DNA from: Brevibacterium atlanticum
GTDB taxonomy: Bacteria; Actinomycetota; Actinomycetes; Actinomycetales; Brevibacteriaceae
Direction: 5' to 3'
Length of the DNA: 64,000 bases
Assembly (NCBI RefSeq): GCF_011617245.1
Contig: NZ_CP050152.1
Coordinates: forward strand, 4,082,503 to 4,146,502
Below are positions 1 through 64,000 of this stretch, in pieces. The position numbers were made by a program, and so were the translations under genes. The notes below the pieces were generated by a model. That model was not told the origin of the DNA, ran no database searches, and saw only the letters and a program-made list of their open reading frames with translations. Position 1 is the stretch's first letter, and each line of letters opens with the position of its first letter.

Positions 1-348
1 CACCTACTCTGCCAGCCAGTCCCAGACCAGCCACTGTCAATACTCACAGCGCGAGGTTGCTGGGCCGCCGTCAGGTAGCAATTGTGGGGCGAGCCTGACC
101 GTTGAGCTTTCGCCGCTCTGAGAACTCCTGTGTCCCGACGAACGCTGATTCACCCGCTGTCCTTCCGGAAGACCGGCAAATCGTTTCGTACCCATCCGCG
201 ATTGCGGTCAAACAAGCATGCCGGAAACTATTCAAGTAACAGATCTGTGCCGGTAGTATTGTTTCTGTTACATTAAAATCACGGCCAGCGAGTGCTTCCC
301 GTTTAAATGACTCGCCAGCCGCGATCACCCACGACAAAGGAGTTGAGC
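1..348. other. Left-edge intergenic region with inverted repeat
   Basis: No convincing gene is visible before the hydrolase start at 349. The stretch is relatively AT-rich from about 180 to 300. It contains an inverted repeat, GTAACAG at 236-242 and CTGTTAC at 265-271, separated by 22 nt, just upstream of an AT-rich stretch (271-279) that could hold a -10 element. This is the likely promoter/operator region of the following hydrolase. A minus-strand reading frame at 71-337 shows no recognisable protein character and was not called. Confidence 0.4.
236..271 (+). promoter_or_regulatory. Candidate operator, GTAACAG inverted repeat
   Basis: Perfect 7-bp arms GTAACAG and CTGTTAC flank 22 nt upstream of the alpha/beta hydrolase. 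The same GTAACAG half-site recurs at 9318-9324, inside the putative promoter of the salicylate operon. This makes a shared regulator (for example the PaaX-type protein at 9372) plausible. The motif is short, so chance occurrence is possible. Confidence 0.35.
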
Positions 349-1149
349 ATGCCCACAGAATCGCAGTATCTGACGACCCAGTCCGCCGATGGAACAGAGA
401 TCGGCTATTACGTGCAAGGACAAGGTCCAGCTCTGGTCATCACTCATGGATCGGTCGGCACGGCCGAAGACTGGAGAGGTACGACCGCTGCACTGGAGAA
501 TGATTTCACCTGCTACGTCTACGATCGGCGCGGCCGGGCTCACAGTGGAGACGGAAACAGCTATTCGATGGAGTCGGAAATCGCCGATATCGCCGCACTG
601 ATGAACATCGCCGGGCCTGGAGCCAGTCTCCTCGGGCATTCCTACGGCGGGCTCTGCGTGCTCGAATACGCTCAGCGCCATACGATTCCGGGCACGCTTT
701 TCCTCTTCGAGCCCCCATTGCCCATGCACGGACCAGTGGCTGGTCCGCGTCTCGAGGACTACCGCGATGCCATCGCTGCTGGTGACAACGAAAAAGCCAT
801 CGAAATCGCACTCGTCAACTTCGTCGAGTTGCCTGCAGAGGCGATCCCTCATGTTCGTTCGACTCCGTTGTGGGAGTCAATCGTCCCCTTGGCTCCGACC
901 TGGACGCGTGAGCTCGAGCAGATCGACGCGCTCGGCGCGAATACCGATCGATTCTCCGCTCTCTCCGGCCGGCCGACTCACGTCATCGCCGGAACCAGCA
1001 CAACCGGATTTCTCCTGGAATCTGCCCACCTGCTCAACCGCGTGATCGTTGATTCGACCATCACCGAGCTACCCGGCCTCGACCACTTCGCACATATCGT
1101 CGATCCACAAGCCTTCGCCCAAGCTGTGCGTCAGGGTCACAAGGGCTGA
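349..1149 (+). CDS. Alpha/beta-fold hydrolase
   Basis: A 266-residue alpha/beta hydrolase of unknown substrate. The oxyanion-hole HGS segment is near residue 33, the nucleophile elbow is GHSYGG with Ser98, and the likely catalytic His lies in GLDHFAH near the C-terminus. No signal peptide is visible, so it is probably cytoplasmic. The ATG at 349 is preferred over upstream in-frame starts because AAAGGAG at 336-342 precedes it with 6-nt spacing. It converges on the salicylate/gentisate operon and shares a terminator hairpin with it. A role in releasing an aromatic acid from an ester, or in assisting gentisyl-CoA hydrolysis, is possible but only inferred from position. Confidence 0.85.
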   Translation: MPTESQYLTTQSADGTEIGYYVQGQGPALVITHGSVGTAEDWRGTTAALENDFTCYVYDRRGRAHSGDGNSYSMESEIADIAALMNIAGPGASLLGHSYGGLCVLEYAQRHTIPGTLFLFEPPLPMHGPVAGPRLEDYRDAIAAGDNEKAIEIALVNFVELPAEAIPHVRSTPLWESIVPLAPTWTRELEQIDALGANTDRFSALSGRPTHVIAGTSTTGFLLESAHLLNRVIVDSTITELPGLDHFAHIVDPQAFAQAVRQGHKG

Positions 1150-1170
1150 GGTAGGGCGTTCAGCACAGAA

Positions 1171-1203
1171 GAGTGGGGGTGCCGGTCGGCACCCCCACTC
1201 TTT
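1171..1203. terminator. Bidirectional terminator hairpin
   Basis: Perfect 13-bp stem (GAGTGGGGGTGCC at 1171-1183 with its complement at 1188-1200), a 4-nt loop, and a short T tract on the plus side. It lies between the convergent hydrolase and maleylpyruvate isomerase genes and can serve both. Confidence 0.85.
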
Positions 1204-1212
1204 GCATTCACG

Positions 1213-1944
1213 TCACAGCCATCGTGGAGCCAGCACATCAGCGCCGACATCCAGACCAGAGGGACTCCGACCAGACGCCCACCCGAGGACAGACGCGAGA
1301 TCACCCCGCACCTCGGGAACGTCGGCCCTCCACGGTCCGGAAGAAACCTCGGGCGCATCGGTCACGGAGATCGACACCTGTTCGGCCTCACCCTTCTTCT
1401 TCCAATGACCGAGTATGTCGGCGAGGAGTCGCACTGCGACATCCCTCGGAATATCGGCTAGTCGACCACCATTGTCGAGGTCGATTGCGTGTAACCAGAC
1501 CTCTCGGGTGCGCATCCACAGCGTCTCCGACATCGGGACCTCGCGCCCCTGCGCCGTGCGCACAAGAGAAGACCACGCCTCATCCGAAGAGTCCCGCCAC
1601 TCCACATCGAGACTGATCGCTGCATGATCATGCAGATGGCGCAGCGCGCGAACCGGCAAGGTCGACCCGAAGTCGATCTCGGCATCCCGAGCCTCGCTCG
1701 ATTCGTACATCGGTGTTTCGGTCCCGGTGTTAGCCCACTGCACCAACCTGGTCAGCGCGCGGGCGTTATAGCCGACGTGCGCGACAAGATGCCTCCGCGT
1801 CCAACCCGGGAGCAGAGTGGGAGCGTCGAAGTCCGCATCCGAGAGCTCATTGACCTTACGAGAGAAGAACGCGGTTCCCCGCCGTACAGTCAGGAGACCA
1901 TCCTTCACCGCGGGATCGGTCGTCAGGTCGTGTCGGGCGACCAC
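1213..1944 (-). CDS. Mycothiol-dependent maleylpyruvate isomerase
   Basis: A 243-residue protein of the mycothiol-dependent maleylpyruvate isomerase family (DinB-like four-helix N-terminal domain plus a small C-terminal domain). It isomerises maleylpyruvate from gentisate ring cleavage to fumarylpyruvate, using mycothiol. The expected metal ligands are present as His56, Glu148 and His152, matching the spacing in characterised corynebacterial enzymes. It starts at a GTG 3 nt after the fumarylpyruvate hydrolase stop and is the last gene of the operon, ahead of the terminator at 1171-1203. It supports an actinobacterial host, since mycothiol is restricted to that group. Confidence 0.88.
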   Translation of the reverse strand: MVARHDLTTDPAVKDGLLTVRRGTAFFSRKVNELSDADFDAPTLLPGWTRRHLVAHVGYNARALTRLVQWANTGTETPMYESSEARDAEIDFGSTLPVRALRHLHDHAAISLDVEWRDSSDEAWSSLVRTAQGREVPMSETLWMRTREVWLHAIDLDNGGRLADIPRDVAVRLLADILGHWKKKGEAEQVSISVTDAPEVSSGPWRADVPEVRGDLASVLGWASGRSPSGLDVGADVLAPRWL

Positions 1945-1947
1945 GGT

Positions 1948-2784
1948 TCACACCGCCTCGACGATGGTGTTTCGGACCTCGCCGATTCCGGAGATCTCCA
2001 CAGCCACCTCGTCGCCGGGCACAAGGAAGACCTGGGGATCGCGCGCGCGGCCGACACCGCCTGGCGTACCCGTGAGAATGATGTCACCGGGCTCGAGCGT
2101 GATCATCGTCGAGACGTACGCGACGAGCTGGGAGGAGGAGAACAGCAGATCCGAAATGGCGTGCTCCTGCATCACCTCGCCATTGACCTTTGTCGTCAGC
2201 ACCGCTGATTCCGCATCGAATTCGTCGGCGGTGACCATGACGGGCCCCAACGGGGTTGTGGCCTCCCACATCTTTCCTTGTAGCCATTCCTTGGTTCGGA
2301 ACTGCCATCCGCGCATGGAGATGTCGTTAGCGACAGAGTATCCCGCAATCGCCGCTCGCGCCTTCCTCTCGTCGGCCCGACGCACAGTCTCCCCGACGAT
2401 GACGACCAGCTCACCTTCCCAATCGAGCTCCGGGTCCTCGGGAGCGAATGGGATGTCTGATGTCGGGCCGGTCAGAGTTTCAGCGAACTTGGCAAACAGT
2501 GTTGGATACTCTGGCAGGTCCCGCCCCATCTCAAGGATGTGATTGCGGTAGTTGAGCCCCACGCAGACTACTTTGCCCGGTCGCGTGATGAGTTGGTCCA
2601 CTCTCGCCTGCTCAGCAGGTATCACTCGCTTACGATGTGTGAGCGCTTCGGCTGCAACGGTCTGCCAGTTCTCTCCACTCAGCAGTGACCCGACGTCGAC
2701 CGCTGACTCGATCAGCACATAGTCTTCGCCGTCGAACACTGCAGCGCAGGTGCCATCGTCGATTGTCAGTGTGGCGAGTTTCAT
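1948..2784 (-). CDS. Fumarylpyruvate hydrolase (FAH family)
   Basis: A 278-residue fumarylacetoacetate-hydrolase-family enzyme. The family core runs from GLNYRNH (about residue 77) through the acidic metal ligands in DWEGELV (Glu123, Glu125) to GYSVANDIS (Asp154). In this operon the expected reaction is fumarylpyruvate to fumarate plus pyruvate. The ATG at 2784 overlaps the gentisate dioxygenase stop as ATGA, which fixes the start and indicates translational coupling. FAH proteins also act on other acylpyruvates, so the substrate rests on context. Confidence 0.88.
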   Translation of the reverse strand: MKLATLTIDDGTCAAVFDGEDYVLIESAVDVGSLLSGENWQTVAAEALTHRKRVIPAEQARVDQLITRPGKVVCVGLNYRNHILEMGRDLPEYPTLFAKFAETLTGPTSDIPFAPEDPELDWEGELVVIVGETVRRADERKARAAIAGYSVANDISMRGWQFRTKEWLQGKMWEATTPLGPVMVTADEFDAESAVLTTKVNGEVMQEHAISDLLFSSSQLVAYVSTMITLEPGDIILTGTPGGVGRARDPQVFLVPGDEVAVEISGIGEVRNTIVEAV

Positions 2785-3893
2785 GGATTGACTCCTTCGA
2801 TATGGGTGCGGGCGAAGTTGAGCTTTTCGACGATCGGACGATCGCTGAACGCAAAGAGGTCGAGACTGGTCTCTGCCTCGATCCGCACGGCCGACCACGA
2901 GGGGGCAACCACTACATCGCCCTTCTCGACTTCGTGAACGGTGTCATCGATGACGAATCGGCCGCATCCCTCGAACACCTGGTAGACGTCCGATCCGACC
3001 TGACGAGTGGTGGCGGTGGCGGTGCCCTCCCGCAGACGATGGAACTCAGCCCGAATCGTGGGCATCACATCTCCGCCGTCCGTCGGATTCATGTATCGGA
3101 TCGCAGCGTGGCCCTGTTCGACTGTCGCGGGAAATCCTTCATCCTCGAGCCGCAGCTGCTCGGTCAGTGCGCGATCTGTATGCTCCCACCGATAGGCACC
3201 GATCGGTGAGTTCACCGTTGTGCCCAGCCCTGACAGCGGACGAAGTCCTGGGTTGCACCACAGGCGTTCGGACCGGGAGATATCCGGTGTTGACTCATCG
3301 GTGACCCTGTCGATGCCGAATTCGAAGAACGAAGTGTCCGAGTAATGGACGAATGGAATATCAAGGCCGTCGATCCACGCCATCGGCTGATCGGTTTCGT
3401 TGTGGTGTCCGTGGAAATTCCATCCGGGCGTGAGGAGGAAGTCACCGCGGCTCATTCGCACCGGATCACCGTTCACCACGGTCCACACGCCCTCGCCTTC
3501 GACGACGAAGCGGAAGGCGTTCTGCGAGTGCCGATGTTCGGGCGCTACCTCGTGCGGACCCAGATACTGGATCGCACACCAGAGAGTCGGAGAGATATAC
3601 GGCCGACCGTCCAGGCCGGGATTGGCCAGCGAGATCGCTCTGCGCTCTCCCCCACGGCCCACCGGAACCAGCTCACCCGCCTCCTCGGCCAATGGCAGCA
3701 GATCCTTCCACCGCCAGGTGTACGGTATCGCCTGCGGTTTCGGCACTTCCGGCATGAGGTCGCCGATCTCTGTCCACAGTGGAATCATATGGTTGTCGGA
3801 GAACCTCGCATAAAGTCTCTCCAGTCGCGCAGCCTCCTCCGGACTCGGCGGCGGAACCACCGGCAGATTCGGGTCGTCGTGATCGTTCATCAT
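2781..3893 (-). CDS. sdgD: Gentisate 1,2-dioxygenase
   Basis: A 370-residue bicupin dioxygenase that opens the gentisate ring to maleylpyruvate using Fe(II) and O2. The N-terminal cupin carries His120 and His122 (in PEHRHSQNAF) and His161 (in NFHGHH) as likely iron ligands. The C-terminal cupin near residues 270-360 lacks a full His set, as is usual for the family. The start chosen is the first of two adjacent ATGs (3893), preceded by AAAGGAAG; an ATG six codons upstream has no ribosome-binding site. The gene corresponds to sdgD of the Streptomyces WA46 salicylate cluster. Confidence 0.9.
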   Translation of the reverse strand: MMNDHDDPNLPVVPPPSPEEAARLERLYARFSDNHMIPLWTEIGDLMPEVPKPQAIPYTWRWKDLLPLAEEAGELVPVGRGGERRAISLANPGLDGRPYISPTLWCAIQYLGPHEVAPEHRHSQNAFRFVVEGEGVWTVVNGDPVRMSRGDFLLTPGWNFHGHHNETDQPMAWIDGLDIPFVHYSDTSFFEFGIDRVTDESTPDISRSERLWCNPGLRPLSGLGTTVNSPIGAYRWEHTDRALTEQLRLEDEGFPATVEQGHAAIRYMNPTDGGDVMPTIRAEFHRLREGTATATTRQVGSDVYQVFEGCGRFVIDDTVHEVEKGDVVVAPSWSAVRIEAETSLDLFAFSDRPIVEKLNFARTHIEGVNP

Positions 3894-3932
3894 GTCTTCC
3901 TTTCGTGTCATCGATGTCTGACAGTTGATGGA

Positions 3933-5576
3933 TCAAGCTTCGGCCGAGGTGCGCTGTCGGATATCGTCGCGCAGCTCTTTCTTGTTGATTTTGCCGACCT
4001 TCGTCATCGGAATCTCCTCGACGATCTCCAGACGTTCAGGCAGCTTGTACTCGGCGATGCCAGCATCGGTGAGTGCGGCACGCACGTCCTCGAGACTGGC
4101 CTGCGCCCCCGGCTGCAACGTGACGTACAGACACAGGCGCTCTCCGAGCACGTGGTCGGGCATCGCGACGACTGCGGCCAGTTCCACCTGCGGAAGTCGA
4201 TAGACCAGGCTCTCGATCTCCTCGGCGGAGATCTTCTCGCCGCCGCGGTTGATGATGTCTTTGTCTCGTCCGTGAACGACAAGATTTCCATCTGGGCGAC
4301 GAACGACGATGTCACCGCTCCCGTACCAACCGTCGACGAATGATTTCGCGTTCGCCTCCGGTGCCCGATAGTAGCCTCGAGGCGTATAGGGGCCACGGGT
4401 GTAGATGAGACCTTCCTGCCCATCGGCAACTGTCTCACCGTCAGGACCGACGATGCGGACCTCATCCAGCTCGCTGACAGGGCGCCCCTGCGTCGTAGTG
4501 ATCACTTCGAGCGGATCATCGAGGCGAGTCATGTTGATCAAGCCCTCGGCCATGCCGAAGACCTGCTGGAGCGTAGCACCGAGCAGCGGAGTGACCCTCC
4601 GTGCGATCTCGTCGGGAAGCCGCGATCCTCCCACCTGCACCGTGCGAAGCGTCGACAAATCAATCTCGCTTGGCGACTGTTCGACGTGTTCGAGCCATCG
4701 TTGCACCACGGCAGGCACCGCTGCAGTGATCGTGACACCCTCAGTTTCGATCGCTCGCAGTACCCGCTTCGGCTGCGGACTCGGTAAGGTCACCACGGTT
4801 CCACCTGCGAAGAGAACACCGAGGATGCCTGGGCAGGCGAGTGCGAAATTATGGCTGGCCGGCACACAGACCAGATAGACTGCGTCGACGTCGATTCCAG
4901 CCACATCGGCGCATAGGCGCGCATTCAGCTCGTAGTCATCATGTGTCCGCGAGATCAACTTGGGAAGGCCAGTGGTGCCACCGGAGAGTAGGAAGAGTGC
5001 TACCGATGAGCTTTCCGGATGGTCGAGTTCACTGAGTTCTCCTGCCGAGGGCGCGAGAAGTTCATCGAGCGAGACGTCCTGCCCGGCCTGTCCACTGACG
5101 ATGATGGTCTTTAGGTCCGGTGCCTCATCACGAATGATGCGAGCGAGAGCTCGGTGGTCGAAATCCTTGAGTGTATCCGGAACGACGATTGCCCGGGATT
5201 CCGAGACCTCTGCGATTCCAGACAGCTCCACTTCCCTGTGCCCAGCCAGAGCCATGACAGGAACAATTCCCGCTCGCGCACAAGCAAAGGTGAGCACCAC
5301 GAACTGCCAGCAGTTAGGCAACTGAACGAGGATCCGATCATCGGGTGCAAGCCCGAGATCCAGCAGTCGACGGGCTCCAGCTTCTGCCCGGTCGACGAGT
5401 TCTCGGTAGCTGATCCGCACATCGCCATCTACCAGCGCGATCTTTTCGGGCAACTGCTCAGCTACCTCGAGCAGTGTGGTGAACAGAGTCTTACCACGCC
5501 ACAGCCCCTGTGACCTGTATTCAGCGGCGATCTCAGCGGGCCAGGGGACGGTATGAACTGTGCTCGGGCTTGTCAT
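3933..5576 (-). CDS. sdgA: Salicylate-AMP/CoA ligase (DhbE/SdgA-like)
   Basis: A 547-residue ANL-superfamily adenylating enzyme, closest in character to 2,3-dihydroxybenzoate-AMP ligases. It has the P-loop SGGTTGLPK, the FGMAEG A5-type motif, a GSGD motif, and C-terminal GRDKDIINRGGEKI and VGKINKK, the latter with the catalytic lysine. In Streptomyces WA46 the homologous SdgA looks like an AMP ligase but was shown to make salicylyl-CoA. No carrier-protein or siderophore genes are nearby, and the next genes are a flavin hydroxylase and a gentisate dioxygenase, so a catabolic role is favoured. The ATG overlaps the stop of the upstream synthetase (ATGA). Confidence 0.85.
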   Translation of the reverse strand: MTSPSTVHTVPWPAEIAAEYRSQGLWRGKTLFTTLLEVAEQLPEKIALVDGDVRISYRELVDRAEAGARRLLDLGLAPDDRILVQLPNCWQFVVLTFACARAGIVPVMALAGHREVELSGIAEVSESRAIVVPDTLKDFDHRALARIIRDEAPDLKTIIVSGQAGQDVSLDELLAPSAGELSELDHPESSSVALFLLSGGTTGLPKLISRTHDDYELNARLCADVAGIDVDAVYLVCVPASHNFALACPGILGVLFAGGTVVTLPSPQPKRVLRAIETEGVTITAAVPAVVQRWLEHVEQSPSEIDLSTLRTVQVGGSRLPDEIARRVTPLLGATLQQVFGMAEGLINMTRLDDPLEVITTTQGRPVSELDEVRIVGPDGETVADGQEGLIYTRGPYTPRGYYRAPEANAKSFVDGWYGSGDIVVRRPDGNLVVHGRDKDIINRGGEKISAEEIESLVYRLPQVELAAVVAMPDHVLGERLCLYVTLQPGAQASLEDVRAALTDAGIAEYKLPERLEIVEEIPMTKVGKINKKELRDDIRQRTSAEA

Positions 5577-7702
5577 CGGACTTCCTCCTCGTCGTCGAGC
5601 AGAACTGCAGGTTGTGCTGAAAGGTCAGGCGTCGCGGTGATGACGGCGTCGAGAGCGATGAGACCTGACTCGGTAAGGCGCAACGGATTGATCTCGATCT
5701 CATGCACTTGCGGGTTCGCCGCCAGCAAGCGGCCCAGCCGAGTAATGATCTCCGAGAGTTCGCCATGATCGAGCGTCGGGCCACCGCGAAAGCCGTCGAG
5801 CAGCGGGGCGCATCGCAGCTGCTCGGTCATTGCACGGAGGTGGGCCTCGGTTGCGGGCAGACTGATGATCGCAGAGTCTTCGTACACCTCCGCTTCCACG
5901 CCCCCGAGGGCGAGAACTCCAACGACCCCGAACACCGGGTCCCGGTGCACACCGACGAGCAGGTCGATTCCGGATGAAGCCATCTCCTCGATGAGTGCGG
6001 CGCGGGCGCCGATGTCAGCGAGTTCGACCAGCGCCGCAACTGCCTCGTCACCATCGTTGATGTTGAGATGAACTCCCCCGATGTCGGTCTTATGCAAGAT
6101 GGAGGAATCTAGGATCTTGATCGCCACCGGCGGCGATGCGTTGGCCAGCACGGAGCCATCGAGGCTTTCAGCCAGATTCTCGATGACCCAACGTCTGGGA
6201 GTTCGTATGCCGGCGGTCTCGAGTATGTCCTTCGCGGCGGCCTCATGCCATGGCCCGGGCCCCAGATCATATTCGTCTGTCACGTTCGTGCGGTTCGCTT
6301 CTGTCGGAACGACACCATCGGCCCCGTGGTCTGAAAGCGCACGCGACCGCGCGTCGGCGGACAGCGCCCTCATGCCTTCGGCCAGGGCGGTAGGGCCGAG
6401 GAGGACAGGTATCCCTTCCCCAGCGGCACGACGAACCTCGGCGACCTCAGCGCTCGGGCCATCAACGCCGACGAGTACTGGAACGGTGGGATCGAGGTCA
6501 GCTTGCGCCACTGCCTCTGGCAATGAGACGACCGGTTCGGTGATTCCATAGACTCCGACCGCGTCGATACCCGGATCGGCGGCGACGATGCTGAGGACCT
6601 CTGGATATTCCGGCCCTGGTCGTCCGGTATCGACTGGGTTGGAGAGGAACGTCAGTGGCGGAAGAAGCCGAGACAGGGCAGTGACGCTGTCGTCGCGCAG
6701 ACGCGGCAGATCCACTCCCGAACTGAGCAGCTCATCATTGATGATGAGTCCCGGTCCGGCCTGCCCGGTGACCAGTCCGATGCCGGCGGCCGCATTCGCA
6801 GGCAGGCGGCGACCGCTCAGCGCCGTCGCGGCGTTGACGAGTTCAGTTTCCGAATCCACGACTACGGCACCGGCTTGAGCAATCAGGGAACGAGTCGTAG
6901 CCCACGATGTGGCCAAGGATCCAGTATGCGACTGAGCGAATTCACCGACTTCGTTGCGCCCGACGACAAATGCGACGACAGGTTTGACTTGAGACAGAGC
7001 ACGCACTGAGGCGAGCAGCCTCGGCCCATCCGGAATGGTCTCGAGATGGAGAGCAACACATCGGGTCGCCGGATCATCGGCCAGATAGTCAAGGAGATCC
7101 GGTGCTGTGACGTCGATTCCTCCTCCTATACCGACACCGAGGCTGACTCCCGCCCCCATATCGGCCAGTCGAAAAGACACAGCGTGGTTGACGCCGCCAG
7201 AGGCTGCGACGACTCCGACCCGACCTGGTTTCAGCGAGGTGACACCGGGGACGAAACTCGAGAACAGACCGCTGCCCGGAACAAAGAAGCCGGATGTATT
7301 GGGGCCCAGCAGGCGGACCCCGGTCGACTCGACCGCCGCTTCGATATCCGTCTGGTGCTGCTGACCTGATTCCCCGGCTTCCACGAAGCCCCCGGCGCAG
7401 ACTACGACAGCACCGACGTCCGCTGCTGCGCATTCGATGATGGCGTGAGCCGTTGCGGCAGCGGGAATGCACAGCACAGCAAGATCGATGTCCGGATGCG
7501 CAGCGACAGCCGCATCGATCGAGCTGAACGGACCTGACCGCGGATTGACCGGGACGACTTTGCCCGGGAATTCAGCGAGGGACTCCATCATCGTGGCACC
7601 GAGCTTGCCAGGGGTGGTTGAAGCTCCGATGACAGCGATTGCGCGCGGTTCGAAAAGGGACTGTAGGGTCTCGGTCCGCGGTTTCGACAACTGCTCAGTC
7701 AT
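5573..7702 (-). CDS. ADP-forming acyl-CoA synthetase
   Basis: A 709-residue fused acyl-CoA synthetase of the NDP-forming type. It has an N-terminal CoA-binding Rossmann domain (IAVIGAS, about residues 15-110), central succinyl-CoA-ligase-like domains (about 120-440) and a C-terminal ATP-grasp domain (about 490-700, with HKTDIGGVHL). The start at 7702 follows GGAGGGG with good spacing and overlaps the hydroxylase gene by 8 nt. It sits between the hydroxylase and the AMP-forming ligase, so it probably handles salicylate or another aromatic acid. Why the operon needs two CoA ligases of different mechanism is unclear. Confidence 0.82.
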   Translation of the reverse strand: MTEQLSKPRTETLQSLFEPRAIAVIGASTTPGKLGATMMESLAEFPGKVVPVNPRSGPFSSIDAAVAAHPDIDLAVLCIPAAATAHAIIECAAADVGAVVVCAGGFVEAGESGQQHQTDIEAAVESTGVRLLGPNTSGFFVPGSGLFSSFVPGVTSLKPGRVGVVAASGGVNHAVSFRLADMGAGVSLGVGIGGGIDVTAPDLLDYLADDPATRCVALHLETIPDGPRLLASVRALSQVKPVVAFVVGRNEVGEFAQSHTGSLATSWATTRSLIAQAGAVVVDSETELVNAATALSGRRLPANAAAGIGLVTGQAGPGLIINDELLSSGVDLPRLRDDSVTALSRLLPPLTFLSNPVDTGRPGPEYPEVLSIVAADPGIDAVGVYGITEPVVSLPEAVAQADLDPTVPVLVGVDGPSAEVAEVRRAAGEGIPVLLGPTALAEGMRALSADARSRALSDHGADGVVPTEANRTNVTDEYDLGPGPWHEAAAKDILETAGIRTPRRWVIENLAESLDGSVLANASPPVAIKILDSSILHKTDIGGVHLNINDGDEAVAALVELADIGARAALIEEMASSGIDLLVGVHRDPVFGVVGVLALGGVEAEVYEDSAIISLPATEAHLRAMTEQLRCAPLLDGFRGGPTLDHGELSEIITRLGRLLAANPQVHEIEINPLRLTESGLIALDAVITATPDLSAQPAVLLDDEEEVR

Positions 7703-9281
7703 CGGTTTCCCCTCCGACGACAACCGCATCCGCGCGTCCCGAGAGGATGACGGTCTCGGGATCGAGCCGGTCACCCGGATCGATTCGGAGGACGGTGGTG
7801 GCACCTCGGCGGAATCGCAGTTCTTCGCTCACGCGCACACGATCAAGGGAGTCGCCACCGATGACGTAGACGGTGCTGCCCGCAGGGGTCCCAGCCGCGA
7901 TCGTCTCGGGCGATTCGCGCCGAACATCGCTGGGCGGCTGAAGACGCAGGACGGCATCGGTTCCGATTACGGTGCCAGTGGTTTGGCCACAGCCTGCGAT
8001 ATCGCTGACCGGAACCTCGTCGTCTCCGCAGACGAGGGCCGAGCCGGCATCCCGGAGCAGCCTGCCGGACAGTTCGGTACCGCCGAGGCGAACGGAGCTG
8101 TCCAGCGCGGCCGAACCGCCATGTTCGGAAGCCCACTCACTTCTTACGGTCTCGACGAGTTCGGGGTCTCGGGGAGCGATTCGGTCGATTCCGATGGAGC
8201 GCGAAAAGAAGTGGAAGGCGAACTGGGTGGGGTCCATGTTCTCGTGGTACAAACCGAAGTTCTCCCACCAGCTCAGGCCACCACGTGCAGAGTCCTGGAT
8301 CTTTCGCACTGCGGGGACTCGCTCAGCTTCATATGCTTCGAAGGCAGCAGACAGGTCCGGATGGTCAGCGGTGAGTTCTCGGGCAAGAACGATCGCGTCC
8401 TCCATTGCCATCTTTGTGCCCGAGCCGACCGAGAAGTGGGCGGTGTGCACGGCGTCTCCGAGGAGGACGATGTTGCCGCTGTGCCAGGTCTCAGAACGGC
8501 GCGTGCGGAAGTTGGCCCAGCGGGAGTTATTGACGATGATGCTGCCGTGATCGATGTCTTCGGCGAAGAGTTCGGCGACGAAACGCTGAGTCTTCTCATC
8601 GGAGACGCCGGGTGGCTGCGTGACATCGAATTCGTCAAGTCCTGCGCGTTTCCAGGTCTCTGCATCGGTTTCGACGATGAAAGTGCTTACCTCATCGCTG
8701 ATCGGGTAGGCATGAGCGGCGAAGTTGCCGAATTCGCTGCGTCTGTGAACAAAAGTGAGCCCGTCGAACATGTGGTCGGTTCCGAACCAGATGAACTTCG
8801 CATCAGCTTCTTCCACACTGTGGCCGAGCTCGGATTCGACCGTTCGACGGACGATGGAATTGGCTCCGTCGGCTCCGACGATGACGTCATAGTCGCTCAG
8901 TTCCTCGAGCGAGGGGACATTGCTGGCAAAACGCAGATCTACTCCGACTTCTTCAGCTCGAGCATGGAGCAGGGGCAACAGAGTGCGACGATGGATTGCG
9001 GCCATGCCGTTGCCGCGGAAAGCACGCTTCTCTCCCTTGGACAGAACGGCGATTTCGTCCCAATGACGGCCGTGCTCGGCCAGGCCCCGGTGCAGCACGT
9101 CGTCAGCTTCGTTGATTGCGCGCAGAGTGGCATCGGAGAATACGACGCCGAAGCCGAAAGCGTCCTCTGCACGGTTGCGTTCGAAGACCGTGACTTCAAT
9201 GCTGGGATCATTCCGCTTGAGCAGGGTAGCGAAGAAGAGGCCACCCGGCCCACCTCCGACACATGCGACGCGAAGAGACAT
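7695..9281 (-). CDS. sdgC: Salicylyl-CoA 5-hydroxylase (FAD monooxygenase)
   Basis: A 528-residue FAD-dependent aromatic hydroxylase. It has the dinucleotide fold GGGPGGLF near residue 9, the VGADGANS motif, and GDAVHTAH with the second FAD-contact motif. Length and sequence resemble the family of salicylyl-CoA 5-hydroxylase and the monooxygenase half of 2-aminobenzoyl-CoA monooxygenase/reductase. Expected reaction: salicylyl-CoA to gentisyl-CoA with NADH and O2; gentisyl-CoA is reported to fall apart spontaneously to gentisate. About 130 C-terminal residues after the flavin domain are less conserved. It is the first gene of the operon. Confidence 0.83.
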   Translation of the reverse strand: MSLRVACVGGGPGGLFFATLLKRNDPSIEVTVFERNRAEDAFGFGVVFSDATLRAINEADDVLHRGLAEHGRHWDEIAVLSKGEKRAFRGNGMAAIHRRTLLPLLHARAEEVGVDLRFASNVPSLEELSDYDVIVGADGANSIVRRTVESELGHSVEEADAKFIWFGTDHMFDGLTFVHRRSEFGNFAAHAYPISDEVSTFIVETDAETWKRAGLDEFDVTQPPGVSDEKTQRFVAELFAEDIDHGSIIVNNSRWANFRTRRSETWHSGNIVLLGDAVHTAHFSVGSGTKMAMEDAIVLARELTADHPDLSAAFEAYEAERVPAVRKIQDSARGGLSWWENFGLYHENMDPTQFAFHFFSRSIGIDRIAPRDPELVETVRSEWASEHGGSAALDSSVRLGGTELSGRLLRDAGSALVCGDDEVPVSDIAGCGQTTGTVIGTDAVLRLQPPSDVRRESPETIAAGTPAGSTVYVIGGDSLDRVRVSEELRFRRGATTVLRIDPGDRLDPETVILSGRADAVVVGGETDD

Positions 9282-9316
9282 TTGGATTCTCCCTCGAATA
9301 GACGATATGCCATAAG

Positions 9317-9345
9317 AGTAACAGTTTTCGTCCTACCGTCGTCAA
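9317..9345 (-). promoter_or_regulatory. Putative promoter of the salicylate operon
   Basis: On the minus strand a -35 TTGACG (9340-9345) is followed after 17 nt by GTTACT (9317-9322) as a weak -10, about 36 nt before the hydroxylase ATG. The -10 overlaps a GTAACAG half-site (9318-9324) also found twice near 236-271. The -10 match is poor, so the assignment is tentative. Confidence 0.35.
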
Positions 9346-9371
9346 TATGTTTCGAGTTAGAATTTCTGCGA

Positions 9372-10190
9372 CTACACCACGGGGCGCTCGAGACGCCTAC
9401 CGACCACTTCTTCGAAATAGGAGTCAGCTTGTTCTGCGAGAGATGCGTGCACACGCCTGAACAGCTCGAACGCTGGGCGACCGGGCCAATCGACGGGAGA
9501 GAGCTCGATCGGCAGCTCGGGATCGCGAAAAGTCAGGCGTCGCATATCGGCGACCATCGCCGTGCGCACGCGCAGAGCCTCGGGCCCGCTCGAGAGGGAG
9601 GTTCCGCTTTCATAGGACGAGTAGTCCGCGATGAAGTCCCGGTAGTCTGCAGCGAGCTCCGCGAGATCCCAACAGCGCTCGGTAAGATCTCTGTCCGTAG
9701 TCACCCGCGTTGTCCGGGTGCGCAAGACATCAAGAGACGCATCAGGAAAATCGGCAGCCAGCCTATCGATTCGATCGACCATCTCGTGCGGCGACATCCA
9801 TGTCGAAGTGGCAAGCTGCCCAAACCCCAGCCATGTGAGTTGTTTGCGCATAGCTTCTCGATCATTGCGGGAGGACTCGGGGACTTGATAGAGGACCTGC
9901 GTCCACCACCCATCCCATTCGGCGTCGACGCGCGTGAAGATCCGCTCCCGACCTTCGGCGATCACCGTCGACATAGCCTCACTTAGGCAATAGACCGATT
10001 CTCGGCCCTCACGACGCGTGGTGAACCACCCGTCCTTCTTCAAACGCGCCATCGTGACCCGAGCCGTTGCCGGATCGATTCCGAATGCTTCCAGCAAAGT
10101 GCTAAGCCCTCCGAGGCGGGCCTCCCCTTCGGCGTACCTGTAATACTCCCCGAACAGATCCATCACCAAGGATCGAACACGTTGCGACAT
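9372..10190 (-). CDS. PaaX-family transcriptional regulator
   Basis: A 272-residue PaaX-type repressor: an N-terminal winged-helix domain (about residues 1-95), a central domain and a C-terminal region. PaaX proteins bind aryl-CoA thioesters such as phenylacetyl-CoA and then release DNA. A salicylyl-CoA or gentisyl-CoA ligand would fit this cluster, and that is an inference. The ATG at 10190 follows GGAGG with about 7-nt spacing. The gene lies just upstream of, and in the same direction as, the salicylate operon, with about 90 nt between them. Confidence 0.87.
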   Translation of the reverse strand: MSQRVRSLVMDLFGEYYRYAEGEARLGGLSTLLEAFGIDPATARVTMARLKKDGWFTTRREGRESVYCLSEAMSTVIAEGRERIFTRVDAEWDGWWTQVLYQVPESSRNDREAMRKQLTWLGFGQLATSTWMSPHEMVDRIDRLAADFPDASLDVLRTRTTRVTTDRDLTERCWDLAELAADYRDFIADYSSYESGTSLSSGPEALRVRTAMVADMRRLTFRDPELPIELSPVDWPGRPAFELFRRVHASLAEQADSYFEEVVGRRLERPVV

Positions 10191-10679
10191 CGGTGCCTCC
10201 TTCCAGTTCACGCCCAGTTGCTGTGGACCGCCGATCCAATCAGCGCCGCGGTTGATCGCTCCTCACGAGAGTACGACTCGCCTAGCAATGGGGTTCAGTA
10301 TTCCACGAAACAAACTCAGAATGCATGACGCGCATTTGTTTCACCAGACTATGGTGAAACGACAATCGGTTGATTGGTCGCCGAAAGTCCTGAGTTATGG
10401 TGACAAGCGGACAGCGGGAGCCCGCAGCCGGACGGCCCGAGGGCACCACGGGCATCCGTCACCATTTGGCACACAACCACCCGTTGCACTGCGGTGTTAT
10501 GTCGCTAACGGTGATGGACGCAGAGCTGACTGTAGGAGCTGCCGCGAAGTGTTGGCGAAGACGCTACCGGTGCGGGGTGCTTCCGGACCGCGCGAAGGTG
10601 GCAGCAGGCGCGGCGGCGGACTCGATGCGATTCCCGCGCACAGTCCCGGACTTCGCAGGTCCCGCGCAGTCCCCGAGCT
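10191..10679. other. Intergenic region with inverted repeats
   Basis: About 490 nt without a supportable gene between paaX and the formate dehydrogenase operon. It holds two overlapping inverted repeats near 10305-10360 (listed separately). The rest shows no tRNA, clear terminator or recognisable peptide. The stretch separates two DNA segments of different composition. Confidence 0.5.
10305..10360. promoter_or_regulatory. Candidate operators upstream of paaX
   Basis: Two inverted repeats share a TTTGTTTC element. One is GAAACAAA (10305-10312) with TTTGTTTC (10335-10342 region). The other is GTTTCACC (10338-10345) with GGTGAAAC (10353-10360), spaced by 7 nt. They lie 115-170 nt upstream of the paaX start, so they may be autoregulatory sites or sites for another regulator. 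The second is a compact dimer-type operator. Confidence 0.4.
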
Positions 10680-11954
10680 CTACTGGCCGGTGGTGATCGA
10701 GTCGTCGTTGATGCCGCGGGCGCGGCGCTCTTCGAGGCGAGCGCGCTGCGGTTCGACGACGTGACGGGGGTCCTTCGTCGACTCGATACCGGCCTCGAGC
10801 ATCCCGAAACGGGTGTACGCCGAGGCGGCCGCCAACGCGGCACCCGAGACGACGGACAGTCCACGCAGAACGGCGCGAGTCTTCCAGCTGCGTTTGCCCA
10901 CGCGGCCCACGCCACCCAAGCCACCTGCTGATCCGACGGCATCGGCGATCTTCTCGACGGTGCTGCCGGTTGTGCCTGCACCCCGCCCACCGAGCTTCTT
11001 CGCGAACACCCGCGCGCCCACCTCGACGGCAGCGGCGCCGACAGCGCCCGCGATGAGCAGCTTCTCGGCACGGTGGAGCTTGTGTCCCGGTTCGCCGTCT
11101 TCCATCGGGTCGACCTCGGCCGGGTGCATGCGCTTCTTCATCCGGCTCATCGCGACCATATCGCCAACGGCCCCGGTGAGCGCGAGCAGTCGCGCCGGGC
11201 CCGTCTCCCGCACCGGAGCGAGCGCCATCGCAGAACCCCCGGCAGCCAGGGAAGCCGAAGACACGAATACGTACGGCAGACCGTTGCGACCGGCAGCGTT
11301 CCAGGTGGGCACGGCCGTCGCACCGAGCAGCACCGCCGTGTACGCGGCCAGCGGTGTGGCGAAGAGTGCCGACTCGAGGGCCGCCGGAGTCTCCATCGCG
11401 TGGAGCACCTTGCGCAGCGGTCCCAGCGGAAGCAGCTTCTCCCCCGTGACCCGGTCGAGCTCGACCGCGAACGTCACACCCGATCCGACGCCGAAGCCCG
11501 AAAGGATCCAAGTGCCCAGACTCATCGGCGAGGACACCTTGACCACGCGCATCATGTTGATGAACCGTTCGGGCCGGCCGAGGTCGGCGACCAGTGCCAC
11601 GCCGCCGACACCGGTCGCGGTGATCGCCGTCATCCGGGTGGCGATGCGCAGACCGGGCCGATCGGTCATCTGTGCGCCGAGGCCCAGCAGCGACGACCCG
11701 CCGGCGAGTCCACCGAGGAACAGGTAGAGCGCGATCTCGTGGCCCCACGGCGGAGCCTTGACGATCGGTCGACCGTAGTACGAGGTGAACTCGACGTCCT
11801 CGACCATCGGCATCTCGCGATTGCCGTCGGAACCGCGGTTCTTCCACCCGCCGCCACGGCGACCACCGGGACCTCCGCGGCCACCTCGGCGACGTTTCTT
11901 ACGTCCGCCTTCGGGCTCGGGTGGGCGGTAGGAATCGTATTCGGAGACGCTCAT
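10680..11954 (-). CDS. NrfD-type membrane subunit of formate dehydrogenase
   Basis: A 424-residue NrfD/PsrC-family polytopic membrane protein expected to pass electrons from the ferredoxin subunit to menaquinone. Hydrophobic segments begin near residue 70 and recur through the centre of the protein. The first ~45 residues are unusual: a strongly basic Arg/Lys/Gly-rich stretch (for example RKKRRRGGRG) before the conserved part. The C-terminal ~160 residues form a further extension with one or two hydrophobic segments. The ATG overlaps the ferredoxin-subunit stop (ATGA). It ends the operon. Confidence 0.85.
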   Translation of the reverse strand: MSVSEYDSYRPPEPEGGRKKRRRGGRGGPGGRRGGGWKNRGSDGNREMPMVEDVEFTSYYGRPIVKAPPWGHEIALYLFLGGLAGGSSLLGLGAQMTDRPGLRIATRMTAITATGVGGVALVADLGRPERFINMMRVVKVSSPMSLGTWILSGFGVGSGVTFAVELDRVTGEKLLPLGPLRKVLHAMETPAALESALFATPLAAYTAVLLGATAVPTWNAAGRNGLPYVFVSSASLAAGGSAMALAPVRETGPARLLALTGAVGDMVAMSRMKKRMHPAEVDPMEDGEPGHKLHRAEKLLIAGAVGAAAVEVGARVFAKKLGGRGAGTTGSTVEKIADAVGSAGGLGGVGRVGKRSWKTRAVLRGLSVVSGAALAAASAYTRFGMLEAGIESTKDPRHVVEPQRARLEERRARGINDDSITTGQ

Positions 11955-13078
11955 GAACGGCGGCTCCCGAGGAACGCGAGGCCGACCGCCGCGACCATGC
12001 CCAGCGCCGCAACACCGGCATGGGCGAACATTCCGGGCAGGTCCTTCGTCGCCACCCGAGGATCCGGCGGCAGGCCGTAGACCTCGGGTTCGTCGAGGAG
12101 GAGGAAGACGGACCCGGTGCCGCCGACTCCGTCGTTGGGGTTCGCTCCGTAGAGCCGGGCCTCGGTCAGACCCTTCGCGTGGAGTTCGGCGACTCGTTCA
12201 TGCGCCTTGTCCACCATGTCCGTCCGGTCGCCGAACTTGATCGACTGAGTCGGGCAGGTCTTCGCACACGCCGGCTCCTCACCATCGACGAGGCGGTCGT
12301 AGCAGAGCGTGCACTTGTTCGCGGTGCCCGCGTTCGGGACGTCCATCTCCGCGGCCTTGCGGTCATCACGGTCGGTGGGCGTGTTGATCGTGCCGTCGTC
12401 ACGACGTTCGATGACGCCGAAAGGGCAGCCGGCCACACAGGTGCCGCAGCCGTTGCAGACGTCGTTCTGAACGACGACGGTGTCGAATTCGGTGCGGAAG
12501 AGCGCTCCGGTCGGGCACACGTCGAGGCAGCCGGCGTGCGTGCAGTGCTTGCACACGTCCGAGGACATCAACCACCGGAAGTCCGCGGTGTCCGGTGGGG
12601 TGGTGTCGACCCCGGTCAGATCCGCCGGTTCGAGTGCCCCGGGGGCGAGGAGATCGACATCGAGTTGCGGCGTCGTCGGCAGTCCGTCACTGGTCCGACC
12701 CTCATCCGCGGCACCGAGCGCCCCGCCCAGAGGCTGGGCTGCGGCACTCTCATCGGTGCGGGGCCGGATGGTGGGCATGCCGAGGTTGACGAGCTTGCGC
12801 CCGGATTCGCGGGCCTTCTCGATCCGGTCCGAGTCCTGCTCGATGAAGGCGACGTGACGCCAGGTATTCGCGCCGAGGCTGCCCGTGTTGTCGTACGAGG
12901 AGCCGAGCAGTTCGAAGGTTCCGTCCTGGGGATTGCGGTTCCATTCCTTGCAGGCGACCTCGCAGGCCTTGCAGCCGATGCAGATCGAGGTGTCGGTGAA
13001 GAACCCCTTGCGATTCTGCGTCGAATCGTGCCAGTGGCCGTCAGCGACCGTGCCGCTGTCCAACGTCGAAGCCGACAT
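11951..13078 (-). CDS. Formate dehydrogenase iron-sulfur subunit
   Basis: A 375-residue electron-transfer subunit (FdnH/HybA type). Four cysteine groups for [4Fe-4S] clusters are visible: CIGCKACEVAC near residue 33, CKHCTHAGCLDVC, CNGCGTCVAGC, and CTLCYDRL followed by CAKTC. A stretch of about 60 residues between the first and second groups is longer than usual. One hydrophobic helix near the C-terminus (HAGVAALGMVAAVGLAFLG) probably anchors it, as in FdnH. The ATG overlaps the stop of the catalytic subunit gene as TGATG. It links the molybdopterin subunit to the NrfD subunit. Confidence 0.92.
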   Translation of the reverse strand: MSASTLDSGTVADGHWHDSTQNRKGFFTDTSICIGCKACEVACKEWNRNPQDGTFELLGSSYDNTGSLGANTWRHVAFIEQDSDRIEKARESGRKLVNLGMPTIRPRTDESAAAQPLGGALGAADEGRTSDGLPTTPQLDVDLLAPGALEPADLTGVDTTPPDTADFRWLMSSDVCKHCTHAGCLDVCPTGALFRTEFDTVVVQNDVCNGCGTCVAGCPFGVIERRDDGTINTPTDRDDRKAAEMDVPNAGTANKCTLCYDRLVDGEEPACAKTCPTQSIKFGDRTDMVDKAHERVAELHAKGLTEARLYGANPNDGVGGTGSVFLLLDEPEVYGLPPDPRVATKDLPGMFAHAGVAALGMVAAVGLAFLGSRRS

Positions 13079-16000
13079 CAGTCATCCTCCCCTTCATCGC
13101 TGGTTCCATTGTCCACCTGATCCGAGCCCGTGCCGGCATCCGACGTGCCGGAGCCCTCGGCCTTCTCCCGGGCGCGTTCGTCGAGCTGAGCCTGCGCACG
13201 CTGCGCCTGCTCCGCCTCGGCGTCGCGGACCTCGGAGTCAGTGACGGCCGATCCGTCGAGATCACGGCCGTGATCGGGATCGCCGTCGGTCGTGTCCCCG
13301 TCATCGGCCGCATTTGCGTCGGCCGTGTCGACCGGCTGCAGATCGACGCGTCCGGTGCGATCATCGGCGCTCTCGACCGTCGGAGCGTCGACTGTTTCTC
13401 CGCCGAGCGTCTTGCCCGGGGTCACGCCCACTGCCGAGTCACCTCCGCGGTGGGGGTGGCCGCCGACGCTGTGTCCGGCACCGGCGGCGGAGGCCGCTTC
13501 GACATCGGATTCGGGCGCAGTGACCTGTTGGTTTCCGGACTCCGTGGTCAGACCGGCCTCACGCTGGTACTTCTCGACGAAGTCGACGAGCTCCGGTCCG
13601 CGCGGACGCCTGCCGGGCACGATCGTGCCGGCGACGTACTTGCTGTTCTGGATGAACACGTTCGGATCCATCGTCACGCCCAGCAGGTCGTTGGCGGAGT
13701 CGCCCTCGACGACGGCGCCCTGACCGCCCACGCCCCAGTGGTAGGGCAGGCCGATCTGGTGGACGGTGCGTCCGCCGATGGTCAGCGGGTTCATCCGCTT
13801 CGTCACGAGCACGCGGGCCTCGATCGCCGCCCGCGGGGAGACCAAGGTCGCCCACCCGTAGGGCTCGAGCCCCACCTCGGCGGCGAGCTCCGGTGAGATC
13901 TCGCAGAACATCTCCGGCTGCAGCTCGGACAGGTACGGCAGCCAGCGGGACATGCCGCCGGCGGTGTGGTGCTCGGTGAGCCGGTAGGTCGTGAACACGT
14001 ACGGGAAGACCTCGGAGCCGGGATAGCCGGCACCCGATGCGGACAGGTTGTCCCCGCGCCGCATGACCTTCCGCGTCGGGCTGTTCTGCTGCGGGTAGAG
14101 CGGATTGGCGACCGTCGACTCCTGCGGTTCGTAATGCGTGGGCATCGGGCCGTCGACCATGCCGCTGGGCGCGAAGAGCCATCCCTTGCCGTCGGACTGC
14201 ATGATGAACGGGTCGTCACCGTCCAAGTGGGCAGGACCGCCGTAGGCCTGATCCGACCTCGCCGCGGGGGCGCGATCGATGGGGAAGTCGGGCACGTCCT
14301 TGCCCGTCCACTTCCCGGCCTCTTCGTCCCACCAGACGAACTTCTTCCGCTCCGACCAGGGGGTTCCATCCGGGGCCGCCGAGGCGCGGTTGTAGAGGAT
14401 GCGCCGGTTCGCCGGCCACGCCCACGCCCATTCGGCCGCGGTCTCGTCCTGCTCGCTGCGCGGTTTGCGCCGAGCGGCCATGTTCACACCACCGGCATAG
14501 ACGCCGGCGTAGATCCAGCAGCCACCTGCTGTGGTTCCGTCGGAGGCGTACTGGTTGAAGTTCTCCAACGGCTGGCCATCGTCCTCGCCGCCGACCCGGT
14601 AGCCGTTGATCTCCTTGACCACGGCTTCGGCATCGACCTCGCCCTCCTCGTCGACCGGGTAGTCCCAGGTCAGATCGAGCAGCGGACGATCACGCGGATC
14701 ATCGGAGTCGGCCAGCTTCTCCTTGATCCGCTGACCGAGCTCGTAGAAGAAGTCGAGTTCGCTCTGCGCATCCCCCGGCGGGTTGACGGCCTTGTGCCGC
14801 CACTGCACCAGACGCTGGGTCTGAGTGAAGGTGCCGGCCTTCTCCGTGTGGTTGGCCGCGGGCATGAAGAACATCTCGGTCTCGATGTCCTCGGTCTTCA
14901 TCTCCCCGGTCTCGATCTCCGGGCCGTCCTTCCACCAGGTGGCGGATTCGATGAGGCTGAAGTCGCGCACGACCATCCACTTGAGATGGCTCATCGCCAT
15001 CCGCTGCATGCGGCCGTTGGCCGACCCCACGGCAGGGTTCTGGCCGAGCAGGAAGTACCCGTCGACACCGTCGTTGAGCATGCGCACCTGCGTCTGGTAC
15101 GTGCCGTGGGCGCCGTTGATGCGCGGCAGATAGTCGTAGGCGAAGTCGTTGTCCGGTGTCGCCGCATCGCCCCACCAGGCCTTGAGCAGACTGACCGCGT
15201 AGCTGCGACCGTTGGCCCAGAAGCCCTTGTGGGTCTCCGGGGTGCCGACGGCTGCGACGTAGTCATCGAGGGTGTCGTGGACACCGGCGCTGGGCATCGG
15301 CAGATAGCCGGGCAGCAGGTTGAACAGCGTCGGAATATCGGTCGATCCCTGGATCGTCGCGTGTCCGCGCAGCGCCATGATTCCGCCGCCCGGTCGTCCC
15401 ATATTTCCCAGCAGAAGCTGGAGGATGGAAGCGGTGCGGATGAATTGCGCGCCGAGGGTGTGCTGAGTCCAGCCGACCGCGTAGGCGAAGCACGTGGTCC
15501 GTTCCCGGCCCGAGTTCTGCGTCACCGATTCGAAGAGGTAGTCGAAGTCGGCGGGTTTGATCCCGCAGTTCTCCTCGACCATCTCGGCGGTGTAGCGCGA
15601 GTAGTGCCGCTTGAGGATCTGGAACGCCGTCCGCGGGTCCTCAAGCGTCGGGTCGGTCAGGGGCGCACCGTGCTCATCGGTCTGGTAGGACCAGGTCGAG
15701 TTGTCGTACGAGTTCGTCTCCGGGTCGAAGCCGGAGAACAGTCCGCCGAGGTCCTCGGTGTCGACATAGTCCTCGCTGATGAGGTTCGCGGCGTTCGTGT
15801 AGGCACGCACGTACTCGTCGAAGTGCTTGCCTTCGGTGAGCACCCGGTTGATGAGCGCGCCGAGCAGCACGATGTCCGAGCCCGCCCGGATGGGGACGTG
15901 CTTATCGGCAATCGCGGTGGTGCGCGTGAATCGAGGATCGACGTGGATGATGCGGGCACCTCGGGCCTTGGCCTCGCTCACCCATTGGAATCCCACGGGG

Positions 16001-16689
16001 TGGCACTCGGCCATGTTGGAACCCTGGATGATGATGCAGTCCGCATTCGCCATATCCTGGACGGGTTGTGTGGCGCCGCCTCGCCCAAACGAGGTTCCCA
16101 GACTGGGAACCGTGGCGGAGTGTCAAATACGCGCCTGGTTCTCGATCTGTATGGCTCCCGCGGCGGTGTAGAGCTTCTTCGCGAGGTAGTTCTCTTCGTT
16201 GTCGATGGTCGCCCCGCCGAGGCTGGCGATGCCCATCGTGCGCCGCAGCGGGTGGCCCTTGTCGTCGAAGTCCTCCCAATGCCTGCGGCGGGCTTCGAGG
16301 AAGCGATCGGCGATCATGTCGATCGCGGTGCTCAGTCCGATCTTCTGCCAGTCCTTGGCCCGCGGTGCGCGGTAGAGGACGTCGGTCACGCGGCCGGGAG
16401 CGTTGACGAGTTGTTCGCTGGCAGCACCCTTCGGGCACAGGCGCCCGCGCGAAATCGGCGAATCGGGATCGCCTTCGATCTGAATGACCTTGTCGTCCTT
16501 GACATAGATCTTCTGGCCGCAGCCGACGGCGCAGTAGGGGCACACAGACTGGACGACCTTGTCGGCCTCAGCGGTTCGAGGAGTGGTGTCTCGGGTCTTC
16601 TGGGACGTCACCGATTCGCCGCGACCCGTCCGATCGGACGTGCGGAACTGCCGGAGTACCGGCCATTCAAGGAAGCTGAACCGAGCCAT
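13078..16689 (-). CDS. fdhA: Formate dehydrogenase catalytic subunit (selenoprotein)
   Basis: Molybdopterin formate dehydrogenase, 1203 residues when the in-frame TGA at 16123-16125 is read as selenocysteine (residue 189). Translation continues without a gap across it: IENQARI, then Sec, then HSATVPSLG. This matches the NQARV-Sec-H context of E. coli FdnG. Cys50, 53, 57 and 85 bind a [4Fe-4S] cluster; the bis-MGD domains follow. There is no twin-arginine signal, so the enzyme is probably cytoplasmic. The last ~160 residues form an acidic, Asp/Glu/Gly/Ser/Thr-rich tail absent from typical FdnG (about 1015 residues). A pipeline ignoring Sec would split this gene at the TGA into 16123-16689 and 13078-16053. 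Confidence 0.9.
16093..16125 (-). promoter_or_regulatory. Sec codon and bacterial SECIS element
   Basis: The TGA (16123-16125) is followed after 11 nt by a hairpin with stem GGTTCCC/GGGAACC (16093-16111) and apical AGTCT. E. coli fdhF also has 11 nt between UGA and its upper stem, and its apical loop contains GGUCU. Position, stem and loop therefore all fit a SelB-binding SECIS. The host must carry selA, selB, selC and selD elsewhere; none is seen in this window. Confidence 0.85.
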
Positions 16690-16695
16690 GGCTCA

Positions 16696-16759
16696 ACCAT
16701 AGCCCTTCGTGACCGCGAAACACATCCGCAGGACCGTGGTGAAACGGTTTCGTCCTGCG
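16696..16759 (-). promoter_or_regulatory. fdh promoter and nested palindromes
   Basis: A -10 element TATGGT (16696-16701) lies exactly 6 nt before the fdhA ATG, implying a leaderless transcript. Just upstream of the expected -35 sits a nested inverted repeat: outer arms CGCAGGAC (16727-16734) and GTCCTGCG (16752-16759), with the inner palindrome GAAACGGTTTC (16742-16752). The position (about -45 to -75) suits an activator site. The regulator is unknown. Confidence 0.5.
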
Positions 16760-16801
16760 AGGTGAGACCGGGTCTCGGCGACCAGACTAGGAACGCAGAA
16801 A

Positions 16802-16837
16802 GCCGGGTCGGCTCCTGCTCTCAGGAGCCGACCCGGC
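16802..16837 (-). terminator. Terminator between thioredoxin and fdh genes
   Basis: Perfect 16-bp GC-rich stem (16802-16817 with 16822-16837) and CTCT loop, followed on the minus strand by TTTC. It lies 50 nt after the thioredoxin stop and isolates the fdh operon from upstream transcription. Confidence 0.88.
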
Positions 16838-16887
16838 GCACGGAGAGGACGGCGTCCTCGAGTTCGGCGCTCACCGGTTCGTGGAGG

Positions 16888-17316
16888 TCACCTATCGACG
16901 CCCGGGTCGGCCGGGATCGAATCCGGGCCGGTGCCTTCGGGCTCGGCAGCCTCGGCGGCGGCCTGCTTATCCAGTTCCGCGCGGACTTCGTCCATATCGA
17001 GTCCCTTGACGGCGGTGATGACCTGTTCGAGCTGGGGTGCGGCGAGCGCGCCTGGCTGGGCGAAGACGACGATGCCCTGGCGGAAGGCGACGAGGGTGGG
17101 GATGGAGGTGATTCCGAAGAGTCCGGCCAGCTGCTGCTGGGCCTCGGTGTCGATCTTGCCGAAGACGATGTCGGGGTTGTCCTCGGAGGCCTTCTCGTAG
17201 ACCGGAGCGAACTGCTTGCATGGGCCGCACCAATCGGCCCAGAAGTCGAGGAGGATGATCTCGTTGTCGTTGATGGTCGATTCGAAGGTGTCCTGAGTGA
17301 TCTCGATCGTAGACAT
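16888..17316 (-). CDS. Thioredoxin with C-terminal tail
   Basis: A 142-residue thioredoxin with the redox motif WCGPC (Cys30, Cys33), FWADWCGPC context, and the cis-proline segment SIPT. After the ~105-residue fold there is an acidic Ala/Glu/Pro-rich tail of about 35 residues. The ATG at 17316 is preceded by TAGACT (17324-17329) with 7 nt between, so the message is probably leaderless; longer upstream frames lack thioredoxin character. Cytosolic disulfide reductase. It is separated from the fdh operon by a strong terminator, so co-function with it is not implied. Confidence 0.92.
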   Translation of the reverse strand: MSTIEITQDTFESTINDNEIILLDFWADWCGPCKQFAPVYEKASEDNPDIVFGKIDTEAQQQLAGLFGITSIPTLVAFRQGIVVFAQPGALAAPQLEQVITAVKGLDMDEVRAELDKQAAAEAAEPEGTGPDSIPADPGVDR

Positions 17317-17391
17317 GGGCGCCAGTCTAGGGGCCGACCATGAATACTCACTGGACAGGGGCATCACTGGCGTACGTGAGGCGCGCGCGAC

Positions 17392-17443
17392 TTCACTGCT
17401 CGGGGGCAGACAGGACGGGCTTTCACTGCTCCGGGGCAAGCAG
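17392..17443. repeat. 22-bp imperfect direct repeat at fetB 3' end
   Basis: Copies at 17392-17413 and 17422-17443 share 19 of 22 positions (TTCACTGCTC, then GGGGCA, then CAG). The second copy encodes the last residues and stop of the FetB-type permease; the first lies just past the stop and would encode nearly the same ending. It looks like a small tandem duplication of the gene end. Confidence 0.7.
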
Positions 17444-18169
17444 AACGCGTGCACCGGCGGCGATGTGGGTGCCGAGGACCGCAGTGATCGCTCCGGCGAG
17501 GATGAGCGAGCCGAGCACGACGATCTGGAACTCGGCGGCCTCGAGCGGTGACGCACCTCCGAAGAGGGCGCCGACGAAGGCTCCGGGAAGCGTGACCAGT
17601 CCGGTGTTCTTCGTCTGATCGAGGTTCGGCAGCAGCGCCTCTCTGATGGATTCGCTGCGCAGACGCGCCACCGCCTGCCGAGGCTTGGCGCCGAGGGACA
17701 GCCACGCCTCGACCTCTCCGGATCCGGTGCGCAGGTTCGCGGCGAAGCGCCGCATCGACAGGGTCGCCACGGTCATGCAGGTGCCGGTGACGATCCCGGC
17801 GATGGCGATGACCCGCTCGAATTCCCGGTCGACGAGACCGAGGACCAGCACGAGCCCCAGAGTGGTCAGGGATCCGACGATGACACCGGTGACCGCGCCG
17901 AGGCGGCCGCGCGGCAACTGCCGGGCGCGCCGCAGGGAGGTCACCGAGGCGGTGGTGAGCATGAGGGCGATGAACGCGGCGACGGTCCACCACGCGTTGA
18001 GGGCACCGTGGAGAAGGAGCGCGACGAGGGCGAGCTGGACGACGGCACGCAGGATCGCGACGATGGGCAGCCACCCGAGCCCCACCTCGGCGAGGCGAAG
18101 GATGATCACCGCGATGACGACGAGCACGGCGATGCCCAGCAGCAGCGGCAGGACCTCGGCGATCAACAC
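17423..18169 (-). CDS. fetB: FetB-type ABC permease (UPF0014)
   Basis: A 248-residue polytopic membrane protein of the FetB/UPF0014 family, with about seven hydrophobic segments. Conserved family segments are seen in ATLSMRRF, the SLGA region and LVTLPGAFVGALFGG. In E. coli FetA (ATPase) and FetB form a metal exporter linked to iron homeostasis. No FetA ATPase is adjacent here, so the permease is an orphan in this window. Translation starts at GTG (18169). The next gene upstream is a TetR regulator on the same strand, ending at 18208. Confidence 0.85.
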   Translation of the reverse strand: MLIAEVLPLLLGIAVLVVIAVIILRLAEVGLGWLPIVAILRAVVQLALVALLLHGALNAWWTVAAFIALMLTTASVTSLRRARQLPRGRLGAVTGVIVGSLTTLGLVLVLGLVDREFERVIAIAGIVTGTCMTVATLSMRRFAANLRTGSGEVEAWLSLGAKPRQAVARLRSESIREALLPNLDQTKNTGLVTLPGAFVGALFGGASPLEAAEFQIVVLGSLILAGAITAVLGTHIAAGARVLLAPEQ

Positions 18170-18207
18170 GAGATCAGTCTATGGTCGCCGAGGCGGGGCA
18201 GGGCCGA

Positions 18208-18783
18208 TCAGTCCGCCAGCGTACCGGCCGCTCGCCCGAGGTCGGTGAGGGCGGTGTGAGCCAGTTCGCTGAGGTCGGTCTGGGGTCCGGCGTCGATCCA
18301 CGCCGCGTAGGCTTCACCGAACGCCACGGTGCCGAGGTGAGCGGCGATGATCGCGACCTGCCGCTCGACTCCACGCTCCTGCAGCGCCGATGCCATTCCG
18401 TCGGTGAGGGCACGATGCTTTGCGGCGTCTCGTTCCTGCAGTTCGACGTTCTCCGAGATCACGCGGCGGATCCGTGGACCGAGTTCGCGGTGGAACGGGG
18501 TCATCGACGACGAGACCTCGTCGAGTCCTGCGCGGACCGCCTCGAGTGGGCCGACTTCGGCGGGAGCCGAAGAGATGCCGTCGACCAAGAGTCGCAGCAT
18601 TTCGTCCTGGCCTGCCGCGAGGACTTCTCGCTTGTCGGGGAAATAGCGGAAGAAGGTGCTCTTCGTCAGTCCTGCACGCGCTGAGATCTCAGCGACCGTC
18701 ACACCGTCGAAGCCGTTTTCGGCGAACATGTCGAGAGCAGCGACGACGAGTCGATCGCGAGCATTCGGGGTCCAACGGGGCAT
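18208..18783 (-). CDS. TetR-family transcriptional regulator
   Basis: A 191-residue TetR-type repressor. The N-terminal helix-turn-helix covers about residues 8-55 (ISARAGLTKSTFFRYFPDKREVL pattern), followed by a helical ligand domain. The ATG at 18783 was chosen because the HTH begins within ten residues of it and upstream codons lie in the operator region. It is divergent from a Rossmann-fold reductase/epimerase gene. The shared 105-nt spacer holds two copies of a palindromic operator (18823-18867), a typical layout for a local repressor of the neighbouring enzyme. Confidence 0.9.
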   Translation of the reverse strand: MPRWTPNARDRLVVAALDMFAENGFDGVTVAEISARAGLTKSTFFRYFPDKREVLAAGQDEMLRLLVDGISSAPAEVGPLEAVRAGLDEVSSSMTPFHRELGPRIRRVISENVELQERDAAKHRALTDGMASALQERGVERQVAIIAAHLGTVAFGEAYAAWIDAGPQTDLSELAHTALTDLGRAAGTLAD

Positions 18784-18822
18784 GCCGTCATCGTAGCAAC
18801 GGGTGAGCACGCGATCGATGAC

Positions 18823-18867
18823 GGGACTGAGTCCCATCGCGGTGGTACCCTGATAAGACTCAGTCCC
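18823..18867. promoter_or_regulatory. Paired TetR operators
   Basis: GGGACTGAGTCCC at 18823-18835 is a palindrome around one central base. A second copy, GACTCAGTCCC, occupies 18857-18867, and both are followed by the extension RTCA when aligned. They lie between the divergent TetR and SDR genes, 40 nt and 22 nt from the respective starts, so binding would block both promoters. Confidence 0.75.
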
Positions 18868-18888
18868 ATCACTCGGCGAGGAGACACC

Positions 18889-19770
18889 ATGCACGTATTC
18901 ATCACAGGCGGCACCGGTCTGATCGGTTCTGCGGTCACCAAAGAACTCATCTCCAACGGCCATTCCGCGAGTATCCTCGCCCGGTCCGATGCGTCGGCCG
19001 AACGGGCGGCGGAACTCGGGGCGGCGGCGGTCCGTGGCGACCTCTCCTCTGCCGATGTCCTGCGTTCGGCCGCAGAGGCGGCCGACGGTGTCATCCACCT
19101 TGCCTTCCGCAACGATTTCAGTTCACCCGCAGCGCTGGCGGCCTCTGTCGAGGAGGAAGCTTCGGCGATCGACACTCTCGGCAGAATCCTCATCGGCTCG
19201 GACAAGCCCTTTGTCATGGTCGCAGGCACACCCGCTGTGACGGGCAGGACCGCGACCGAAGCGGACCCGCTTCCGACCGACGGCCCCGTCGGAGGGCGCA
19301 GCGTCGCGGTGACCCGAGCTCTCCGGTTCGGAGATCAGGGGGTACGCACCTCGGCGATCCGTCTGCCGCGAACCGTGCACGCCGACGGCGAGGGCGGTTT
19401 CGCCGGCCTGCTCGCGAACTTCGCGGAGGAATCAGGGATCTGCGGCTACCCTGGCGATGGCACCCAACGCTGGCCCGCGGTCCACGCCCAGGATGCTGCG
19501 GCCCTCTTCCGGCTCGCACTCGAGTCCGCTGAAGGTGGAACATCCTGGCATGCCGTCGCCGACGAGGGGGTGCGCGTCATCGACATCGCCGAGGTGCTCG
19601 GCCGCCGACTCGGACTGCCGGTGGGCACTGTGCCGGAGGAGAATTTCGGTCCGCTCGGGCCGATCTTCGCCACCGACCAGCCGGCGTCGAGTCAGCACAC
19701 TCGGTCCGCTCTCGGGTGGACGCCGACTCGGCCCGGACTGCTCGATGATCTCGAGAGCCTCACACGCTGA
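18889..19770 (+). CDS. NAD-dependent epimerase/reductase (extended SDR)
   Basis: A 293-residue extended short-chain dehydrogenase. The N-terminal Rossmann motif is GGTGLIGSAV (residues 7-16), typical of atypical/extended SDRs that bind NAD(P)H. The usual YxxxK pair is not obvious, so catalytic activity and substrate are uncertain. The start follows GGCGAGGAG with suitable spacing. The TetR repressor transcribed divergently probably controls it, suggesting response to a small hydrophobic compound. Confidence 0.85.
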   Translation: MHVFITGGTGLIGSAVTKELISNGHSASILARSDASAERAAELGAAAVRGDLSSADVLRSAAEAADGVIHLAFRNDFSSPAALAASVEEEASAIDTLGRILIGSDKPFVMVAGTPAVTGRTATEADPLPTDGPVGGRSVAVTRALRFGDQGVRTSAIRLPRTVHADGEGGFAGLLANFAEESGICGYPGDGTQRWPAVHAQDAAALFRLALESAEGGTSWHAVADEGVRVIDIAEVLGRRLGLPVGTVPEENFGPLGPIFATDQPASSQHTRSALGWTPTRPGLLDDLESLTR

Positions 19771-19789
19771 GGCGCACCGGCCGAACCCC

Positions 19790-20851
19790 TCACCCGACGA
19801 GGTCGGTGATCGGCCTATCGGCGTTGATGGCGGCGAAGACCTCGTCGGCCTGTGCGGATTTGACCACACGGTTCGGGTCTTCCGGGGCCGGGGTCCAGGG
19901 CATGATGTCGAAGGTGATGTCATCCTTGGGCACCGCGGCAACAGTCGAAGCCAGCGAGGCCAGCGACGAGACCGAGTCGAGGTCCTCGTCGACCTCGAGC
20001 GAGGAGGTCACGGCGTCGAGGAAGGAGTAGAGGCGGTCGGGGCGGGTGAGCACGTGGCTGCTCTTGGCCCGGTCGATGATGGCGTTCATGACCATCTGCT
20101 GGTTGCCCATGCGGGAGATGTCGCTGCCGTCGCCGACGGCGTGCCGGGTGCGGGCCAGGGCGAGCGCATCGGTTCCCCCGATCGTCTGCTCGCCGGCAGG
20201 CAGGTCGAGGTTCGCCTTCGGGTCCTTCAGCGGTTCGTCGAGGTCGACGGTGATCCCGTCGAGCGCGTCGACGATCGCGGCGAACCCGTCGAAGTCGACG
20301 TTGATGAAGTGGTCGACGCGCACGCCGGTGAGTGATTCGGCCGCCGAGACCGAGCATGCCGGTCCGCCGTTGAGTGCGGAGTTGATCATCCCGTGCACGG
20401 CCTGCGTGGCCCCGTGGCCGGTGTCGTCGCAGGCGGGAATGTCCATGATCGTGTCACGCGGGATCTGGACGGCGTCGATGCGGCTGCCGTCGGCGGCGAT
20501 GTGGGCGAGGATCATCGCATCGCTGCGCGCTCCCTCGGCGCTGCCGTATCCCGACGCCGAGGCGGCCCCCGAGTCGTCCTGTGCCGACGCGAGATCCCTG
20601 GTGTCGGAGCCGATGATGAGCACATTGGTCTCGTCGGTGAGCTTCTCGGGAACATCGGTACCATCATGGGCGCGCAGAGCCGAGGAGGAGATGTTCGCGC
20701 CGAGGTTGTGCACCACGATCGCGATCGTCAGCGGAGCCGCGATGACGAGGATCGCTGCCACCGCCACGAAGGTCCGTCGCCTGCGGTACTTCGCGGCCAG
20801 ACGCCGGCGACGTCGGGGTCCGATGGTCAGAGGTGCGTCTCGGTTGTCCAC
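19790..20851 (-). CDS. LCP-family cell-wall ligase (LytR-CpsA-Psr)
   Basis: A 353-residue LytR-CpsA-Psr protein. A short basic cytoplasmic segment precedes one transmembrane helix (TFVAVAAILVIAAPLTIAIV), and the extracytoplasmic catalytic domain contains NVLIIGSDTRD, the RSDAMILAH segment and IPRDT. Such enzymes attach glycopolymers such as arabinogalactan or teichoic acids to peptidoglycan from polyprenyl-phosphate carriers. The GTG at 20851 is preferred, with AGGAG upstream. An upstream ATG at 20923 would put a 32-bp palindrome inside the coding region and adds residues with no family character. Confidence 0.87.
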   Translation of the reverse strand: MDNRDAPLTIGPRRRRRLAAKYRRRRTFVAVAAILVIAAPLTIAIVVHNLGANISSSALRAHDGTDVPEKLTDETNVLIIGSDTRDLASAQDDSGAASASGYGSAEGARSDAMILAHIAADGSRIDAVQIPRDTIMDIPACDDTGHGATQAVHGMINSALNGGPACSVSAAESLTGVRVDHFINVDFDGFAAIVDALDGITVDLDEPLKDPKANLDLPAGEQTIGGTDALALARTRHAVGDGSDISRMGNQQMVMNAIIDRAKSSHVLTRPDRLYSFLDAVTSSLEVDEDLDSVSSLASLASTVAAVPKDDITFDIMPWTPAPEDPNRVVKSAQADEVFAAINADRPITDLVG

Positions 20852-20884
20852 GGTTTGGGCGGCTCCTGCGTTGGGGATAGTGGC

Positions 20885-20916
20885 AGATTGTATGCAAAAC
20901 GTTTTGCATACAATCT
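20885..20916. promoter_or_regulatory. 32-bp perfect palindromic operator
   Basis: AGATTGTATGCAAAAC followed by its exact complement; the centre is AAAACGTTTT. It lies 34 nt upstream of the LCP start. A LacI-type (central CpG) or GntR-type (TTGTATGCA arms) regulator would be expected. No such regulator gene is in the window near it. Confidence 0.8.
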
Positions 20917-21442
20917 TAGACACGGAGGGTCGAGCTTCTCAGCGATTCTGCGTCACTGTGTGCCATCTCTCGACGGCGATCGCGCTTGTGAACACCGTCT
21001 GTGCCGACGACCGCCGAACTTTCTGTTAGGCTTGAAGAGTTCTCGCACAGCATCGTGCGGAGCAGGTGGTGCCTCACAGAGCAGGTAGGTTCAGCTCGGC
21101 ACCATGTGTTTGCCCGTCGGCGCGTGTCTGCCTTCCGCGCCCCTCATGATTTTCATATTTCCCATCTCAGTCGTCTGACGCTCAGTCACCTGGCGACTTC
21201 CGTCCAGCACTTTCGAGTGCATGATCGAAACCGAGCATCCCCACGATTTCGTCCGAGACAGAGAACTCTCTCCAGAGCACTCACGACCGCATCGGAATCC
21301 GAGGTCCCGGTTCACCCACAGTTTTTCGCTGGACCTGCGTCCAAGACTCAGTCCATCCAGCGGGAAAGCCGGATCCAGCAATGGATTCGACCATCACGAC
21401 CGCACCAGCGGTCTTCAGTTAAAAAATAAGGATACAAAGATT
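20917..21442 (+). other. Long leader region of the cold-shock gene
   Basis: No gene is seen in this 526-nt stretch. A possible -10 TAGGCT (21027-21032) would give a 5' leader of about 400 nt; a -35 is not clear. The leader contains a UUCG-capped hairpin (GCACT, TTCG, AGTGC at 21207-21220). The 20 nt before the start codon are very AT-rich. Long structured leaders are common in cspA-type genes. Confidence 0.4.
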
Positions 21443-21646
21443 ATGGCAACAGGTACCGTGAAATGGTTCAACGCGGAAAAGGGTTTCGGATTCATCCAGC
21501 CTGACGACGGTTCGGCTGACGTGTTCACCCACTTCTCCGCGATCGAGGCCACCGGCTACCGCGAGCTCACCGAGGGTCAGAACGTCGAGTTCGACTCGGA
21601 GATGGGCTCCAAGGGCCTGCAGGCGACTCGCGTCCGCGGCCTCTGA
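21443..21646 (+). CDS. cspA: Cold-shock protein, CspA family
   Basis: A 67-residue cold-shock-domain protein. RNP1-like KGFGFI and RNP2-like VFTHF motifs are present, with the typical TGTVKWFN start. It binds single-stranded nucleic acid and acts as an RNA chaperone. AAGGA (21428-21432) precedes the ATG by 10 nt. It is a single-gene unit with a long leader and its own terminator region. Length is exactly that of the actinobacterial family. Confidence 0.96.
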
Positions 21647-21697
21647 GACTCCCTGAGAGTCTCTCCTAGAGACTTTGCGGGTCTCAATCGAGACCTC
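21645..21697 (+). terminator. Terminator region after the cold-shock gene
   Basis: Several alternative small hairpins: GAGACTC/GAGTCTC (21645-21663), AGTCTC/GAGACT followed by TT (21658-21676), and GGTCTC/GAGACC just after. The first two are mutually exclusive, giving an attenuator-like arrangement, but ordinary termination is the simplest reading. Confidence 0.6.
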
Positions 21698-21856
21698 TGA
21701 GCAACACCGGCGATCCTTCGCCCGGACAACCGTCCGATCCGGTATCCCCGGACCCGGTCGGCTGCTGGGCGGAGGATCGCCGTTTCTGTGTCGCGGACCG
21801 AGTGCTCGGCGCAGAGCGGGCCTCACCGGTTGCGACCGCGGCGATCCGATCCTGAT

Positions 21857-22501
21857 TCAGCTGTGTTCGAGCAGCTCGAGGAAGTCCTCGACACCGCTGA
21901 GTCCGATGTCGTCGCGCCGCCTCGTCTCCCACGCCTCACGGGTGAGTCTCCATCGCTGGATCAGCCCGGGTTCGCCTCGGCGGATGTCCCATTCGACTCC
22001 GTTGTGTTCGTACCCGAGCGCCTCGGAGACGCGGTTCGACCCGATGTTGTCGACGAAGGCATCGGAGGCGGCTTCTCGGGCGCCGAGCCCGGCGAAGGCG
22101 AGGTGGAGCATGGCGCTGCGCATCTCGGTGCCCAGCCCACGCCCGCGCACATCGGTCGAGAGCCAGGAGAACGAGAGCACCGTGCCGCACGTGTCGAACT
22201 TCTCCGCGATGAGGTCCTGCATGCCCACGGCCTCACCGTCGACGAGGACGGCGAAGGCCAGTCTGAACTCGGAGCGCGAGAATCGGCCGCGGCCGCGCCA
22301 CACGCTCTGCAGCCACTTGTTGACTCGTGCGGTGGGGTCCGATTCGTAGAAGGACATCGGGTCGTCATAGGGGGCGGGCTCGGCGAAGACCTTGCCGTCG
22401 CGCACCAGCGGGGCGAGCGCCGCAAGCATGTCATCACCGGCACCGACGAGCTCGAGTCGGGGCGTCGTCACCCGGATCTGCAGTGGCGCGTAGCCGATCA
22501 T
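21857..22501 (-). CDS. GNAT-family N-acetyltransferase
   Basis: A 214-residue acetyltransferase of the RimJ/RimL-like GNAT group. The acetyl-CoA segment is near VRGRGLGTEMRSAML (about residues 117-131), followed by the family's late motif NIGSNRVSEALGYEHNG. The acceptor is unknown. The start at 22501 has both GGAGTC and, overlapping it, TAGGTT (22508-22513) 6 nt before the ATG, so either a very short leader or a leaderless message is possible. Divergent from the HAD hydrolase gene. Confidence 0.87.
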   Translation of the reverse strand: MIGYAPLQIRVTTPRLELVGAGDDMLAALAPLVRDGKVFAEPAPYDDPMSFYESDPTARVNKWLQSVWRGRGRFSRSEFRLAFAVLVDGEAVGMQDLIAEKFDTCGTVLSFSWLSTDVRGRGLGTEMRSAMLHLAFAGLGAREAASDAFVDNIGSNRVSEALGYEHNGVEWDIRRGEPGLIQRWRLTREAWETRRRDDIGLSGVEDFLELLEHS

Positions 22502-22636
22502 GACTCCAACCTAGGCGAGCACTGACGATTCCACAATGGTCCGATGATGTCATGTGCCACGAACATCATCCGCGAGGGCCACGATGTTCTGTAGCGTAGG
22601 AGTCCGAAGCCGAATCCTCACCGAAGGAGACCCGCG

Positions 22637-23272
22637 ATGCCGCAGTCCACCGACCAGAAACCCACGACCGTCGTCTTCGATCTCGGAAACGTGCTCATCG
22701 GATGGGACCAGACCGGCCCGCTCGCTGACCGGATGAGTGCAGAGCAGTGGCGCGCCTTCGCCGAGGAGGCCGATTTCGCGGCCCTCAACACCGCCTCGGA
22801 CAGCGGCGTCCCCGTCGCCGAGGTGATCGCTCGCGCGGCCGCGGTCGATGAGCGACACGGTGAGATCGTCTCCCGCTACTACGAGCGCTTCGAGGATTCG
22901 CTGACCGGTCCGATCGAGGGCATGGCCGAGGTCGTCGCCGAACTCAAGGACTCGGGAGCCCGGCTCCTCGGGCTCTCGAACTGGGCGGCCGAAACCTTCC
23001 ACCATGCGCCCGCCGTCGCCCCGGCCATCGACGAACTCGAAGACGTTATAGTCTCCGGACGGGAGAAGCTCATCAAACCCGATCCGGCGATCTTCGAACT
23101 GCTGCTCGAGCGCTTCGATCTCGACCCCGCCAAGACCCTGTTCGTCGATGACCTGCCGGCGAACATCGAGGCGGCCAGGCAACTCGGCTTCATCGGTCAC
23201 GTGTTCACGGACGCACAGTCGCTGCGCCGGGAGCTTGAAGATCTCGGGCTGCTCGAGTCGAGTCCTTCTTAA
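22637..23272 (+). CDS. HAD-superfamily hydrolase
   Basis: A 211-residue HAD-IA hydrolase. Motif I is VVFDLGNVLIGWD, where the second catalytic acid is replaced: DLGNV rather than DxD, as in several epoxide-hydrolase-N/YihX-like members. Motif II is in GLSNW, motif III Lys in GREKLIKPDP, and motif IV LFVDDLPANIEAA. The fold and spacing match YihX-type alpha-D-glucose-1-phosphatases, but the substrate is not assigned. Clear AAGGAG before the ATG. It is followed after 98 nt by a same-strand peptidase gene. Confidence 0.9.
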   Translation: MPQSTDQKPTTVVFDLGNVLIGWDQTGPLADRMSAEQWRAFAEEADFAALNTASDSGVPVAEVIARAAAVDERHGEIVSRYYERFEDSLTGPIEGMAEVVAELKDSGARLLGLSNWAAETFHHAPAVAPAIDELEDVIVSGREKLIKPDPAIFELLLERFDLDPAKTLFVDDLPANIEAARQLGFIGHVFTDAQSLRRELEDLGLLESSPS

Positions 23273-23370
23273 CGCATTCGGCTGACGCCTGACGCATTCG
23301 AATCCACGCTGGTAGCGTGAGTATCGTCCGCATCCGGACTGCCCGGGCGGCACACGAGCGAGGAGAAGTG

Positions 23371-24507
23371 ATGACGACACCGGAATTCCTGGACAGCATC
23401 GACTCACAGCTCGCGTGGCAGCGTGATCTCTACAGGCACTTCCACCAGCATCCGGAGCTCAGCCTCGAGGAGCATCAGACCGCCGAGCGCATCGAGTCCG
23501 AACTCACCGACCTGGGACTCGAGGTCAAACGCATCGGGGACACCGGACTCGATTACGCATCCACCGTCGAGGGGGTCATGCACGCCTGCGGACACGATAT
23601 GCACGCGACTGCCCTCCTCGGTGCCGTGAGGCTCCTCAACGAGAACCGAAACGCCTGGTCGGGCACCTATATCGCACTCTTCCAGCCGGCCGAGGAGAAC
23701 GCGGCCGGCGCGAAGGCGATGATCGACGACGGCCTGACAACGGCGGTGCCGAAACCCGATGTCGCCCTTGCTCAGCACGTCATGCCGATGCCCGCGGGGC
23801 GAATCTTCACCGCCTCGGGCCCGGTGATGTCGGCCGGCGATTCGGTGAAGATCACGGTCTTCGGCCGTGGCGCGCACGGGTCGATGCCGCACCTGTCGGT
23901 CGATCCGGTCGTGCTCGCGGCCTCGATCGTGCTCCGACTGCAGACGATCGTCTCGCGGGAGACCGAACCGGGCGAGTTCGCCGTCGTCACCGTCGGTGCC
24001 TCGAATGCGGGTTCGAAGTCGAACATCATTCCCGACCGGGCCGAACTCCTGCTCAATGTGCGCACCTACGACACCGCGGTCCGGCAGCGCGTGATCGACT
24101 CGATCGAACGCATCGTCCGCGGCGAATGCGAAGCGGCCGGATCGCCGAAGGAACCGACCTTCGAATACTTCGACCAGTTCCCACTGACGGACAACAGTGA
24201 GGCCGTCAACGACACCGTCACTGAGGCGCTCACCGGCTACTTCGGCGACGAGGTGGTGCAGCCCGCCACTCCAGCGACCGCCTCGGAGGACTTCAGCGAA
24301 CTGCCCACCGCCTTCGGCATCCCCTACGCCTACTGGTTCGTCGGCTCCTTCGATGCCGAGAAGTACAAAGACGCCGAGGAGGCGGGAACCGTGCTCACGG
24401 ACGTTCCGGCCAACCATTCGCCGTTCTTCGCACCCGAGATCGATCCGACCCTCGAGATCGCGACGAAGGCGCAGGCCATCGGCGCACTGGCCTACCTCGG
24501 CGGCTGA
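23371..24507 (+). CDS. M20D-family amidohydrolase
   Basis: A 378-residue M20D aminoacylase/hippurate-hydrolase-type metallopeptidase. The metal-site segment HACGHDMHATA is at about residues 72-82, the Glu pair in QPAEENAAGA, and the dimerisation domain includes the GAHGSMPH motif. It hydrolyses N-acyl amino acids or similar amides. The ATG at 23371 follows GAGGAGAAGTG directly, whereas an earlier ATG has no such site. It converges with the acetyltransferase gene 7 nt downstream. Confidence 0.9.
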   Translation: MTTPEFLDSIDSQLAWQRDLYRHFHQHPELSLEEHQTAERIESELTDLGLEVKRIGDTGLDYASTVEGVMHACGHDMHATALLGAVRLLNENRNAWSGTYIALFQPAEENAAGAKAMIDDGLTTAVPKPDVALAQHVMPMPAGRIFTASGPVMSAGDSVKITVFGRGAHGSMPHLSVDPVVLAASIVLRLQTIVSRETEPGEFAVVTVGASNAGSKSNIIPDRAELLLNVRTYDTAVRQRVIDSIERIVRGECEAAGSPKEPTFEYFDQFPLTDNSEAVNDTVTEALTGYFGDEVVQPATPATASEDFSELPTAFGIPYAYWFVGSFDAEKYKDAEEAGTVLTDVPANHSPFFAPEIDPTLEIATKAQAIGALAYLGG

Positions 24508-24513
24508 CGCCTG

Positions 24514-25083
24514 TCACTCACCCACGGTGCGCACGACGTGTGCCGGTGATCCGACCACGACGGTGCCGGCGGGAACATCCCGGGTCACCACTGCTGCCGC
24601 GGCGACGACCGCATCGTCGCCGATGGTGATCCCCGGCAGGACCGTCACATTCGACCCGATCCAGACATTGCGGCCGATGACGATGGGGTCCGGGTGCATA
24701 TCGGCGCGACGGTCCGGTTCCATTCCGTGGTTGAGGGTGGCGAGGACGGTGTTGTGCCCGATGAGGGAGTCATCACCGATCGTGATGCCGCCCTGGTCTT
24801 GGAAGCTGCACCCGGAATTGATGAACACCCGCTGACCGATGGTGATGTTCTGCCCGAAGTCTGTGCGAAACGGCGGGAACAGCATCACGGACTTATCGAT
24901 CGGCCGACCGGTCAGCTCCGCCAACAGGGCCCGAACCTCATCAGGTTCGTGATACTCACCGTTGATCTCGGCCGTGATCCGCAGAGCTCTCTGACTGCTG
25001 CGGTGCATCACCTCATGCAGGGGCGAGCCGCCCGTGATCGTCTCTCCGGCATTGAGCGCGTTCAGTAGATCAGCTGTGTCCAC
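24514..25083 (-). CDS. Maltose/galactoside O-acetyltransferase-like protein
   Basis: A 189-residue left-handed beta-helix acetyltransferase of the Maa/LacA type. The N-terminal Mac domain is followed by hexapeptide repeats from about residue 75 (ITIGQRVFINSG, IGHNTVLATLNHG with the catalytic His, IGRNVWIGSNVTVLPG, IGDDAVVAAAAVV). The sugar acceptor is unknown. Start GTG at 25083, with AAAGG upstream; longer readings have no family similarity. Last of three same-strand genes headed by an XRE regulator. Confidence 0.9.
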   Translation of the reverse strand: MDTADLLNALNAGETITGGSPLHEVMHRSSQRALRITAEINGEYHEPDEVRALLAELTGRPIDKSVMLFPPFRTDFGQNITIGQRVFINSGCSFQDQGGITIGDDSLIGHNTVLATLNHGMEPDRRADMHPDPIVIGRNVWIGSNVTVLPGITIGDDAVVAAAAVVTRDVPAGTVVVGSPAHVVRTVGE

Positions 25084-25117
25084 GGTGTCACCTTTCCTGT
25101 GCTCGGCAATGATGGTT

Positions 25118-26140
25118 TCAGGGTCGCAGCAGAACCTTGATGGCTTCGCGGCTGTCCATCGCCGCATACGCGGCCGCGGCGTCGTCGAGACTCATCGCCT
25201 TGTCGAAGACCTTCCCCGGCTCGATTCTCCTGTTCCAGATGAGGTCGATGAGGTCAGGCAGGAATCGGCGTACCGGTGCCGGTCCGCCGTGCAGATGCAC
25301 GAGTCCGAAGAACAGTTCTCCCCCGGGCAGCTCGACATCATGTGAGACTCCGACATAGCCGACGTGCCCGCCGGGGCGGGTCGAGCGGATCGCCTGCATC
25401 ATCGACTCCTGAGAGCCGACCGCTTCGATGGCGCTGTCGACTCCGAGTCCGCCGGTGAGCTCCTTGATCTTGGACACACCGTCGTCGCTGCGCTCCTCCA
25501 CGATGTGAGTGGCACCGAAATCCCTGGCAAGATTCTGCCGATCCGCGTGCCGACTCATCGCGATGATCGTCTCCGCACCCATCTGCTTCGCAGCGAGAAC
25601 ACCCATGAGACCGACGGCGCCATCGCCGATGACGGCGACTGACTTCCCGGGCCCCGCCTCGGCGGCATCGGCTGCGAACCACCCGGTGCCCAGCACATCG
25701 GAGGCGGCGAGCAGCGAGGGGATGAGGTCGTCATCGGGTTGACCCGGAGTGGCGACCAACGTGCCGTCGGCGAAGGGGATGCGAGCGAATTCGGCCTGAG
25801 TGCCGATGCTTCCGTCCACGAATGTCCCGTTGACGCACCGCGACTGATAGCCGGCGGCGCAGATCGGGCAGGTATTGTCGGAGATGACGAATGATCCGAC
25901 GACGAAGTCTCCGGGCTTCACAGTGCGGACCTCACCGCCGACCTCCTCGACGATGCCGACGTATTCGTGCCCCATAAGCAGACCGTCAGGTGTGTCCGCG
26001 CCGCGATAGGGCCAGAGGTCGGATCCGCAGACGCAGGCGGCCACGATGCGGATGATGGCGTCGGTGGGCTCTTGGATCTCGGGATCGGGTCGATCCTCGA
26101 CCCGCACATCGCCGGGTCCGTGCATGATGATTCCACGCAT
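25118..26140 (-). CDS. Zinc-dependent alcohol dehydrogenase family protein
   Basis: A 340-residue medium-chain dehydrogenase. The catalytic zinc site is CVCGSDLWPYRG with GHEYVG. The structural-zinc loop is reduced to CPICAAGYQSRC (three cysteines visible). The Rossmann motif is VIGDGAVG. NAD(P)-dependent oxidation of an alcohol is expected; substrate unknown. The ATG at 26140 follows AAAGGA and lies 2 nt after the stop of the XRE/MmyB regulator, so both are co-transcribed and the regulator probably controls this enzyme. Confidence 0.9.
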   Translation of the reverse strand: MRGIIMHGPGDVRVEDRPDPEIQEPTDAIIRIVAACVCGSDLWPYRGADTPDGLLMGHEYVGIVEEVGGEVRTVKPGDFVVGSFVISDNTCPICAAGYQSRCVNGTFVDGSIGTQAEFARIPFADGTLVATPGQPDDDLIPSLLAASDVLGTGWFAADAAEAGPGKSVAVIGDGAVGLMGVLAAKQMGAETIIAMSRHADRQNLARDFGATHIVEERSDDGVSKIKELTGGLGVDSAIEAVGSQESMMQAIRSTRPGGHVGYVGVSHDVELPGGELFFGLVHLHGGPAPVRRFLPDLIDLIWNRRIEPGKVFDKAMSLDDAAAAYAAMDSREAIKVLLRP

Positions 26141-26142
26141 GG

Positions 26143-27045
26143 TCAGTTCCTTTCGTCGGTAAGTGAATCGCTCGCTGAGGAGGTCGCCGGAGCCGGCGTG
26201 GTGCTCCACGAGGCCAGCAGCTGAAGTCGCTGATAGGAGTCCGAACCGGGTTCGGCCGTGTAGATATAGAGAGCCAGTCCTGATTCGGCGGTCACGCTCA
26301 ATTCCTCGTAGGCGAGGTTGAGTTCGCCGACGACAGGGTGGTTGAAGCGCTTCGTGCCCGACCCATGCGTGCGCACATCATGGGCCGCCCACAGTTCGCG
26401 GAATGTCTCGGACTGGGTGGAGAGTTCGCCGACGAGGTCTTGGATCGCCCGGTCGTGCGGGTCCTTCCCGGCGGCGTTGCGAATGATTCCCACGCACATC
26501 TGGGCGAAGATCTCCCAATCGGGGTAGAAGTCGCGCGAAGCCGGATCGAGGAACTGGAATCTCGCGAGGTTCGGGGTGCGTCCCCCGTCGCCGATGATCG
26601 GCGAGTAGAAGGCGCGGCCGAGTTCCTTGATCGCCACGATGTCCTGCGCATCGTTGCGCACGAACGCGACAGCGTCCCTGATCGAGTCGAGCACCCAGTA
26701 GAGGGTCTCATGAGGTGGCTTCGCCGCTGAGACCGGACGCCGGCGCCTGCCCGAGGCGGGGATGCCGTCGGCGGCTCGGGCCAGATCGACGAGGTGACTG
26801 CGCTCGGTATCGTCGAGCATCAGCGCGGTGGCGAGAGCGTCGAGCACAGAGGCGGAAGCTCCGCCGATCGCCCCTCGTTCGAGCTTTGCGTAGTACTCCA
26901 CACTCAGGCCGGCGAGGGCTGCCACCTCGCTGCGTCGCAGTCCCGGAACTCTGCGGGCCCCGCCAGCGGGCAGACCCACCCGCTCAGGCGTGATCTTCGC
27001 TCGGCGCGACATGAGGAATTCGCGAACCTCGGCACGGTTGTCCAT
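26143..27045 (-). CDS. XRE-type regulator with MmyB ligand domain
   Basis: A 300-residue regulator. The N-terminal helix-turn-helix (about residues 20-70, VPGLRRSEVAALAGLSVEYYAKLERG) is joined to a MmyB-like PAS-related ligand-binding domain (about residues 105-280). MmyB-type proteins bind fatty-acid-like molecules and typically regulate adjacent dehydrogenases, which fits the downstream gene. An Arg-rich linker (SGRRRRPV) separates the domains. Confidence 0.92.
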   Translation of the reverse strand: MDNRAEVREFLMSRRAKITPERVGLPAGGARRVPGLRRSEVAALAGLSVEYYAKLERGAIGGASASVLDALATALMLDDTERSHLVDLARAADGIPASGRRRRPVSAAKPPHETLYWVLDSIRDAVAFVRNDAQDIVAIKELGRAFYSPIIGDGGRTPNLARFQFLDPASRDFYPDWEIFAQMCVGIIRNAAGKDPHDRAIQDLVGELSTQSETFRELWAAHDVRTHGSGTKRFNHPVVGELNLAYEELSVTAESGLALYIYTAEPGSDSYQRLQLLASWSTTPAPATSSASDSLTDERN

Positions 27046-27180
27046 GCCTTCCAGGCTAGAGCCGATTGCGCCATCGAGGGATACCCTGATGTGGCACCCC
27101 TCGCCGAGGCTCTCACCAACTCCTTCGGCATCGCGTAGTTCTCAGGAGGCCGCTGCACACCCTTTCCGCGTCTCCGGCAA

Positions 27181-27663
27181 CTACTCCGGCAGCTGCTCCG
27201 CATGTGGGTGGGGCATCCGATCGCGGTCGTAGGTGATCGTCGAATAGCCGTGGGGAACCGGTGTGCCGTCCTCATCGACTCCGACAAAGACGATCTTCTC
27301 GATGGTGAGGATGGACTTGCGGGTGATCATATTGCGCACCCTGGCCGTCATCGTCAGCGAGGTGCGCCCGAAGTGGGTGGCGATGAGCCCCATCTCGATG
27401 AGGTCGCCTTCTCGTGCCGAGGCCTGGAAGTTGATCTCGGAGATCAGCTTCGTCACGACGCGGTGGTTGCCGAGCTGGATGATCGCATAGATCGCAGCCT
27501 CCTCGTCGATCCAGCGCAGCAGACTGCCGCCGAAGAGCGAGCCGTTGGCGTTGAGGTCCTCGGGCCGGACCCATTTGCGGGTGTAGAAGTTCATGCCCTC
27601 GACGTGGCCGGTGGGGCTCTCGGTGTGCGATGCCGTCGCTGTGCGCTGTGCCGTCTCTGTCAT
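27181..27663 (-). CDS. Hotdog-fold acyl-CoA thioesterase
   Basis: A 160-residue thioesterase of the YciA/cytosolic acyl-CoA thioester hydrolase group. The hotdog-helix segment is DLNANGSLFGGSLLRWIDEEAA, with the catalytic Asp/Glu region there. It hydrolyses acyl-CoA in the cytosol; chain length is unknown. A TACCCT -10 (27670-27675) lies 6 nt before the ATG and no ribosome-binding site is seen, suggesting leaderless translation. Confidence 0.88.
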   Translation of the reverse strand: MTETAQRTATASHTESPTGHVEGMNFYTRKWVRPEDLNANGSLFGGSLLRWIDEEAAIYAIIQLGNHRVVTKLISEINFQASAREGDLIEMGLIATHFGRTSLTMTARVRNMITRKSILTIEKIVFVGVDEDGTPVPHGYSTITYDRDRMPHPHAEQLPE

Positions 27664-27724
27664 GCGATCAGGGTAGCGAGCACATGTTTCGCCGGGGTTT
27701 CGGCCGCGTCACCGCCGTTCGACG

Positions 27725-28231
27725 TCATCCTTCGCGTTCGAAGTCATCCTTCATTGCTGTGAGTGTCCGGCGGATGTTCAGGCGCTGAAAGTCGGCGAAG
27801 CTCCGCCCACGTGTGACGATGTGGTCGAAGACCCAGGCAAGAGCGTCGGGCCACTTCCGGCGGTCATCGGTCCACGTCTCGGTCACTCGCGTCGCCCCAC
27901 CGAGGTCCTCGAACTCATACGTCCAGCTCGCGTTCGCGCCTTCGATGCTCGGCGAGCGGGGACCGATCCGACGCACCGTGAAGGCGAAGCGCTTCCCGGG
28001 CGTCGAGTCGGTGACGACGGATTCGGTCACCCACGTCGCCGGTCCGCGACGGTTCGTGCCCTCGAAGACGTCACCCGCGTGCAGGGGCCCCGCGGCTGAG
28101 AATGTGCTGGCTCCAGTGTTCTCCGGGCTCCACCGCGGCATCTGCGTCGGATCGGCCACCTGCTCCCACAGCGCGGCGGCATCCGCCCTGATCACCAGAC
28201 TGTCGCTGACCTGCATGATTCGTGTCATCAC
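27725..28231 (-). CDS. SRPBCC-family protein (polyketide cyclase/START-like)
   Basis: A 168-residue single-domain helix-grip protein (SRPBCC/polyketide-cyclase type). The N-terminal strand and helix (IRADAAALWEQVADPTQMPRW) and the C-terminal long helix are typical. Ligand and role unknown; such proteins often bind hydrophobic small molecules. AAGGGACA precedes the start. Divergent from a GNAT gene, with promoter elements facing away from each other in 28232-28282. Confidence 0.82.
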   Translation of the reverse strand: MMTRIMQVSDSLVIRADAAALWEQVADPTQMPRWSPENTGASTFSAAGPLHAGDVFEGTNRRGPATWVTESVVTDSTPGKRFAFTVRRIGPRSPSIEGANASWTYEFEDLGGATRVTETWTDDRRKWPDALAWVFDHIVTRGRSFADFQRLNIRRTLTAMKDDFEREG

Positions 28232-28282
28232 TGTCCCTTCGTCTCTCGTCCCAGCCTAGGGCCACAGGGTAGCCTGACGTCT

Positions 28283-28780
28283 ATGCACCCTCCCCGGACG
28301 CTTCGTCTGAAGTTCCGCGAGATGTCGCTGACCGACCTCGACGACATGGCCGCACTGCTCGGCGATCCGTCAGTCATGGAGTTCTATCCGGCGCCCAAGG
28401 GCCGCGACGAGGCGGCTGCGTGGATCGAATGGAATGTGCGCAATTACGCGGAGCACGGTTTCGGGCTGTGGGCGGTCGAGACCCATGACGGCGAGTTCGT
28501 CGGCGACTGCGGTCTCACCTGGCAGACCGTGAACGGGACTCCTCATCTCGAGGTCGGGTATCACGTGACGGCTGCGGCTCAGGGGAAGGGCTTTGCCACC
28601 GAGGCGGCTCTGGCCTGCCGTGATCATGCACGCAGGCTCGGACTCGGGCCGCTTCTCGTCGCGGTGATCCACCGGGACAATCGGCCGTCCCAGCGGGTGG
28701 CCGAGAAGCTCGGCATGCGACGAGACCCGTCACTGCGGCATGCCTCCCCGATCCACGAGGTGTTCTCGATGAGGCTGTGA
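28283..28780 (+). CDS. GNAT-family N-acetyltransferase (RimJ/RimL type)
   Basis: A 165-residue acetyltransferase. The N-terminal RLKFREMSLTDLDDMAALLGD pattern, the acetyl-CoA segment AAAQGKGFATEAALACRDHA, and the late NRPSQRVAEKLGM motif place it with the RimJ/RimL/ribosomal-protein acetyltransferase-like group. Target unknown. TAGCCT (28270-28275) lies 7 nt before the ATG, and no ribosome-binding site is present, so the message is probably leaderless. Converges on hemD. Confidence 0.88.
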   Translation: MHPPRTLRLKFREMSLTDLDDMAALLGDPSVMEFYPAPKGRDEAAAWIEWNVRNYAEHGFGLWAVETHDGEFVGDCGLTWQTVNGTPHLEVGYHVTAAAQGKGFATEAALACRDHARRLGLGPLLVAVIHRDNRPSQRVAEKLGMRRDPSLRHASPIHEVFSMRL

Positions 28781-28811
28781 TCCTCACCGAACCTACCTCC
28801 CAGTTCGGCAC

Positions 28812-29666
28812 TCACTGTCCTGCCCTTGCCGAAACGCTGAGTTCACTGACGAGGATTCGGGCGAGGGCGCCGAGGCGGAACCGCTCCGGGATCACGGTTC
28901 TGATCCCACGGTCCCACAGCGGCGCGGCGGTGACATTGCCGACGGCCGCCGCCAGCACACCGTTGTTGAACGCCTCGATCACTGCGGGCAGCAGACTCTG
29001 CTCCTCGGCCACGGCGAGGAAGGCGGCGGCTCCGGGCGCCGAGGTGAAGGCCACGGCGTCGCATCTGCGCTGCGCAACGAGGTTGACCGCATCGACCACG
29101 GCTTCCGGATCGGGCGCCGGGCCCCAGCGGTAGATGACGAGTGAGCGGACGTCGGCGCCTGCCGCGGCGAAGGCCCCATCGAGTCCGTCGGCTCCGGCGC
29201 CGTGGTGCTGCACCGCGATCCGCTGGCCGTTGACGCCTTCGGCCAGGAGCACCTGTTCGATCTCGGCGCTGGTCTCGGACTCGGCGACCCAGTCGACCGT
29301 CAGACCGGCCGCCTGGACCGCACCTCGGGCTTTCGGGCCGCGAACGACGATCCGTGCTTCTCGGAGCATCGCGTGCCACTCGTCGCGCATGCCCGCAGCC
29401 TCGGCGACCTCGCCCCAGCCGGTGAATCCGACGCCGGTCGTGACCACGACGGTGTCGGGCCTGTGGTCGATGAGGTCCCCGGTACGGGCGGCGAGTTCAG
29501 GGTCGTCGATGTGCGGAATGACGGACAGGGTCGGAGCGTGCACGATCTGCGCTCCGTGCCGTTCGAGAGCGGAGGCGAGCTGTTCTGCTCGCCGCTGAGC
29601 GGTGAGCACGATGCGTCGTCCGGCCAGTTCATCGCCGATGTCGCTGCGGAGCTGATCCATACTCAT
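28812..29666 (-). CDS. hemD: Uroporphyrinogen-III synthase family protein
   Basis: A 284-residue HemD-fold protein with two similar alpha/beta lobes: RRIVLTAQRRAEQLASALERHG at the start and DAVAFTSAPGAAAF in the second lobe. It would cyclise hydroxymethylbilane in tetrapyrrole synthesis. Unlike the mycobacterial Rv0260c-type proteins it resembles, it has no C-terminal DNA-binding domain. No other heme-synthesis gene is nearby, so it may be a second, non-housekeeping copy. The ATG at 29666 follows GGAGG and overlaps the upstream LysR gene by 4 nt. Confidence 0.82.
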   Translation of the reverse strand: MSMDQLRSDIGDELAGRRIVLTAQRRAEQLASALERHGAQIVHAPTLSVIPHIDDPELAARTGDLIDHRPDTVVVTTGVGFTGWGEVAEAAGMRDEWHAMLREARIVVRGPKARGAVQAAGLTVDWVAESETSAEIEQVLLAEGVNGQRIAVQHHGAGADGLDGAFAAAGADVRSLVIYRWGPAPDPEAVVDAVNLVAQRRCDAVAFTSAPGAAAFLAVAEEQSLLPAVIEAFNNGVLAAAVGNVTAAPLWDRGIRTVIPERFRLGALARILVSELSVSARAGQ

Positions 29667-30580
29667 ATTCTGCCTCCGGCTCGTCCTTCGAGGGCATTGT
29701 GGTGAACGAGCATCTGATCCTTCAGCGCCTGCACGAGCGCGGCGATAGCGGGTCGACGCATCGAGTCGGGCCGCAGCACCATCCAATATGGCAGACGTTC
29801 AGCCACAGTGTCGGGGAAGAGGCGCACGAGGTCCGGGTGCAGGTCGGCCATGAAACACGGCAGGAATCCGATGCCGGCACCGGCACGGGTGGCCTCCACA
29901 TGGACGAAGACGTTCGTCGAGGTCAGGGCATCTTTCATGGTCGGGAAGAGCCGCCTCGGCGCATCGAGGTCATCGACCTGGAGCATGGAGTCGACGAAGT
30001 AGACGAGGCGGTGGTCATCCAATTCGTCCACCGAGGTCGGGGTGCCGTTTGCCTCCAGATACTCGCGTGAGGCGTAGAGGCCGAGCACGTAGTCGCCGAG
30101 CTTCATCGCCTCCGCACGATGGACGCGGGGTTCGCCGACGACGACTTCGATGTCGAGTCCCGAGCGTTGCTGCAGGGCCTGCCGGGTGACGGTGACGATC
30201 TCGACGCTCAGTCCCGGATGTCGACGGCGCAGCTGGGCCGCCGCCGGAGAGGCGATGTAGGCGCTGAACCCGTCGGTGGCGGTCATCCGTACGACTCCGG
30301 TGACCGCGTCCGGTCCCTGTCCCGTGTGTCCGAGGTCGGCGACCGCGGCCTCCATCTGTTCGGCCACGGCGACGGCCCTCTGCCCGAGCTCCGTCAGCTC
30401 CCAGCCGTCTGCGGAGCGGGCGAGCACCCGCCCTCCGAGAGACTTCTCCAAGGCGGTGATGCGGCGCGAGACCGTCGTGTGGGTCAGCCCGAGGTTGTGC
30501 GCGGCCGTCGTGAACTTCGCGGTGCGGGAGACGGCGAGCAGCACGAGCAGGTCATTGGGCGTGGTGTCCATACCTGCCAT
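29663..30580 (-). CDS. LysR-family transcriptional regulator
   Basis: A 305-residue LysR-type regulator. The N-terminal winged HTH (about residues 10-65; FTTAAHNLGLTHTTVSRRITALEKSLG) is followed by a periplasmic-binding-protein-like effector domain. The start could also be the ATG three codons later (30571), which has AGGT nearby. It ends overlapping hemD and begins 10 nt after the MFS gene's stop, so it sits in a compact same-strand run. Confidence 0.92.
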   Translation of the reverse strand: MAGMDTTPNDLLVLLAVSRTAKFTTAAHNLGLTHTTVSRRITALEKSLGGRVLARSADGWELTELGQRAVAVAEQMEAAVADLGHTGQGPDAVTGVVRMTATDGFSAYIASPAAAQLRRRHPGLSVEIVTVTRQALQQRSGLDIEVVVGEPRVHRAEAMKLGDYVLGLYASREYLEANGTPTSVDELDDHRLVYFVDSMLQVDDLDAPRRLFPTMKDALTSTNVFVHVEATRAGAGIGFLPCFMADLHPDLVRLFPDTVAERLPYWMVLRPDSMRRPAIAALVQALKDQMLVHHNALEGRAGGRI

Positions 30581-30590
30581 GGTAGGTGCG

Positions 30591-31742
30591 TCATCGTCGT
30601 TCGTAGGCTCGGCGGCTGAGGACGGCGGTGGCTGTGAGGACGGCCATGACGAGTGCCGACGAGCCGAAGAGGACGCCCCAGTGATCGCCGTGGCCCAACG
30701 GCCCGCCGACCGCCGCTCCGAGGGCGCTGCCGGCGAAGAGACATCCGGCGAAGAGCGCGACCACTGTGCCTCTGGCCTGGGGGAGGACCGAGGTCGACCA
30801 GGTCTGCAGGGAGGAGTGGAGGAACGACCAGGTCGCGCCGAGCAGCAGACCGGCGATGAAGACGGTGGCCAGCGAGATGTGGATGGTCAGCACGAGATAG
30901 CCGATGATCGGCGCGCAGCCGCCGAGAGTCATCAGGCGCGGCATGGACATCCTGGCCGACAGCGGTCTGACGAAACGGCTGGTGATGATCACTCCGAGGC
31001 CGTAGGCGGCGGTGGCCAGCCCGGCCGCGCCGGCACCGATCCCCTGGGACTGCAGCGCCGGGGCGAGCAGGGTGAGAACCCCGAGGACGGCCGCACCTTC
31101 GACGAAGGCGAGGCCGATGACGACGAGCACCCAACGGTGGGTGAGGGCAGACCGGAGAGTCGAGAGCATGCTGCTGCCGGTCTCGGGTCGGTGCTCGCGC
31201 AGTCGCATGAGACCGAAGGAACAGAGGACGGCAAGGACGGCGGGAACGGCGAAGACGATCCGCCAGTCGAGCCAGTCGGCGAGCAGGCCGGAGATCGCAG
31301 TCGCCGAGGCGGTGCCCAGTGCGATCGCCGCCATGAGATCGGCCAGGGCGGGCTGTCGACGCTCTTCAGCCACGGTGTCACCGACGTAGGTCAACGAGGC
31401 AGGAACGACGGCCCCGTAGAAGGCACCGGCGAACGCCCGCGCCACGATGAGTGTGATGAGGTTCGGTGCCACGGCGGAGACCGCCCCGGCCAGAGCGGCG
31501 GCGAACAGCGTCAGCCGCATCAGTCGGATCCGCCCGAATCGGTCGGACAGGGCACCCCAGAGAGGTTGGCTGATGCCGTAGGCGAGGTAGTACAGACTCG
31601 CGACCGACAGACTCTGTGTCAGTGTGGCTCCGAGACCAGCGGCGACGAGGACGAGCAGGGGACTGACCGCGAACCGGTCGAAGCTCGAGACGAAGGCTGC
31701 CGCTGAGACGGCCACCGGAGGCCGCGTTGCAGGTGGGGGCAT
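30591..31742 (-). CDS. MFS transporter
   Basis: A 383-residue major-facilitator transporter with about 12 hydrophobic segments. The loop-2/3 signature is GALSDRFGRIRLMR, and the DHA-type organisation suggests drug or metabolite efflux. The ATG at 31742 is chosen because it overlaps the DUF3592 gene's stop as ATGA. An ATG 11 codons upstream would run deeper into that gene. The LysR gene immediately downstream may regulate it. Confidence 0.9.
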   Translation of the reverse strand: MPPPATRPPVAVSAAAFVSSFDRFAVSPLLVLVAAGLGATLTQSLSVASLYYLAYGISQPLWGALSDRFGRIRLMRLTLFAAALAGAVSAVAPNLITLIVARAFAGAFYGAVVPASLTYVGDTVAEERRQPALADLMAAIALGTASATAISGLLADWLDWRIVFAVPAVLAVLCSFGLMRLREHRPETGSSMLSTLRSALTHRWVLVVIGLAFVEGAAVLGVLTLLAPALQSQGIGAGAAGLATAAYGLGVIITSRFVRPLSARMSMPRLMTLGGCAPIIGYLVLTIHISLATVFIAGLLLGATWSFLHSSLQTWSTSVLPQARGTVVALFAGCLFAGSALGAAVGGPLGHGDHWGVLFGSSALVMAVLTATAVLSRRAYERR

Positions 31743-32407
31743 CAGCGAACTATCTGTGCTGGCCTTCGCGTCCACCTGACCAGCACGACGATTCCGCAGA
31801 TGAGGAACACGATCCCCGAGGTGACTACGCCGACCGCGGTGATACCGATATCGGCGTCCACGTCGATCTCGTCGGCCGGCTGGATCGGGGCCTCCCCGTC
31901 GGGGTCGATGAGCACCGTGATCGTGTCGCCTTCGGAGAAGCCGTCATAGCCGTTCCGTCCGCGGTAGATCATCTGCTCGTCGACCGGGGAGCCGTCGGTG
32001 CGTTCGAGTGTGTATTCGTGCGTGTAGACCTGATGCGAACCCGTGCTGTCACGCTCGGTCTTCTGCTCGAGGTGATCCTCGAGCACGACCACCTCGGTGG
32101 GCTCACCGACCTTGGTCAGCGCCATGTCCTCACCGAGCATGATCACCCCCAGCAGCGCGAAGGCGACGAACGGGGTCGTGTATATATAGGCCCAGAAGTT
32201 CCCCATGATCGCCCGCATTCCGCCGACGATCCCGATGAGAACGAAGACGCCGATGACGAACGTGATGAGCTGTGCCGACGGGAAGAAGTACGCGAGGGCG
32301 AAGAGCCCGGCGAGGCAGACGACGAAGACGGCGCCGACGATGATGATCGTCAGGGGGTTCCGACTGCCTCGTCTCACCTTGCCTTTCATCTGATCGGTGC
32401 TCATCAC
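31742..32407 (-). CDS. DUF3592-type membrane protein
   Basis: A 221-residue membrane protein of unknown function. It has three hydrophobic helices in the first ~110 residues (around 20-42, 45-65 and 75-95) and one at about 190-212. The soluble part between them contains YTLERTDGSPVDEQMIYRGRNGYDGFSEGDTI-like features of the DUF3592 family (an exposed beta domain). The gene overlaps the dnaB stop by 4 nt and the MFS start by 1-3 nt, so the three genes are probably one transcript. Confidence 0.75.
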   Translation of the reverse strand: MMSTDQMKGKVRRGSRNPLTIIIVGAVFVVCLAGLFALAYFFPSAQLITFVIGVFVLIGIVGGMRAIMGNFWAYIYTTPFVAFALLGVIMLGEDMALTKVGEPTEVVVLEDHLEQKTERDSTGSHQVYTHEYTLERTDGSPVDEQMIYRGRNGYDGFSEGDTITVLIDPDGEAPIQPADEIDVDADIGITAVGVVTSGIVFLICGIVVLVRWTRRPAQIVR

Positions 32408-33741
32408 TGCGGCATGTTGACGAAGCGGGACTTCGCACCCTGGAACGCCACGGGGATGTCCATCGTCGGACCGGCACGGTGCTTGGCGACGATGATGTCG
32501 GCCTCACCGGCGCGTTCGTGTTCCTTGTCGTACATGTCCTCACGGTGGATGAGGAGGACCATATCGGCGTCCTGCTCGATCGAACCGGACTCACGCAGAT
32601 CCGAGATCATCGGTCGTTTGTCGGTGCGCTGCTCGCTGCCACGGTTGAGCTGGGACAGCGCGATGACCGGGACCTCGAGCTCCTTGGCCAGCAGCTTGAG
32701 CGAACGGGAGAACTCCGAGACCTCCTGCTGACGCGATTCGACACGCTTGCCCGAGGACATCAGCTGCAGATAGTCGACGCAGACCATCTGCAGATCGTGC
32801 TGCTGCTTGAGCCTGCGGCACTTCGCACGGATCTCGGTCAGCGCCATGTTCGGCGAATCGTCGACGAACAGCGGAGCACCGTTGATCCGAGCCTCGGTCG
32901 CGGCCAGGGTGGTCCAATCGTGCGGGCTGAGTTCGCCGCGGCGCAGATTCTGCAGCGGGATCTCCGACTCCGCCGAGAGCAGACGCATGACGAGCTCGTT
33001 CTTGCCCATCTCGAGTGAGAAGAACACGGCGGCCGCATTGTTGTGGATCGCCGCCGACCGGATGAAGTCGAGCGCCAGCGTCGACTTGCCGACACCGGGT
33101 CGGGCGGCGATGACGATCATCGTACCCGGGTGCAGACCGTTGGTGAGGTTGTCGAACTCGGTGAAGCCGGTGGGCACACCCGCGGTCTGACTGTCGGTGT
33201 TGCCGTTGCGTTCGATCTCCTGGGCCACCTCGCCGAGGATGTCGGAGAGGATGACGTAGTCCTCGGTCGTATGGCGTTCGGTGACCTTGTAGATCTCCGC
33301 CTGCGCGGAGTTCACGACGTCGTCGGTGTCGCCTTCGGCGTCGTAGCCCATCTGCACGATGCGCGTGCCGGCTTCGACGAGGCGACGCAGCACGGCCTGT
33401 TCGCTGACGATCGCGGCATAGTAGCCGGCGTTGGCTGCGGTCGGCACGGAGGAGATGAGCGTGTGCAGGTAGGCGGCACCGCCGACGCGGGCGAGGTCGC
33501 CGGTCTTCGTCAGATAGTTCGCCACCGTCACCGAGTCGGCGGGTTCGCCTCGGGAGTAGAGGTCGAGCACGGCTTCGTAGATGGTTTCGTGAGCGGGCTT
33601 GTAGAAGTCATCGCCCTTCATCGTCTCGACGCAGTCGGCGATGGCGTCCTTCGACAAAAGCATCGCACCGAGTACGCTCTGCTCGGCCTCGACGTCCTGC
33701 GGAGGGGTCCTCAGACCGTCATACCCCTGGTCGTTGCTCAC
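32404..33741 (-). CDS. dnaB: Replicative DNA helicase DnaB
   Basis: A 445-residue hexameric replicative helicase. The N-terminal DnaB domain begins with TPPQDVEAEQSVLGAML; the C-terminal RecA-like domain has Walker A ARPGVGKST, and VCVDYLQLM as Walker B. It loads at oriC and unwinds DNA at forks. Length is standard and uninterrupted, so there is no intein, unlike many mycobacterial dnaB genes. Starts at GTG with GAGGACGACGA upstream. In many bacteria it directly follows rplI; here about 12.4 kb separates them. Confidence 0.97.
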   Translation of the reverse strand: MSNDQGYDGLRTPPQDVEAEQSVLGAMLLSKDAIADCVETMKGDDFYKPAHETIYEAVLDLYSRGEPADSVTVANYLTKTGDLARVGGAAYLHTLISSVPTAANAGYYAAIVSEQAVLRRLVEAGTRIVQMGYDAEGDTDDVVNSAQAEIYKVTERHTTEDYVILSDILGEVAQEIERNGNTDSQTAGVPTGFTEFDNLTNGLHPGTMIVIAARPGVGKSTLALDFIRSAAIHNNAAAVFFSLEMGKNELVMRLLSAESEIPLQNLRRGELSPHDWTTLAATEARINGAPLFVDDSPNMALTEIRAKCRRLKQQHDLQMVCVDYLQLMSSGKRVESRQQEVSEFSRSLKLLAKELEVPVIALSQLNRGSEQRTDKRPMISDLRESGSIEQDADMVLLIHREDMYDKEHERAGEADIIVAKHRAGPTMDIPVAFQGAKSRFVNMPQ

Positions 33742-33901
33742 TCGTCGTCCTCTTCCTCACAGCATTGCAGACGCCCACCCGCAGGTGGTGCGCTCCAACT
33801 GTACCCGGAGACCGGGCGAGGGTCCCATCGACCCTTCACCGACCATCGTAGGTTGCGGCCATGACACGGAAATCCCCATGGTTTCCAACGGACCCCGTCA
33901 C

Positions 33902-33936
33902 CGAGGCGGCCCACCGAAACCCGGTGAGCCGCCTCG
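33902..33936 (-). terminator. Hairpin after the ABC exporter operon
   Basis: Stem CGAGGCGGC (33902-33910) with GCCGCCTCG (33928-33936), extended by CACCG/CGGTG after one mismatch. It lies 18 nt beyond the FtsX-like gene stop. There is no T tract, so termination strength is uncertain. The stem uses the same 9-mer seen in the rplI terminator. Confidence 0.6.
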
Positions 33937-33953
33937 TCGATGGGGTGGGATCC

Positions 33954-35333
33954 TCAGTCCCGCGCCCGCCCGGCGATGGCCACGGACCGCAGGATCGGCT
34001 TCGTCAGCTGCAGACCGCCGCGGATGATGGCGATGCCCACGGCCACGGTGAGGAGGATCGTGAGGAACGTGACCGGCTTGAAGACGAGCGCCGCGCCTGC
34101 CAGCGGGAACACGAGCAGCAGTCCGAGCCCGCCGGCCACGAGCGAAACCCAGATCGCCGGGGACATGACCGCCCGCACCAGGGCTCGGTGCATGAGCGTC
34201 GGATCGGCTCCGGCGGCATAGAGGTCGGCGAAGGTGTCGGCTCGGTCGTAGATGTCGGCGACCTGGTTGATCACCGCCGAGACCGCGATGAGCACGATCG
34301 CGATGCCCATGACGAGCAGCACCCCGGTGAACATGTCGTGGAAGAGATGGTTCTCGGCCTCGCTCACTCCCACTTCCGAGTCCTCGGCAGTGTCGATGCC
34401 GAGTTGGGACAGGGCGACTCCGGACCCGCAGACGGCGGCGATGAAGGCCGCCATCGCCAGGCCGGAGACCCGCCGCCAGAACCTCTTCGGTTCGTCGGAG
34501 ACGAGTCGGGCGGCGATGAGTCGATCGGGGGTGGCCGCGCGCCGGCCGCTGAGATGGGCGAACCAGCGGATGAGCAGACCGCCGACGAGGTCGACGACGA
34601 CGAGTCCGAGTGCGAGGAAACCGACGGTCACGCCGAGGACGAAGCCGACGCCCAGGCCGGCTTTCGTGAGCGCGAAGACGATGGGCAGGGCGATGACGGC
34701 GGCGATCGCGACGATGACGCGGCCCAGCGGGAACTTCCGCTCGAGGCTCTTCGTCCGCACTCCCAGCGGGGACACTGCGACCTTCCGCAGGCCGAGCAGC
34801 GCCGAACCCGCGCAGACGAGGACGAGGAAGACGACCACGACGAGGATGAGCCAGACCGGCATGAGCATGTTGCCGTAGCCGATCGGCTCGCCCATGAAGT
34901 GGATGAGGCTGACCGGCAGCGCCAGGCCCAGGTAGCCGACCACGCCGAGGACGATCCCGACCAGGGCCGGCAGGAGCGGTTCGGCCACCGCGAGCGCCGT
35001 GATCTGCGACTGCTTGGCACCGAGCAGTGACATCGTCGACAGTCGTTCGTCCTGCCGACGGGCCGACAGTGTGGCCGAGGCCGACGCCAGGGTGGACGCG
35101 GGGATGACGAGGAGGACGGTAGCCAGTGCGGCGAGGGTCTTGTACATGATGTCCATGCCCGCCTCGGCGGAGTCGGTGCTCGGCGGGATCTGGAAGAACA
35201 TCCATGCCCCGGCGGCGACCGTGAGGAACAGTGTGGCGCAGGCGAAGAACGCGGCGACCACGAGGAGGGAGCTCGCCGAGGTCAGTGATCTGCGGCCGAG
35301 GACGAGGGGAACGGTGCGAAGTGAGGTGGACAT
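33954..35333 (-). CDS. FtsX-like ABC permease
   Basis: A 459-residue membrane permease with about ten hydrophobic segments and the FtsX-type pattern ARRQDERLSTMSLLGA after the second helix. It shares this and many other segments with the next gene upstream (35345-36700), so the two are tandem paralogues and probably form a heterodimer. GGAG precedes the ATG. Together with the ATPase at 36700-37449 it makes an exporter or lipid/peptide-handling ABC system; substrate unknown. A much longer in-frame reading upstream is only a shadow of the other permease and the ATPase. Confidence 0.88.
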   Translation of the reverse strand: MSTSLRTVPLVLGRRSLTSASSLLVVAAFFACATLFLTVAAGAWMFFQIPPSTDSAEAGMDIMYKTLAALATVLLVIPASTLASASATLSARRQDERLSTMSLLGAKQSQITALAVAEPLLPALVGIVLGVVGYLGLALPVSLIHFMGEPIGYGNMLMPVWLILVVVVFLVLVCAGSALLGLRKVAVSPLGVRTKSLERKFPLGRVIVAIAAVIALPIVFALTKAGLGVGFVLGVTVGFLALGLVVVDLVGGLLIRWFAHLSGRRAATPDRLIAARLVSDEPKRFWRRVSGLAMAAFIAAVCGSGVALSQLGIDTAEDSEVGVSEAENHLFHDMFTGVLLVMGIAIVLIAVSAVINQVADIYDRADTFADLYAAGADPTLMHRALVRAVMSPAIWVSLVAGGLGLLLVFPLAGAALVFKPVTFLTILLTVAVGIAIIRGGLQLTKPILRSVAIAGRARD

Positions 35334-35344
35334 GAGTGCTCCTT

Positions 35345-36700
35345 TCAGGCCGGCACCGCGGTGACTCGGCGGACGAGAGGACGGGTGAACTGCAGACCCA
35401 GCCACACCATCGCCACCCCGGCCACGACGACGATGGCGACGGTGCCGATGGTGAGCGGATCGCCGAGGTCGCCGACCGAAGCCATAAGAGCGGCGAGTGC
35501 TCCGCCAAGCAGCAGGGAGACCACGGTGACGAGCAGGATCGGCGACATCACGGCCCGCACGGTGACGCGGTGCATCATCGTCTGCGGCATCCCGGCGGCG
35601 TGGAGCTCGCGGTAGGTGTCGGCCCGGTCGAGGATGTCGGCCGCCTGATTGATCGTGGCGGAGACGATGACGAGGATGAACGCGATGGCCAGGGTGAGGA
35701 TGAGTCCGGTGAAGATATCGTCGCCGAGGTACTGGTAGGGACCCATGATGGCCCGCTCTTCCGCGGTGAGATTGCTCTGACCGCTGCGCATCATCGCCGT
35801 CCCGGTCCCGCCGACGACGGCGATGAATGTGATCATCGCCAGCCCCGCGACCCGGCGCCAGTACTGACCGGGGGCGTCGGCGACCATTCCGGCGGCGATC
35901 ACCGAGGCGGGACCGCGGGCGGTCTTGCCCGCGATTGCCGCGTGGATGCGGATGCACAGCACCCCGAGGACGCTGATGAGCAGGAGGGCGAGACCGGTCG
36001 TGGCGATGCTCGAGACGATGGTGGCCGTCATCGACAGTTCCATCTTTGTGGAGACATAGGCGGCGATGGCCACGACGAGGACGAGCAGGATCGCCGTGAT
36101 CACGCGGAAGAGCGGGAATCGACGTTCGAGGGCGCGGGTGCGCACGCCCAGCGGGGACACCGTGATCTTGCGCAGTCCCAGCAGTGAGGCGAGCAGGCAG
36201 ATGAGGACGAGTCCGGTCACGACGGCTGCGAGCAGCCAGGCCGGCATGAGCAGTGCCGAATATCCCAGCGGCACACCGGTGAAGGTGATGAAGCTCAGCG
36301 GCCAGGAGACCAGCAGGTAGCCCCCGATGCCGGCGATGATGCCGATCGCGGCGGGGATGACGGGTTCGGCGACGGCGATGAGGCGGATCGTGCCGCGTCC
36401 GGCGCCGAGCAGGGACAGGGTGGAGAGGCGTTCGTCCTGTCGGCGGGCACTCAATTTCGCCGAGGCGACTCCGAGGCTGACGGCGGGAACGATGAGGAAC
36501 ACGGTGGCGAAGATCGCGAGCAATCGGTAGAGGTCGGCGATCTCGGAGTATCCGGAGACTGCGGGGCGGTCGGTGAATGCCCAGGCGCCGCCGGCGACGG
36601 TGAGGAAGATCGTCGAGCAGGCGAAGAACGCAATGCCCACGAGCTTCGCTGTCGTCGAGGTCAGGGATTGTCGAGACACGAGGAGGGGAAGGACGTTCAT
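35345..36700 (-). CDS. FtsX-like ABC permease (paralogue)
   Basis: A 451-residue permease with the same layout as its downstream neighbour, including ARRQDERLSTLSLLGA, the SPLGVRTRALERRFPL segment and the late DILDRADTYRELHAAG motif. The start at 36700 overlaps the ATPase stop by one base (TGATG), implying coupled translation. Eleven nucleotides separate its stop from the next start. It most likely pairs with the second permease around two copies of the ATPase. Confidence 0.88.
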   Translation of the reverse strand: MNVLPLLVSRQSLTSTTAKLVGIAFFACSTIFLTVAGGAWAFTDRPAVSGYSEIADLYRLLAIFATVFLIVPAVSLGVASAKLSARRQDERLSTLSLLGAGRGTIRLIAVAEPVIPAAIGIIAGIGGYLLVSWPLSFITFTGVPLGYSALLMPAWLLAAVVTGLVLICLLASLLGLRKITVSPLGVRTRALERRFPLFRVITAILLVLVVAIAAYVSTKMELSMTATIVSSIATTGLALLLISVLGVLCIRIHAAIAGKTARGPASVIAAGMVADAPGQYWRRVAGLAMITFIAVVGGTGTAMMRSGQSNLTAEERAIMGPYQYLGDDIFTGLILTLAIAFILVIVSATINQAADILDRADTYRELHAAGMPQTMMHRVTVRAVMSPILLVTVVSLLLGGALAALMASVGDLGDPLTIGTVAIVVVAGVAMVWLGLQFTRPLVRRVTAVPA

Positions 36701-37449
36701 CAGTGCGCGGCTTCCTGCATCGCGGAGTCGGCGACGATGCGGCCGTCGGCGAGCCGGACGACTCGGGAGCAGCGGGCGGCGACGTTCTCGTCGTGGGTGA
36801 CGACGACGAGGGTGGAGCCGCGACCGGTCGTCGATCCCAGCAGCTCGGTGAGCACCTCGGCCGACGTGTGGGAGTCCAGCGCCCCGGTGGGTTCGTCGGC
36901 GAAGGTGACGACGGGCTGGGTGACCTGGGCACGGGCGATGGCCACTCGCTGGGCCTGACCGCCGGAGAGCTGGCCGATCCGCTTGTTGAGGTGCTCGGCC
37001 AGTCCGAGGCGGTCGAGCCATGCGTGGGCATGTCGGGTGGCATCGGCGCGGTTCATGCCGGCGAGCATGGCGGCGAGCGCGACGTTGTCGACGGCGGTGA
37101 GTTCGGGCAGAAGCAGACCCTGCTGGAAGACGAAGCCGAAGACCTCACGGCGCAGAGCGGTGCGACCGGATTCCTTGAGCCCGGTGATGTCCGCGGCGGC
37201 GCTGCGGTCGGTGGCGGAGAGGGCGATGCGGCCGCTGTCGGGGCTGATGATGCCGGCCAGGCAGTGCAGGAGGGTGGTCTTGCCCGAACCGGAGGGTCCC
37301 ATGATCGCCAGGGATTCGCCGAGGCCGATGGTGAGGTCGACGCCCGCGAGCGCATACGTCTGGTTGAAGTGTTTCGTGACGTTGCCGGCGGTGATGATGG
37401 CGGGGTTCTGGCGGGCAGGGTGCTGTGCAGCAATCGGTGAAGAAGTCAT
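36700..37449 (-). CDS. ABC transporter ATP-binding protein
   Basis: A 249-residue ATPase of the LolD/MacB-like subfamily that partners FtsX-type permeases. Walker A is GPSGSGKTT, the signature LSGGQAQRVAIA, and Walker B VVTFADEPTGALD with the H-loop THDENVA. The ATG at 37449 follows GGAGAC; upstream readings lack similarity. First gene of a three-gene operon divergent from the ArsR gene; the 159-nt spacer may be shared control DNA. Confidence 0.93.
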   Translation of the reverse strand: MTSSPIAAQHPARQNPAIITAGNVTKHFNQTYALAGVDLTIGLGESLAIMGPSGSGKTTLLHCLAGIISPDSGRIALSATDRSAAADITGLKESGRTALRREVFGFVFQQGLLLPELTAVDNVALAAMLAGMNRADATRHAHAWLDRLGLAEHLNKRIGQLSGGQAQRVAIARAQVTQPVVTFADEPTGALDSHTSAEVLTELLGSTTGRGSTLVVVTHDENVAARCSRVVRLADGRIVADSAMQEAAH

Positions 37450-37571
37450 GTCTCCATGTTTTCTCGCCGCGTCTGCGCGAGCCATGAAGTCAGCCCACGA
37501 GTGAGGGAAGGAAAACCCAACCCCTGTTGATGGAAAACCGATTCGGGTGTCCGCCGGCAGCGGCCGCCCTA

Positions 37572-37601
37572 TTGACAGGCAAGCATATACTTGCCTATTG
37601 T
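37572..37601 (+). promoter_or_regulatory. Autoregulated leaderless promoter of the ArsR gene
   Basis: A consensus -35 TTGACA (37572-37577) and -10 TATTGT (37596-37601) are 18 nt apart. The spacer is filled by an inverted repeat AGGCAAG/CTTGCCT (37577-37583 and 37590-37596). The GTG start lies 7 nt past the -10. A dimer bound here would cover the whole promoter. Confidence 0.75.
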
Positions 37602-37608
37602 CGTGAGT

Positions 37609-37947
37609 GTGGTTGACATCTACCGTGCCATCGCTGATCCGACGCGGCGCACGATCCTCGACGAACTCTGCGAACGGGACGACCAGACACTGTTCGAGAT
37701 CTGCGCGCGCCTGACCAACAAGCACGGCCTCGGACTGACGAGGCAGGCGGTGTCACAGCACCTCGAGACTCTCGAATCCGCCGGATTGGTCAGATCGAGG
37801 AAAGAGGGTCGCTTCAAGTATCACCAGATCGATCCCACCCCACTGGCTGCGATCGCCGATCGCTGGCCGCAGGATGCACCTCAATCGTCGTCGACCACGT
37901 CCGAGGGCGTGCGCCCGGAGTCCACCAAAACAGAGGAGCCATCATGA
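37609..37947 (+). CDS. ArsR-family transcriptional regulator
   Basis: A 112-residue winged-HTH repressor of the ArsR/SmtB group (DPTRRTILDELCE, then LTRQAVSQHLETLESAGLV as the recognition region). No metal-binding cysteine motif is visible, so it belongs to the non-metal subgroup that often controls a neighbouring VOC or SRPBCC gene. The GTG at 37609 matches a leaderless start relative to the promoter at 37572-37601; GTG at 37603 is an alternative. Its stop overlaps the VOC gene start (ATGA). Confidence 0.9.
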   Translation: MVDIYRAIADPTRRTILDELCERDDQTLFEICARLTNKHGLGLTRQAVSQHLETLESAGLVRSRKEGRFKYHQIDPTPLAAIADRWPQDAPQSSSTTSEGVRPESTKTEEPS

Positions 37948-38342
37948 AGGTCAACTGGACATCCATCTTCGTCACCGATCAGCAGAAGGCCTTGGACTTC
38001 TACACCGAGAAGCTCGGCTTCGTACTCAAGCACGATATCGACTTGGGCGGCGCCCGCTGGCTGACCGTGGTCTCACCCGAGGACCCCGACGGGGTTGAGA
38101 TCGTGCTGGAGCCCAACTCTCACCCGGCGGTAGTTCCCTTCACCGAGGCGCTCGTGGCCGACGGGATCCCGATGAATCAGTTCGCCGTCGACGACGTCCA
38201 AGCCGAATACGACCGCCTCGTCGCCGCCGGAGTGACGTTCACGCAGGCTCCCACGACGATGGGACCGATGACCACGGCAGTGCTCGACGACACGGTCGGC
38301 AACCTCATCCAGCTCATCCACCAGGACGTTTCTGGTCAGTGA
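37944..38342 (+). CDS. VOC-family (glyoxalase-like) protein
   Basis: A 132-residue vicinal-oxygen-chelate protein with two beta-alpha-beta-beta-beta modules (from FVTDQQKALDFYTEKLGF and from FAVDDVQAEYDRLVAAGV). One likely metal-ligand Glu is in VEIVLEPN. It may be a glyoxalase-like lyase, dioxygenase or antibiotic-binding resistance protein; the substrate is not evident. It is translationally coupled to the ArsR regulator, which probably represses both. Confidence 0.87.
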   Translation: MKVNWTSIFVTDQQKALDFYTEKLGFVLKHDIDLGGARWLTVVSPEDPDGVEIVLEPNSHPAVVPFTEALVADGIPMNQFAVDDVQAEYDRLVAAGVTFTQAPTTMGPMTTAVLDDTVGNLIQLIHQDVSGQ

Positions 38343-38399
38343 TGAGCGGATGATCGCCGAGGCGGCCGGCGGGTGTGCCCGATCGCGCGGACACGGCTG

Positions 38400-39716
38400 T
38401 CACCCCGGCAGGAGCACGATGACGGTGTGGAGGAGGAGACCGACGAGAGCGCCGATGACGGTGCCGTTGATGCGGATGTACTGGAGGTCGCGGCCGACGT
38501 AGAGTTCGATGCGCTCAGCGGCTTCCTTCGCATCCCAGCGTTCGATGGTGTCGGAGATGACGCTGGCGATCTCGGGACCGAAGCTCTCGGCGAGGTCACC
38601 GGCCGTCGTCGCGATCCGGTCGTCGATACGCCGGGAGAAGTCCGAATCCGACTGCAGGCGGTCGGCGAATTCGCCGATGAGCTGCCAGATCCGGGATCGG
38701 ACCTCACCGCCTTCGTCGATGATGGCCTCCCGCAGCAGCTGTTTGAGGGAGGTCCAGATCTCGAGCACCGAGTCGACGACGCCGTCCTGGCTGAGCAGAT
38801 CATTGATGATGGTTTCGGCTCGCTCTGACAGCGACGAATCGGACTCGAGGTCGTCGGAGAGATCGACGAGCCAGGCATCGAGGGCCTGCCGGGCCTTGTG
38901 GTATTCGTTGTCGCGGACATCGGCGACCCAGCCGAGCACTTCGCGCTGCAGACGGTTCGCCAGCTGTTCGTTGACGAAGTCCGGCACCCACGACGGTGCC
39001 CGATTGTGCACGATCTCGTCGATGACCTGAGGATTGTCCTGCAGCCACGCGTACGCCTCGGTGACGACGAGGTCGACGAGTCGATGGTGAGCTCCGTCGA
39101 GGACGATCTGACGCAGCAGCTGCGCCAACACCGGAGTCTTCCGCGTCGCAACGAGTCGAGGGATGATGACGTTCCTGGTCAGAGCCTTGATCGAGTCATC
39201 GTCGATGCGGGCGAGCACATACTCGAGCCCTCCTGCGGCACGGTCGACGACGATGTCCCGGTTGCCGGGTTTGGCCAGCCACCGGCCGGCACGGTGGGAC
39301 ACCTCGGCGGATCGGATCTTCGTCGACACCGCCTCGGCGTGGAGGAAGTTCGCAGCGACGAAGGCCGACAGGCTCGCCCCGAGGGTGTCCTTCTTGCGGG
39401 GGATGATCGCGGTGTGCGGGATCGGCAGGCCGAGCGGGTGGCGGAAGAGCGCGGTGACGGCGAACCAGTCGGCGATCGCGCCGATCATCGCCGCTTCCGA
39501 GGCGCGGGAGACAAAGCCCCACACGCCGGTGTTGTCGGTGAAGAGGTGGGTGGAGAGGAAGATGAGCGTGGCGAGGATGAGCAGCGACAGCGCGAGAGTG
39601 CGCATCTTCTTCAGCCCGCGAGCGCGCTCTTGATCCTCCGGCGTCAGCTCGGCCGGACCGCCGGTGTCGCCGCCCGCACCGAAGCGCGGCACGGATGGTG
39701 CATTCTCGATCGACAT
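38400..39716 (-). CDS. DUF445 family membrane protein
   Basis: A 438-residue protein of the DUF445/YheB-like family. A hydrophobic helix (ALSLLILATLIFLSTHLF, about residues 37-54) is followed by FVSRASEAAMIGAIADWFAVTALFRHPLG, the family signature, then a long helical region and a C-terminal membrane helix near residues 415-436. Function is unknown; homologues are envelope-associated. AAGGGGG precedes the ATG. Transcribed alone and convergent with the VOC gene. Confidence 0.87.
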   Translation of the reverse strand: MSIENAPSVPRFGAGGDTGGPAELTPEDQERARGLKKMRTLALSLLILATLIFLSTHLFTDNTGVWGFVSRASEAAMIGAIADWFAVTALFRHPLGLPIPHTAIIPRKKDTLGASLSAFVAANFLHAEAVSTKIRSAEVSHRAGRWLAKPGNRDIVVDRAAGGLEYVLARIDDDSIKALTRNVIIPRLVATRKTPVLAQLLRQIVLDGAHHRLVDLVVTEAYAWLQDNPQVIDEIVHNRAPSWVPDFVNEQLANRLQREVLGWVADVRDNEYHKARQALDAWLVDLSDDLESDSSLSERAETIINDLLSQDGVVDSVLEIWTSLKQLLREAIIDEGGEVRSRIWQLIGEFADRLQSDSDFSRRIDDRIATTAGDLAESFGPEIASVISDTIERWDAKEAAERIELYVGRDLQYIRINGTVIGALVGLLLHTVIVLLPG

Positions 39717-40052
39717 CGTTCCCCCTTGTCACTTGTCATCGACTCTAGCGAAACCACGCCGCTCGACCTGCATCCGCCGGCGCATTCTCGGCTGGGAATT
39801 CAGCGTGCCGTCCGGGAGGCGTGCCGTCCGGCCGCGAGATCCGCTGCAGCGCAATCAGGCGTCCACCACCGCTGCCGTCACTTCCACCCGCAAGCATCAT
39901 CGGGCACCGTTGGCGACACAACGCCCCGGTGCACCGGGTGGCTGTGCCGCTACCTGTAGGAGATGAGCCCACCTGCCCACCCAAGAGGTCTGACGATCGA
40001 CTCCGGCTCGCGAGAGCCGCGAGAATACCCGCGTCAACGGTAGGCTCGGTGG
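39717..40052. other. Intergenic region between divergent genes
   Basis: 336 nt with no supportable gene. TAGGCT (40041-40046) lies 6 nt before the methyltransferase ATG and is its likely -10. On the other side AAGGGGG serves the DUF445 gene. The interior shows no repeat or RNA that I can recognise. Confidence 0.5.
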
Positions 40053-40892
40053 ATGGAGTACTTCGAGGATCGTGAGCGGGCGGAATCCTTCGGCGAGGTG
40101 GCCACGGACTACGACGCCTACCGACCGAAATATCCTGCCGCGCTCATCTCGGCCATGATCAACGCCGCCGAGGCGGGGGCCGGTTCACGTGTTCCGCGCG
40201 TCCTCGATGTCGGCTCGGGCACGGGCATCCTCGCCGTCCAACTCAGGGATGCCGGGGCCGAGATCGTGGCGGTCGAACCCGACGAAGAGATGGCCGCCAT
40301 TGCCCGGTCCAAAGGGCTCAAGGTCGAAGTCTCCTCGTTCGAAGACTGGAATGCGCGCGGCCGCATTTTCGACCTCGTCAGCTTCGGCCAGTCCTACCAC
40401 TGGGTCGACCCGATGGTCGCTCTGCCGAAGATCCGAGGCCTGCTCGAACCGGGCGGGAGACTGGCTCTGGCCTGGAACGATATCGAACCGCTCGGAGAGC
40501 TGCGGAACCGACTCGACGCGATCACCGCACGCTTCCATGCCGAGGGAACCACAGCGAGCCTCGGCACTGCGGCGAGCGCAGGATCTGCAGCGAACCACGG
40601 TTCTGACGGGACTTCGGCGGCGACGACGCCGGACAATTTCGAACCGATCGAGCACCCGGCACTCGCCCAACTGCGCGCCATGAAGTTCATCCCACGGAAG
40701 TCCACTTTCACCGAAGACCTGCACTATTCGCGGCACGACTGGCTGTCGATGGTGTTCACACATTCGGCTCAACTGACGATGGATCCGGTCAAGCGAGCAG
40801 TCATGCGGGAAGAGATGAACGCCGAAATCCCAGCCGGCGGCCTCGAAGCGCGCAACGACGCCCTGCTCATCCTCGCCCAGCCGTCCCACTGA
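40053..40892 (+). CDS. Class I SAM-dependent methyltransferase
   Basis: A 279-residue methyltransferase. Motif I VLDVGSGTGILA (about residues 50-61) and the acidic ribose contact VAVEPDEEM are clear. The family with FGQSYHWVDP resembles bacterial and yeast TMT1-like methyltransferases acting on small organic acids, but the substrate is unknown. A low-complexity Ala/Ser/Gly insertion (about residues 165-195) interrupts the C-terminal half. No ribosome-binding site is present, and a TAGGCT -10 ends 6 nt upstream, consistent with leaderless initiation. Confidence 0.87.
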   Translation: MEYFEDRERAESFGEVATDYDAYRPKYPAALISAMINAAEAGAGSRVPRVLDVGSGTGILAVQLRDAGAEIVAVEPDEEMAAIARSKGLKVEVSSFEDWNARGRIFDLVSFGQSYHWVDPMVALPKIRGLLEPGGRLALAWNDIEPLGELRNRLDAITARFHAEGTTASLGTAASAGSAANHGSDGTSAATTPDNFEPIEHPALAQLRAMKFIPRKSTFTEDLHYSRHDWLSMVFTHSAQLTMDPVKRAVMREEMNAEIPAGGLEARNDALLILAQPSH

Positions 40893-41093
40893 TCGGGCCG
40901 GTCCACCGCCGCCGGAACCAGCCCCGTAGAGTGGGAAGCGTCTGGTCACCGCTGTCCTGCGCACGGGGACCACGCATGATTCCTCTACGGAGTCCACGGC
41001 CCCGAAGAGCCCCGGGGTCACCCGAGCCCTCAACGAACGCAGCAGCGCACCGACCGGATCGACGCCATCAGCATCCGAGAGTCAGGAGCAGTC

Positions 41094-42269
41094 GTGCCAG
41101 CACAACCGGCCGAGGCCACCATCGCCGAGATCACCGATCTCATCACCTTCGACACGACGAGCCGGGACACGAACCTGCCGCTCATCGAGCACGTCGAGGC
41201 CCGCCTCCAAGCCGCCGGCATCAGCTTCCAGCGCATCCCGAACGCCGAAGGCACGAAGGCGAACCTCCTCGCCACGATCCCCGCCGCCGACGGCACCACC
41301 ACCGGCGGCATCGTCCTGTCCGGACACACCGACGTCGTTCCCGTCGACGGCCAGGACTGGTCGTCCGAACCGTTCGCGCCGGAGATCCGCGACGGCAAGT
41401 ACTACGCCCGCGGCAGCGCGGACATGAAGTCCTTCGTCGGTGTCATCCTCTCCCGCCTCGAAGCGCTCACCTCCGCGAAGCTGCGCGAGCCCATCCACTT
41501 CGCGTTCTCCTACGACGAGGAGATCGGGTGCGTCGGCGCCATCGACCTCGTCAAGGCCATCACCGACGCCGAACTCGCGCCCCGCGGCTGCGTCGTCGGT
41601 GAGCCCTCGAGCATGCGCGTCATCCGCGGCCACAAGTCGATCAGCGTCTTCCGCGTCGACTTCCACGGCGTCGCTGCGCACTCCTCGCTCACGACCGAAG
41701 GTGTCAACGCCATCGCCTACGCCTCCGAATTCGTCGCCTTCGTCCACGCCGTTGCCGCCGAATTCCGCACCGAAGGGCCCTTCGACGAGGCCTACGTCGT
41801 GCCCTACACCTCGGTCACGGCGAACACCTTCAAGGGCGGAATCGCCGTGAATACGATCCCCGCCGAGGCGACCGTGCAGTTCGAGTTCCGCTCGCTCAGT
41901 TCCGTTGATCGCGAAGCCCTCATCACCCGTTTCCGCGACGAGGCCGAGCGCCTGGGCCGCGCCATGGCCGCCGAGAACGAGACCGCCGGGGTCGACTTCA
42001 CGATCGAGTCCACCGCCCCCGGCTGCGAGACCCCTGCCGATGCCGACATCGTGGCACTCGCCGCGAACTGGGGCGGCATCGCCACCGATGACAAGGTCAC
42101 CTACGGCACCGAGGCGGGTCTGTTCTCCGAGGCCGGCATCCCGACCGTCGTCTGCGGGCCCGGAGACATCGCCCAGGCTCATGCACCCGACGAGTTCATC
42201 GAGCTCGAACAGATCGCTGCCTGCGAAACCTTCATCGACGCGCTCATCAGCGACCTCAGCGAGGCCTGA
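41094..42269 (+). CDS. argE: Acetylornithine deacetylase
   Basis: A 391-residue M20A-family deacetylase. The metal-site motif SGHTDVVPVDGQ (His and Asp) and the catalytic-Glu region SYDEEIGCVGA are present, with the dimerisation domain between. It is predicted to remove acetate from N2-acetylornithine in arginine synthesis; actinobacteria often use ArgJ instead, so another N-acyl substrate is possible. GTG start with AGGAG upstream. A terminator hairpin follows at 42285-42307. Confidence 0.85.
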   Translation: MPAQPAEATIAEITDLITFDTTSRDTNLPLIEHVEARLQAAGISFQRIPNAEGTKANLLATIPAADGTTTGGIVLSGHTDVVPVDGQDWSSEPFAPEIRDGKYYARGSADMKSFVGVILSRLEALTSAKLREPIHFAFSYDEEIGCVGAIDLVKAITDAELAPRGCVVGEPSSMRVIRGHKSISVFRVDFHGVAAHSSLTTEGVNAIAYASEFVAFVHAVAAEFRTEGPFDEAYVVPYTSVTANTFKGGIAVNTIPAEATVQFEFRSLSSVDREALITRFRDEAERLGRAMAAENETAGVDFTIESTAPGCETPADADIVALAANWGGIATDDKVTYGTEAGLFSEAGIPTVVCGPGDIAQAHAPDEFIELEQIAACETFIDALISDLSEA

Positions 42270-42284
42270 GTCCGGACGGCACCG

Positions 42285-42307
42285 ACCGGCCCTCGGCCGG
42301 CCGGTTT
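42285..42307 (+). terminator. Terminator after argE
   Basis: ACCGGCC (42285-42291) can pair with GGCCGGT (42299-42305), followed by TTT. It lies 16 nt after the argE stop and ahead of the efe promoter region. Confidence 0.55.
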
Positions 42308-42401
42308 CGGTCCCTCGCGCTGCTGCCCCGCCCGGACAATCGAGGCATGCCCGTGACCTTGCGCACCCCGCGATGGGATGTACACTTATTTTCGCCTGAC
42401 C

Positions 42402-42420
42402 TTAGGTAAGGCTAAATTCG
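42402..42420 (+). promoter_or_regulatory. DtxR/IdeR-type iron box
   Basis: TTAGGTAAGGCTAAATTCG matches the 19-bp DtxR/IdeR consensus at 14 positions, including TTAGGT and AGGCTAA. It lies about 100 nt before efeU, next to a possible -10 TACACT (42381-42386). Iron-loaded DtxR would repress the efeUOB operon here. Confidence 0.75.
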
Positions 42421-42517
42421 TACTCATCCATTTCTCCACCGGATCCCCCTTGTCTCCGGTGAAGCACCGAGGCGACCGCTGTGCTGCCACCTCGGCGGAC
42501 AGACAGAAGAAGGTCGC

Positions 42518-43405
42518 ATGTTCCTTGCGAATCTCCTCATCGCGCTGCGAGAGGGACTCGAGGCCACCCTGGTCATCGGGATCCTCGTCGGCTATCTGGT
42601 CAAGACCGATCGCCGCGATGTGCTGCCGAAGCTCTGGCTCGGTGTGGGCGTGGCAGCGCTCATCCCACTGTCGATCGGCGCGGCGCTGACCTGGGGTCCG
42701 AAGACGCTGACGTTCCAGGCGCAGGAGATCATCGGCGGCTCCCTGTCGATCGTCACCGTCGCCCTCGTGACCGGGATGATCTTCTGGATGGGCAAGCACT
42801 CCCGCCAGCTCAAGGGCGAACTCGAATCGTCGATGGCCGCCTCGTTGACCAAACGCTCCTCCGGCTGGGGCATCGTCGGACTGGCCGTGCTGGCAGTCGG
42901 CCGTGAAGGCGCGGAGACAGCGCTGTTCATCTGGGCGACGGTGCGCTCGTCGGTCGAGAACAGCGTGCTCGCCACGACCGCAGGAGTCATCACGGGCCTC
43001 GTCCTCGCGGTCGTCCTCGGCTGGATCATCTACCGCGGATCCAGGCGCATCAACATGAAGCTCTTCTTCTCCGTCACCGGCTACTTCCTCATCCTCGTCG
43101 CCGCCGGCATCTTCGCCTACGGCATCGGCGACCTCCAGGAAGCCGGCGTCCTGCCGGGGATCATGAATCACACCTGGGACTTCAGCTCATCCCTGCCCGG
43201 CCCGGGGTCGCCGATCTACTGGCTCTACGTCCTCGGCCAGGCGATCTTCCAGGTCAACGTCCAACCCACGGTGCTGCAGACGATCGGCTGGATCGTCTAC
43301 ATCATCCCCGTCATCATCCTCTTCGCCCGCCAGATCCACGGCCGCACGCGCGCGACATCGACCCCTGAGCCGACCCATCCCTCCTCATCGCTCCATCCCA
43401 ACTGA
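42518..43405 (+). CDS. efeU: Ferrous iron permease EfeU (FTR1 family)
   Basis: A 295-residue FTR1-type iron permease with seven hydrophobic segments. Both REXXE iron-passage motifs are present: REGLE near residue 10 and REGAE near residue 130. It moves iron across the cytoplasmic membrane after oxidation by partner proteins. GAAGG precedes the ATG. First gene of efeUOB, behind an iron box. Complete, with no frameshift of the kind that inactivates efeU in E. coli K-12. Confidence 0.95.
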   Translation: MFLANLLIALREGLEATLVIGILVGYLVKTDRRDVLPKLWLGVGVAALIPLSIGAALTWGPKTLTFQAQEIIGGSLSIVTVALVTGMIFWMGKHSRQLKGELESSMAASLTKRSSGWGIVGLAVLAVGREGAETALFIWATVRSSVENSVLATTAGVITGLVLAVVLGWIIYRGSRRINMKLFFSVTGYFLILVAAGIFAYGIGDLQEAGVLPGIMNHTWDFSSSLPGPGSPIYWLYVLGQAIFQVNVQPTVLQTIGWIVYIIPVIILFARQIHGRTRATSTPEPTHPSSSLHPN

Positions 43406-43419
43406 ACACAAGGACACCC

Positions 43420-44733
43420 ATGAAACGACACAGCGCTCTCATCGCTCTGCCGACCGCCACGCTGCTGGCACTGTCGCTGGCGGCGTGCACCGACAACCCG
43501 CAGAACAAGAAGTCCGACGATGCCGACGGCAACGGCGACATCACCGTGACGATCACCGACGATTCCTGCGAAGTCTCACCGGCCGAATTCCCCTCGGGCA
43601 AGGTCTCCTTCACCGTGACGAACAACGGCACCAAGCCCAACGAGTTCGAGATCCTCGCCGAGAACAAGCTCCAGATCGAATCCGAACGCGAGAACATCGG
43701 CCCCGGCACGACCGCCACCCTGACCACCGCCCTCGACGAGGGCACGTACTACACCGCCTGCAAGCCGAACATGGTCGGCGACTTCGTCGGACTCGCCGAA
43801 CTGGCCGTGACGAAGGGTGAGAAAGTCGAGGTCTCGAAGGACGTGCAGGCCGAAGAGGACAAGGCGATTACGAACTACACCGGCTACGTCAAGGACCAGG
43901 TCGGCCAGCTCGTCGACGCCACGCAGGAGTTCACCGACGCCTACACCTCCGGCGACACCGAGAAGGCCAAGGCCCTGTTCCCGCTGGCCCGCCAGCACTA
44001 CGAACGCATCGAGCCGACCGCGGAATCCTTCGGCATCAAGGAAGCCGGCGATCTCGACGGGGCGCTCGACGCCCGCGTCCAGGACCTCTCGGCCGACGCC
44101 GACAAGAAGCCCAATGACCCTGAGGTGCTCGCCGACTGGACCGGCTGGCACCGCATCGAGGCCGACCTGTTCGCAGATCAGTCCGAGGGCTTCGCCTTCG
44201 ACTCCGATGCCGACCGGAAGAAGGTCACCGACCAGCTCAACAAGGACACGAAGAAGCTCTACGACCTCGTCTACGGCAAGGTCGACGGAGCGAACGGGAA
44301 GTTCGAGCTCAAGCTCTCCGACGTCGCCACCGGAGCCTCCGACCTCATGGAAGAGGTCGCCCTGTCGAAGATCGGCGGTGAGGAGGAGACCTTCTCCCAC
44401 ACCGACCTCTACGACTTCAAGGCCAATGTCGAAGGCGCCGAGGTGGCCTACGGCAACGTCGAGAAGCTCGTCGAAGACCAGGACCCCGACCTGGCGAAGC
44501 GGATCACGCACAACTTCGACAAGGTCAACACGCTGCTGAAGAAGCAGCAGGACGGCAAGGACGACGACGGCAACGTCCTCTACCAGGACTACGCGAAGGT
44601 CGCGACCGTGCAGAAGGACGCCGGTGAGGCGCCGAAGGACACCGACTACACGAAGACTCAGCAGGAGTTCTCCGATGCCGTGAACGCACTGAGCGAGCCG
44701 CTGTCCAAGGTCGCCGGGACGGTGCTGCACTGA
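43420..44733 (+). CDS. efeO: Iron uptake lipoprotein EfeO
   Basis: A 437-residue secreted lipoprotein with a signal peptide ending in the lipobox LAAC (Cys about 23). An N-terminal cupredoxin-like domain (about residues 35-130) is followed by an M75/imelysin domain carrying the HxxE-type motif WHRIE near residue 245. EfeO binds and presents iron to EfeU at the outer face of the membrane. It begins 14 nt after efeU and is followed after 17 nt by efeB. Confidence 0.94.
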   Translation: MKRHSALIALPTATLLALSLAACTDNPQNKKSDDADGNGDITVTITDDSCEVSPAEFPSGKVSFTVTNNGTKPNEFEILAENKLQIESERENIGPGTTATLTTALDEGTYYTACKPNMVGDFVGLAELAVTKGEKVEVSKDVQAEEDKAITNYTGYVKDQVGQLVDATQEFTDAYTSGDTEKAKALFPLARQHYERIEPTAESFGIKEAGDLDGALDARVQDLSADADKKPNDPEVLADWTGWHRIEADLFADQSEGFAFDSDADRKKVTDQLNKDTKKLYDLVYGKVDGANGKFELKLSDVATGASDLMEEVALSKIGGEEETFSHTDLYDFKANVEGAEVAYGNVEKLVEDQDPDLAKRITHNFDKVNTLLKKQQDGKDDDGNVLYQDYAKVATVQKDAGEAPKDTDYTKTQQEFSDAVNALSEPLSKVAGTVLH

Positions 44734-44750
44734 CCCCGAACGATGACGCC

Positions 44751-46085
44751 GTGGAACCGGCCGGAAAGGACCAAGAATCCTCCGGCCGGTTTCGCGGCAT
44801 CGACCGCAGACATCTCTTCACCCTCGGCGGTGCCGCCGGAGCCCTCGGCCTCGCCGGTCTCGGCGGAGGCGCCATCGGCTACGGGCTCCGCGCGTCGAAG
44901 CAGGACCAACCGTCTGCCACCGAGCTGCGCTACCCGTTCCGGGGCACGGTCCAGCAGGGGATCCTCACTCCGGCACAGGACAACATGTACACGGCGGCAT
45001 TCGACGTCACCGACGAGGACATCGACTCACTGAAGTTCCTCCTCGAGGACTGGACCGTCGCGGCCGAACAGATGACTGCCGGCGAACTCGTCGGCGGCGC
45101 CCCGAACGCCAACCGCGAGTTCCCACCCGAAGACTCGGGTGAGGCATGGGGCTATCCGGCCAGCGGACTGACTATCACCTTCGGCTTCGGCCGTTCCCTG
45201 TTCGTCGACGATCAGGGCCGAGACCGCTTCGGATTCGCCGAGAGGATGCCGCCAGTGTTGCGCGACGGCGTGCCGAAGTTCGCCAACGAGGCGCTGCGCA
45301 AGGATGCCTCGGACGGAGACCTCCTCATTCAGGCCTGCGCGAACGATCCGCAGGTGGCCGTCCATGCCATCCGCAATCTCACCCGCATCGCCTTCGGCAC
45401 CGCGAAGCTGCGCTGGGGTCAGATCGGCTACGGACGCACCTCGTCGACGTCGACTGCGCAGGAGACGCCGCGCAACCTCTTCGGGTTCAAGGACGGGACG
45501 AACAATATCAAGTCCGAAAACGGGGACAAGGAGCTTGCGAAGCAGCTGTGGGTGCAGTCCGGTGACGATGACGCCTCGGATGCGTGGATGACCGGCGGCA
45601 CCTATTTCATGGCCCGCAAGATCCACATGTATCTGGAGATCTGGGACCGGGTCTCCCTCGCCGAGCAGGAAGACATCATCGGCCGCGACAAACGCTACGG
45701 GGCCCCACAATCGGTGGCCTCACCGGATGCGGAAGCGGAGTTCACCCCGCTGGACTTCGCGGCGAAGAACGGTCAGGGTGACACGGCCATCGACCCTCGC
45801 GCGCACGTCGCGATCGTCGCTCCCGAGCACAATCACGGCGCGATGATGCTCCGCCGCGGATACAACTACACCGATGGCAACGATTCGCTCGGCCGCCTCG
45901 ACGCCGGTCTGTTCTTCATCGCCTTCGTCCGGGACCCGCGCACCCAGTTCTACCCGATCCTCAAGACCATGGCGGACAAGGATCTGCTCACCGAGTACCT
46001 CCAGCACCAGGCCTCGGCGCTGTTCGCGATCCCACCGGGAATCGGCGAGTCGGACACCATGGTCGGCCAGAAGCTCTTCGGTTGA
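44751..46085 (+). CDS. efeB: Deferrochelatase/peroxidase EfeB (DyP type)
   Basis: A 444-residue dye-decolourising-type heme peroxidase. A twin-arginine signal (IDRRHLFTLGG, then a hydrophobic Gly/Ala-rich stretch) indicates folded export. The DyP signature GFKDGTNN and the late heme-ligand region HGAMMLRRGYNY are present. EfeB oxidises ferrous iron for EfeU and may extract iron from heme. The start is taken as GTG at 44751; an ATG 8 nt upstream is out of frame. Last gene of the operon. Confidence 0.94.
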   Translation: MEPAGKDQESSGRFRGIDRRHLFTLGGAAGALGLAGLGGGAIGYGLRASKQDQPSATELRYPFRGTVQQGILTPAQDNMYTAAFDVTDEDIDSLKFLLEDWTVAAEQMTAGELVGGAPNANREFPPEDSGEAWGYPASGLTITFGFGRSLFVDDQGRDRFGFAERMPPVLRDGVPKFANEALRKDASDGDLLIQACANDPQVAVHAIRNLTRIAFGTAKLRWGQIGYGRTSSTSTAQETPRNLFGFKDGTNNIKSENGDKELAKQLWVQSGDDDASDAWMTGGTYFMARKIHMYLEIWDRVSLAEQEDIIGRDKRYGAPQSVASPDAEAEFTPLDFAAKNGQGDTAIDPRAHVAIVAPEHNHGAMMLRRGYNYTDGNDSLGRLDAGLFFIAFVRDPRTQFYPILKTMADKDLLTEYLQHQASALFAIPPGIGESDTMVGQKLFG

Positions 46086-46123
46086 GGCCAGCGCGCAGCA
46101 CCCGCACCCACCCATAAGAAACA

Positions 46124-46157
46124 CCGAGGCGGCACCTGAACTCAGGTGCCGCCTCGG
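46124..46157 (-). terminator. rplI: Terminator of the rpsF operon
   Basis: Perfect 16-bp stem (CCGAGGCGGCACCTGA at 46124-46139 with its complement at 46142-46157). On the minus strand it is followed by a T-rich tract. It lies 20 nt past the rplI stop and also falls between convergent efeB and rplI, so it may stop both. Confidence 0.9.
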
Positions 46158-46177
46158 CGGTGGTGCAGTGTTCGGGA

Positions 46178-46636
46178 TCAGGCCTTGCCGATGACCTCGA
46201 ACTTGATCTTCGCGGTGATCTCGTCGCTGACGCGCACAACAGCGTTGTAGCTGCCGGGAGTCTTGACGTGACCGGTCAGAGCGACCTGACGGCGATCGAA
46301 ATCGCGACCGGTGGCCGTGTGCAGGGCCTCTGCCACGAGGGCAGGGGTGACGGCGCCGAAGAGGCGACCGTTCTTGCCGGCCTTCATCTCGATGCGAGAC
46401 GTGGTCGACTCGAGTTCGCCCTTGACCTTCACTGCTTCATCGTGGTCGGCGATCTGCTTGGCCTGGCGGGCCTTGCGGAGAGCCTCGATGTGCTTCTCCG
46501 CGCCTGCGGACCATGCGGATGCCCAGCCACGGGGCAGCAGCAGGTTGCGTGCGTATCCGGCACGAACCTCGACGACATCGCCGGCGGCACCGAGGCCGTC
46601 GACTTCCTGGTTGAGAATCACTTTGCGGTTAGGCAT
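46178..46636 (-). CDS. rplI: Ribosomal protein L9
   Basis: A 152-residue L9. The N-terminal domain (VILNQEVDGLGAAGDVVEVRAGYARN, with LLPRGWA) is joined by the long central helix to the C-terminal domain. It binds 23S rRNA and helps maintain reading frame. Last of the rpsF-ssb-rpsR-rplI cluster, 16 nt after rpsR, followed by a strong terminator. Confidence 0.98.
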   Translation of the reverse strand: MPNRKVILNQEVDGLGAAGDVVEVRAGYARNLLLPRGWASAWSAGAEKHIEALRKARQAKQIADHDEAVKVKGELESTTSRIEMKAGKNGRLFGAVTPALVAEALHTATGRDFDRRQVALTGHVKTPGSYNAVVRVSDEITAKIKFEVIGKA

Positions 46637-46652
46637 TATTCTTTCCCTCCGA

Positions 46653-46892
46653 TCAGCGAGCTGAGCTCGAGTAGGGCAGAAGTGCCATCTCGCGGGCGTT
46701 CTTGACAGCCTTTGCGATGACGCGCTGTTCCTGCACGGTCACACCGGTGACACGACGTGCACGGATCTTGCCGCGGTCGGAAATGAACTTACGGAGCGTA
46801 GCGGTGTCCTTGTAGTGGATGTTCGCCGCTTCGCCCTTCTTGAGCGGATTAGCCTTCTTCTTGATCGGCTTCCGGATCTCTGGCTTGGCCAT
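46653..46892 (-). CDS. rpsR: Ribosomal protein S18
   Basis: A 79-residue S18 with the family core [16 protein letters not shown] and RRVTGV. It forms the platform of the 30S subunit together with S6. It has the full set without zinc-binding cysteines (none present), i.e. the C-minus type that can replace a zinc form under zinc limitation. Located between ssb and rplI. Confidence 0.97.
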
Positions 46893-46927
46893 GAGTATCT
46901 CCTGTTAACGAAATGTCTGAACGTGGA

Positions 46928-47560
46928 TCAGAACGGGGGTTCATCGGCGCCGGGATTGCCCCAGCCGCCGTTGCCGCTCTGTGGATTCGATGATGCCCAC
47001 GGGTCATCGGCGGGACCGTTGTTGCCCTGGCTGTAGCCGCCCTGGCGCTGACCGCCCTGCGGGTTGCCCTGCTGGCCGCCCTGCGGGTTGTTGCCCCATC
47101 CGGAGGACTGCTGGTTGCCGAAGCCGCCCTGCTGGCCGCCTCCGCCCTGGCCTCCGCCGAAGTTTCCGCCGCCACCGAAGTTTCCTCCGCCGCCGGGGTT
47201 GTTCTTCGTCACCTGGGCGGTGGCCCGTCGCAGGCTGGGGCCGACTTCGTCGACGTCCAGTTCCATGACGGTGCGCTTCTCGCCTTCCTTGGTTTCGAAG
47301 GACCGGGACTTCAGTCGGCCCTGAACGATGACCCGGCTACCGCGCGTGAGCGATTCGGCGACGTTCTCTCCCATTTCACGCCAGACCGAGCAGCGGAGGA
47401 ACAGGGTCTCCCCGTCCTTGAACTCGTTGGCCTGACGGTCGAAGATACGCGGCGTCGAGGCCACGGTGAAGTTTGCGACTGCAGCACCGTTGGGTGTGAA
47501 GCGCAGTTCGGGATCGCTGGTGAGGTTCCCGACGACCGTGATGACTGTTTCGCCTGCCAT
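46928..47560 (-). CDS. ssb: Single-stranded DNA-binding protein
   Basis: A 210-residue SSB. The OB-fold covers about residues 1-115 ([33 protein letters not shown]). A long Gly/Gln/Asn-rich linker follows, ending in the acidic protein-interaction tip DEPPF. It coats single-stranded DNA in replication and repair. The ATG at 47560 lies 34 nt after the rpsF stop. Gene order S6-SSB-S18-L9 is standard. Confidence 0.98.
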
Positions 47561-47594
47561 TGAATGCTCCTTGAAGCGAGGTAGCTGAGATGCC

Positions 47595-47885
47595 TTACTT
47601 GGCGTCCGGGCGGAGGATCTTCGTGCGCAGAACGGACTCGTTGAGTCCGAGCTGACGATCGAGTTCCTTGGTCGTTGCGGGCTCGGCGTGGAAATCAACC
47701 ACGACGTAGTAGCCTTCGGACTTCTTCTGGATCTCGTACGCGAAGCGACGACGTCCCCAGATATCCACGTTGTCGACGGTGCCGTTCTCAGCCGGGACAA
47801 CCTTGATCAGGTTGTTCACGGTGTCAGCCAGCGTCCGCTCTTCGAGGTCGTTATCAAGAATGAGCATGAGCTCGTACTTACGCAT
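47595..47885 (-). CDS. rpsF: Ribosomal protein S6
   Basis: A 96-residue S6 with the [16 protein letters not shown] start and the typical [23 protein letters not shown] middle. It pairs with S18 on the 30S platform. A very strong site, AGGAGGTGGG, precedes the ATG. First gene of the operon, with a promoter at 47996-48025 and a leader of about 105 nt that may carry an S6:S18-type regulatory structure; I could not prove one. Confidence 0.98.
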
Positions 47886-47995
47886 ATGTCACCCACCTCC
47901 TCTGGTCTTTGCGGCCATGGTCGGTCCATGGCAGGAGGGTATATGCCTGTCCGTCCCGCTTCCGTGCTGGTCACGAAATGGGAACAGACCTCACC

Positions 47996-48025
47996 AGTCT
48001 AGTCGAACCGCCCGCGCGCTGTCAT
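47996..48025 (-). promoter_or_regulatory. Promoter of the rpsF operon
   Basis: On the minus strand a -35 ATGACA (48020-48025) and a -10 TAGACT (47996-48001) are 18 nt apart, about 110 nt upstream of rpsF and just after the preceding gene's stop at 48032. Both elements match actinobacterial housekeeping promoters. Confidence 0.6.
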
Positions 48026-48031
48026 GTCCGT

Positions 48032-49345
48032 TCACGTGGCCTTCCTTACCACCAACGGTGGGTCGTTCTCATCCTCTCGCCGAGGTGGCGCCGCCGGCGC
48101 CGGCACACCGCGGATCCGTCGCCGGTAGAGGTTCTCACCGGCCATGATGATGAGGAGGACGAGGGCGAGCAGGCGCAGCAGGGCGAAGAGGGCGACGAAG
48201 CCGGGGTCGAGTCCCTTGTCGGCTTCGAAGCCGGAGACGTCGCCGAGCTGGATTCCGACGGCGAAGACCGCCTCGGCGAGTGTCCAGACGATGAGCACCC
48301 ACCAGCGTCGGACGGCCAGCGCGGCGAAGGGCAGCAGCCACAGGCTGTCCCACGGCATGATGCCCGGCGCGAGCAGCAGGCAGCCGCCGATGAGCAGGCA
48401 GGCGGACACTGCGGGGTCCAGCCCGGTGCGCCGGACCATGTAGAGGCTGACGGTCACGGCGAGAACCACGCCGGCGCTGGCGGTGATCCACAACGGGGCC
48501 CACAGTGCAGCGTCGCCGAGTTGGGCCATGACCAGAATCGAGGCGAACGATCCGCCGTCGACGGCATCGGAGTACCAGTGGATCAGCCGGTCGATCGCCG
48601 TCATGTCGAGGACGAGGAGGATCGCCGAGGTGACCGTGGCCGAGGCGAGCATCATCCGCGGATCTCGCCGCTTCAGGCCGCGGGCCGGGCGGGGTCCGGA
48701 CAGGACGAGGGCGAGGAGGACGAGGAGCGCGAGCGGGTTGATGAACGTCGCGATGCCGAGCAGGACTCCGGCCAACCAGCCACGCGGTCGCAGCGGCGGC
48801 GCGCCGAAGAAGAGGGCCATCGCCCATACCGCGAACGCCAGCGCCAGCGGATCGAGCGTCGAACCGAGGGTGAAGAGGATGAGCGGTGAGGCGAAGACTG
48901 CGACCAGCCAGGCCCGTTCACGGGCGAGGACGAGGAGCCCCGTGCTGAGGGCCGCCACCCCGGCCGTGTTGAGCAGCAGGACCACGACCATGAAGAGTGA
49001 GACGTCGTCGGTGAGGAGATGGATGAGGTCGACGAGGCGTGCCTCGAGCGGGGCCAGCCCCGCCGCTCCGCCACGAGCGCGGCCGAACACCTCGGGGTTG
49101 ACCTCACCCGCGAACGCCGTGGACAGGGGGCCGGCGCACATCCTCGCCGAGGCGGACGGCTGTGCGTAGCCGGAGTTCAGGCACGGTCCCTGGAGCGCCA
49201 GACCGAGGAATGTGGTCAGCCCGAGGAGTGCGGCGAGGACATAGGCCTGCGAACTGCGGAACCGCCGTCCGGCGACACCGAGGTGAATGCCGACCGGACC
49301 GCCGAGCAGTGGCTCGGCGATCCGGGTGCTGGGCTTCGAAGGCAT
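48032..49345 (-). CDS. Polyprenyl-phosphate-mannose-type GT-C glycosyltransferase
   Basis: A 437-residue polytopic membrane protein with about ten hydrophobic helices, an extracytoplasmic first loop (residues about 55-125) and a basic cytoplasmic tail. Architecture and position between ponA and rpsF match the Rv0051-type family of GT-C/GT87-like mannosyltransferases of the actinobacterial envelope. The sugar donor and acceptor are not known. It probably shares a transcript with ponA, whose stop is 31 nt upstream. Confidence 0.75.
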   Translation of the reverse strand: MPSKPSTRIAEPLLGGPVGIHLGVAGRRFRSSQAYVLAALLGLTTFLGLALQGPCLNSGYAQPSASARMCAGPLSTAFAGEVNPEVFGRARGGAAGLAPLEARLVDLIHLLTDDVSLFMVVVLLLNTAGVAALSTGLLVLARERAWLVAVFASPLILFTLGSTLDPLALAFAVWAMALFFGAPPLRPRGWLAGVLLGIATFINPLALLVLLALVLSGPRPARGLKRRDPRMMLASATVTSAILLVLDMTAIDRLIHWYSDAVDGGSFASILVMAQLGDAALWAPLWITASAGVVLAVTVSLYMVRRTGLDPAVSACLLIGGCLLLAPGIMPWDSLWLLPFAALAVRRWWVLIVWTLAEAVFAVGIQLGDVSGFEADKGLDPGFVALFALLRLLALVLLIIMAGENLYRRRIRGVPAPAAPPRREDENDPPLVVRKAT

Positions 49346-49376
49346 GACTCGAGGTTACCGGTCGTTACTCCCGGTA

Positions 49377-51767
49377 CTAGTCATTGCCACCAGGGGACTT
49401 CGGCGGTTCAACCGGGATCCCGCCTTCTGGTCCATCGTCTTTCGGTGGGTCCTCATTGCTGCCGGATCCGTTGCCGCCGCCGGAATCCTTGTCGTCTCCG
49501 TCGTCGGACCCGCCGGACTTATCGCCGTCGCCTCCGTCGTCGCCTTCCTTGCTCCCGTCGTCGCCGGAGTCCTTGGCGTCGTCCGATCCGTCCTTCGAGC
49601 CTTCTTCCTTGCCCTTCTCATCGCCTTCGGAGTCCGAGTCCTTGTTCTTGTCCTCGTCATCCTTCGGCTCTTCGACCGGAGCCTTGGTCTCGTCCCCGTC
49701 GCTGCCGCTGTTGCTGCCCGACGGGGCCTTCGGCTCGGGCTTCGGAGCCGGAGCAGGATTGGTGTTCTTCGGCTTGGGTTTGTCGGGCAGTTCACCGCGG
49801 GCGGGGAACTGTTCGACCTTCTCGCCTTGGAGGGCCTGCTTCATGTAATCCGTCCAGACCTGAACCGGGAACGAACCACCGGTGACCTCACCGCGGCCGC
49901 CGAAGGAGCCGATCGACACGGACTTTCCGTCGACCTCGCGGTAGAGCACGACCGAAGTCGCGAGGTTCGGCGTGTACCCGGAGAACCAGGCCGCCTTGTT
50001 CTCGTTGGTCGTACCGGTCTTGCCGGCAGCCGGACGTCCGAGATTCTGGGCGTAGCTGCCCGATCCGCCGTTGACGACCTGGCTCAGCGCGTACGAGGTC
50101 TCAGCGCCGACAGCCTTGTCGAAGACGCGCTTGCCCTTCGTTTCGGCCTTGTACACTTCCTTGTCCTCGGCGCCCTGATTGATCTTCTTGATCGAGTGGG
50201 TCTCGTGGTGGACGCCGTTCGCAGCGAAGGTCGCATACGCCGATGCCATATCGATGGGCTTGACGCTGGGCGTACCCAGCACGTTCGACGGGTTCGCGGT
50301 CAGTCCGATCGAGCAACCGCCCGTGTTGCCGGCCTTCATCTCCTTATCGGTGCAGTTCGGAGTCAGCCCCGCACGTTCTGCGACGTCGACGGTCTTGTCC
50401 GGACCGACCTGCACGTTGAGTGCAGCATAGGCGGTGTTGATCGATGACTGCGTCGCCTTGAGCAGACTGACCGGCCCGTAGCTCGTATTGCCGAAGTTGT
50501 TGACCGTCCACGGCGTCCCGTCGTTGTTCAAGGTCGTCGGGCTGGCACCCGGATAGGAGTCGGTCAGTCGCACACCGTTCTCCAATCCTGCCACGAGGGC
50601 GAAGGGCTTGAACGTCGAACCGGCCTGCACGTGGCTCTGAGTCGAGGCGTTGAACGCCTGGTCGAGGTAGTTCTTGCCGCCGTAGAAGGCTTCGATGCCG
50701 CCGTTGTCCGGGTCGATCGAGACGAGTCCGGCCTGCATGCCTTCCGGCTGCTGCTGCGGCAGTGTCTTGATCGCGCTTTCGGCGGCCTTCATCCGGTCCT
50801 TGTCGAAGGTTGTGACGATGTTGTAGCCGCCGCGGTCGAGCTGCGCCTCGTCGATGTCGAGCTTGCGCAGTGCCTCACGCCGCACGAAGTCCCACATGTA
50901 GCCCTTCTGGCCCGAGAGTGAGGACTCCTTGTTCTGCTTCCGCACCTCGGGCATCTTGACCTTCGCGGCCTGTTCCTCGGTGATGAAGCCTTCCTTGACC
51001 ATGTTCTTGACCACGTAGTCGAAGCGGTCCTGGTAGGCACCGGGGTCGTCCGAGGGATCGGCGGCGCCCGGACGTTGGATCATCGCGGCCAGCAGTGCGG
51101 ACTCGCTGACGTTGAGCTCCGAGGCCGGCTTGTCGAAGTAGTTCTGTGCGGCCACCTCGATGCCGTAGGAGCGCCGACCGAGGTAGATGGTGTTGAGGTA
51201 GTTCGCGAGGATCTCGTCCTTGGACTGCTGCTGGTCGATCTTGAGCGAGATGAACATCTCCTTGACCTTGCGATCGAAGGAGTGCTCGTTCGTGAGGTAG
51301 AAGTTCTTCACGTACTGCTGGGTGATCGTCGAGCCGCCGCCCGCGTACTTGTTCGTCGCCACGCCGACCACGGCGCGGGAGAGGCCCTTGATCGAGATGC
51401 CGCGGTTCTCGTAGAACGAGGTGTCCTCGGCGGCGATCGCGGCTTTCTGCATGGGTTCGGAGATCTCGTCGATCTCGACGGACTTGCGGTCTTCGACCTT
51501 GTACTGGCCGATGGGGGTCTTGCCGTCGCTGTAGTAGATAGTCGACGTCTGACCGGTCGCCTCGAGGTTCGGCTCGGGGATGTCCGTCGAGGCATATCCG
51601 ACGGCGAAGAGCACGCACAGCGCGATGACGAGGCTGAGCCCGCCGACGACGAGTATGCGGATGCTCGGCAGGTAACGAGTCCATCCGCTCACACCCGCAC
51701 GGGGGTAGTTGAGCAGATTCTTCGTATTCCTGCCGATGTTCTTGGCTGTGTGTTGTCCCTTAGCCAC
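49377..51767 (-). CDS. ponA: Class A penicillin-binding protein
   Basis: A 796-residue bifunctional peptidoglycan synthase. One N-terminal membrane helix (about residues 32-52) is followed by the GT51 glycosyltransferase domain (AAIAAEDTSFYENRG, GGGSTITQQYVKN). The transpeptidase domain carries STFK with the active Ser, SSIN and KTGT. The last ~110 residues are a Pro/Lys/Asp/Glu- then Gly/Ser/Asp-rich disordered tail, probably extending into the wall. GTG start with GGAGG at good spacing. Origin-proximal ponA1 position as in other actinobacteria. Confidence 0.96.
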   Translation of the reverse strand: MAKGQHTAKNIGRNTKNLLNYPRAGVSGWTRYLPSIRILVVGGLSLVIALCVLFAVGYASTDIPEPNLEATGQTSTIYYSDGKTPIGQYKVEDRKSVEIDEISEPMQKAAIAAEDTSFYENRGISIKGLSRAVVGVATNKYAGGGSTITQQYVKNFYLTNEHSFDRKVKEMFISLKIDQQQSKDEILANYLNTIYLGRRSYGIEVAAQNYFDKPASELNVSESALLAAMIQRPGAADPSDDPGAYQDRFDYVVKNMVKEGFITEEQAAKVKMPEVRKQNKESSLSGQKGYMWDFVRREALRKLDIDEAQLDRGGYNIVTTFDKDRMKAAESAIKTLPQQQPEGMQAGLVSIDPDNGGIEAFYGGKNYLDQAFNASTQSHVQAGSTFKPFALVAGLENGVRLTDSYPGASPTTLNNDGTPWTVNNFGNTSYGPVSLLKATQSSINTAYAALNVQVGPDKTVDVAERAGLTPNCTDKEMKAGNTGGCSIGLTANPSNVLGTPSVKPIDMASAYATFAANGVHHETHSIKKINQGAEDKEVYKAETKGKRVFDKAVGAETSYALSQVVNGGSGSYAQNLGRPAAGKTGTTNENKAAWFSGYTPNLATSVVLYREVDGKSVSIGSFGGRGEVTGGSFPVQVWTDYMKQALQGEKVEQFPARGELPDKPKPKNTNPAPAPKPEPKAPSGSNSGSDGDETKAPVEEPKDDEDKNKDSDSEGDEKGKEEGSKDGSDDAKDSGDDGSKEGDDGGDGDKSGGSDDGDDKDSGGGNGSGSNEDPPKDDGPEGGIPVEPPKSPGGND

Positions 51768-52284
51768 CCAAGGTCCTCCAGGTCAGTCAGCCTGCCGCAA
51801 TGCGTGGCGACGAGGTCCGAAAAAGGTTAAAGACGCAAAACAGTTTCGCACGCCTTCTTTAGTAGACCGTGAAAAAGTGCTGAACCACCCGCCCAATCAC
51901 CGGCCGAGGTTACCAAATGGTATATCGAGTAACCCCTGATATGAACTCTCACCAGGCATTTTAATTCACCGCGGCGGATTCAACCACGACATGTGCGTGT
52001 TTGCTCACATTCACGCTCTCAGTCTTCCCTTACCTCGCTGATCCAAGGCCATTCCGCCGGACGAATCGCGCCTTCACCGCCCCGATCACGTCCACACCCC
52101 GCCGAAATCCCTCGCCACCCCGCCCGAATCCCGTCGATCAAGGCGCAGCGCCTCTGCAGACCCGTGGACCGATCCACAACCGCGCTCCGCCTTGAACGAG
52201 CGCTGCGAGCACTGTTGAGCCCTCCATCACCGAGGCGGCCCCGCAGCAGGGAAGACGCGTGGCCCCGCCGCCGGACCGTCCGCG
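51768..52284. other. Upstream region of ponA
   Basis: 517 nt without a convincing gene. 51820-51965 is AT-rich and holds the likely ponA promoter and an inverted repeat GGTTAC (51908-51913) / GTAACC (51929-51934). The part from about 52000 to 52284 is GC-rich and contains nothing recognisable except one copy of the CCGAGGCGG 9-mer at 52230. Confidence 0.5.
51908..51934. promoter_or_regulatory. Inverted repeat upstream of ponA
   Basis: GGTTAC and GTAACC arms with a 15-nt spacer, within the AT-rich region about 140-165 nt before the ponA GTG. It could be an operator for a cell-envelope regulator; none is identified. Confidence 0.35.
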
Positions 52285-53991
52285 TCAGCCTTTGAGGTCG
52301 AAGTCCGTGTCAGCGTATTCTTCGCCGGTCACGCCCGGTTCGCCGCTGAACGGGTGGAGCTGATCCTCACGTGCCCGCAGTTCGACACGACGGATCTTGC
52401 CCGAGATCGTCTTCGGCAGCTCCGCGAACTCGAGGCGGCGGATGCGCTTGTACGGCGCCAGGTGTTCACGGCAGTACGCGAGGATCGACCGCGCGGTCTC
52501 GGAGTCGGCCGCGAACTTGCTCGTTACGACGACATAGGCTTTCGGCACCGCGAGGCGCACCGGGTCCGGCGACGGCACGACAGCCGCCTCGGCGACGGCC
52601 TCGTGTTCGATGAGCACGCTCTCGAGCTCGAACGGGGAGAGCCGGTAGTCGCTGGCCTTGAACACATCGTCGGCGCGACCGACGTAGGTGATGTAGCCGT
52701 CTTCGTCGCGCTGGGCCACGTCACCGGTGTGGTAGACGCCGCCTTCGAACGCCTCGGCGGTCTTCTCCTCGTTGTTCCAGTACCCGCTGGTCAGGCCGAT
52801 CGGCCGGGGATCGAGGCGGAGGCAGATCTCACCCTCATCGCCTTCCTCGCCCGTGCTGGGATCGATGAGGACGACGTCGAAGCCGGGCAGCGCCTTACCC
52901 ATCGAGCCGTACTTGAGCGGCTGGTCAGGCGAGTTGCCGACCTGGAGGGTCGTCTCGGTCTGGCCGAAGCCGTCGCGGATGAGCACACCCCAGTCGCTCT
53001 TGACCCGGTCGATGACCTCGGGGTTGAGCGGTTCGCCGGCACCCAGAGCCTTCTGCGGCGGGGTCTTGAGGTGTCCGAGATCGGCCTGGATGAGCATCCG
53101 CCACACGGTCGGCGGAGCGCAGAAGCTCGTCACACCGACCCGGTCCATGGTCTCCATCAGGGCGTTCGCGTCGAAGCGTGAGTAGTTGTAGAGGAACACG
53201 CAGGCCTCGGCGATCCACGGGGTGAAGATGTTCGACCACGCGTGCTTGGCCCAACCGGGCGAGGCGACATTGAGGTGGACATCGCCGGGGGTCAGGCCCA
53301 TCCAGTACATCGTCGAGAGGTGTCCGACGGGGTAGGAGACGTGCGAGTGGGCGACCATCTTCGCCTTCGACGTTGTGCCAGAGGTGAAATAGAGGAGCAG
53401 GAGGTCATCGGCCCGGGACTGCCCCTGCGGGTCGAACGATGTGCTCTCCTCGGCGGCCTCGGAGTACGTGTAGTCCTGCTGGCGGGTGGCGTCGGCGCCG
53501 ACGACGATGCGCACGACATCGGACTCGACGTCGTCGAACTTCGCGGCGTCCGCGGCACCGGCGACGACGAATTCGGCCCGGCCACGCTCGACGCGGTCGG
53601 CCAGATCGATGGGACCGAGCTGGGTGGTCGCGGGCAGCAGCACCGCACCGAGCTTGATGCCGGCGAGCATCGTCTCCCACAGCTCGACCTGGTTGCCCAG
53701 CATCACCATGACATGGTCGCCGCGCTTGACTCCCGCGCGGCGGAGGTAGTTGGCGACCTGGTTCGACCGTGCCGAGAGCTCCGCGTAGCTCCACTTGCCT
53801 TCCGACCCGTCCTGCTCGACGATCCACAGGGCCGGGTCGTCGTTGTTCTCGGCGACCTTGTCGAACCAGTCGAGGGCGAAGTTGAAGTGGGTGAAGCGCG
53901 GCCATTCGAACGTCGAGCGGGCCGCTTCATAGTCGGTGCGAAGCTCGATCAGCTGGTCTCGGGCTGCCCGGAACTCCTCGGTCACTGTCAT
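52285..53991 (-). CDS. Medium-chain-type acyl-CoA synthetase
   Basis: A 568-residue ANL-superfamily acyl-CoA ligase of the ACSM/benzoate-CoA-ligase-like group. It has P-loop YFTSGTTSKAKM, FGQTETT, TGD in GGVYHTGDVA, and YVGRADDVFKASDYR hinge. The C-terminal lysine is in PKTISGKIRR. It activates a medium-chain or aromatic acid as an AMP intermediate and then a CoA thioester; exact substrate unknown. Single gene, downstream of no obvious partner. Confidence 0.87.
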   Translation of the reverse strand: MTVTEEFRAARDQLIELRTDYEAARSTFEWPRFTHFNFALDWFDKVAENNDDPALWIVEQDGSEGKWSYAELSARSNQVANYLRRAGVKRGDHVMVMLGNQVELWETMLAGIKLGAVLLPATTQLGPIDLADRVERGRAEFVVAGAADAAKFDDVESDVVRIVVGADATRQQDYTYSEAAEESTSFDPQGQSRADDLLLLYFTSGTTSKAKMVAHSHVSYPVGHLSTMYWMGLTPGDVHLNVASPGWAKHAWSNIFTPWIAEACVFLYNYSRFDANALMETMDRVGVTSFCAPPTVWRMLIQADLGHLKTPPQKALGAGEPLNPEVIDRVKSDWGVLIRDGFGQTETTLQVGNSPDQPLKYGSMGKALPGFDVVLIDPSTGEEGDEGEICLRLDPRPIGLTSGYWNNEEKTAEAFEGGVYHTGDVAQRDEDGYITYVGRADDVFKASDYRLSPFELESVLIEHEAVAEAAVVPSPDPVRLAVPKAYVVVTSKFAADSETARSILAYCREHLAPYKRIRRLEFAELPKTISGKIRRVELRAREDQLHPFSGEPGVTGEEYADTDFDLKG

Positions 53992-54100
53992 GGCTGTCTC
54001 CTCACATCATCGCCGCCGTCACATGCTGTGACGTCGAGCACAAATCTACGCGATACCGAAGCTATCAGCACCACGCTGCGAAGAGCTCAGTGGGGGTTTC

Positions 54101-55576
54101 TCACCCTTCCTGCGTCTGCCACCAGGACCGCAGCTCCGCCTCGGCGCGCTCGGGTCCCAAAGGTCCGTGTTCCATCCGCAGGTCGAGGAGATGCTTGTAG
54201 GCCTTGCCCACCAGCGGCGATGGTTCGATGTCGAGGATCGCCATGATCTGCTTGCCGTCGAGGTCGGGCCGGATCGCCGCGAGCTCCTCCTGTTCGGCGA
54301 GCGCCTCGATCCGCTCTTCGAGGTCGTCGTAGGCGAACGCCAGCCGGTCGGCCTTGCGCTTGTTCCGCGTGGTCACGTCGGCGCGGGTGAGGATGTGGAG
54401 ACGGGAGAGCAGGGGGCCGGCATCGGTGACGTAGCGACGCACCGCCGAATCCGTCCACCCGGCGTCACCGTAGCCGTAGAAGCGCAGATGCAGTTCGACG
54501 AGGCGGCCGACCGCCTTCGTCGTGTCCTTGTCGAAGCGCAGGGCCTTCATCCGCTTGGCCGTGAGCTTCGCCCCCACCGCATCGTGGTGGTAGAAGGTCA
54601 CCGCACCGCCGGGCTGGAAGCGCCGGGTCGCGGGTTTGCCCACATCGTGCATGAGCGCCGCGAAGCGGACGACGAAGTCGGGCACGCGCAGCCGCTGCGG
54701 ATCGTCATCGGCCATCCCGGCCTCCTGTTGGGCCGCGGCATAGCGGGCCTCGAGGTCGACGGCCTGACGCAGCACCGTCAGCGAATGCTGGTAGACGTCC
54801 TTGTGCCGGTGGTGCTCGTCGGTCTCCAGGCGCAGTCCAGCCACTTCGGGCAGAACGTGGTCGGCGATGCCGGTGCGCACGAGCACGTCGACGCCGGCGG
54901 CCGGGTCGATGCCCGTCATGAGCTTGAAGAGTTCGACCTGGACGCGTTCGGCGGAGATGATGTCGATCCGCTCGGCCATTGCCGTCATCGCCTCTTCCAC
55001 CTCGGTGACGGGGTCGAGGCCCAGCTGTGAGGTGAATCGTGCGGCGCGCATCATCCGCAGCGGGTCGTCGGAGAAGGAGTCCGCGGCCGCGCCCGGCGTG
55101 CGGATGCGTCCGGCGACGAGGTCGTCGAAGCCGTGATGCGGGTCGACGAACGTCTTGCTCGGCAGCCGGATCGCCATCGCTCCGATCGTGAAGTCGCGGC
55201 GCACAAGGTCGGCGTCGAGGTCGGTGCCGAAGCGCACGACGGGCTTGCGCGAGTCCGACTCGTAGGCCTCAGCGCGATAGGTCGTGATCTCGATCTGCAC
55301 GCCGGACTTCACCGCCCCGATCGTGCCGAACTCGCGTCCGATGTCCCAATGAGTGTCGACCCAGTCCCTGATCAGGTCCAGGATGTCATCGGGGTGTGCG
55401 TCGGTGGTGAAGTCGAGGTCGGGCATCGGGCGACCGAGCAGCGCATCACGGACCGACCCGCCGACGAGAGCGAGTTCGAATCCGGCCTGGGAGAACCTCT
55501 GGCCCAGCGGGCCGAGGATGTGCTCGAGTTCGTCGAGCTTGTCGTGCAGTCGGGTGTGCGCGGTCTGCGGATCCAC
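54101..55576 (-). CDS. pcnA: CCA tRNA nucleotidyltransferase
   Basis: A 491-residue class II nucleotidyltransferase with a C-terminal HD domain. The head domain carries GGSVRDALLG and DLDFTTD (two catalytic Asp), and the RRDF motif follows. The HD domain has HDVGKPATR. It adds or repairs the CCA end of tRNAs without a template. GTG start at 55576 with AAGGAG upstream. Divergent from the NUDIX gene, the same arrangement as mycobacterial pcnA/mutT4. Confidence 0.95.
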   Translation of the reverse strand: MDPQTAHTRLHDKLDELEHILGPLGQRFSQAGFELALVGGSVRDALLGRPMPDLDFTTDAHPDDILDLIRDWVDTHWDIGREFGTIGAVKSGVQIEITTYRAEAYESDSRKPVVRFGTDLDADLVRRDFTIGAMAIRLPSKTFVDPHHGFDDLVAGRIRTPGAAADSFSDDPLRMMRAARFTSQLGLDPVTEVEEAMTAMAERIDIISAERVQVELFKLMTGIDPAAGVDVLVRTGIADHVLPEVAGLRLETDEHHRHKDVYQHSLTVLRQAVDLEARYAAAQQEAGMADDDPQRLRVPDFVVRFAALMHDVGKPATRRFQPGGAVTFYHHDAVGAKLTAKRMKALRFDKDTTKAVGRLVELHLRFYGYGDAGWTDSAVRRYVTDAGPLLSRLHILTRADVTTRNKRKADRLAFAYDDLEERIEALAEQEELAAIRPDLDGKQIMAILDIEPSPLVGKAYKHLLDLRMEHGPLGPERAEAELRSWWQTQEG

Positions 55577-55707
55577 CGAGCTCCTTCTTCTTGGTTCCTG
55601 CGCGTCCGGCAAGTGCCGCCCGCGTGCAGGCGGCAGTTCTCGCCACCACAAGCCTACCGGGCGCCGATGACACGGAACTTCCAAGCTTCGCCTACTAAGG
55701 TAGGAGA

Positions 55708-56196
55708 ATGACCACACCGATGCCCAAGCCGGGACCCCGAACGTCCCGCCGCACCACGGTGGAGGAGATCTCCGCCGGTGGCATCGTCGTCGACTTCTCC
55801 CATCCGCACCTGACCGTGGCGGTCATCGCGCGGATCAATCGGGCCGGCCGGATCGAATGGTGCCTTCCCAAGGGCCATCTCGAAGGGACGGAGACCCCCG
55901 CCGAGGCGGCCCGCCGTGAGGTCGAAGAGGAGACCGGGATCACCGGGCAGATCATCTGCCCGCTGGGAACGGTCGACTACTGGTTCACCGTCACCGGCAT
56001 CCGGATCCACAAACTCGTCCACCATTTCCTGCTCCGTGCACAATCGGGAACGCTGACCGTGGATAATGATCCTGACCAAGAAGCGATCGATGCGGCATGG
56101 GTGCCCTTCAACGAGCTGCGTTCGCGCCTCTCGTTCGCCAACGAACGCCGCATCGTCGCCGCCGCCCGACCGATGGTCTCCCGAATGGAGCAGTGA
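55708..56196 (+). CDS. NUDIX hydrolase
   Basis: A 162-residue NUDIX protein. The box G-x5-E-x7-REVEEETGI is complete (residues about 53-75), so it should bind Mg2+ and cleave nucleoside-diphosphate-type substrates. Position matches MutT4 of mycobacteria; the actual substrate is not known. The stop overlaps the DUF6049 start (GTGA). A small inverted repeat CCTAC/GTAGG sits directly before the ATG. Confidence 0.92.
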   Translation: MTTPMPKPGPRTSRRTTVEEISAGGIVVDFSHPHLTVAVIARINRAGRIEWCLPKGHLEGTETPAEAARREVEEETGITGQIICPLGTVDYWFTVTGIRIHKLVHHFLLRAQSGTLTVDNDPDQEAIDAAWVPFNELRSRLSFANERRIVAAARPMVSRMEQ

Positions 56197-58544
56197 AACC
56201 CATTCCCGCCCGCCGCCTGCGTTTCCTCACCGCCCTGCTGAGCACTCTCTTCCTGCTCGCAGGGCCGGTTTTCGCACTTCCGCTCCTCACCGCCACCTCG
56301 GCGAGTGCCACGATGAACGCGGCCGCGAGCCCGAGCGCGAATACGGGGTCCGAGGGATCCGGTTCGGATGGATCCGGCAGCGACGCCGCGCAGGACTCCG
56401 GCATCTCAGTCCGCATCGACGAGGTGACCCCCTGGGTCGATGAGAAGGGGACGCTCACGGTCCGCGGGCTCGTGTCGAACGGCACCGAGAAGGCGATCGA
56501 GAAGCCGAGTCTGGGACTCGAGATGTCGACGCGCACCCTCGATTCGGAATCGCGCATCAGCGCGTGGAAGCAGAGTCAGGCTCGGCACCGGACCATCGCC
56601 GACCTCGAACACAACGGACCCGAGGCCCGCAAGAAGGCGAAGGGGAACAACAGCGATGACGACTCCAAGGCTCCTGCGGTCGATGCGACCTTCGATGACA
56701 AGATCGACCCGGGCGCCTCGTACGACTTCACCATCAAGATCCCCGCCGACGATCTCGGCCTGAGCACGTCCTCGCCCGTAAGCTCATGGGGTCCGCGGGG
56801 ACTGGCGGTGCAGCTCGGCGACTCCACGGGCCTGCGCGCCTCGGAGATCGGCTTCACCACGTGGTACCCGAGCCCGAAGTTCGATCAGACGAAGGTCAGT
56901 CTGCTCGCTCCCGTCACTCTGCCCGGGCACTCGGAGGGCGGACTCATCGATCCCGACCGCCTCGACGACGCGATCGCCGACGGCGGTTCGCTCGCGACGG
57001 TGAAGAAGCTGCTCGAGCACAAGAAGCTCGGACTGGCCATCGACCCGCGGGTGCTCACCTCTTTCGAAGCCGCGATCGCCGAACCGCCCGACAGCGACGA
57101 CCCCGACGAGACCGAAGAGCCTTCGGATCAGGACGGTGCGGAGACCCAGACCCCGCCCGCCGGTGCCGCCGAGGACACCGACGAAGACGCCAGCGAGGCC
57201 GAACTCAAAGCCGAAGAGGATCAGCGCAGACGCCTGAACTCCTGGTACCAGGACTTCGTGTCCGAGGCGCAGAAGCACACGATCGTCGCCCTGCCCTACG
57301 GTGACCCGGACCTCAGCGCTCTGCAGGGGACCAAGATCGACCGGCTCAGCGACTTCGCGCAGAAGCAGCGCTCGATCGTGTCCGACGTCTTCCCCGACGC
57401 CCGCACCGACATCGCCTGGCCGGTGGCCGGCAGTGCCACGAAGTCCGGGCTGCGGGCACTGGAGAAGACAGGCAACTCCACCGCGATCGTCAGCGACGAG
57501 CAGCAGCCGTCGACGACCGGCATCCGCGACGATGCGCATTCGCAGACGACGACCACCGACGATGGGGAGTCGACGATCGACACCCTCGTCACCGATAAGG
57601 GACTGACGGATCAGAGCGCCGAGGCGATCGCAGCCGATCATCCCGCCTCGGCGCTGTCCGAGCTCGTTGCGAAGTCGGCAGCGATCCAATCCGAAGCTCC
57701 CTATCGCACACGCGAACTGCTCGTTCCGCTCCCACGCGCGGCCGCCTCGGCGGGGTGGGAGGACGCGATCGACTCGCTTTCCTCCGCGCCCTGGATCGCC
57801 CCCACCGGGGTCGACGATCTGCTCGACTCTCCCTCCACCCAGCGCGGACTCCTCCAACAAGTCTCCGACGCACCGCACATCCGCGCACGGGCCGTGCGCT
57901 CCCTGGGCCAGACCCGCGCCGAGCAGGAGGATTTCAACAGCGTCTTCACCGACCGACAGAGCGCGGACATCCGCATGGATCGAGAGCTGCTCAGCTGCAC
58001 CTCGGCGGCGTGGACCCTGGGCAGGAACGCGAACATCTGTGCGGGGGCGGCGCGCAAGCAGAGCACGAAGCTCATGGACAGCCTGCACCTGCGGAAGGGA
58101 TCCTCGGTCCTCCTCGTGACCGGGGAGGAGACGACGATCCCGGTGACGATCGTCAATGATTCGCCCGCCGAGGCGAGCCTGAAGATCCGGATGAAACCGG
58201 CGACTCCGCAGCTGCGGGCGCAGGAGACGGAGACCGTGAAGGTTCCGCCGGCGGAGACGATGCGCGTCGACGTGCCCGTCGAAGGGCTGGCGAATGCCGA
58301 CGTTCCGACGACGATCGACATGGTCTCTGCCGATGACGTCGTCCTACCCAAACACGAATCACTCCTGGTCAGAGTGCGTGCGGACTGGGAGAACATCGGC
58401 ACTGCGGTGATCGGATTGGCGCTGGCCGCGGTGTTCGTGATCGGGTTGGTCAAGACGATCGCCCGCGGTCGCCCGAAGATTCCCGAAGACCAGCTGGCCG
58501 ATGCGATGGCCCGCGCTCAGACCGACGAGAACGAAAAGAGGTAG
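56193..58544 (+). CDS. DUF6049 secreted/membrane protein
   Basis: A 783-residue envelope protein. An N-terminal signal peptide (LRFLTALLSTLFLLAGPVFALP) leads to a large extracytoplasmic region. It ends with one transmembrane helix (VIGLALAAVFVIGLVKTI) and a short basic cytoplasmic tail. It corresponds to the Rv3909-type protein always found before murJ. Function unknown; conserved linkage suggests a part in lipid II export or wall assembly. An acidic low-complexity patch lies near residues 305-345. Start is the GTG overlapping the NUDIX stop, with GGAG upstream. Confidence 0.88.
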   Translation: MKPIPARRLRFLTALLSTLFLLAGPVFALPLLTATSASATMNAAASPSANTGSEGSGSDGSGSDAAQDSGISVRIDEVTPWVDEKGTLTVRGLVSNGTEKAIEKPSLGLEMSTRTLDSESRISAWKQSQARHRTIADLEHNGPEARKKAKGNNSDDDSKAPAVDATFDDKIDPGASYDFTIKIPADDLGLSTSSPVSSWGPRGLAVQLGDSTGLRASEIGFTTWYPSPKFDQTKVSLLAPVTLPGHSEGGLIDPDRLDDAIADGGSLATVKKLLEHKKLGLAIDPRVLTSFEAAIAEPPDSDDPDETEEPSDQDGAETQTPPAGAAEDTDEDASEAELKAEEDQRRRLNSWYQDFVSEAQKHTIVALPYGDPDLSALQGTKIDRLSDFAQKQRSIVSDVFPDARTDIAWPVAGSATKSGLRALEKTGNSTAIVSDEQQPSTTGIRDDAHSQTTTTDDGESTIDTLVTDKGLTDQSAEAIAADHPASALSELVAKSAAIQSEAPYRTRELLVPLPRAAASAGWEDAIDSLSSAPWIAPTGVDDLLDSPSTQRGLLQQVSDAPHIRARAVRSLGQTRAEQEDFNSVFTDRQSADIRMDRELLSCTSAAWTLGRNANICAGAARKQSTKLMDSLHLRKGSSVLLVTGEETTIPVTIVNDSPAEASLKIRMKPATPQLRAQETETVKVPPAETMRVDVPVEGLANADVPTTIDMVSADDVVLPKHESLLVRVRADWENIGTAVIGLALAAVFVIGLVKTIARGRPKIPEDQLADAMARAQTDENEKR

Positions 58545-58547
58545 AAC

Positions 58548-60167
58548 GTGTCCGGATTCTCATCCCTGGCCCGGTCCTCGGCGATCATGACCGCGGGCAC
58601 CCTGACCTCCCGCATCCTCGGTCTCATCAAGGCCTCGCTGCTGGCGACCGCGATCGGCGTCACCGCATCACAGGCCGACGCCTTCGATGTCGCGAACAAG
58701 GTGCCCAACACCCTCTACATGCTGCTCGCCGGCGGTGTGGTCAATGCCGTTCTCGTTCCGCAGATCGTGCGGGCGTCGAAGCGTGAGGACGGGGGCGAGG
58801 ACTTCACTAACCGGTTGTTGACCTTGTCTTTCCTCATCCTGGCTGGCGTGAGCATCATCGCCACGGCCGCAGCACCCGTACTCGTATGGCTGTATTCCTC
58901 CGGGTGGAGCGATGACCAAATGGCCTTGGCTACGGCCTTTGCTTTCTGGTGCCTGCCGCAGCTGTTCTTCTACGGCCTCTACACGCTGCTGGGGCAGGTG
59001 CTCAACGCGAAGTCCTCGTTCGGGCCGTACATGTGGGCTCCCGTGCTCAACAACGTCGTCGCGATCGCCGGCCTCGCCGTCTTCATCCTCGTCTTCGGCA
59101 CGAACAATACCTCCCCACACACCCTCGACACGTGGACCCCGGAGAAGATCACACTCCTCGCCGGCACCGCCACCCTCGGTGTGGTCGCTCAGGCATTCAT
59201 CCTCATCTGGCCGCTCAAGCGGATCGGGTTCAAGTACAAGCCGACCTTCGGCTTCCGGGGGGTCGGACTGGGCTCGGCCGGAAAGGTCGCGTTCTGGACG
59301 TTCGCGGCCATGCTCATCGGACAGCTCGGCTTCCTCGTCATCTCCCGCGTCGCCGCCGGTGCCTCGGTTCCCGGAGAGGGGAACGCTTCGAACGCGGCAT
59401 ACACGAATGCCTACCTCGTCTTCATGCTTCCGCATTCGCTCATCGCGGTGTCCCTGTCCACCGCCCTGTTCACCTCTCTGAGCAGAGATGCGGCGAACAA
59501 GGACACCGCAGCGGTCGTCGGCGACTTCTCGATGGGAGTGCGGATGGTCGGAATGGTCAACGCCTTCGCTGTTGCTGCGCTAGTCGTCCTCGCCTCGCCG
59601 GTGGCGATGGTCATCGCCGGCACCGGTCGCGAACAGGCGACCGCCATCGGGCTGGTCATCATCACGATGGTCTTCGGCCTCATTCCCTTCAGCGCGAACT
59701 ATCTGGCACAACGCGTGTTCTACGCCTACGAGGACGCGAAGACTCCGTTCCTCATCCAGTTGCCGCAGATCATCTTCCAGTCCCTGGCCGTCCTCTCGGC
59801 ATCGATCTTCCCGAAGTCGGTGACGGTGGCGATCATCGGTCTGATCATGAGCCTCGGCTACCTCATGGCGATGATCATCTCGTTCGCCGTCCTGAAGAAG
59901 CGCCTCGGCGAAATCGATCTGCGCGAAGTCCTCACCTCACATATCAAATTCCTGCTGGCTGCGATCGTCGCCGGCGGGGCCGGCTACGGACTCCTCTTCT
60001 TCTTCCCGGATTTCTCCCTGGCCGGTCGCTGGCAGGCCTTCGTGACGACAGGGCTCGTGGGAATCGTGATGCTCGTGTTCTTCATCGGAGCTTGCTATTT
60101 GCTCAGAGTCAGAGAGTTGCATTCGATTATTGACGTGGTTGCTGGAAAACTAAGAAAAGCAGCCTGA
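58548..60167 (+). CDS. murJ: Lipid II flippase MurJ
   Basis: A 539-residue MOP-superfamily flippase with about 14 membrane helices. The N-terminus has the MurJ pattern TLTSRILGLIKASLLA, and ANKVPNTLYMLLAGG. It moves lipid II across the membrane for peptidoglycan synthesis. It ends just after the transporter core, whereas the mycobacterial MviN continues into a pseudokinase and extracellular domain; here those are encoded by the next gene. GTG start, AAAGAGG upstream, 3 nt after DUF6049. Confidence 0.95.
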   Translation: MSGFSSLARSSAIMTAGTLTSRILGLIKASLLATAIGVTASQADAFDVANKVPNTLYMLLAGGVVNAVLVPQIVRASKREDGGEDFTNRLLTLSFLILAGVSIIATAAAPVLVWLYSSGWSDDQMALATAFAFWCLPQLFFYGLYTLLGQVLNAKSSFGPYMWAPVLNNVVAIAGLAVFILVFGTNNTSPHTLDTWTPEKITLLAGTATLGVVAQAFILIWPLKRIGFKYKPTFGFRGVGLGSAGKVAFWTFAAMLIGQLGFLVISRVAAGASVPGEGNASNAAYTNAYLVFMLPHSLIAVSLSTALFTSLSRDAANKDTAAVVGDFSMGVRMVGMVNAFAVAALVVLASPVAMVIAGTGREQATAIGLVIITMVFGLIPFSANYLAQRVFYAYEDAKTPFLIQLPQIIFQSLAVLSASIFPKSVTVAIIGLIMSLGYLMAMIISFAVLKKRLGEIDLREVLTSHIKFLLAAIVAGGAGYGLLFFFPDFSLAGRWQAFVTTGLVGIVMLVFFIGACYLLRVRELHSIIDVVAGKLRKAA

Positions 60168-60189
60168 TCCCTGTCAATCCCCACCGGAG

Positions 60190-62814
60190 GTGGTCGCCCT
60201 GATCGATATCGAACCCGGCATGGTGGTGGCCGGCCGTTACGTCGTATCGACTGTCGACCGTCGCTGGCTGCCCGAGAAGCCCGATGTCGGCGCCGTCTGC
60301 ACTGGTCTGGACGCGATCCTCGACGAACCCGTGCTCATCCTCGTCGCCGATGCCGATGGATCCCATGATGTCCTCGAGGCGGCCCGTCGTGTGTCGATCC
60401 TCGGCGATCCGCGCATCGCCCCGACGCTCGACGTCGGTCATTCGAACGGCCTGGACTACATCGTCATCAAACGGATCGCGGTCACCCCGTTCAATCAGAT
60501 CCTGCCACGTTCGCCGTTGCCCGTCGACGCCGCCTGCGCCCTCATCGGAGAGGTCGGCTCGGCACTGGTGACTTCGGCCCGGCGCGGACTGTTCCACATG
60601 TTCCTGCGCCCGAGCGTGGTGGGTCTGACCTCGAAGGGTGCGGTGGTCATCGCCGGCATCGGCATCGATGCGGCACTGGCGCTGGACACCGGGCTCGTCG
60701 AGCAGAAGGACTACACGCCGACGAAGGCATCACGGCGTGACGCACTGGCTCTCGTCCAGCTCTTCTACACGGCTCTGACCGGGTACTGGCCCGGCGAGGA
60801 AGCCTTCGACGGCATTCCTCCGGCCGAGAAGGAGAACGCCCGGATCGCACGGGTCAAGGCCCTGAACCCCGAAGTCTCCGACGAACTCGACGACTTCGTC
60901 AGCGGCATCATCACGGGTTCGGATCCCGGTCCCGGCTCGGTCGCCGAGGTGCTCGGCTACATCGACACGTGGGATGCGCAGCTTCTGCGCTACGTCAATC
61001 GTGCACCGGCGACCGAGAACGAGACTCTCTTCAACCAATCACCACGCAGCTTCGACGAGGCGACGAGCCTGCCTGCGCCGCGGTCCCGGTCGATCGGTCC
61101 GGGCCCCGAGGGTTCGGCCAGCGCCAGTCAGGACCAGGTGCACGCCGCCCTCGTGCGCATCGGCATCACTCGCCCCGGCACACGCGGTCTGGCTGCAGGA
61201 GTCGTCGGCCACACCACGGGCCGCTACGCGGATCGGATGCAGATGCGTGAGGCCTCGAGCTTTCCCATCGGCAAGGAACAGCTCGACAACGCCGCCCAGG
61301 AATGGGAGGAATGGGAGCCGGAACAGACATACTCCGAATACTCGGAGTACGCCGCTCACGAATACGACGAGAACCTCACGACCCCGATCATGAACCGGGA
61401 CGACGACCCCGACCCGGACACCCAGGCTCTCGAGATCGTCCCCGAGGACGAGGGCGATGAGAACGACACCCGCGTGATCATGGACAACGAGGACGACGAG
61501 GACGATGGTTCCTGGTTCCTCGGCGGGATGTTCGAGACGAACGAACAGCAGCGCGAACACCAGCGGCGAGAGTACGAACGTGAGCGCCGCATCGCGAAGG
61601 CGAAGGAAGAAGAAGCGCGCCGGCGTCTGGCCGCCTTCGAAGCGAGCTCCGCGGCCCGGCAGGAGGAGGCCAATGCCTCCTCACCTCTGAAGGAGATGCG
61701 CCGACTCTCGCCGGACACCGTCGCCGAGGCGGGTCCGGGTTCAGCCGAGAACGCGGCCTCATCGTCGACTGACGGTTCATCAGGCGGTTCGTTCGCGGGT
61801 TCCGGTTCGTCCGCTGGTTCGTCTTCGGTGAAGCCCGCCCAACGCAAGGCGGCGGGCGCACCTCGTCAACAGCACAGCGAATCTGCTGAAGGCAGGAAGC
61901 CGTCGGCACGCTCGGCTGGCTTCGGCGCGGCAGCGGCCGGCGCAGCAGGTGCCGCGGCCGTGGGTGCCGGGGCTGCTGCAGGCGGTTCTTCCGGCACCGG
62001 CGGGTCGGGTTCCGGAAGCGGATCCGGAGCCGGTCGCGGTTCGAGCGGTGATCGCGGTTCGAACCCAGCGTCCGGTTCGACCGGAACAGCAGGTGCTGCA
62101 GGGGCTTCTGCTGCCGCCACCGCTGGGGCTGGATACAGTGCCGCCGGGAGCGGAGGTTCCGCCGGCGGACCCGGTTCGTCGGGCGGCTCAGGATCGGATG
62201 ACCGTGATCCGGCGGCTACGCGCAAGCCGTTCATGTGGTTGGTCCTCGGTCTCGTCGTCGTTGCAGCCATCGTCCTCAGCATCGTCATCGTCAATCTCAA
62301 CTCCGGCGAGGACGAGTCAGCACCGGTGACCGAGTCGTCCGCGCCGAGTGCGGAACCGACGAAGAAGAAGGAGACGAAGGCACCGAAGGCTGAGCCGGTG
62401 ACGATCGAGTCCGTCGAGTCTCTCGACCCCGAGGGTGACGGTGAGGAACACGACAGCGAGACCGAGAACGTGATCCCGAAGGCCGAGGGCGCGTGGAACA
62501 CCGACCGCTACAACTCGGCGCAGTTCGGCAACCTCAAGTCGGGAGTCGGCCTGCTCTTCACGTTCGAGGATGAGGCGACCGTCAGCCGGGCCAAGGTCTT
62601 TTCGGACAGTTCGGGCGGCAAGTTCGAGATCCGTGACGGTGACGATCCGGAGGACGCGAAGGTCATCGGCGAAGGCACATTCGACGCTGACGGCAGTGTG
62701 ACGGTGAAGTTCGACGAGAAGGTCACCACGGACAAGCTCATCCTCTGGGTGACCGAGCTTCCGCAGACCGAAGGCGGATACAAGGCGACCATCAGCTCCG
62801 TCGAGTTCAAGTAG
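60190..62814 (+). CDS. Membrane pseudokinase with extracellular ligand-type domain
   Basis: An 874-residue single-pass protein. Residues about 1-275 resemble a Ser/Thr kinase fold, but the VAIK lysine, HRD and DFG motifs are absent (MFLRPSVV and VVIAGIGID stand where they are expected), so it is a pseudokinase. An acidic region and a long Gly/Ala/Ser-rich linker follow. One helix (FMWLVLGLVVVAAIVLSIVIV, about 678-698) and a C-terminal ~170-residue extracellular domain complete it. The last part resembles the discoidin-like end of mycobacterial MviN. Start GTG 60190 has GGAG touching it; CTG 60199 or ATG 60220 are alternatives. Confidence 0.78.
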   Translation: MVALIDIEPGMVVAGRYVVSTVDRRWLPEKPDVGAVCTGLDAILDEPVLILVADADGSHDVLEAARRVSILGDPRIAPTLDVGHSNGLDYIVIKRIAVTPFNQILPRSPLPVDAACALIGEVGSALVTSARRGLFHMFLRPSVVGLTSKGAVVIAGIGIDAALALDTGLVEQKDYTPTKASRRDALALVQLFYTALTGYWPGEEAFDGIPPAEKENARIARVKALNPEVSDELDDFVSGIITGSDPGPGSVAEVLGYIDTWDAQLLRYVNRAPATENETLFNQSPRSFDEATSLPAPRSRSIGPGPEGSASASQDQVHAALVRIGITRPGTRGLAAGVVGHTTGRYADRMQMREASSFPIGKEQLDNAAQEWEEWEPEQTYSEYSEYAAHEYDENLTTPIMNRDDDPDPDTQALEIVPEDEGDENDTRVIMDNEDDEDDGSWFLGGMFETNEQQREHQRREYERERRIAKAKEEEARRRLAAFEASSAARQEEANASSPLKEMRRLSPDTVAEAGPGSAENAASSSTDGSSGGSFAGSGSSAGSSSVKPAQRKAAGAPRQQHSESAEGRKPSARSAGFGAAAAGAAGAAAVGAGAAAGGSSGTGGSGSGSGSGAGRGSSGDRGSNPASGSTGTAGAAGASAAATAGAGYSAAGSGGSAGGPGSSGGSGSDDRDPAATRKPFMWLVLGLVVVAAIVLSIVIVNLNSGEDESAPVTESSAPSAEPTKKKETKAPKAEPVTIESVESLDPEGDGEEHDSETENVIPKAEGAWNTDRYNSAQFGNLKSGVGLLFTFEDEATVSRAKVFSDSSGGKFEIRDGDDPEDAKVIGEGTFDADGSVTVKFDEKVTTDKLILWVTELPQTEGGYKATISSVEFK

Positions 62815-62891
62815 GGCCCCGGCCGAATCGCCGGGACTCCGGTCGGTCGCTCGCGACCATATTCGCGGCCGTATCAGCGGCGGACAGGTGC

Positions 62892-62917
62892 GGAATAGTC
62901 TTCGGCACCGTACGGTT
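62892..62917 (+). promoter_or_regulatory. SigR/SigH-type promoter of trxB
   Basis: GGAAT (62892-62896) and GTT (62915-62917) are separated by exactly 18 nt, the consensus for thiol-stress sigma factors (SigR of Streptomyces, SigH of mycobacteria). It lies about 75 nt before trxB, a classical target of this regulon. Confidence 0.85.
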
Positions 62918-62992
62918 ATAGATACGAATGTCATTCCGCGCGGCACGCCGTGACGCGCTGGGCACAGCAAGCAGAAACAGGGATCTTTTCAC

Positions 62993-63967
62993 ATGACTGA
63001 TACTCAACTGGTGATCATCGGGTCGGGGCCGGCCGGCTACACCGCAGCTGTCTACGCAGCGCGTGCGAACCTCTCACCCGTCGTGATCGCCGGATCGGTG
63101 ACCGCCGGCGGCGAGCTCATGAACACCACCGATGTGGAGAACTTCCCCGGATTCCCCGCAGGGGTGCAGGGCCCGGAGCTCATGGAGAGCATGCGTGAAC
63201 AGGCCGAGAAGTTCGGCGCCGAGGTGATCTATGACGATGTCTCGAGCCTCAAGCTCAACCCAGGCGCACACGAGATCGAAACCGCACTGGGCGCCCGCTA
63301 CACGGCGAAGGCCGTCATCCTCGCGACCGGCTCGGCCTATCGCGAGCTGGGTCTGCCGAACGAGAAGCAGCTCTCCGGCCACGGCGTCAGCTGGTGCGCC
63401 ACGTGCGACGGATTCTTCTTCCGCGACCAGCATATCGCCGTCATCGGCGGAGGCGACTCGGCTCTCGAGGAAGCCACCTTCCTCACCCGTTTCGCTTCGA
63501 AGGTCACTCTCGTCCACCGTCGCCAAGAACTGCGCGCGTCGCAGGCGATGCAGGATCGGGCCAAAGCCGACGAGAAGCTCGAGTTCCTGTTCGACAGCGA
63601 GGTCGCTGAGGTCCATGGTGAGGAATCGCTCACGGGGCTGACCATCCGCAACACCGTCACAGGGGAGACCTCAGAACTGCCTGTCACCGGGATGTTCGTG
63701 GCCATCGGCTCCGATCCGCGCACCAGCCTGTTCGCCGATCAGCTCGATCTGCGCTCCGACGGCTACCTCAGCGTGGACGGCCGCTCATCGAGAACTTCCG
63801 TCGAAGGTGTCTTCGCCGCCGGTGACGTCATCGACTCGGTCTATCGTCAGGCCATCACCGCGGCCGGATCCGGCTGCTCTGCAGCTCTCGACGCCGAACA
63901 CTACCTCGCAGACCTCGAGGCCGCCGGGAAGCCCGCAGTCGCAGAGGCTACGCCCGTCGCCTCTTGA
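62993..63967 (+). CDS. trxB: Thioredoxin reductase
   Basis: A 324-residue NADPH-dependent flavoprotein. FAD motif GSGPAGYTAA (residues 10-19), redox motif CATC (in SWCATCDGFF), NADPH motif GGGDSALEEA and the late FAD segment GVFAAGDV are complete. It keeps thioredoxin reduced. AGGGA precedes the ATG by about 10 nt. A SigR-type promoter lies upstream. trxA would be expected just beyond the right edge of the window. Confidence 0.97.
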   Translation: MTDTQLVIIGSGPAGYTAAVYAARANLSPVVIAGSVTAGGELMNTTDVENFPGFPAGVQGPELMESMREQAEKFGAEVIYDDVSSLKLNPGAHEIETALGARYTAKAVILATGSAYRELGLPNEKQLSGHGVSWCATCDGFFFRDQHIAVIGGGDSALEEATFLTRFASKVTLVHRRQELRASQAMQDRAKADEKLEFLFDSEVAEVHGEESLTGLTIRNTVTGETSELPVTGMFVAIGSDPRTSLFADQLDLRSDGYLSVDGRSSRTSVEGVFAAGDVIDSVYRQAITAAGSGCSAALDAEHYLADLEAAGKPAVAEATPVAS

Positions 63968-64000
63968 TCACCACCGCTCAGGGGCGAGTGGGGAATGAAA

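Follow-up and report, generated by a model that had tools for sequence, protein, structure and literature searches.

A predicted selenocysteine-containing, membrane-anchored formate dehydrogenase encoded through an in-frame UGA in Brevibacterium atlanticum

The gene for the alpha subunit of a formate dehydrogenase (FDH) of Brevibacterium atlanticum carries an in-frame TGA at codon 189 and, by all comparative tests, almost certainly codes for a selenoprotein and is not broken. It lies in a window of 64,000 nucleotides (GCF_011617245.1, NZ_CP050152.1, positions 4,082,503-4,146,502), to which gene positions refer unless stated otherwise. The stretch 13078-16689 comprises 3612 nt, that is, 1204 codons in one frame, with codon 189 as the sole internal TGA, after which translation in frame 0 continues as HSATVPSLGTSFGRG. 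The ORF list splits the gene in two (16123-16689 and 13078-16053), and the initial annotation had joined both parts through the TGA, a reading borne out here. The alpha subunit would have an expected mass of 131 kDa if read through and of 21 kDa if truncated. The features of the locus are:

16126..16128, minus strand: Ile codon ATT directly before the TGA; in class-level Sec representatives its third base is only A or T
16123..16125, minus strand: in-frame TGA, codon 189, predicted to be read as selenocysteine from the frame and from relatives (TGA in 164/182 loci, Cys codon in 18/182)
16093..16111, minus strand: SECIS hairpin GGTTCCC-AGTCT-GGGAACC with U17, G23, and U24 (E. coli numbering); match to model R1, 66.4 bits
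13078..16689, minus strand: alpha subunit of formate dehydrogenase (molybdopterin, 4Fe-4S); 1203 residues including the predicted Sec189, with an acidic tail starting near residue 1048
11951..13078, minus strand: 4Fe-4S beta subunit with Fer4 domains and one C-terminal hydrophobic stretch
10680..11954, minus strand: NrfD/PsrC-type membrane anchor subunit (PF03916, 71.1 bits) with three hydrophobic stretches in a crude scan

The alpha subunit contains the Pfam domains Molybdopterin, Molybdop_Fe4S4, and Molydop_binding, matches NF041513 over its full length (1845.6 bits, cut-off 1400), and also passes the FDH-N alpha model TIGR01553 (935.9 bits, cut-off 814.2). The beta subunit scored 163.5 bits against the FDH-N beta model TIGR01582, below the cut-off of 334.7. 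The beta gene and the alpha stop share one base (TGATG), and the alpha, 4Fe-4S beta, and NrfD anchor genes would constitute one overlapping operon for a membrane-anchored enzyme. We regard it as very probable, on sequence grounds, that this is a selenocysteine FDH working as follows. The UGA at codon 189 would be decoded by SelB carrying Sec-tRNA-Sec, which the hairpin 11 nt downstream, with its U17, G23, and U24, would position; Sec189 would serve as a ligand to Mo in the bis-MGD cofactor; and the Fe-S subunit and NrfD would relay electrons from formate to the quinone pool. Since no twin-arginine motif was seen by eye at the N terminus of the alpha subunit (MARFSFLEWPVLRQFRTSDRTGRG), the catalytic side probably faces the cytoplasm.

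A nonsense mutation or a sequencing error at the TGA would leave only a fragment of 188 residues, and with table 11 the frame indeed ends at 16123. Relatives make this explanation extremely unlikely. Codon 189 was mapped in 182 loci (a few of them the same gene twice), being TGA in 164 and TGC or TGT in the other 18; loci found via NF041513 carry Sec or Cys there, and the TGA aligns with Sec196 of E. coli FdnG, so that the in-frame UGA of the alpha gene is aligned with Sec or Cys of its homologues. Since many other assemblies have TGA at this codon too, it is not a sequencing error, and this recurrence contradicts the possibility, considered at the outset, that resequencing might reveal a Cys codon or a frameshift at 16123-16125. 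Conservation also extends to both sides of the TGA, and a tRNA-Sec accompanies the TGA gene (see below). Within the alpha gene, synonymous conservation peaks after the TGA: among 999 windows of 13 codons, the best 14 all have their first codon at 182-195. A false pseudogene call is thus removed for this FDH gene. It had been expected that an annotation ignoring Sec would report a broken gene; this does not necessarily happen, since in two plasmid relatives the publicly annotated CDS runs uninterrupted across the TGA.

The genes for selenocysteine insertion were located on the same contig as the FDH gene (contig coordinates):

4073566-4073656: selC (tRNA-Sec), 77.9 bits, identified by ARAGORN as tRNA-SeC with anticodon TCA
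4072123-4073463: selA match
4070943-4072088: selB match, 257.5 bits (cut-off 242.25)
4080127-4081029: selD

All four genes that the initial annotation had proposed to look for elsewhere in the genome are present, which refutes an absence of selB or tRNA-Sec. The distance to the FDH gene is about 22 kb for selC-selA-selB and about 14.5 kb for selD. SelD itself is the Cys form (HGGGCACKIPP).

Co-occurrence was then considered. Matches to the tRNA-Sec family of up to about 50 bits were taken as other tRNAs and only those of at least 69 bits were counted; a 48.7-bit match in this genome is a tRNA-Ser according to ARAGORN, and genomes G095 (49.8) and G133 (47.3) were counted as lacking tRNA-Sec, yet exceed the Rfam gathering score of 47. 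The TGA FDH gene was found in 54 of the 60 genomes of the family (B. atlanticum included), and a strong tRNA-Sec (at least 72.8 bits) in 53, all among those 54. Genome G011, assembled in about 250 contigs, has the TGA gene without tRNA-Sec, and both are absent in six genomes. At class level the NF041513 cut-off was passed in 80 of 296 genomes. The patchy distribution initially supposed for selenoproteins is thus seen in the class but not within the family. In 41 chosen genomes of the class, tRNA-Sec (at least 69.3 bits) was present in all 24 in which a TGA copy alone was seen, and absent in 15 of the 16 with a Cys copy alone, the exception being G265; G190 has TGA and Cys copies together with tRNA-Sec. 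The B. atlanticum genome was also scanned for additional SECIS elements, the model scoring 150 of 3479 first-look candidates. It matched the FDH hairpin (66.4 bits), its opposite strand (17.2 bits), and a single further site (19.2 bits, E 1.25); given this coverage, a second selenoprotein may exist. The Brevibacterium family (54/60 genomes) mostly retains the Sec system along with this one enzyme.

A hairpin with an AGTCT apex, spaced from the TGA as in fdhF, had been proposed and was confirmed at 16093-16111: it begins 11 nt past the TGA, and by eye the spacing equals that of E. coli fdhF (TGA-CACGGCCCATC-GGTTGCA) and fdnG (TGA-CACGGACCAAC-GGTAGCA). For the E. coli SECIS, U17, G23, and U24 are described, with U17 bulged, in the available part of PMC8659212. 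T17, G23, and T24 occur in all 129 class-level Sec representatives, and in a wider sample of the phylum in 28, 21, and 26 of 28 loci, respectively. Unlike in E. coli, where U17 is bulged, U17 here has a base opposite it, which varies (A 77, G 47, and T 5 of 129). The helix covaries, with 16 cells changed on both sides versus 3.1 in shuffles (0/500 as high); two of five measures did not beat the shuffles (both-side-change pairs, 288/500; further pair types, 111/500), and in 5 of 40 rows the outermost pair does not form. Homologues with Cys lose the hairpin: nine of ten scored 17.5-25.8 bits with the SECIS model and one gave no match, versus 66.4 bits in the window. This model left E. coli fdnG unmatched, and an Rfam scan of the window at the gathering threshold found nothing. 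Ten independent pairs on the tree gave a median p of only 0.03, a point against the Sec explanation. Folding energy past the TGA was unexceptional versus synonymous shuffles (mean z -0.59 at codon 189, 16 loci; gene-wide mean -0.17, s.d. 0.33), with codon 189 outside the ten lowest of 121 windows, and a second run gave z of -0.83 to 0.02 for starts 186-193. This measure fails to single out the SECIS because these GC-rich genes form structure throughout. Pairing of codons 190-192 with 204-205 as a lower stem, examined in a few registers, was discarded, some parts pairing well and others not at all.

The UGA might instead be decoded by a near-cognate tRNA, for Trp or for Cys, or bypassed through a +1 frameshift, the residue then not being Sec. 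A C after UGA makes for a weak stop, and AUU-UGA-C resembles the prfB frameshift site. This alternative is nevertheless very unlikely: both the hairpin and tRNA-Sec accompany TGA and are usually missing where the codon is for Cys, and frame 0 is conserved beyond the TGA (NF041513 matches over the whole length), so the main product does not arise from a shift. A 213-aa ORF across the site (15902-16543) lies by its coordinates in the -1 frame and would not serve a +1 slip. The reading of the TGA as selenocysteine is supported by the frame, the sel genes and their co-occurrence, conservation, and hairpin covariation.

A less ordinary part concerns the base preceding the UGA, which is T in 103 and A in 26 of the 129 class-level Sec representatives and never C or G, contrasting with third positions that are 90% G/C. 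In 16 Cys homologues the same base is C (8) or G (8), with no A or T. The U/A rule is followed in 25 of 28 loci of the wider phylum sample; E. coli fdnG has GTC, not ATT, before its TGA. A single tRNA-Ile reads both AUU and AUC, so the constraint would fall on the mRNA base or the P-site wobble pair rather than on the tRNA or its amino acid. Restart of translation on an ATG or TTG that overlaps the UGA is a poor explanation of the rule, since GTG should be allowed too and G is absent in the 129 representatives. We lean towards the base before the Sec UGA (U or A) being part of the recoding signal in Actinomycetota. If true, it would be a lineage-bound Sec-insertion element, relaxed on the change from Sec to Cys and not shared by the proteobacterial Sec FDHs examined. 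The Sec and Cys relatives offer a clean natural experiment on bacterial SECIS needs, including this upstream base. Sandman and Noren reportedly published on the downstream base. The SECIS descriptions examined, as far as accessible, do not mention the upstream rule, and a literature search including accessible text of PMC4513850, PMC3834832, and PMC8659212 returned no report of the base or codon before the UGA, which is weak evidence of novelty, subscription literature being mostly outside its scope.

The FDH gene belongs to a recognized kind, for which NCBI has a family model and plasmid relatives are already annotated through the TGA. The alpha subunit is a full-length member of NF041513 (formate_DH_Act, NCBIfam, actinobacterial formate dehydrogenase), in which Brevibacterium members differ from other genera by their acidic tail: 120-207 residues follow position 1017 in the 20 named Brevibacterium loci, versus 46-90 in named loci from other genera, and 80 in G007 of the same genus. 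The initial assignment to FdnG held for the Sec position and the FDH-N alpha model match, and failed for the Tat signal and the cytochrome b partner. The enzyme resembles E. coli FdnGHI in passing TIGR01553, in the aligned Sec codon, and in the hairpin at 11 nt. FdnG, 39% identical to the alpha subunit, starts with the Tat sequence MDVSRRQFFK, lacking here, and FdnGHI has a cytochrome b where the third gene of the window codes for NrfD. The enzyme is not FdnGHI and fits NF041513. Another comparison is with A. chiangmaiensis, whose genus we take to be Actinomycetospora. According to the accessible text of PMC7176365, strain DSM 45062 has two membrane-bound Sec FDHs, FDH1 and FDH2, with alpha subunits of 1078 and 1089 aa (a predicted 1203 residues in the window), and FdhB1 and FdhC1 have 362 and 366 aa, FdhC1 not being called NrfD in that text, unlike the anchor described here. 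There, selenite nearly abolishes formate accumulation (selenite-dependent formate removal), and FdhA1, SelA, SelB, and SelD proteins were detected; since a cytoplasmic Sec FDH3 is also reported, the selenium effect is not that of FDH1 alone (PMC7176365). SelA and SelB belong to the FDH1 cluster in that strain (PMC7176365), whereas the sel genes of B. atlanticum lie at the distances given above. Finally, in plasmid pYA7-1a of Arthrobacter sp. YA7-1 and plasmid 17 of Tsukamurella tyrosinosolvens NCTC13231, whose FDHs are 70-71% identical to that of the window, the genes for FDH alpha, 4Fe-4S, nrfD, selD, selA, and selB are consecutive, with tRNA-Sec between selD and selA in pYA7-1a. These plasmid sets are compact (the Arthrobacter plasmid typed as conjugative, that of Tsukamurella as non-mobilizable), whereas the B. 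atlanticum set is chromosomal and split.

The window (4082503-4146502) sits in a single-contig genome of 4,156,794 bases. Of 80 named loci retrieved with the formate dehydrogenase protein, the top 19 belong without exception to Brevibacterium, and the genome was assigned to this genus accordingly. As the initial annotation had proposed, the formate dehydrogenase (FDH) alpha gene was found to be a single frame of 1204 codons whose sole internal TGA is codon 189 (the Sec position), and a genome search for selA, selB, selC, and selD, suggested there as a check, found all four genes present. The features concerned are the following:

Window 13078-16689, minus strand: formate dehydrogenase alpha subunit (NF041513, the NCBI actinobacterial formate dehydrogenase model, 1845.6 bits; cut-off 1400)
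Window 11951-13078, minus strand: 4Fe-4S subunit, downstream of the alpha subunit and overlapping it
Window 10680-11954, minus strand: NrfD anchor, downstream of the 4Fe-4S subunit and overlapping it
Genome 4073566-4073656: tRNA-Sec (selC), 77.9 bits; ARAGORN concurs
Genome 4072123-4073463: selA match, adjoining tRNA-Sec
Genome 4070943-4072088: selB match, adjoining the selA/tRNA-Sec stretch
Genome 4080127-4081029: selD, ending about 1.5 kb before the window

SelB comprises the GTPase domains and a C-terminal winged helix, and selC and selD lie about 22 kb and 14.5 kb, respectively, from the FDH gene. An IS110-family transposase is located between selD and the window start (17161-18327, minus strand, of L009, the own-genome stretch before the window). 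The gene for a thioredoxin-fold protein (16888-17556, minus strand) shares the strand of the FDH gene and lies some 200 bases upstream of it. The last 156 residues of the alpha subunit form a tail that is acidic and of low complexity (13081-13548, minus strand; pI 4.05, 25 Asp). This tail is long in the 20 named Brevibacterium loci, whereas named loci from other genera have a short one.

The co-occurrence of FDH and tRNA-Sec was then analyzed. Within the family, an FDH with one TGA was present in 54 of 60 genomes, own included (3 in one piece and 51 in the N-terminal piece, a few being split over contigs or frames). A tRNA-Sec of at least 72.8 bits was found in 53 genomes, all of them among these 54; the one left over, G011, is assembled in about 250 contigs. 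FDH was absent from the other six (G022, G030, G037, G039, G057, and G058), in which the best tRNA-Sec match had an E value of 6.6e-8 or weaker, versus 7.4e-15 or stronger for the 53 positive genomes. In the class-level sample, 80 of 296 genomes exceeded the NF041513 cut-off, and tRNA-Sec was tested in 41 genomes, chosen mainly from the top of the resulting list. It was detected in all 24 genomes with a TGA copy (69.3 bits or more) and was missing from 15 of the 16 in which only a Cys copy was seen (best tRNA-Sec match 49.8 bits); the Cys-only status comes from a search scoring two candidates per genome, and the FDH copy of G133 is in pieces. The remaining genome, G265, has a tRNA-Sec of 80.7 bits, yet only a Cys-type FDH was seen; four ORFs scanned in that tRNA neighborhood (L205 around 9965; L146) included no sel gene and no selenoprotein. 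G190 contains both TGA and Cys copies, plus tRNA-Sec.

Codon 189 was aligned in 182 of the 183 loci searched, which include a few genes fetched twice (e.g., L206 and L147), and read TGA in 164, TGC in 16, and TGT in two. Thinning to less than 93% nucleotide identity left 129 Sec and 16 Cys representatives. In a FastTree tree of 121 rows, with columns 180-206 removed, a single branch with support of 98 separated all 16 Cys rows from the Sec rows among which they are nested. This placement is compatible with one replacement, probably from Sec to Cys, the tree being unrooted. In G341 (L147/L206), one TGA was counted inside the FDH match but the Sec-position codon is TGC, so that stop lies elsewhere in the match.

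Gene sets of this kind were also observed on plasmids. Arthrobacter pYA7-1a (NZ_CP110115.1; L208 8001-17874), typed as conjugative, carries FDH alpha, 4Fe-4S, nrfD, selD, selC, selA, and selB together, flanked by an integrase gene and, on the other side, a Tn3 transposase; this is a self-contained selenocysteine system that may be movable. A plasmid of Tsukamurella tyrosinosolvens (NZ_LR134459.1; L219 12001-21553), which was typed as non-mobilizable, has the protein genes in the same order, and the FDH TGA is read through in both public annotations.

The hairpin after the TGA (SECIS; 16093-16111) was characterized by comparison. Among 999 windows of 13 codons in the first set of 91 representatives, the 14 with the highest synonymous conservation beyond codon usage start at codons 182-195. 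In 40 diverse sequences, the 7-bp helix was formed in 96.4% of cells, and none of the six slid versions equaled it in paired cells or in covariation score; 16 cells were changed on both sides versus 3.1 in shuffles (0 of 500 as high). Neither the count of pairs with both partners changed nor that of pair types beat shuffles, folding energy by itself did not make the hairpin stand out, an independent-pairs test was borderline, and the SECIS model gave no match to E. coli fdnG. The telling pair, between the third bases of codons 194 and 198, was T-A in 88, C-G in 26, T-G in 10, G-T in four, and G-G in one of the 129 Sec representatives, and was broken in 11 of the 16 Cys homologues. The bases matching U17, G23, and U24 of the E. 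coli SECIS, as named in PMC8659212, were invariant in all 129, as was CCC (Pro195), replaced by Ala, Val, or Ser in the Cys homologues. Thus, on these alignments, the hairpin RNA seems to impose one residue, Pro195, on the FDH protein.

The codon directly before the TGA was also constrained. Codon 188 was ATT in 101, ATA in 26, and GTT in two Sec representatives, its third base thus being T in 103, A in 26, and never C or G; the Cys representatives had GTC (8) or GTG (8). Elsewhere in the Sec genes, Ile was encoded by ATC 4738 times, ATT 272, and ATA 62, and each of 26 other conserved-Ile columns (91-row set) was at least 68% ATC. On the best tree (105 Sec rows), the T/A state changed at least 16 times, never to C or G; the rows are all related, and plain probability products are not p-values. 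As a control, the base preceding the TGA that normally terminates these genes was C in 42, A in 23, G in 20, and T in one (n = 86; a stop was within reach in 100 of 129 loci). Across the phylum more widely, 28 sampled Sec genes (own excluded) had ATA (20), GTT (5), TTG (2), or GTC (1) at this codon, a strong but not absolute preference for U/A. Thermomicrobium has ATA, and GTC precedes the Sec UGA in E. coli fdhF and fdnG, five proteobacterial plasmid Sec FDHs, and Indioceanicola. Three Cys copies with GTC (from Azospirillum, Chelatococcus, and Nonomuraea) were excluded from these counts, as was Paracoccus marcusii plasmid pKGP2 (L213), where an N directly before the Sec position, perhaps a base-calling gap, shifts the record out of frame. 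The preference is thus real within the sample and lineage-bound. One guess is that SelB might gain over release factor 2 when the third base of the P-site codon is weak or when the base preceding the UGA is unpaired.

Sec FDHs and transfer of the Sec trait, including in Arthrobacter, have been surveyed earlier (PMC1794560, PMC5029168), and a literature search gave no Brevibacterium selenoprotein paper among the 15 of 3342 matches listed. The nearest published system found is that of A. chiangmaiensis, in which formate accumulation was almost negligible with selenite, credited by its authors to the membrane FDH1 and the cytoplasmic FDH3, both with Sec (PMC7176365). The enzyme is predicted to work in the manner of the E. 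coli Sec FDHs. Since the alpha subunit lacks a twin-arginine signal (judged by eye), the beta subunit falls below the FDH-N cut-off, and the operon has no cytochrome b, it is by sequence membership not FdnGHI, but falls in NCBI's actinobacterial formate dehydrogenase family and has NrfD as its anchor.
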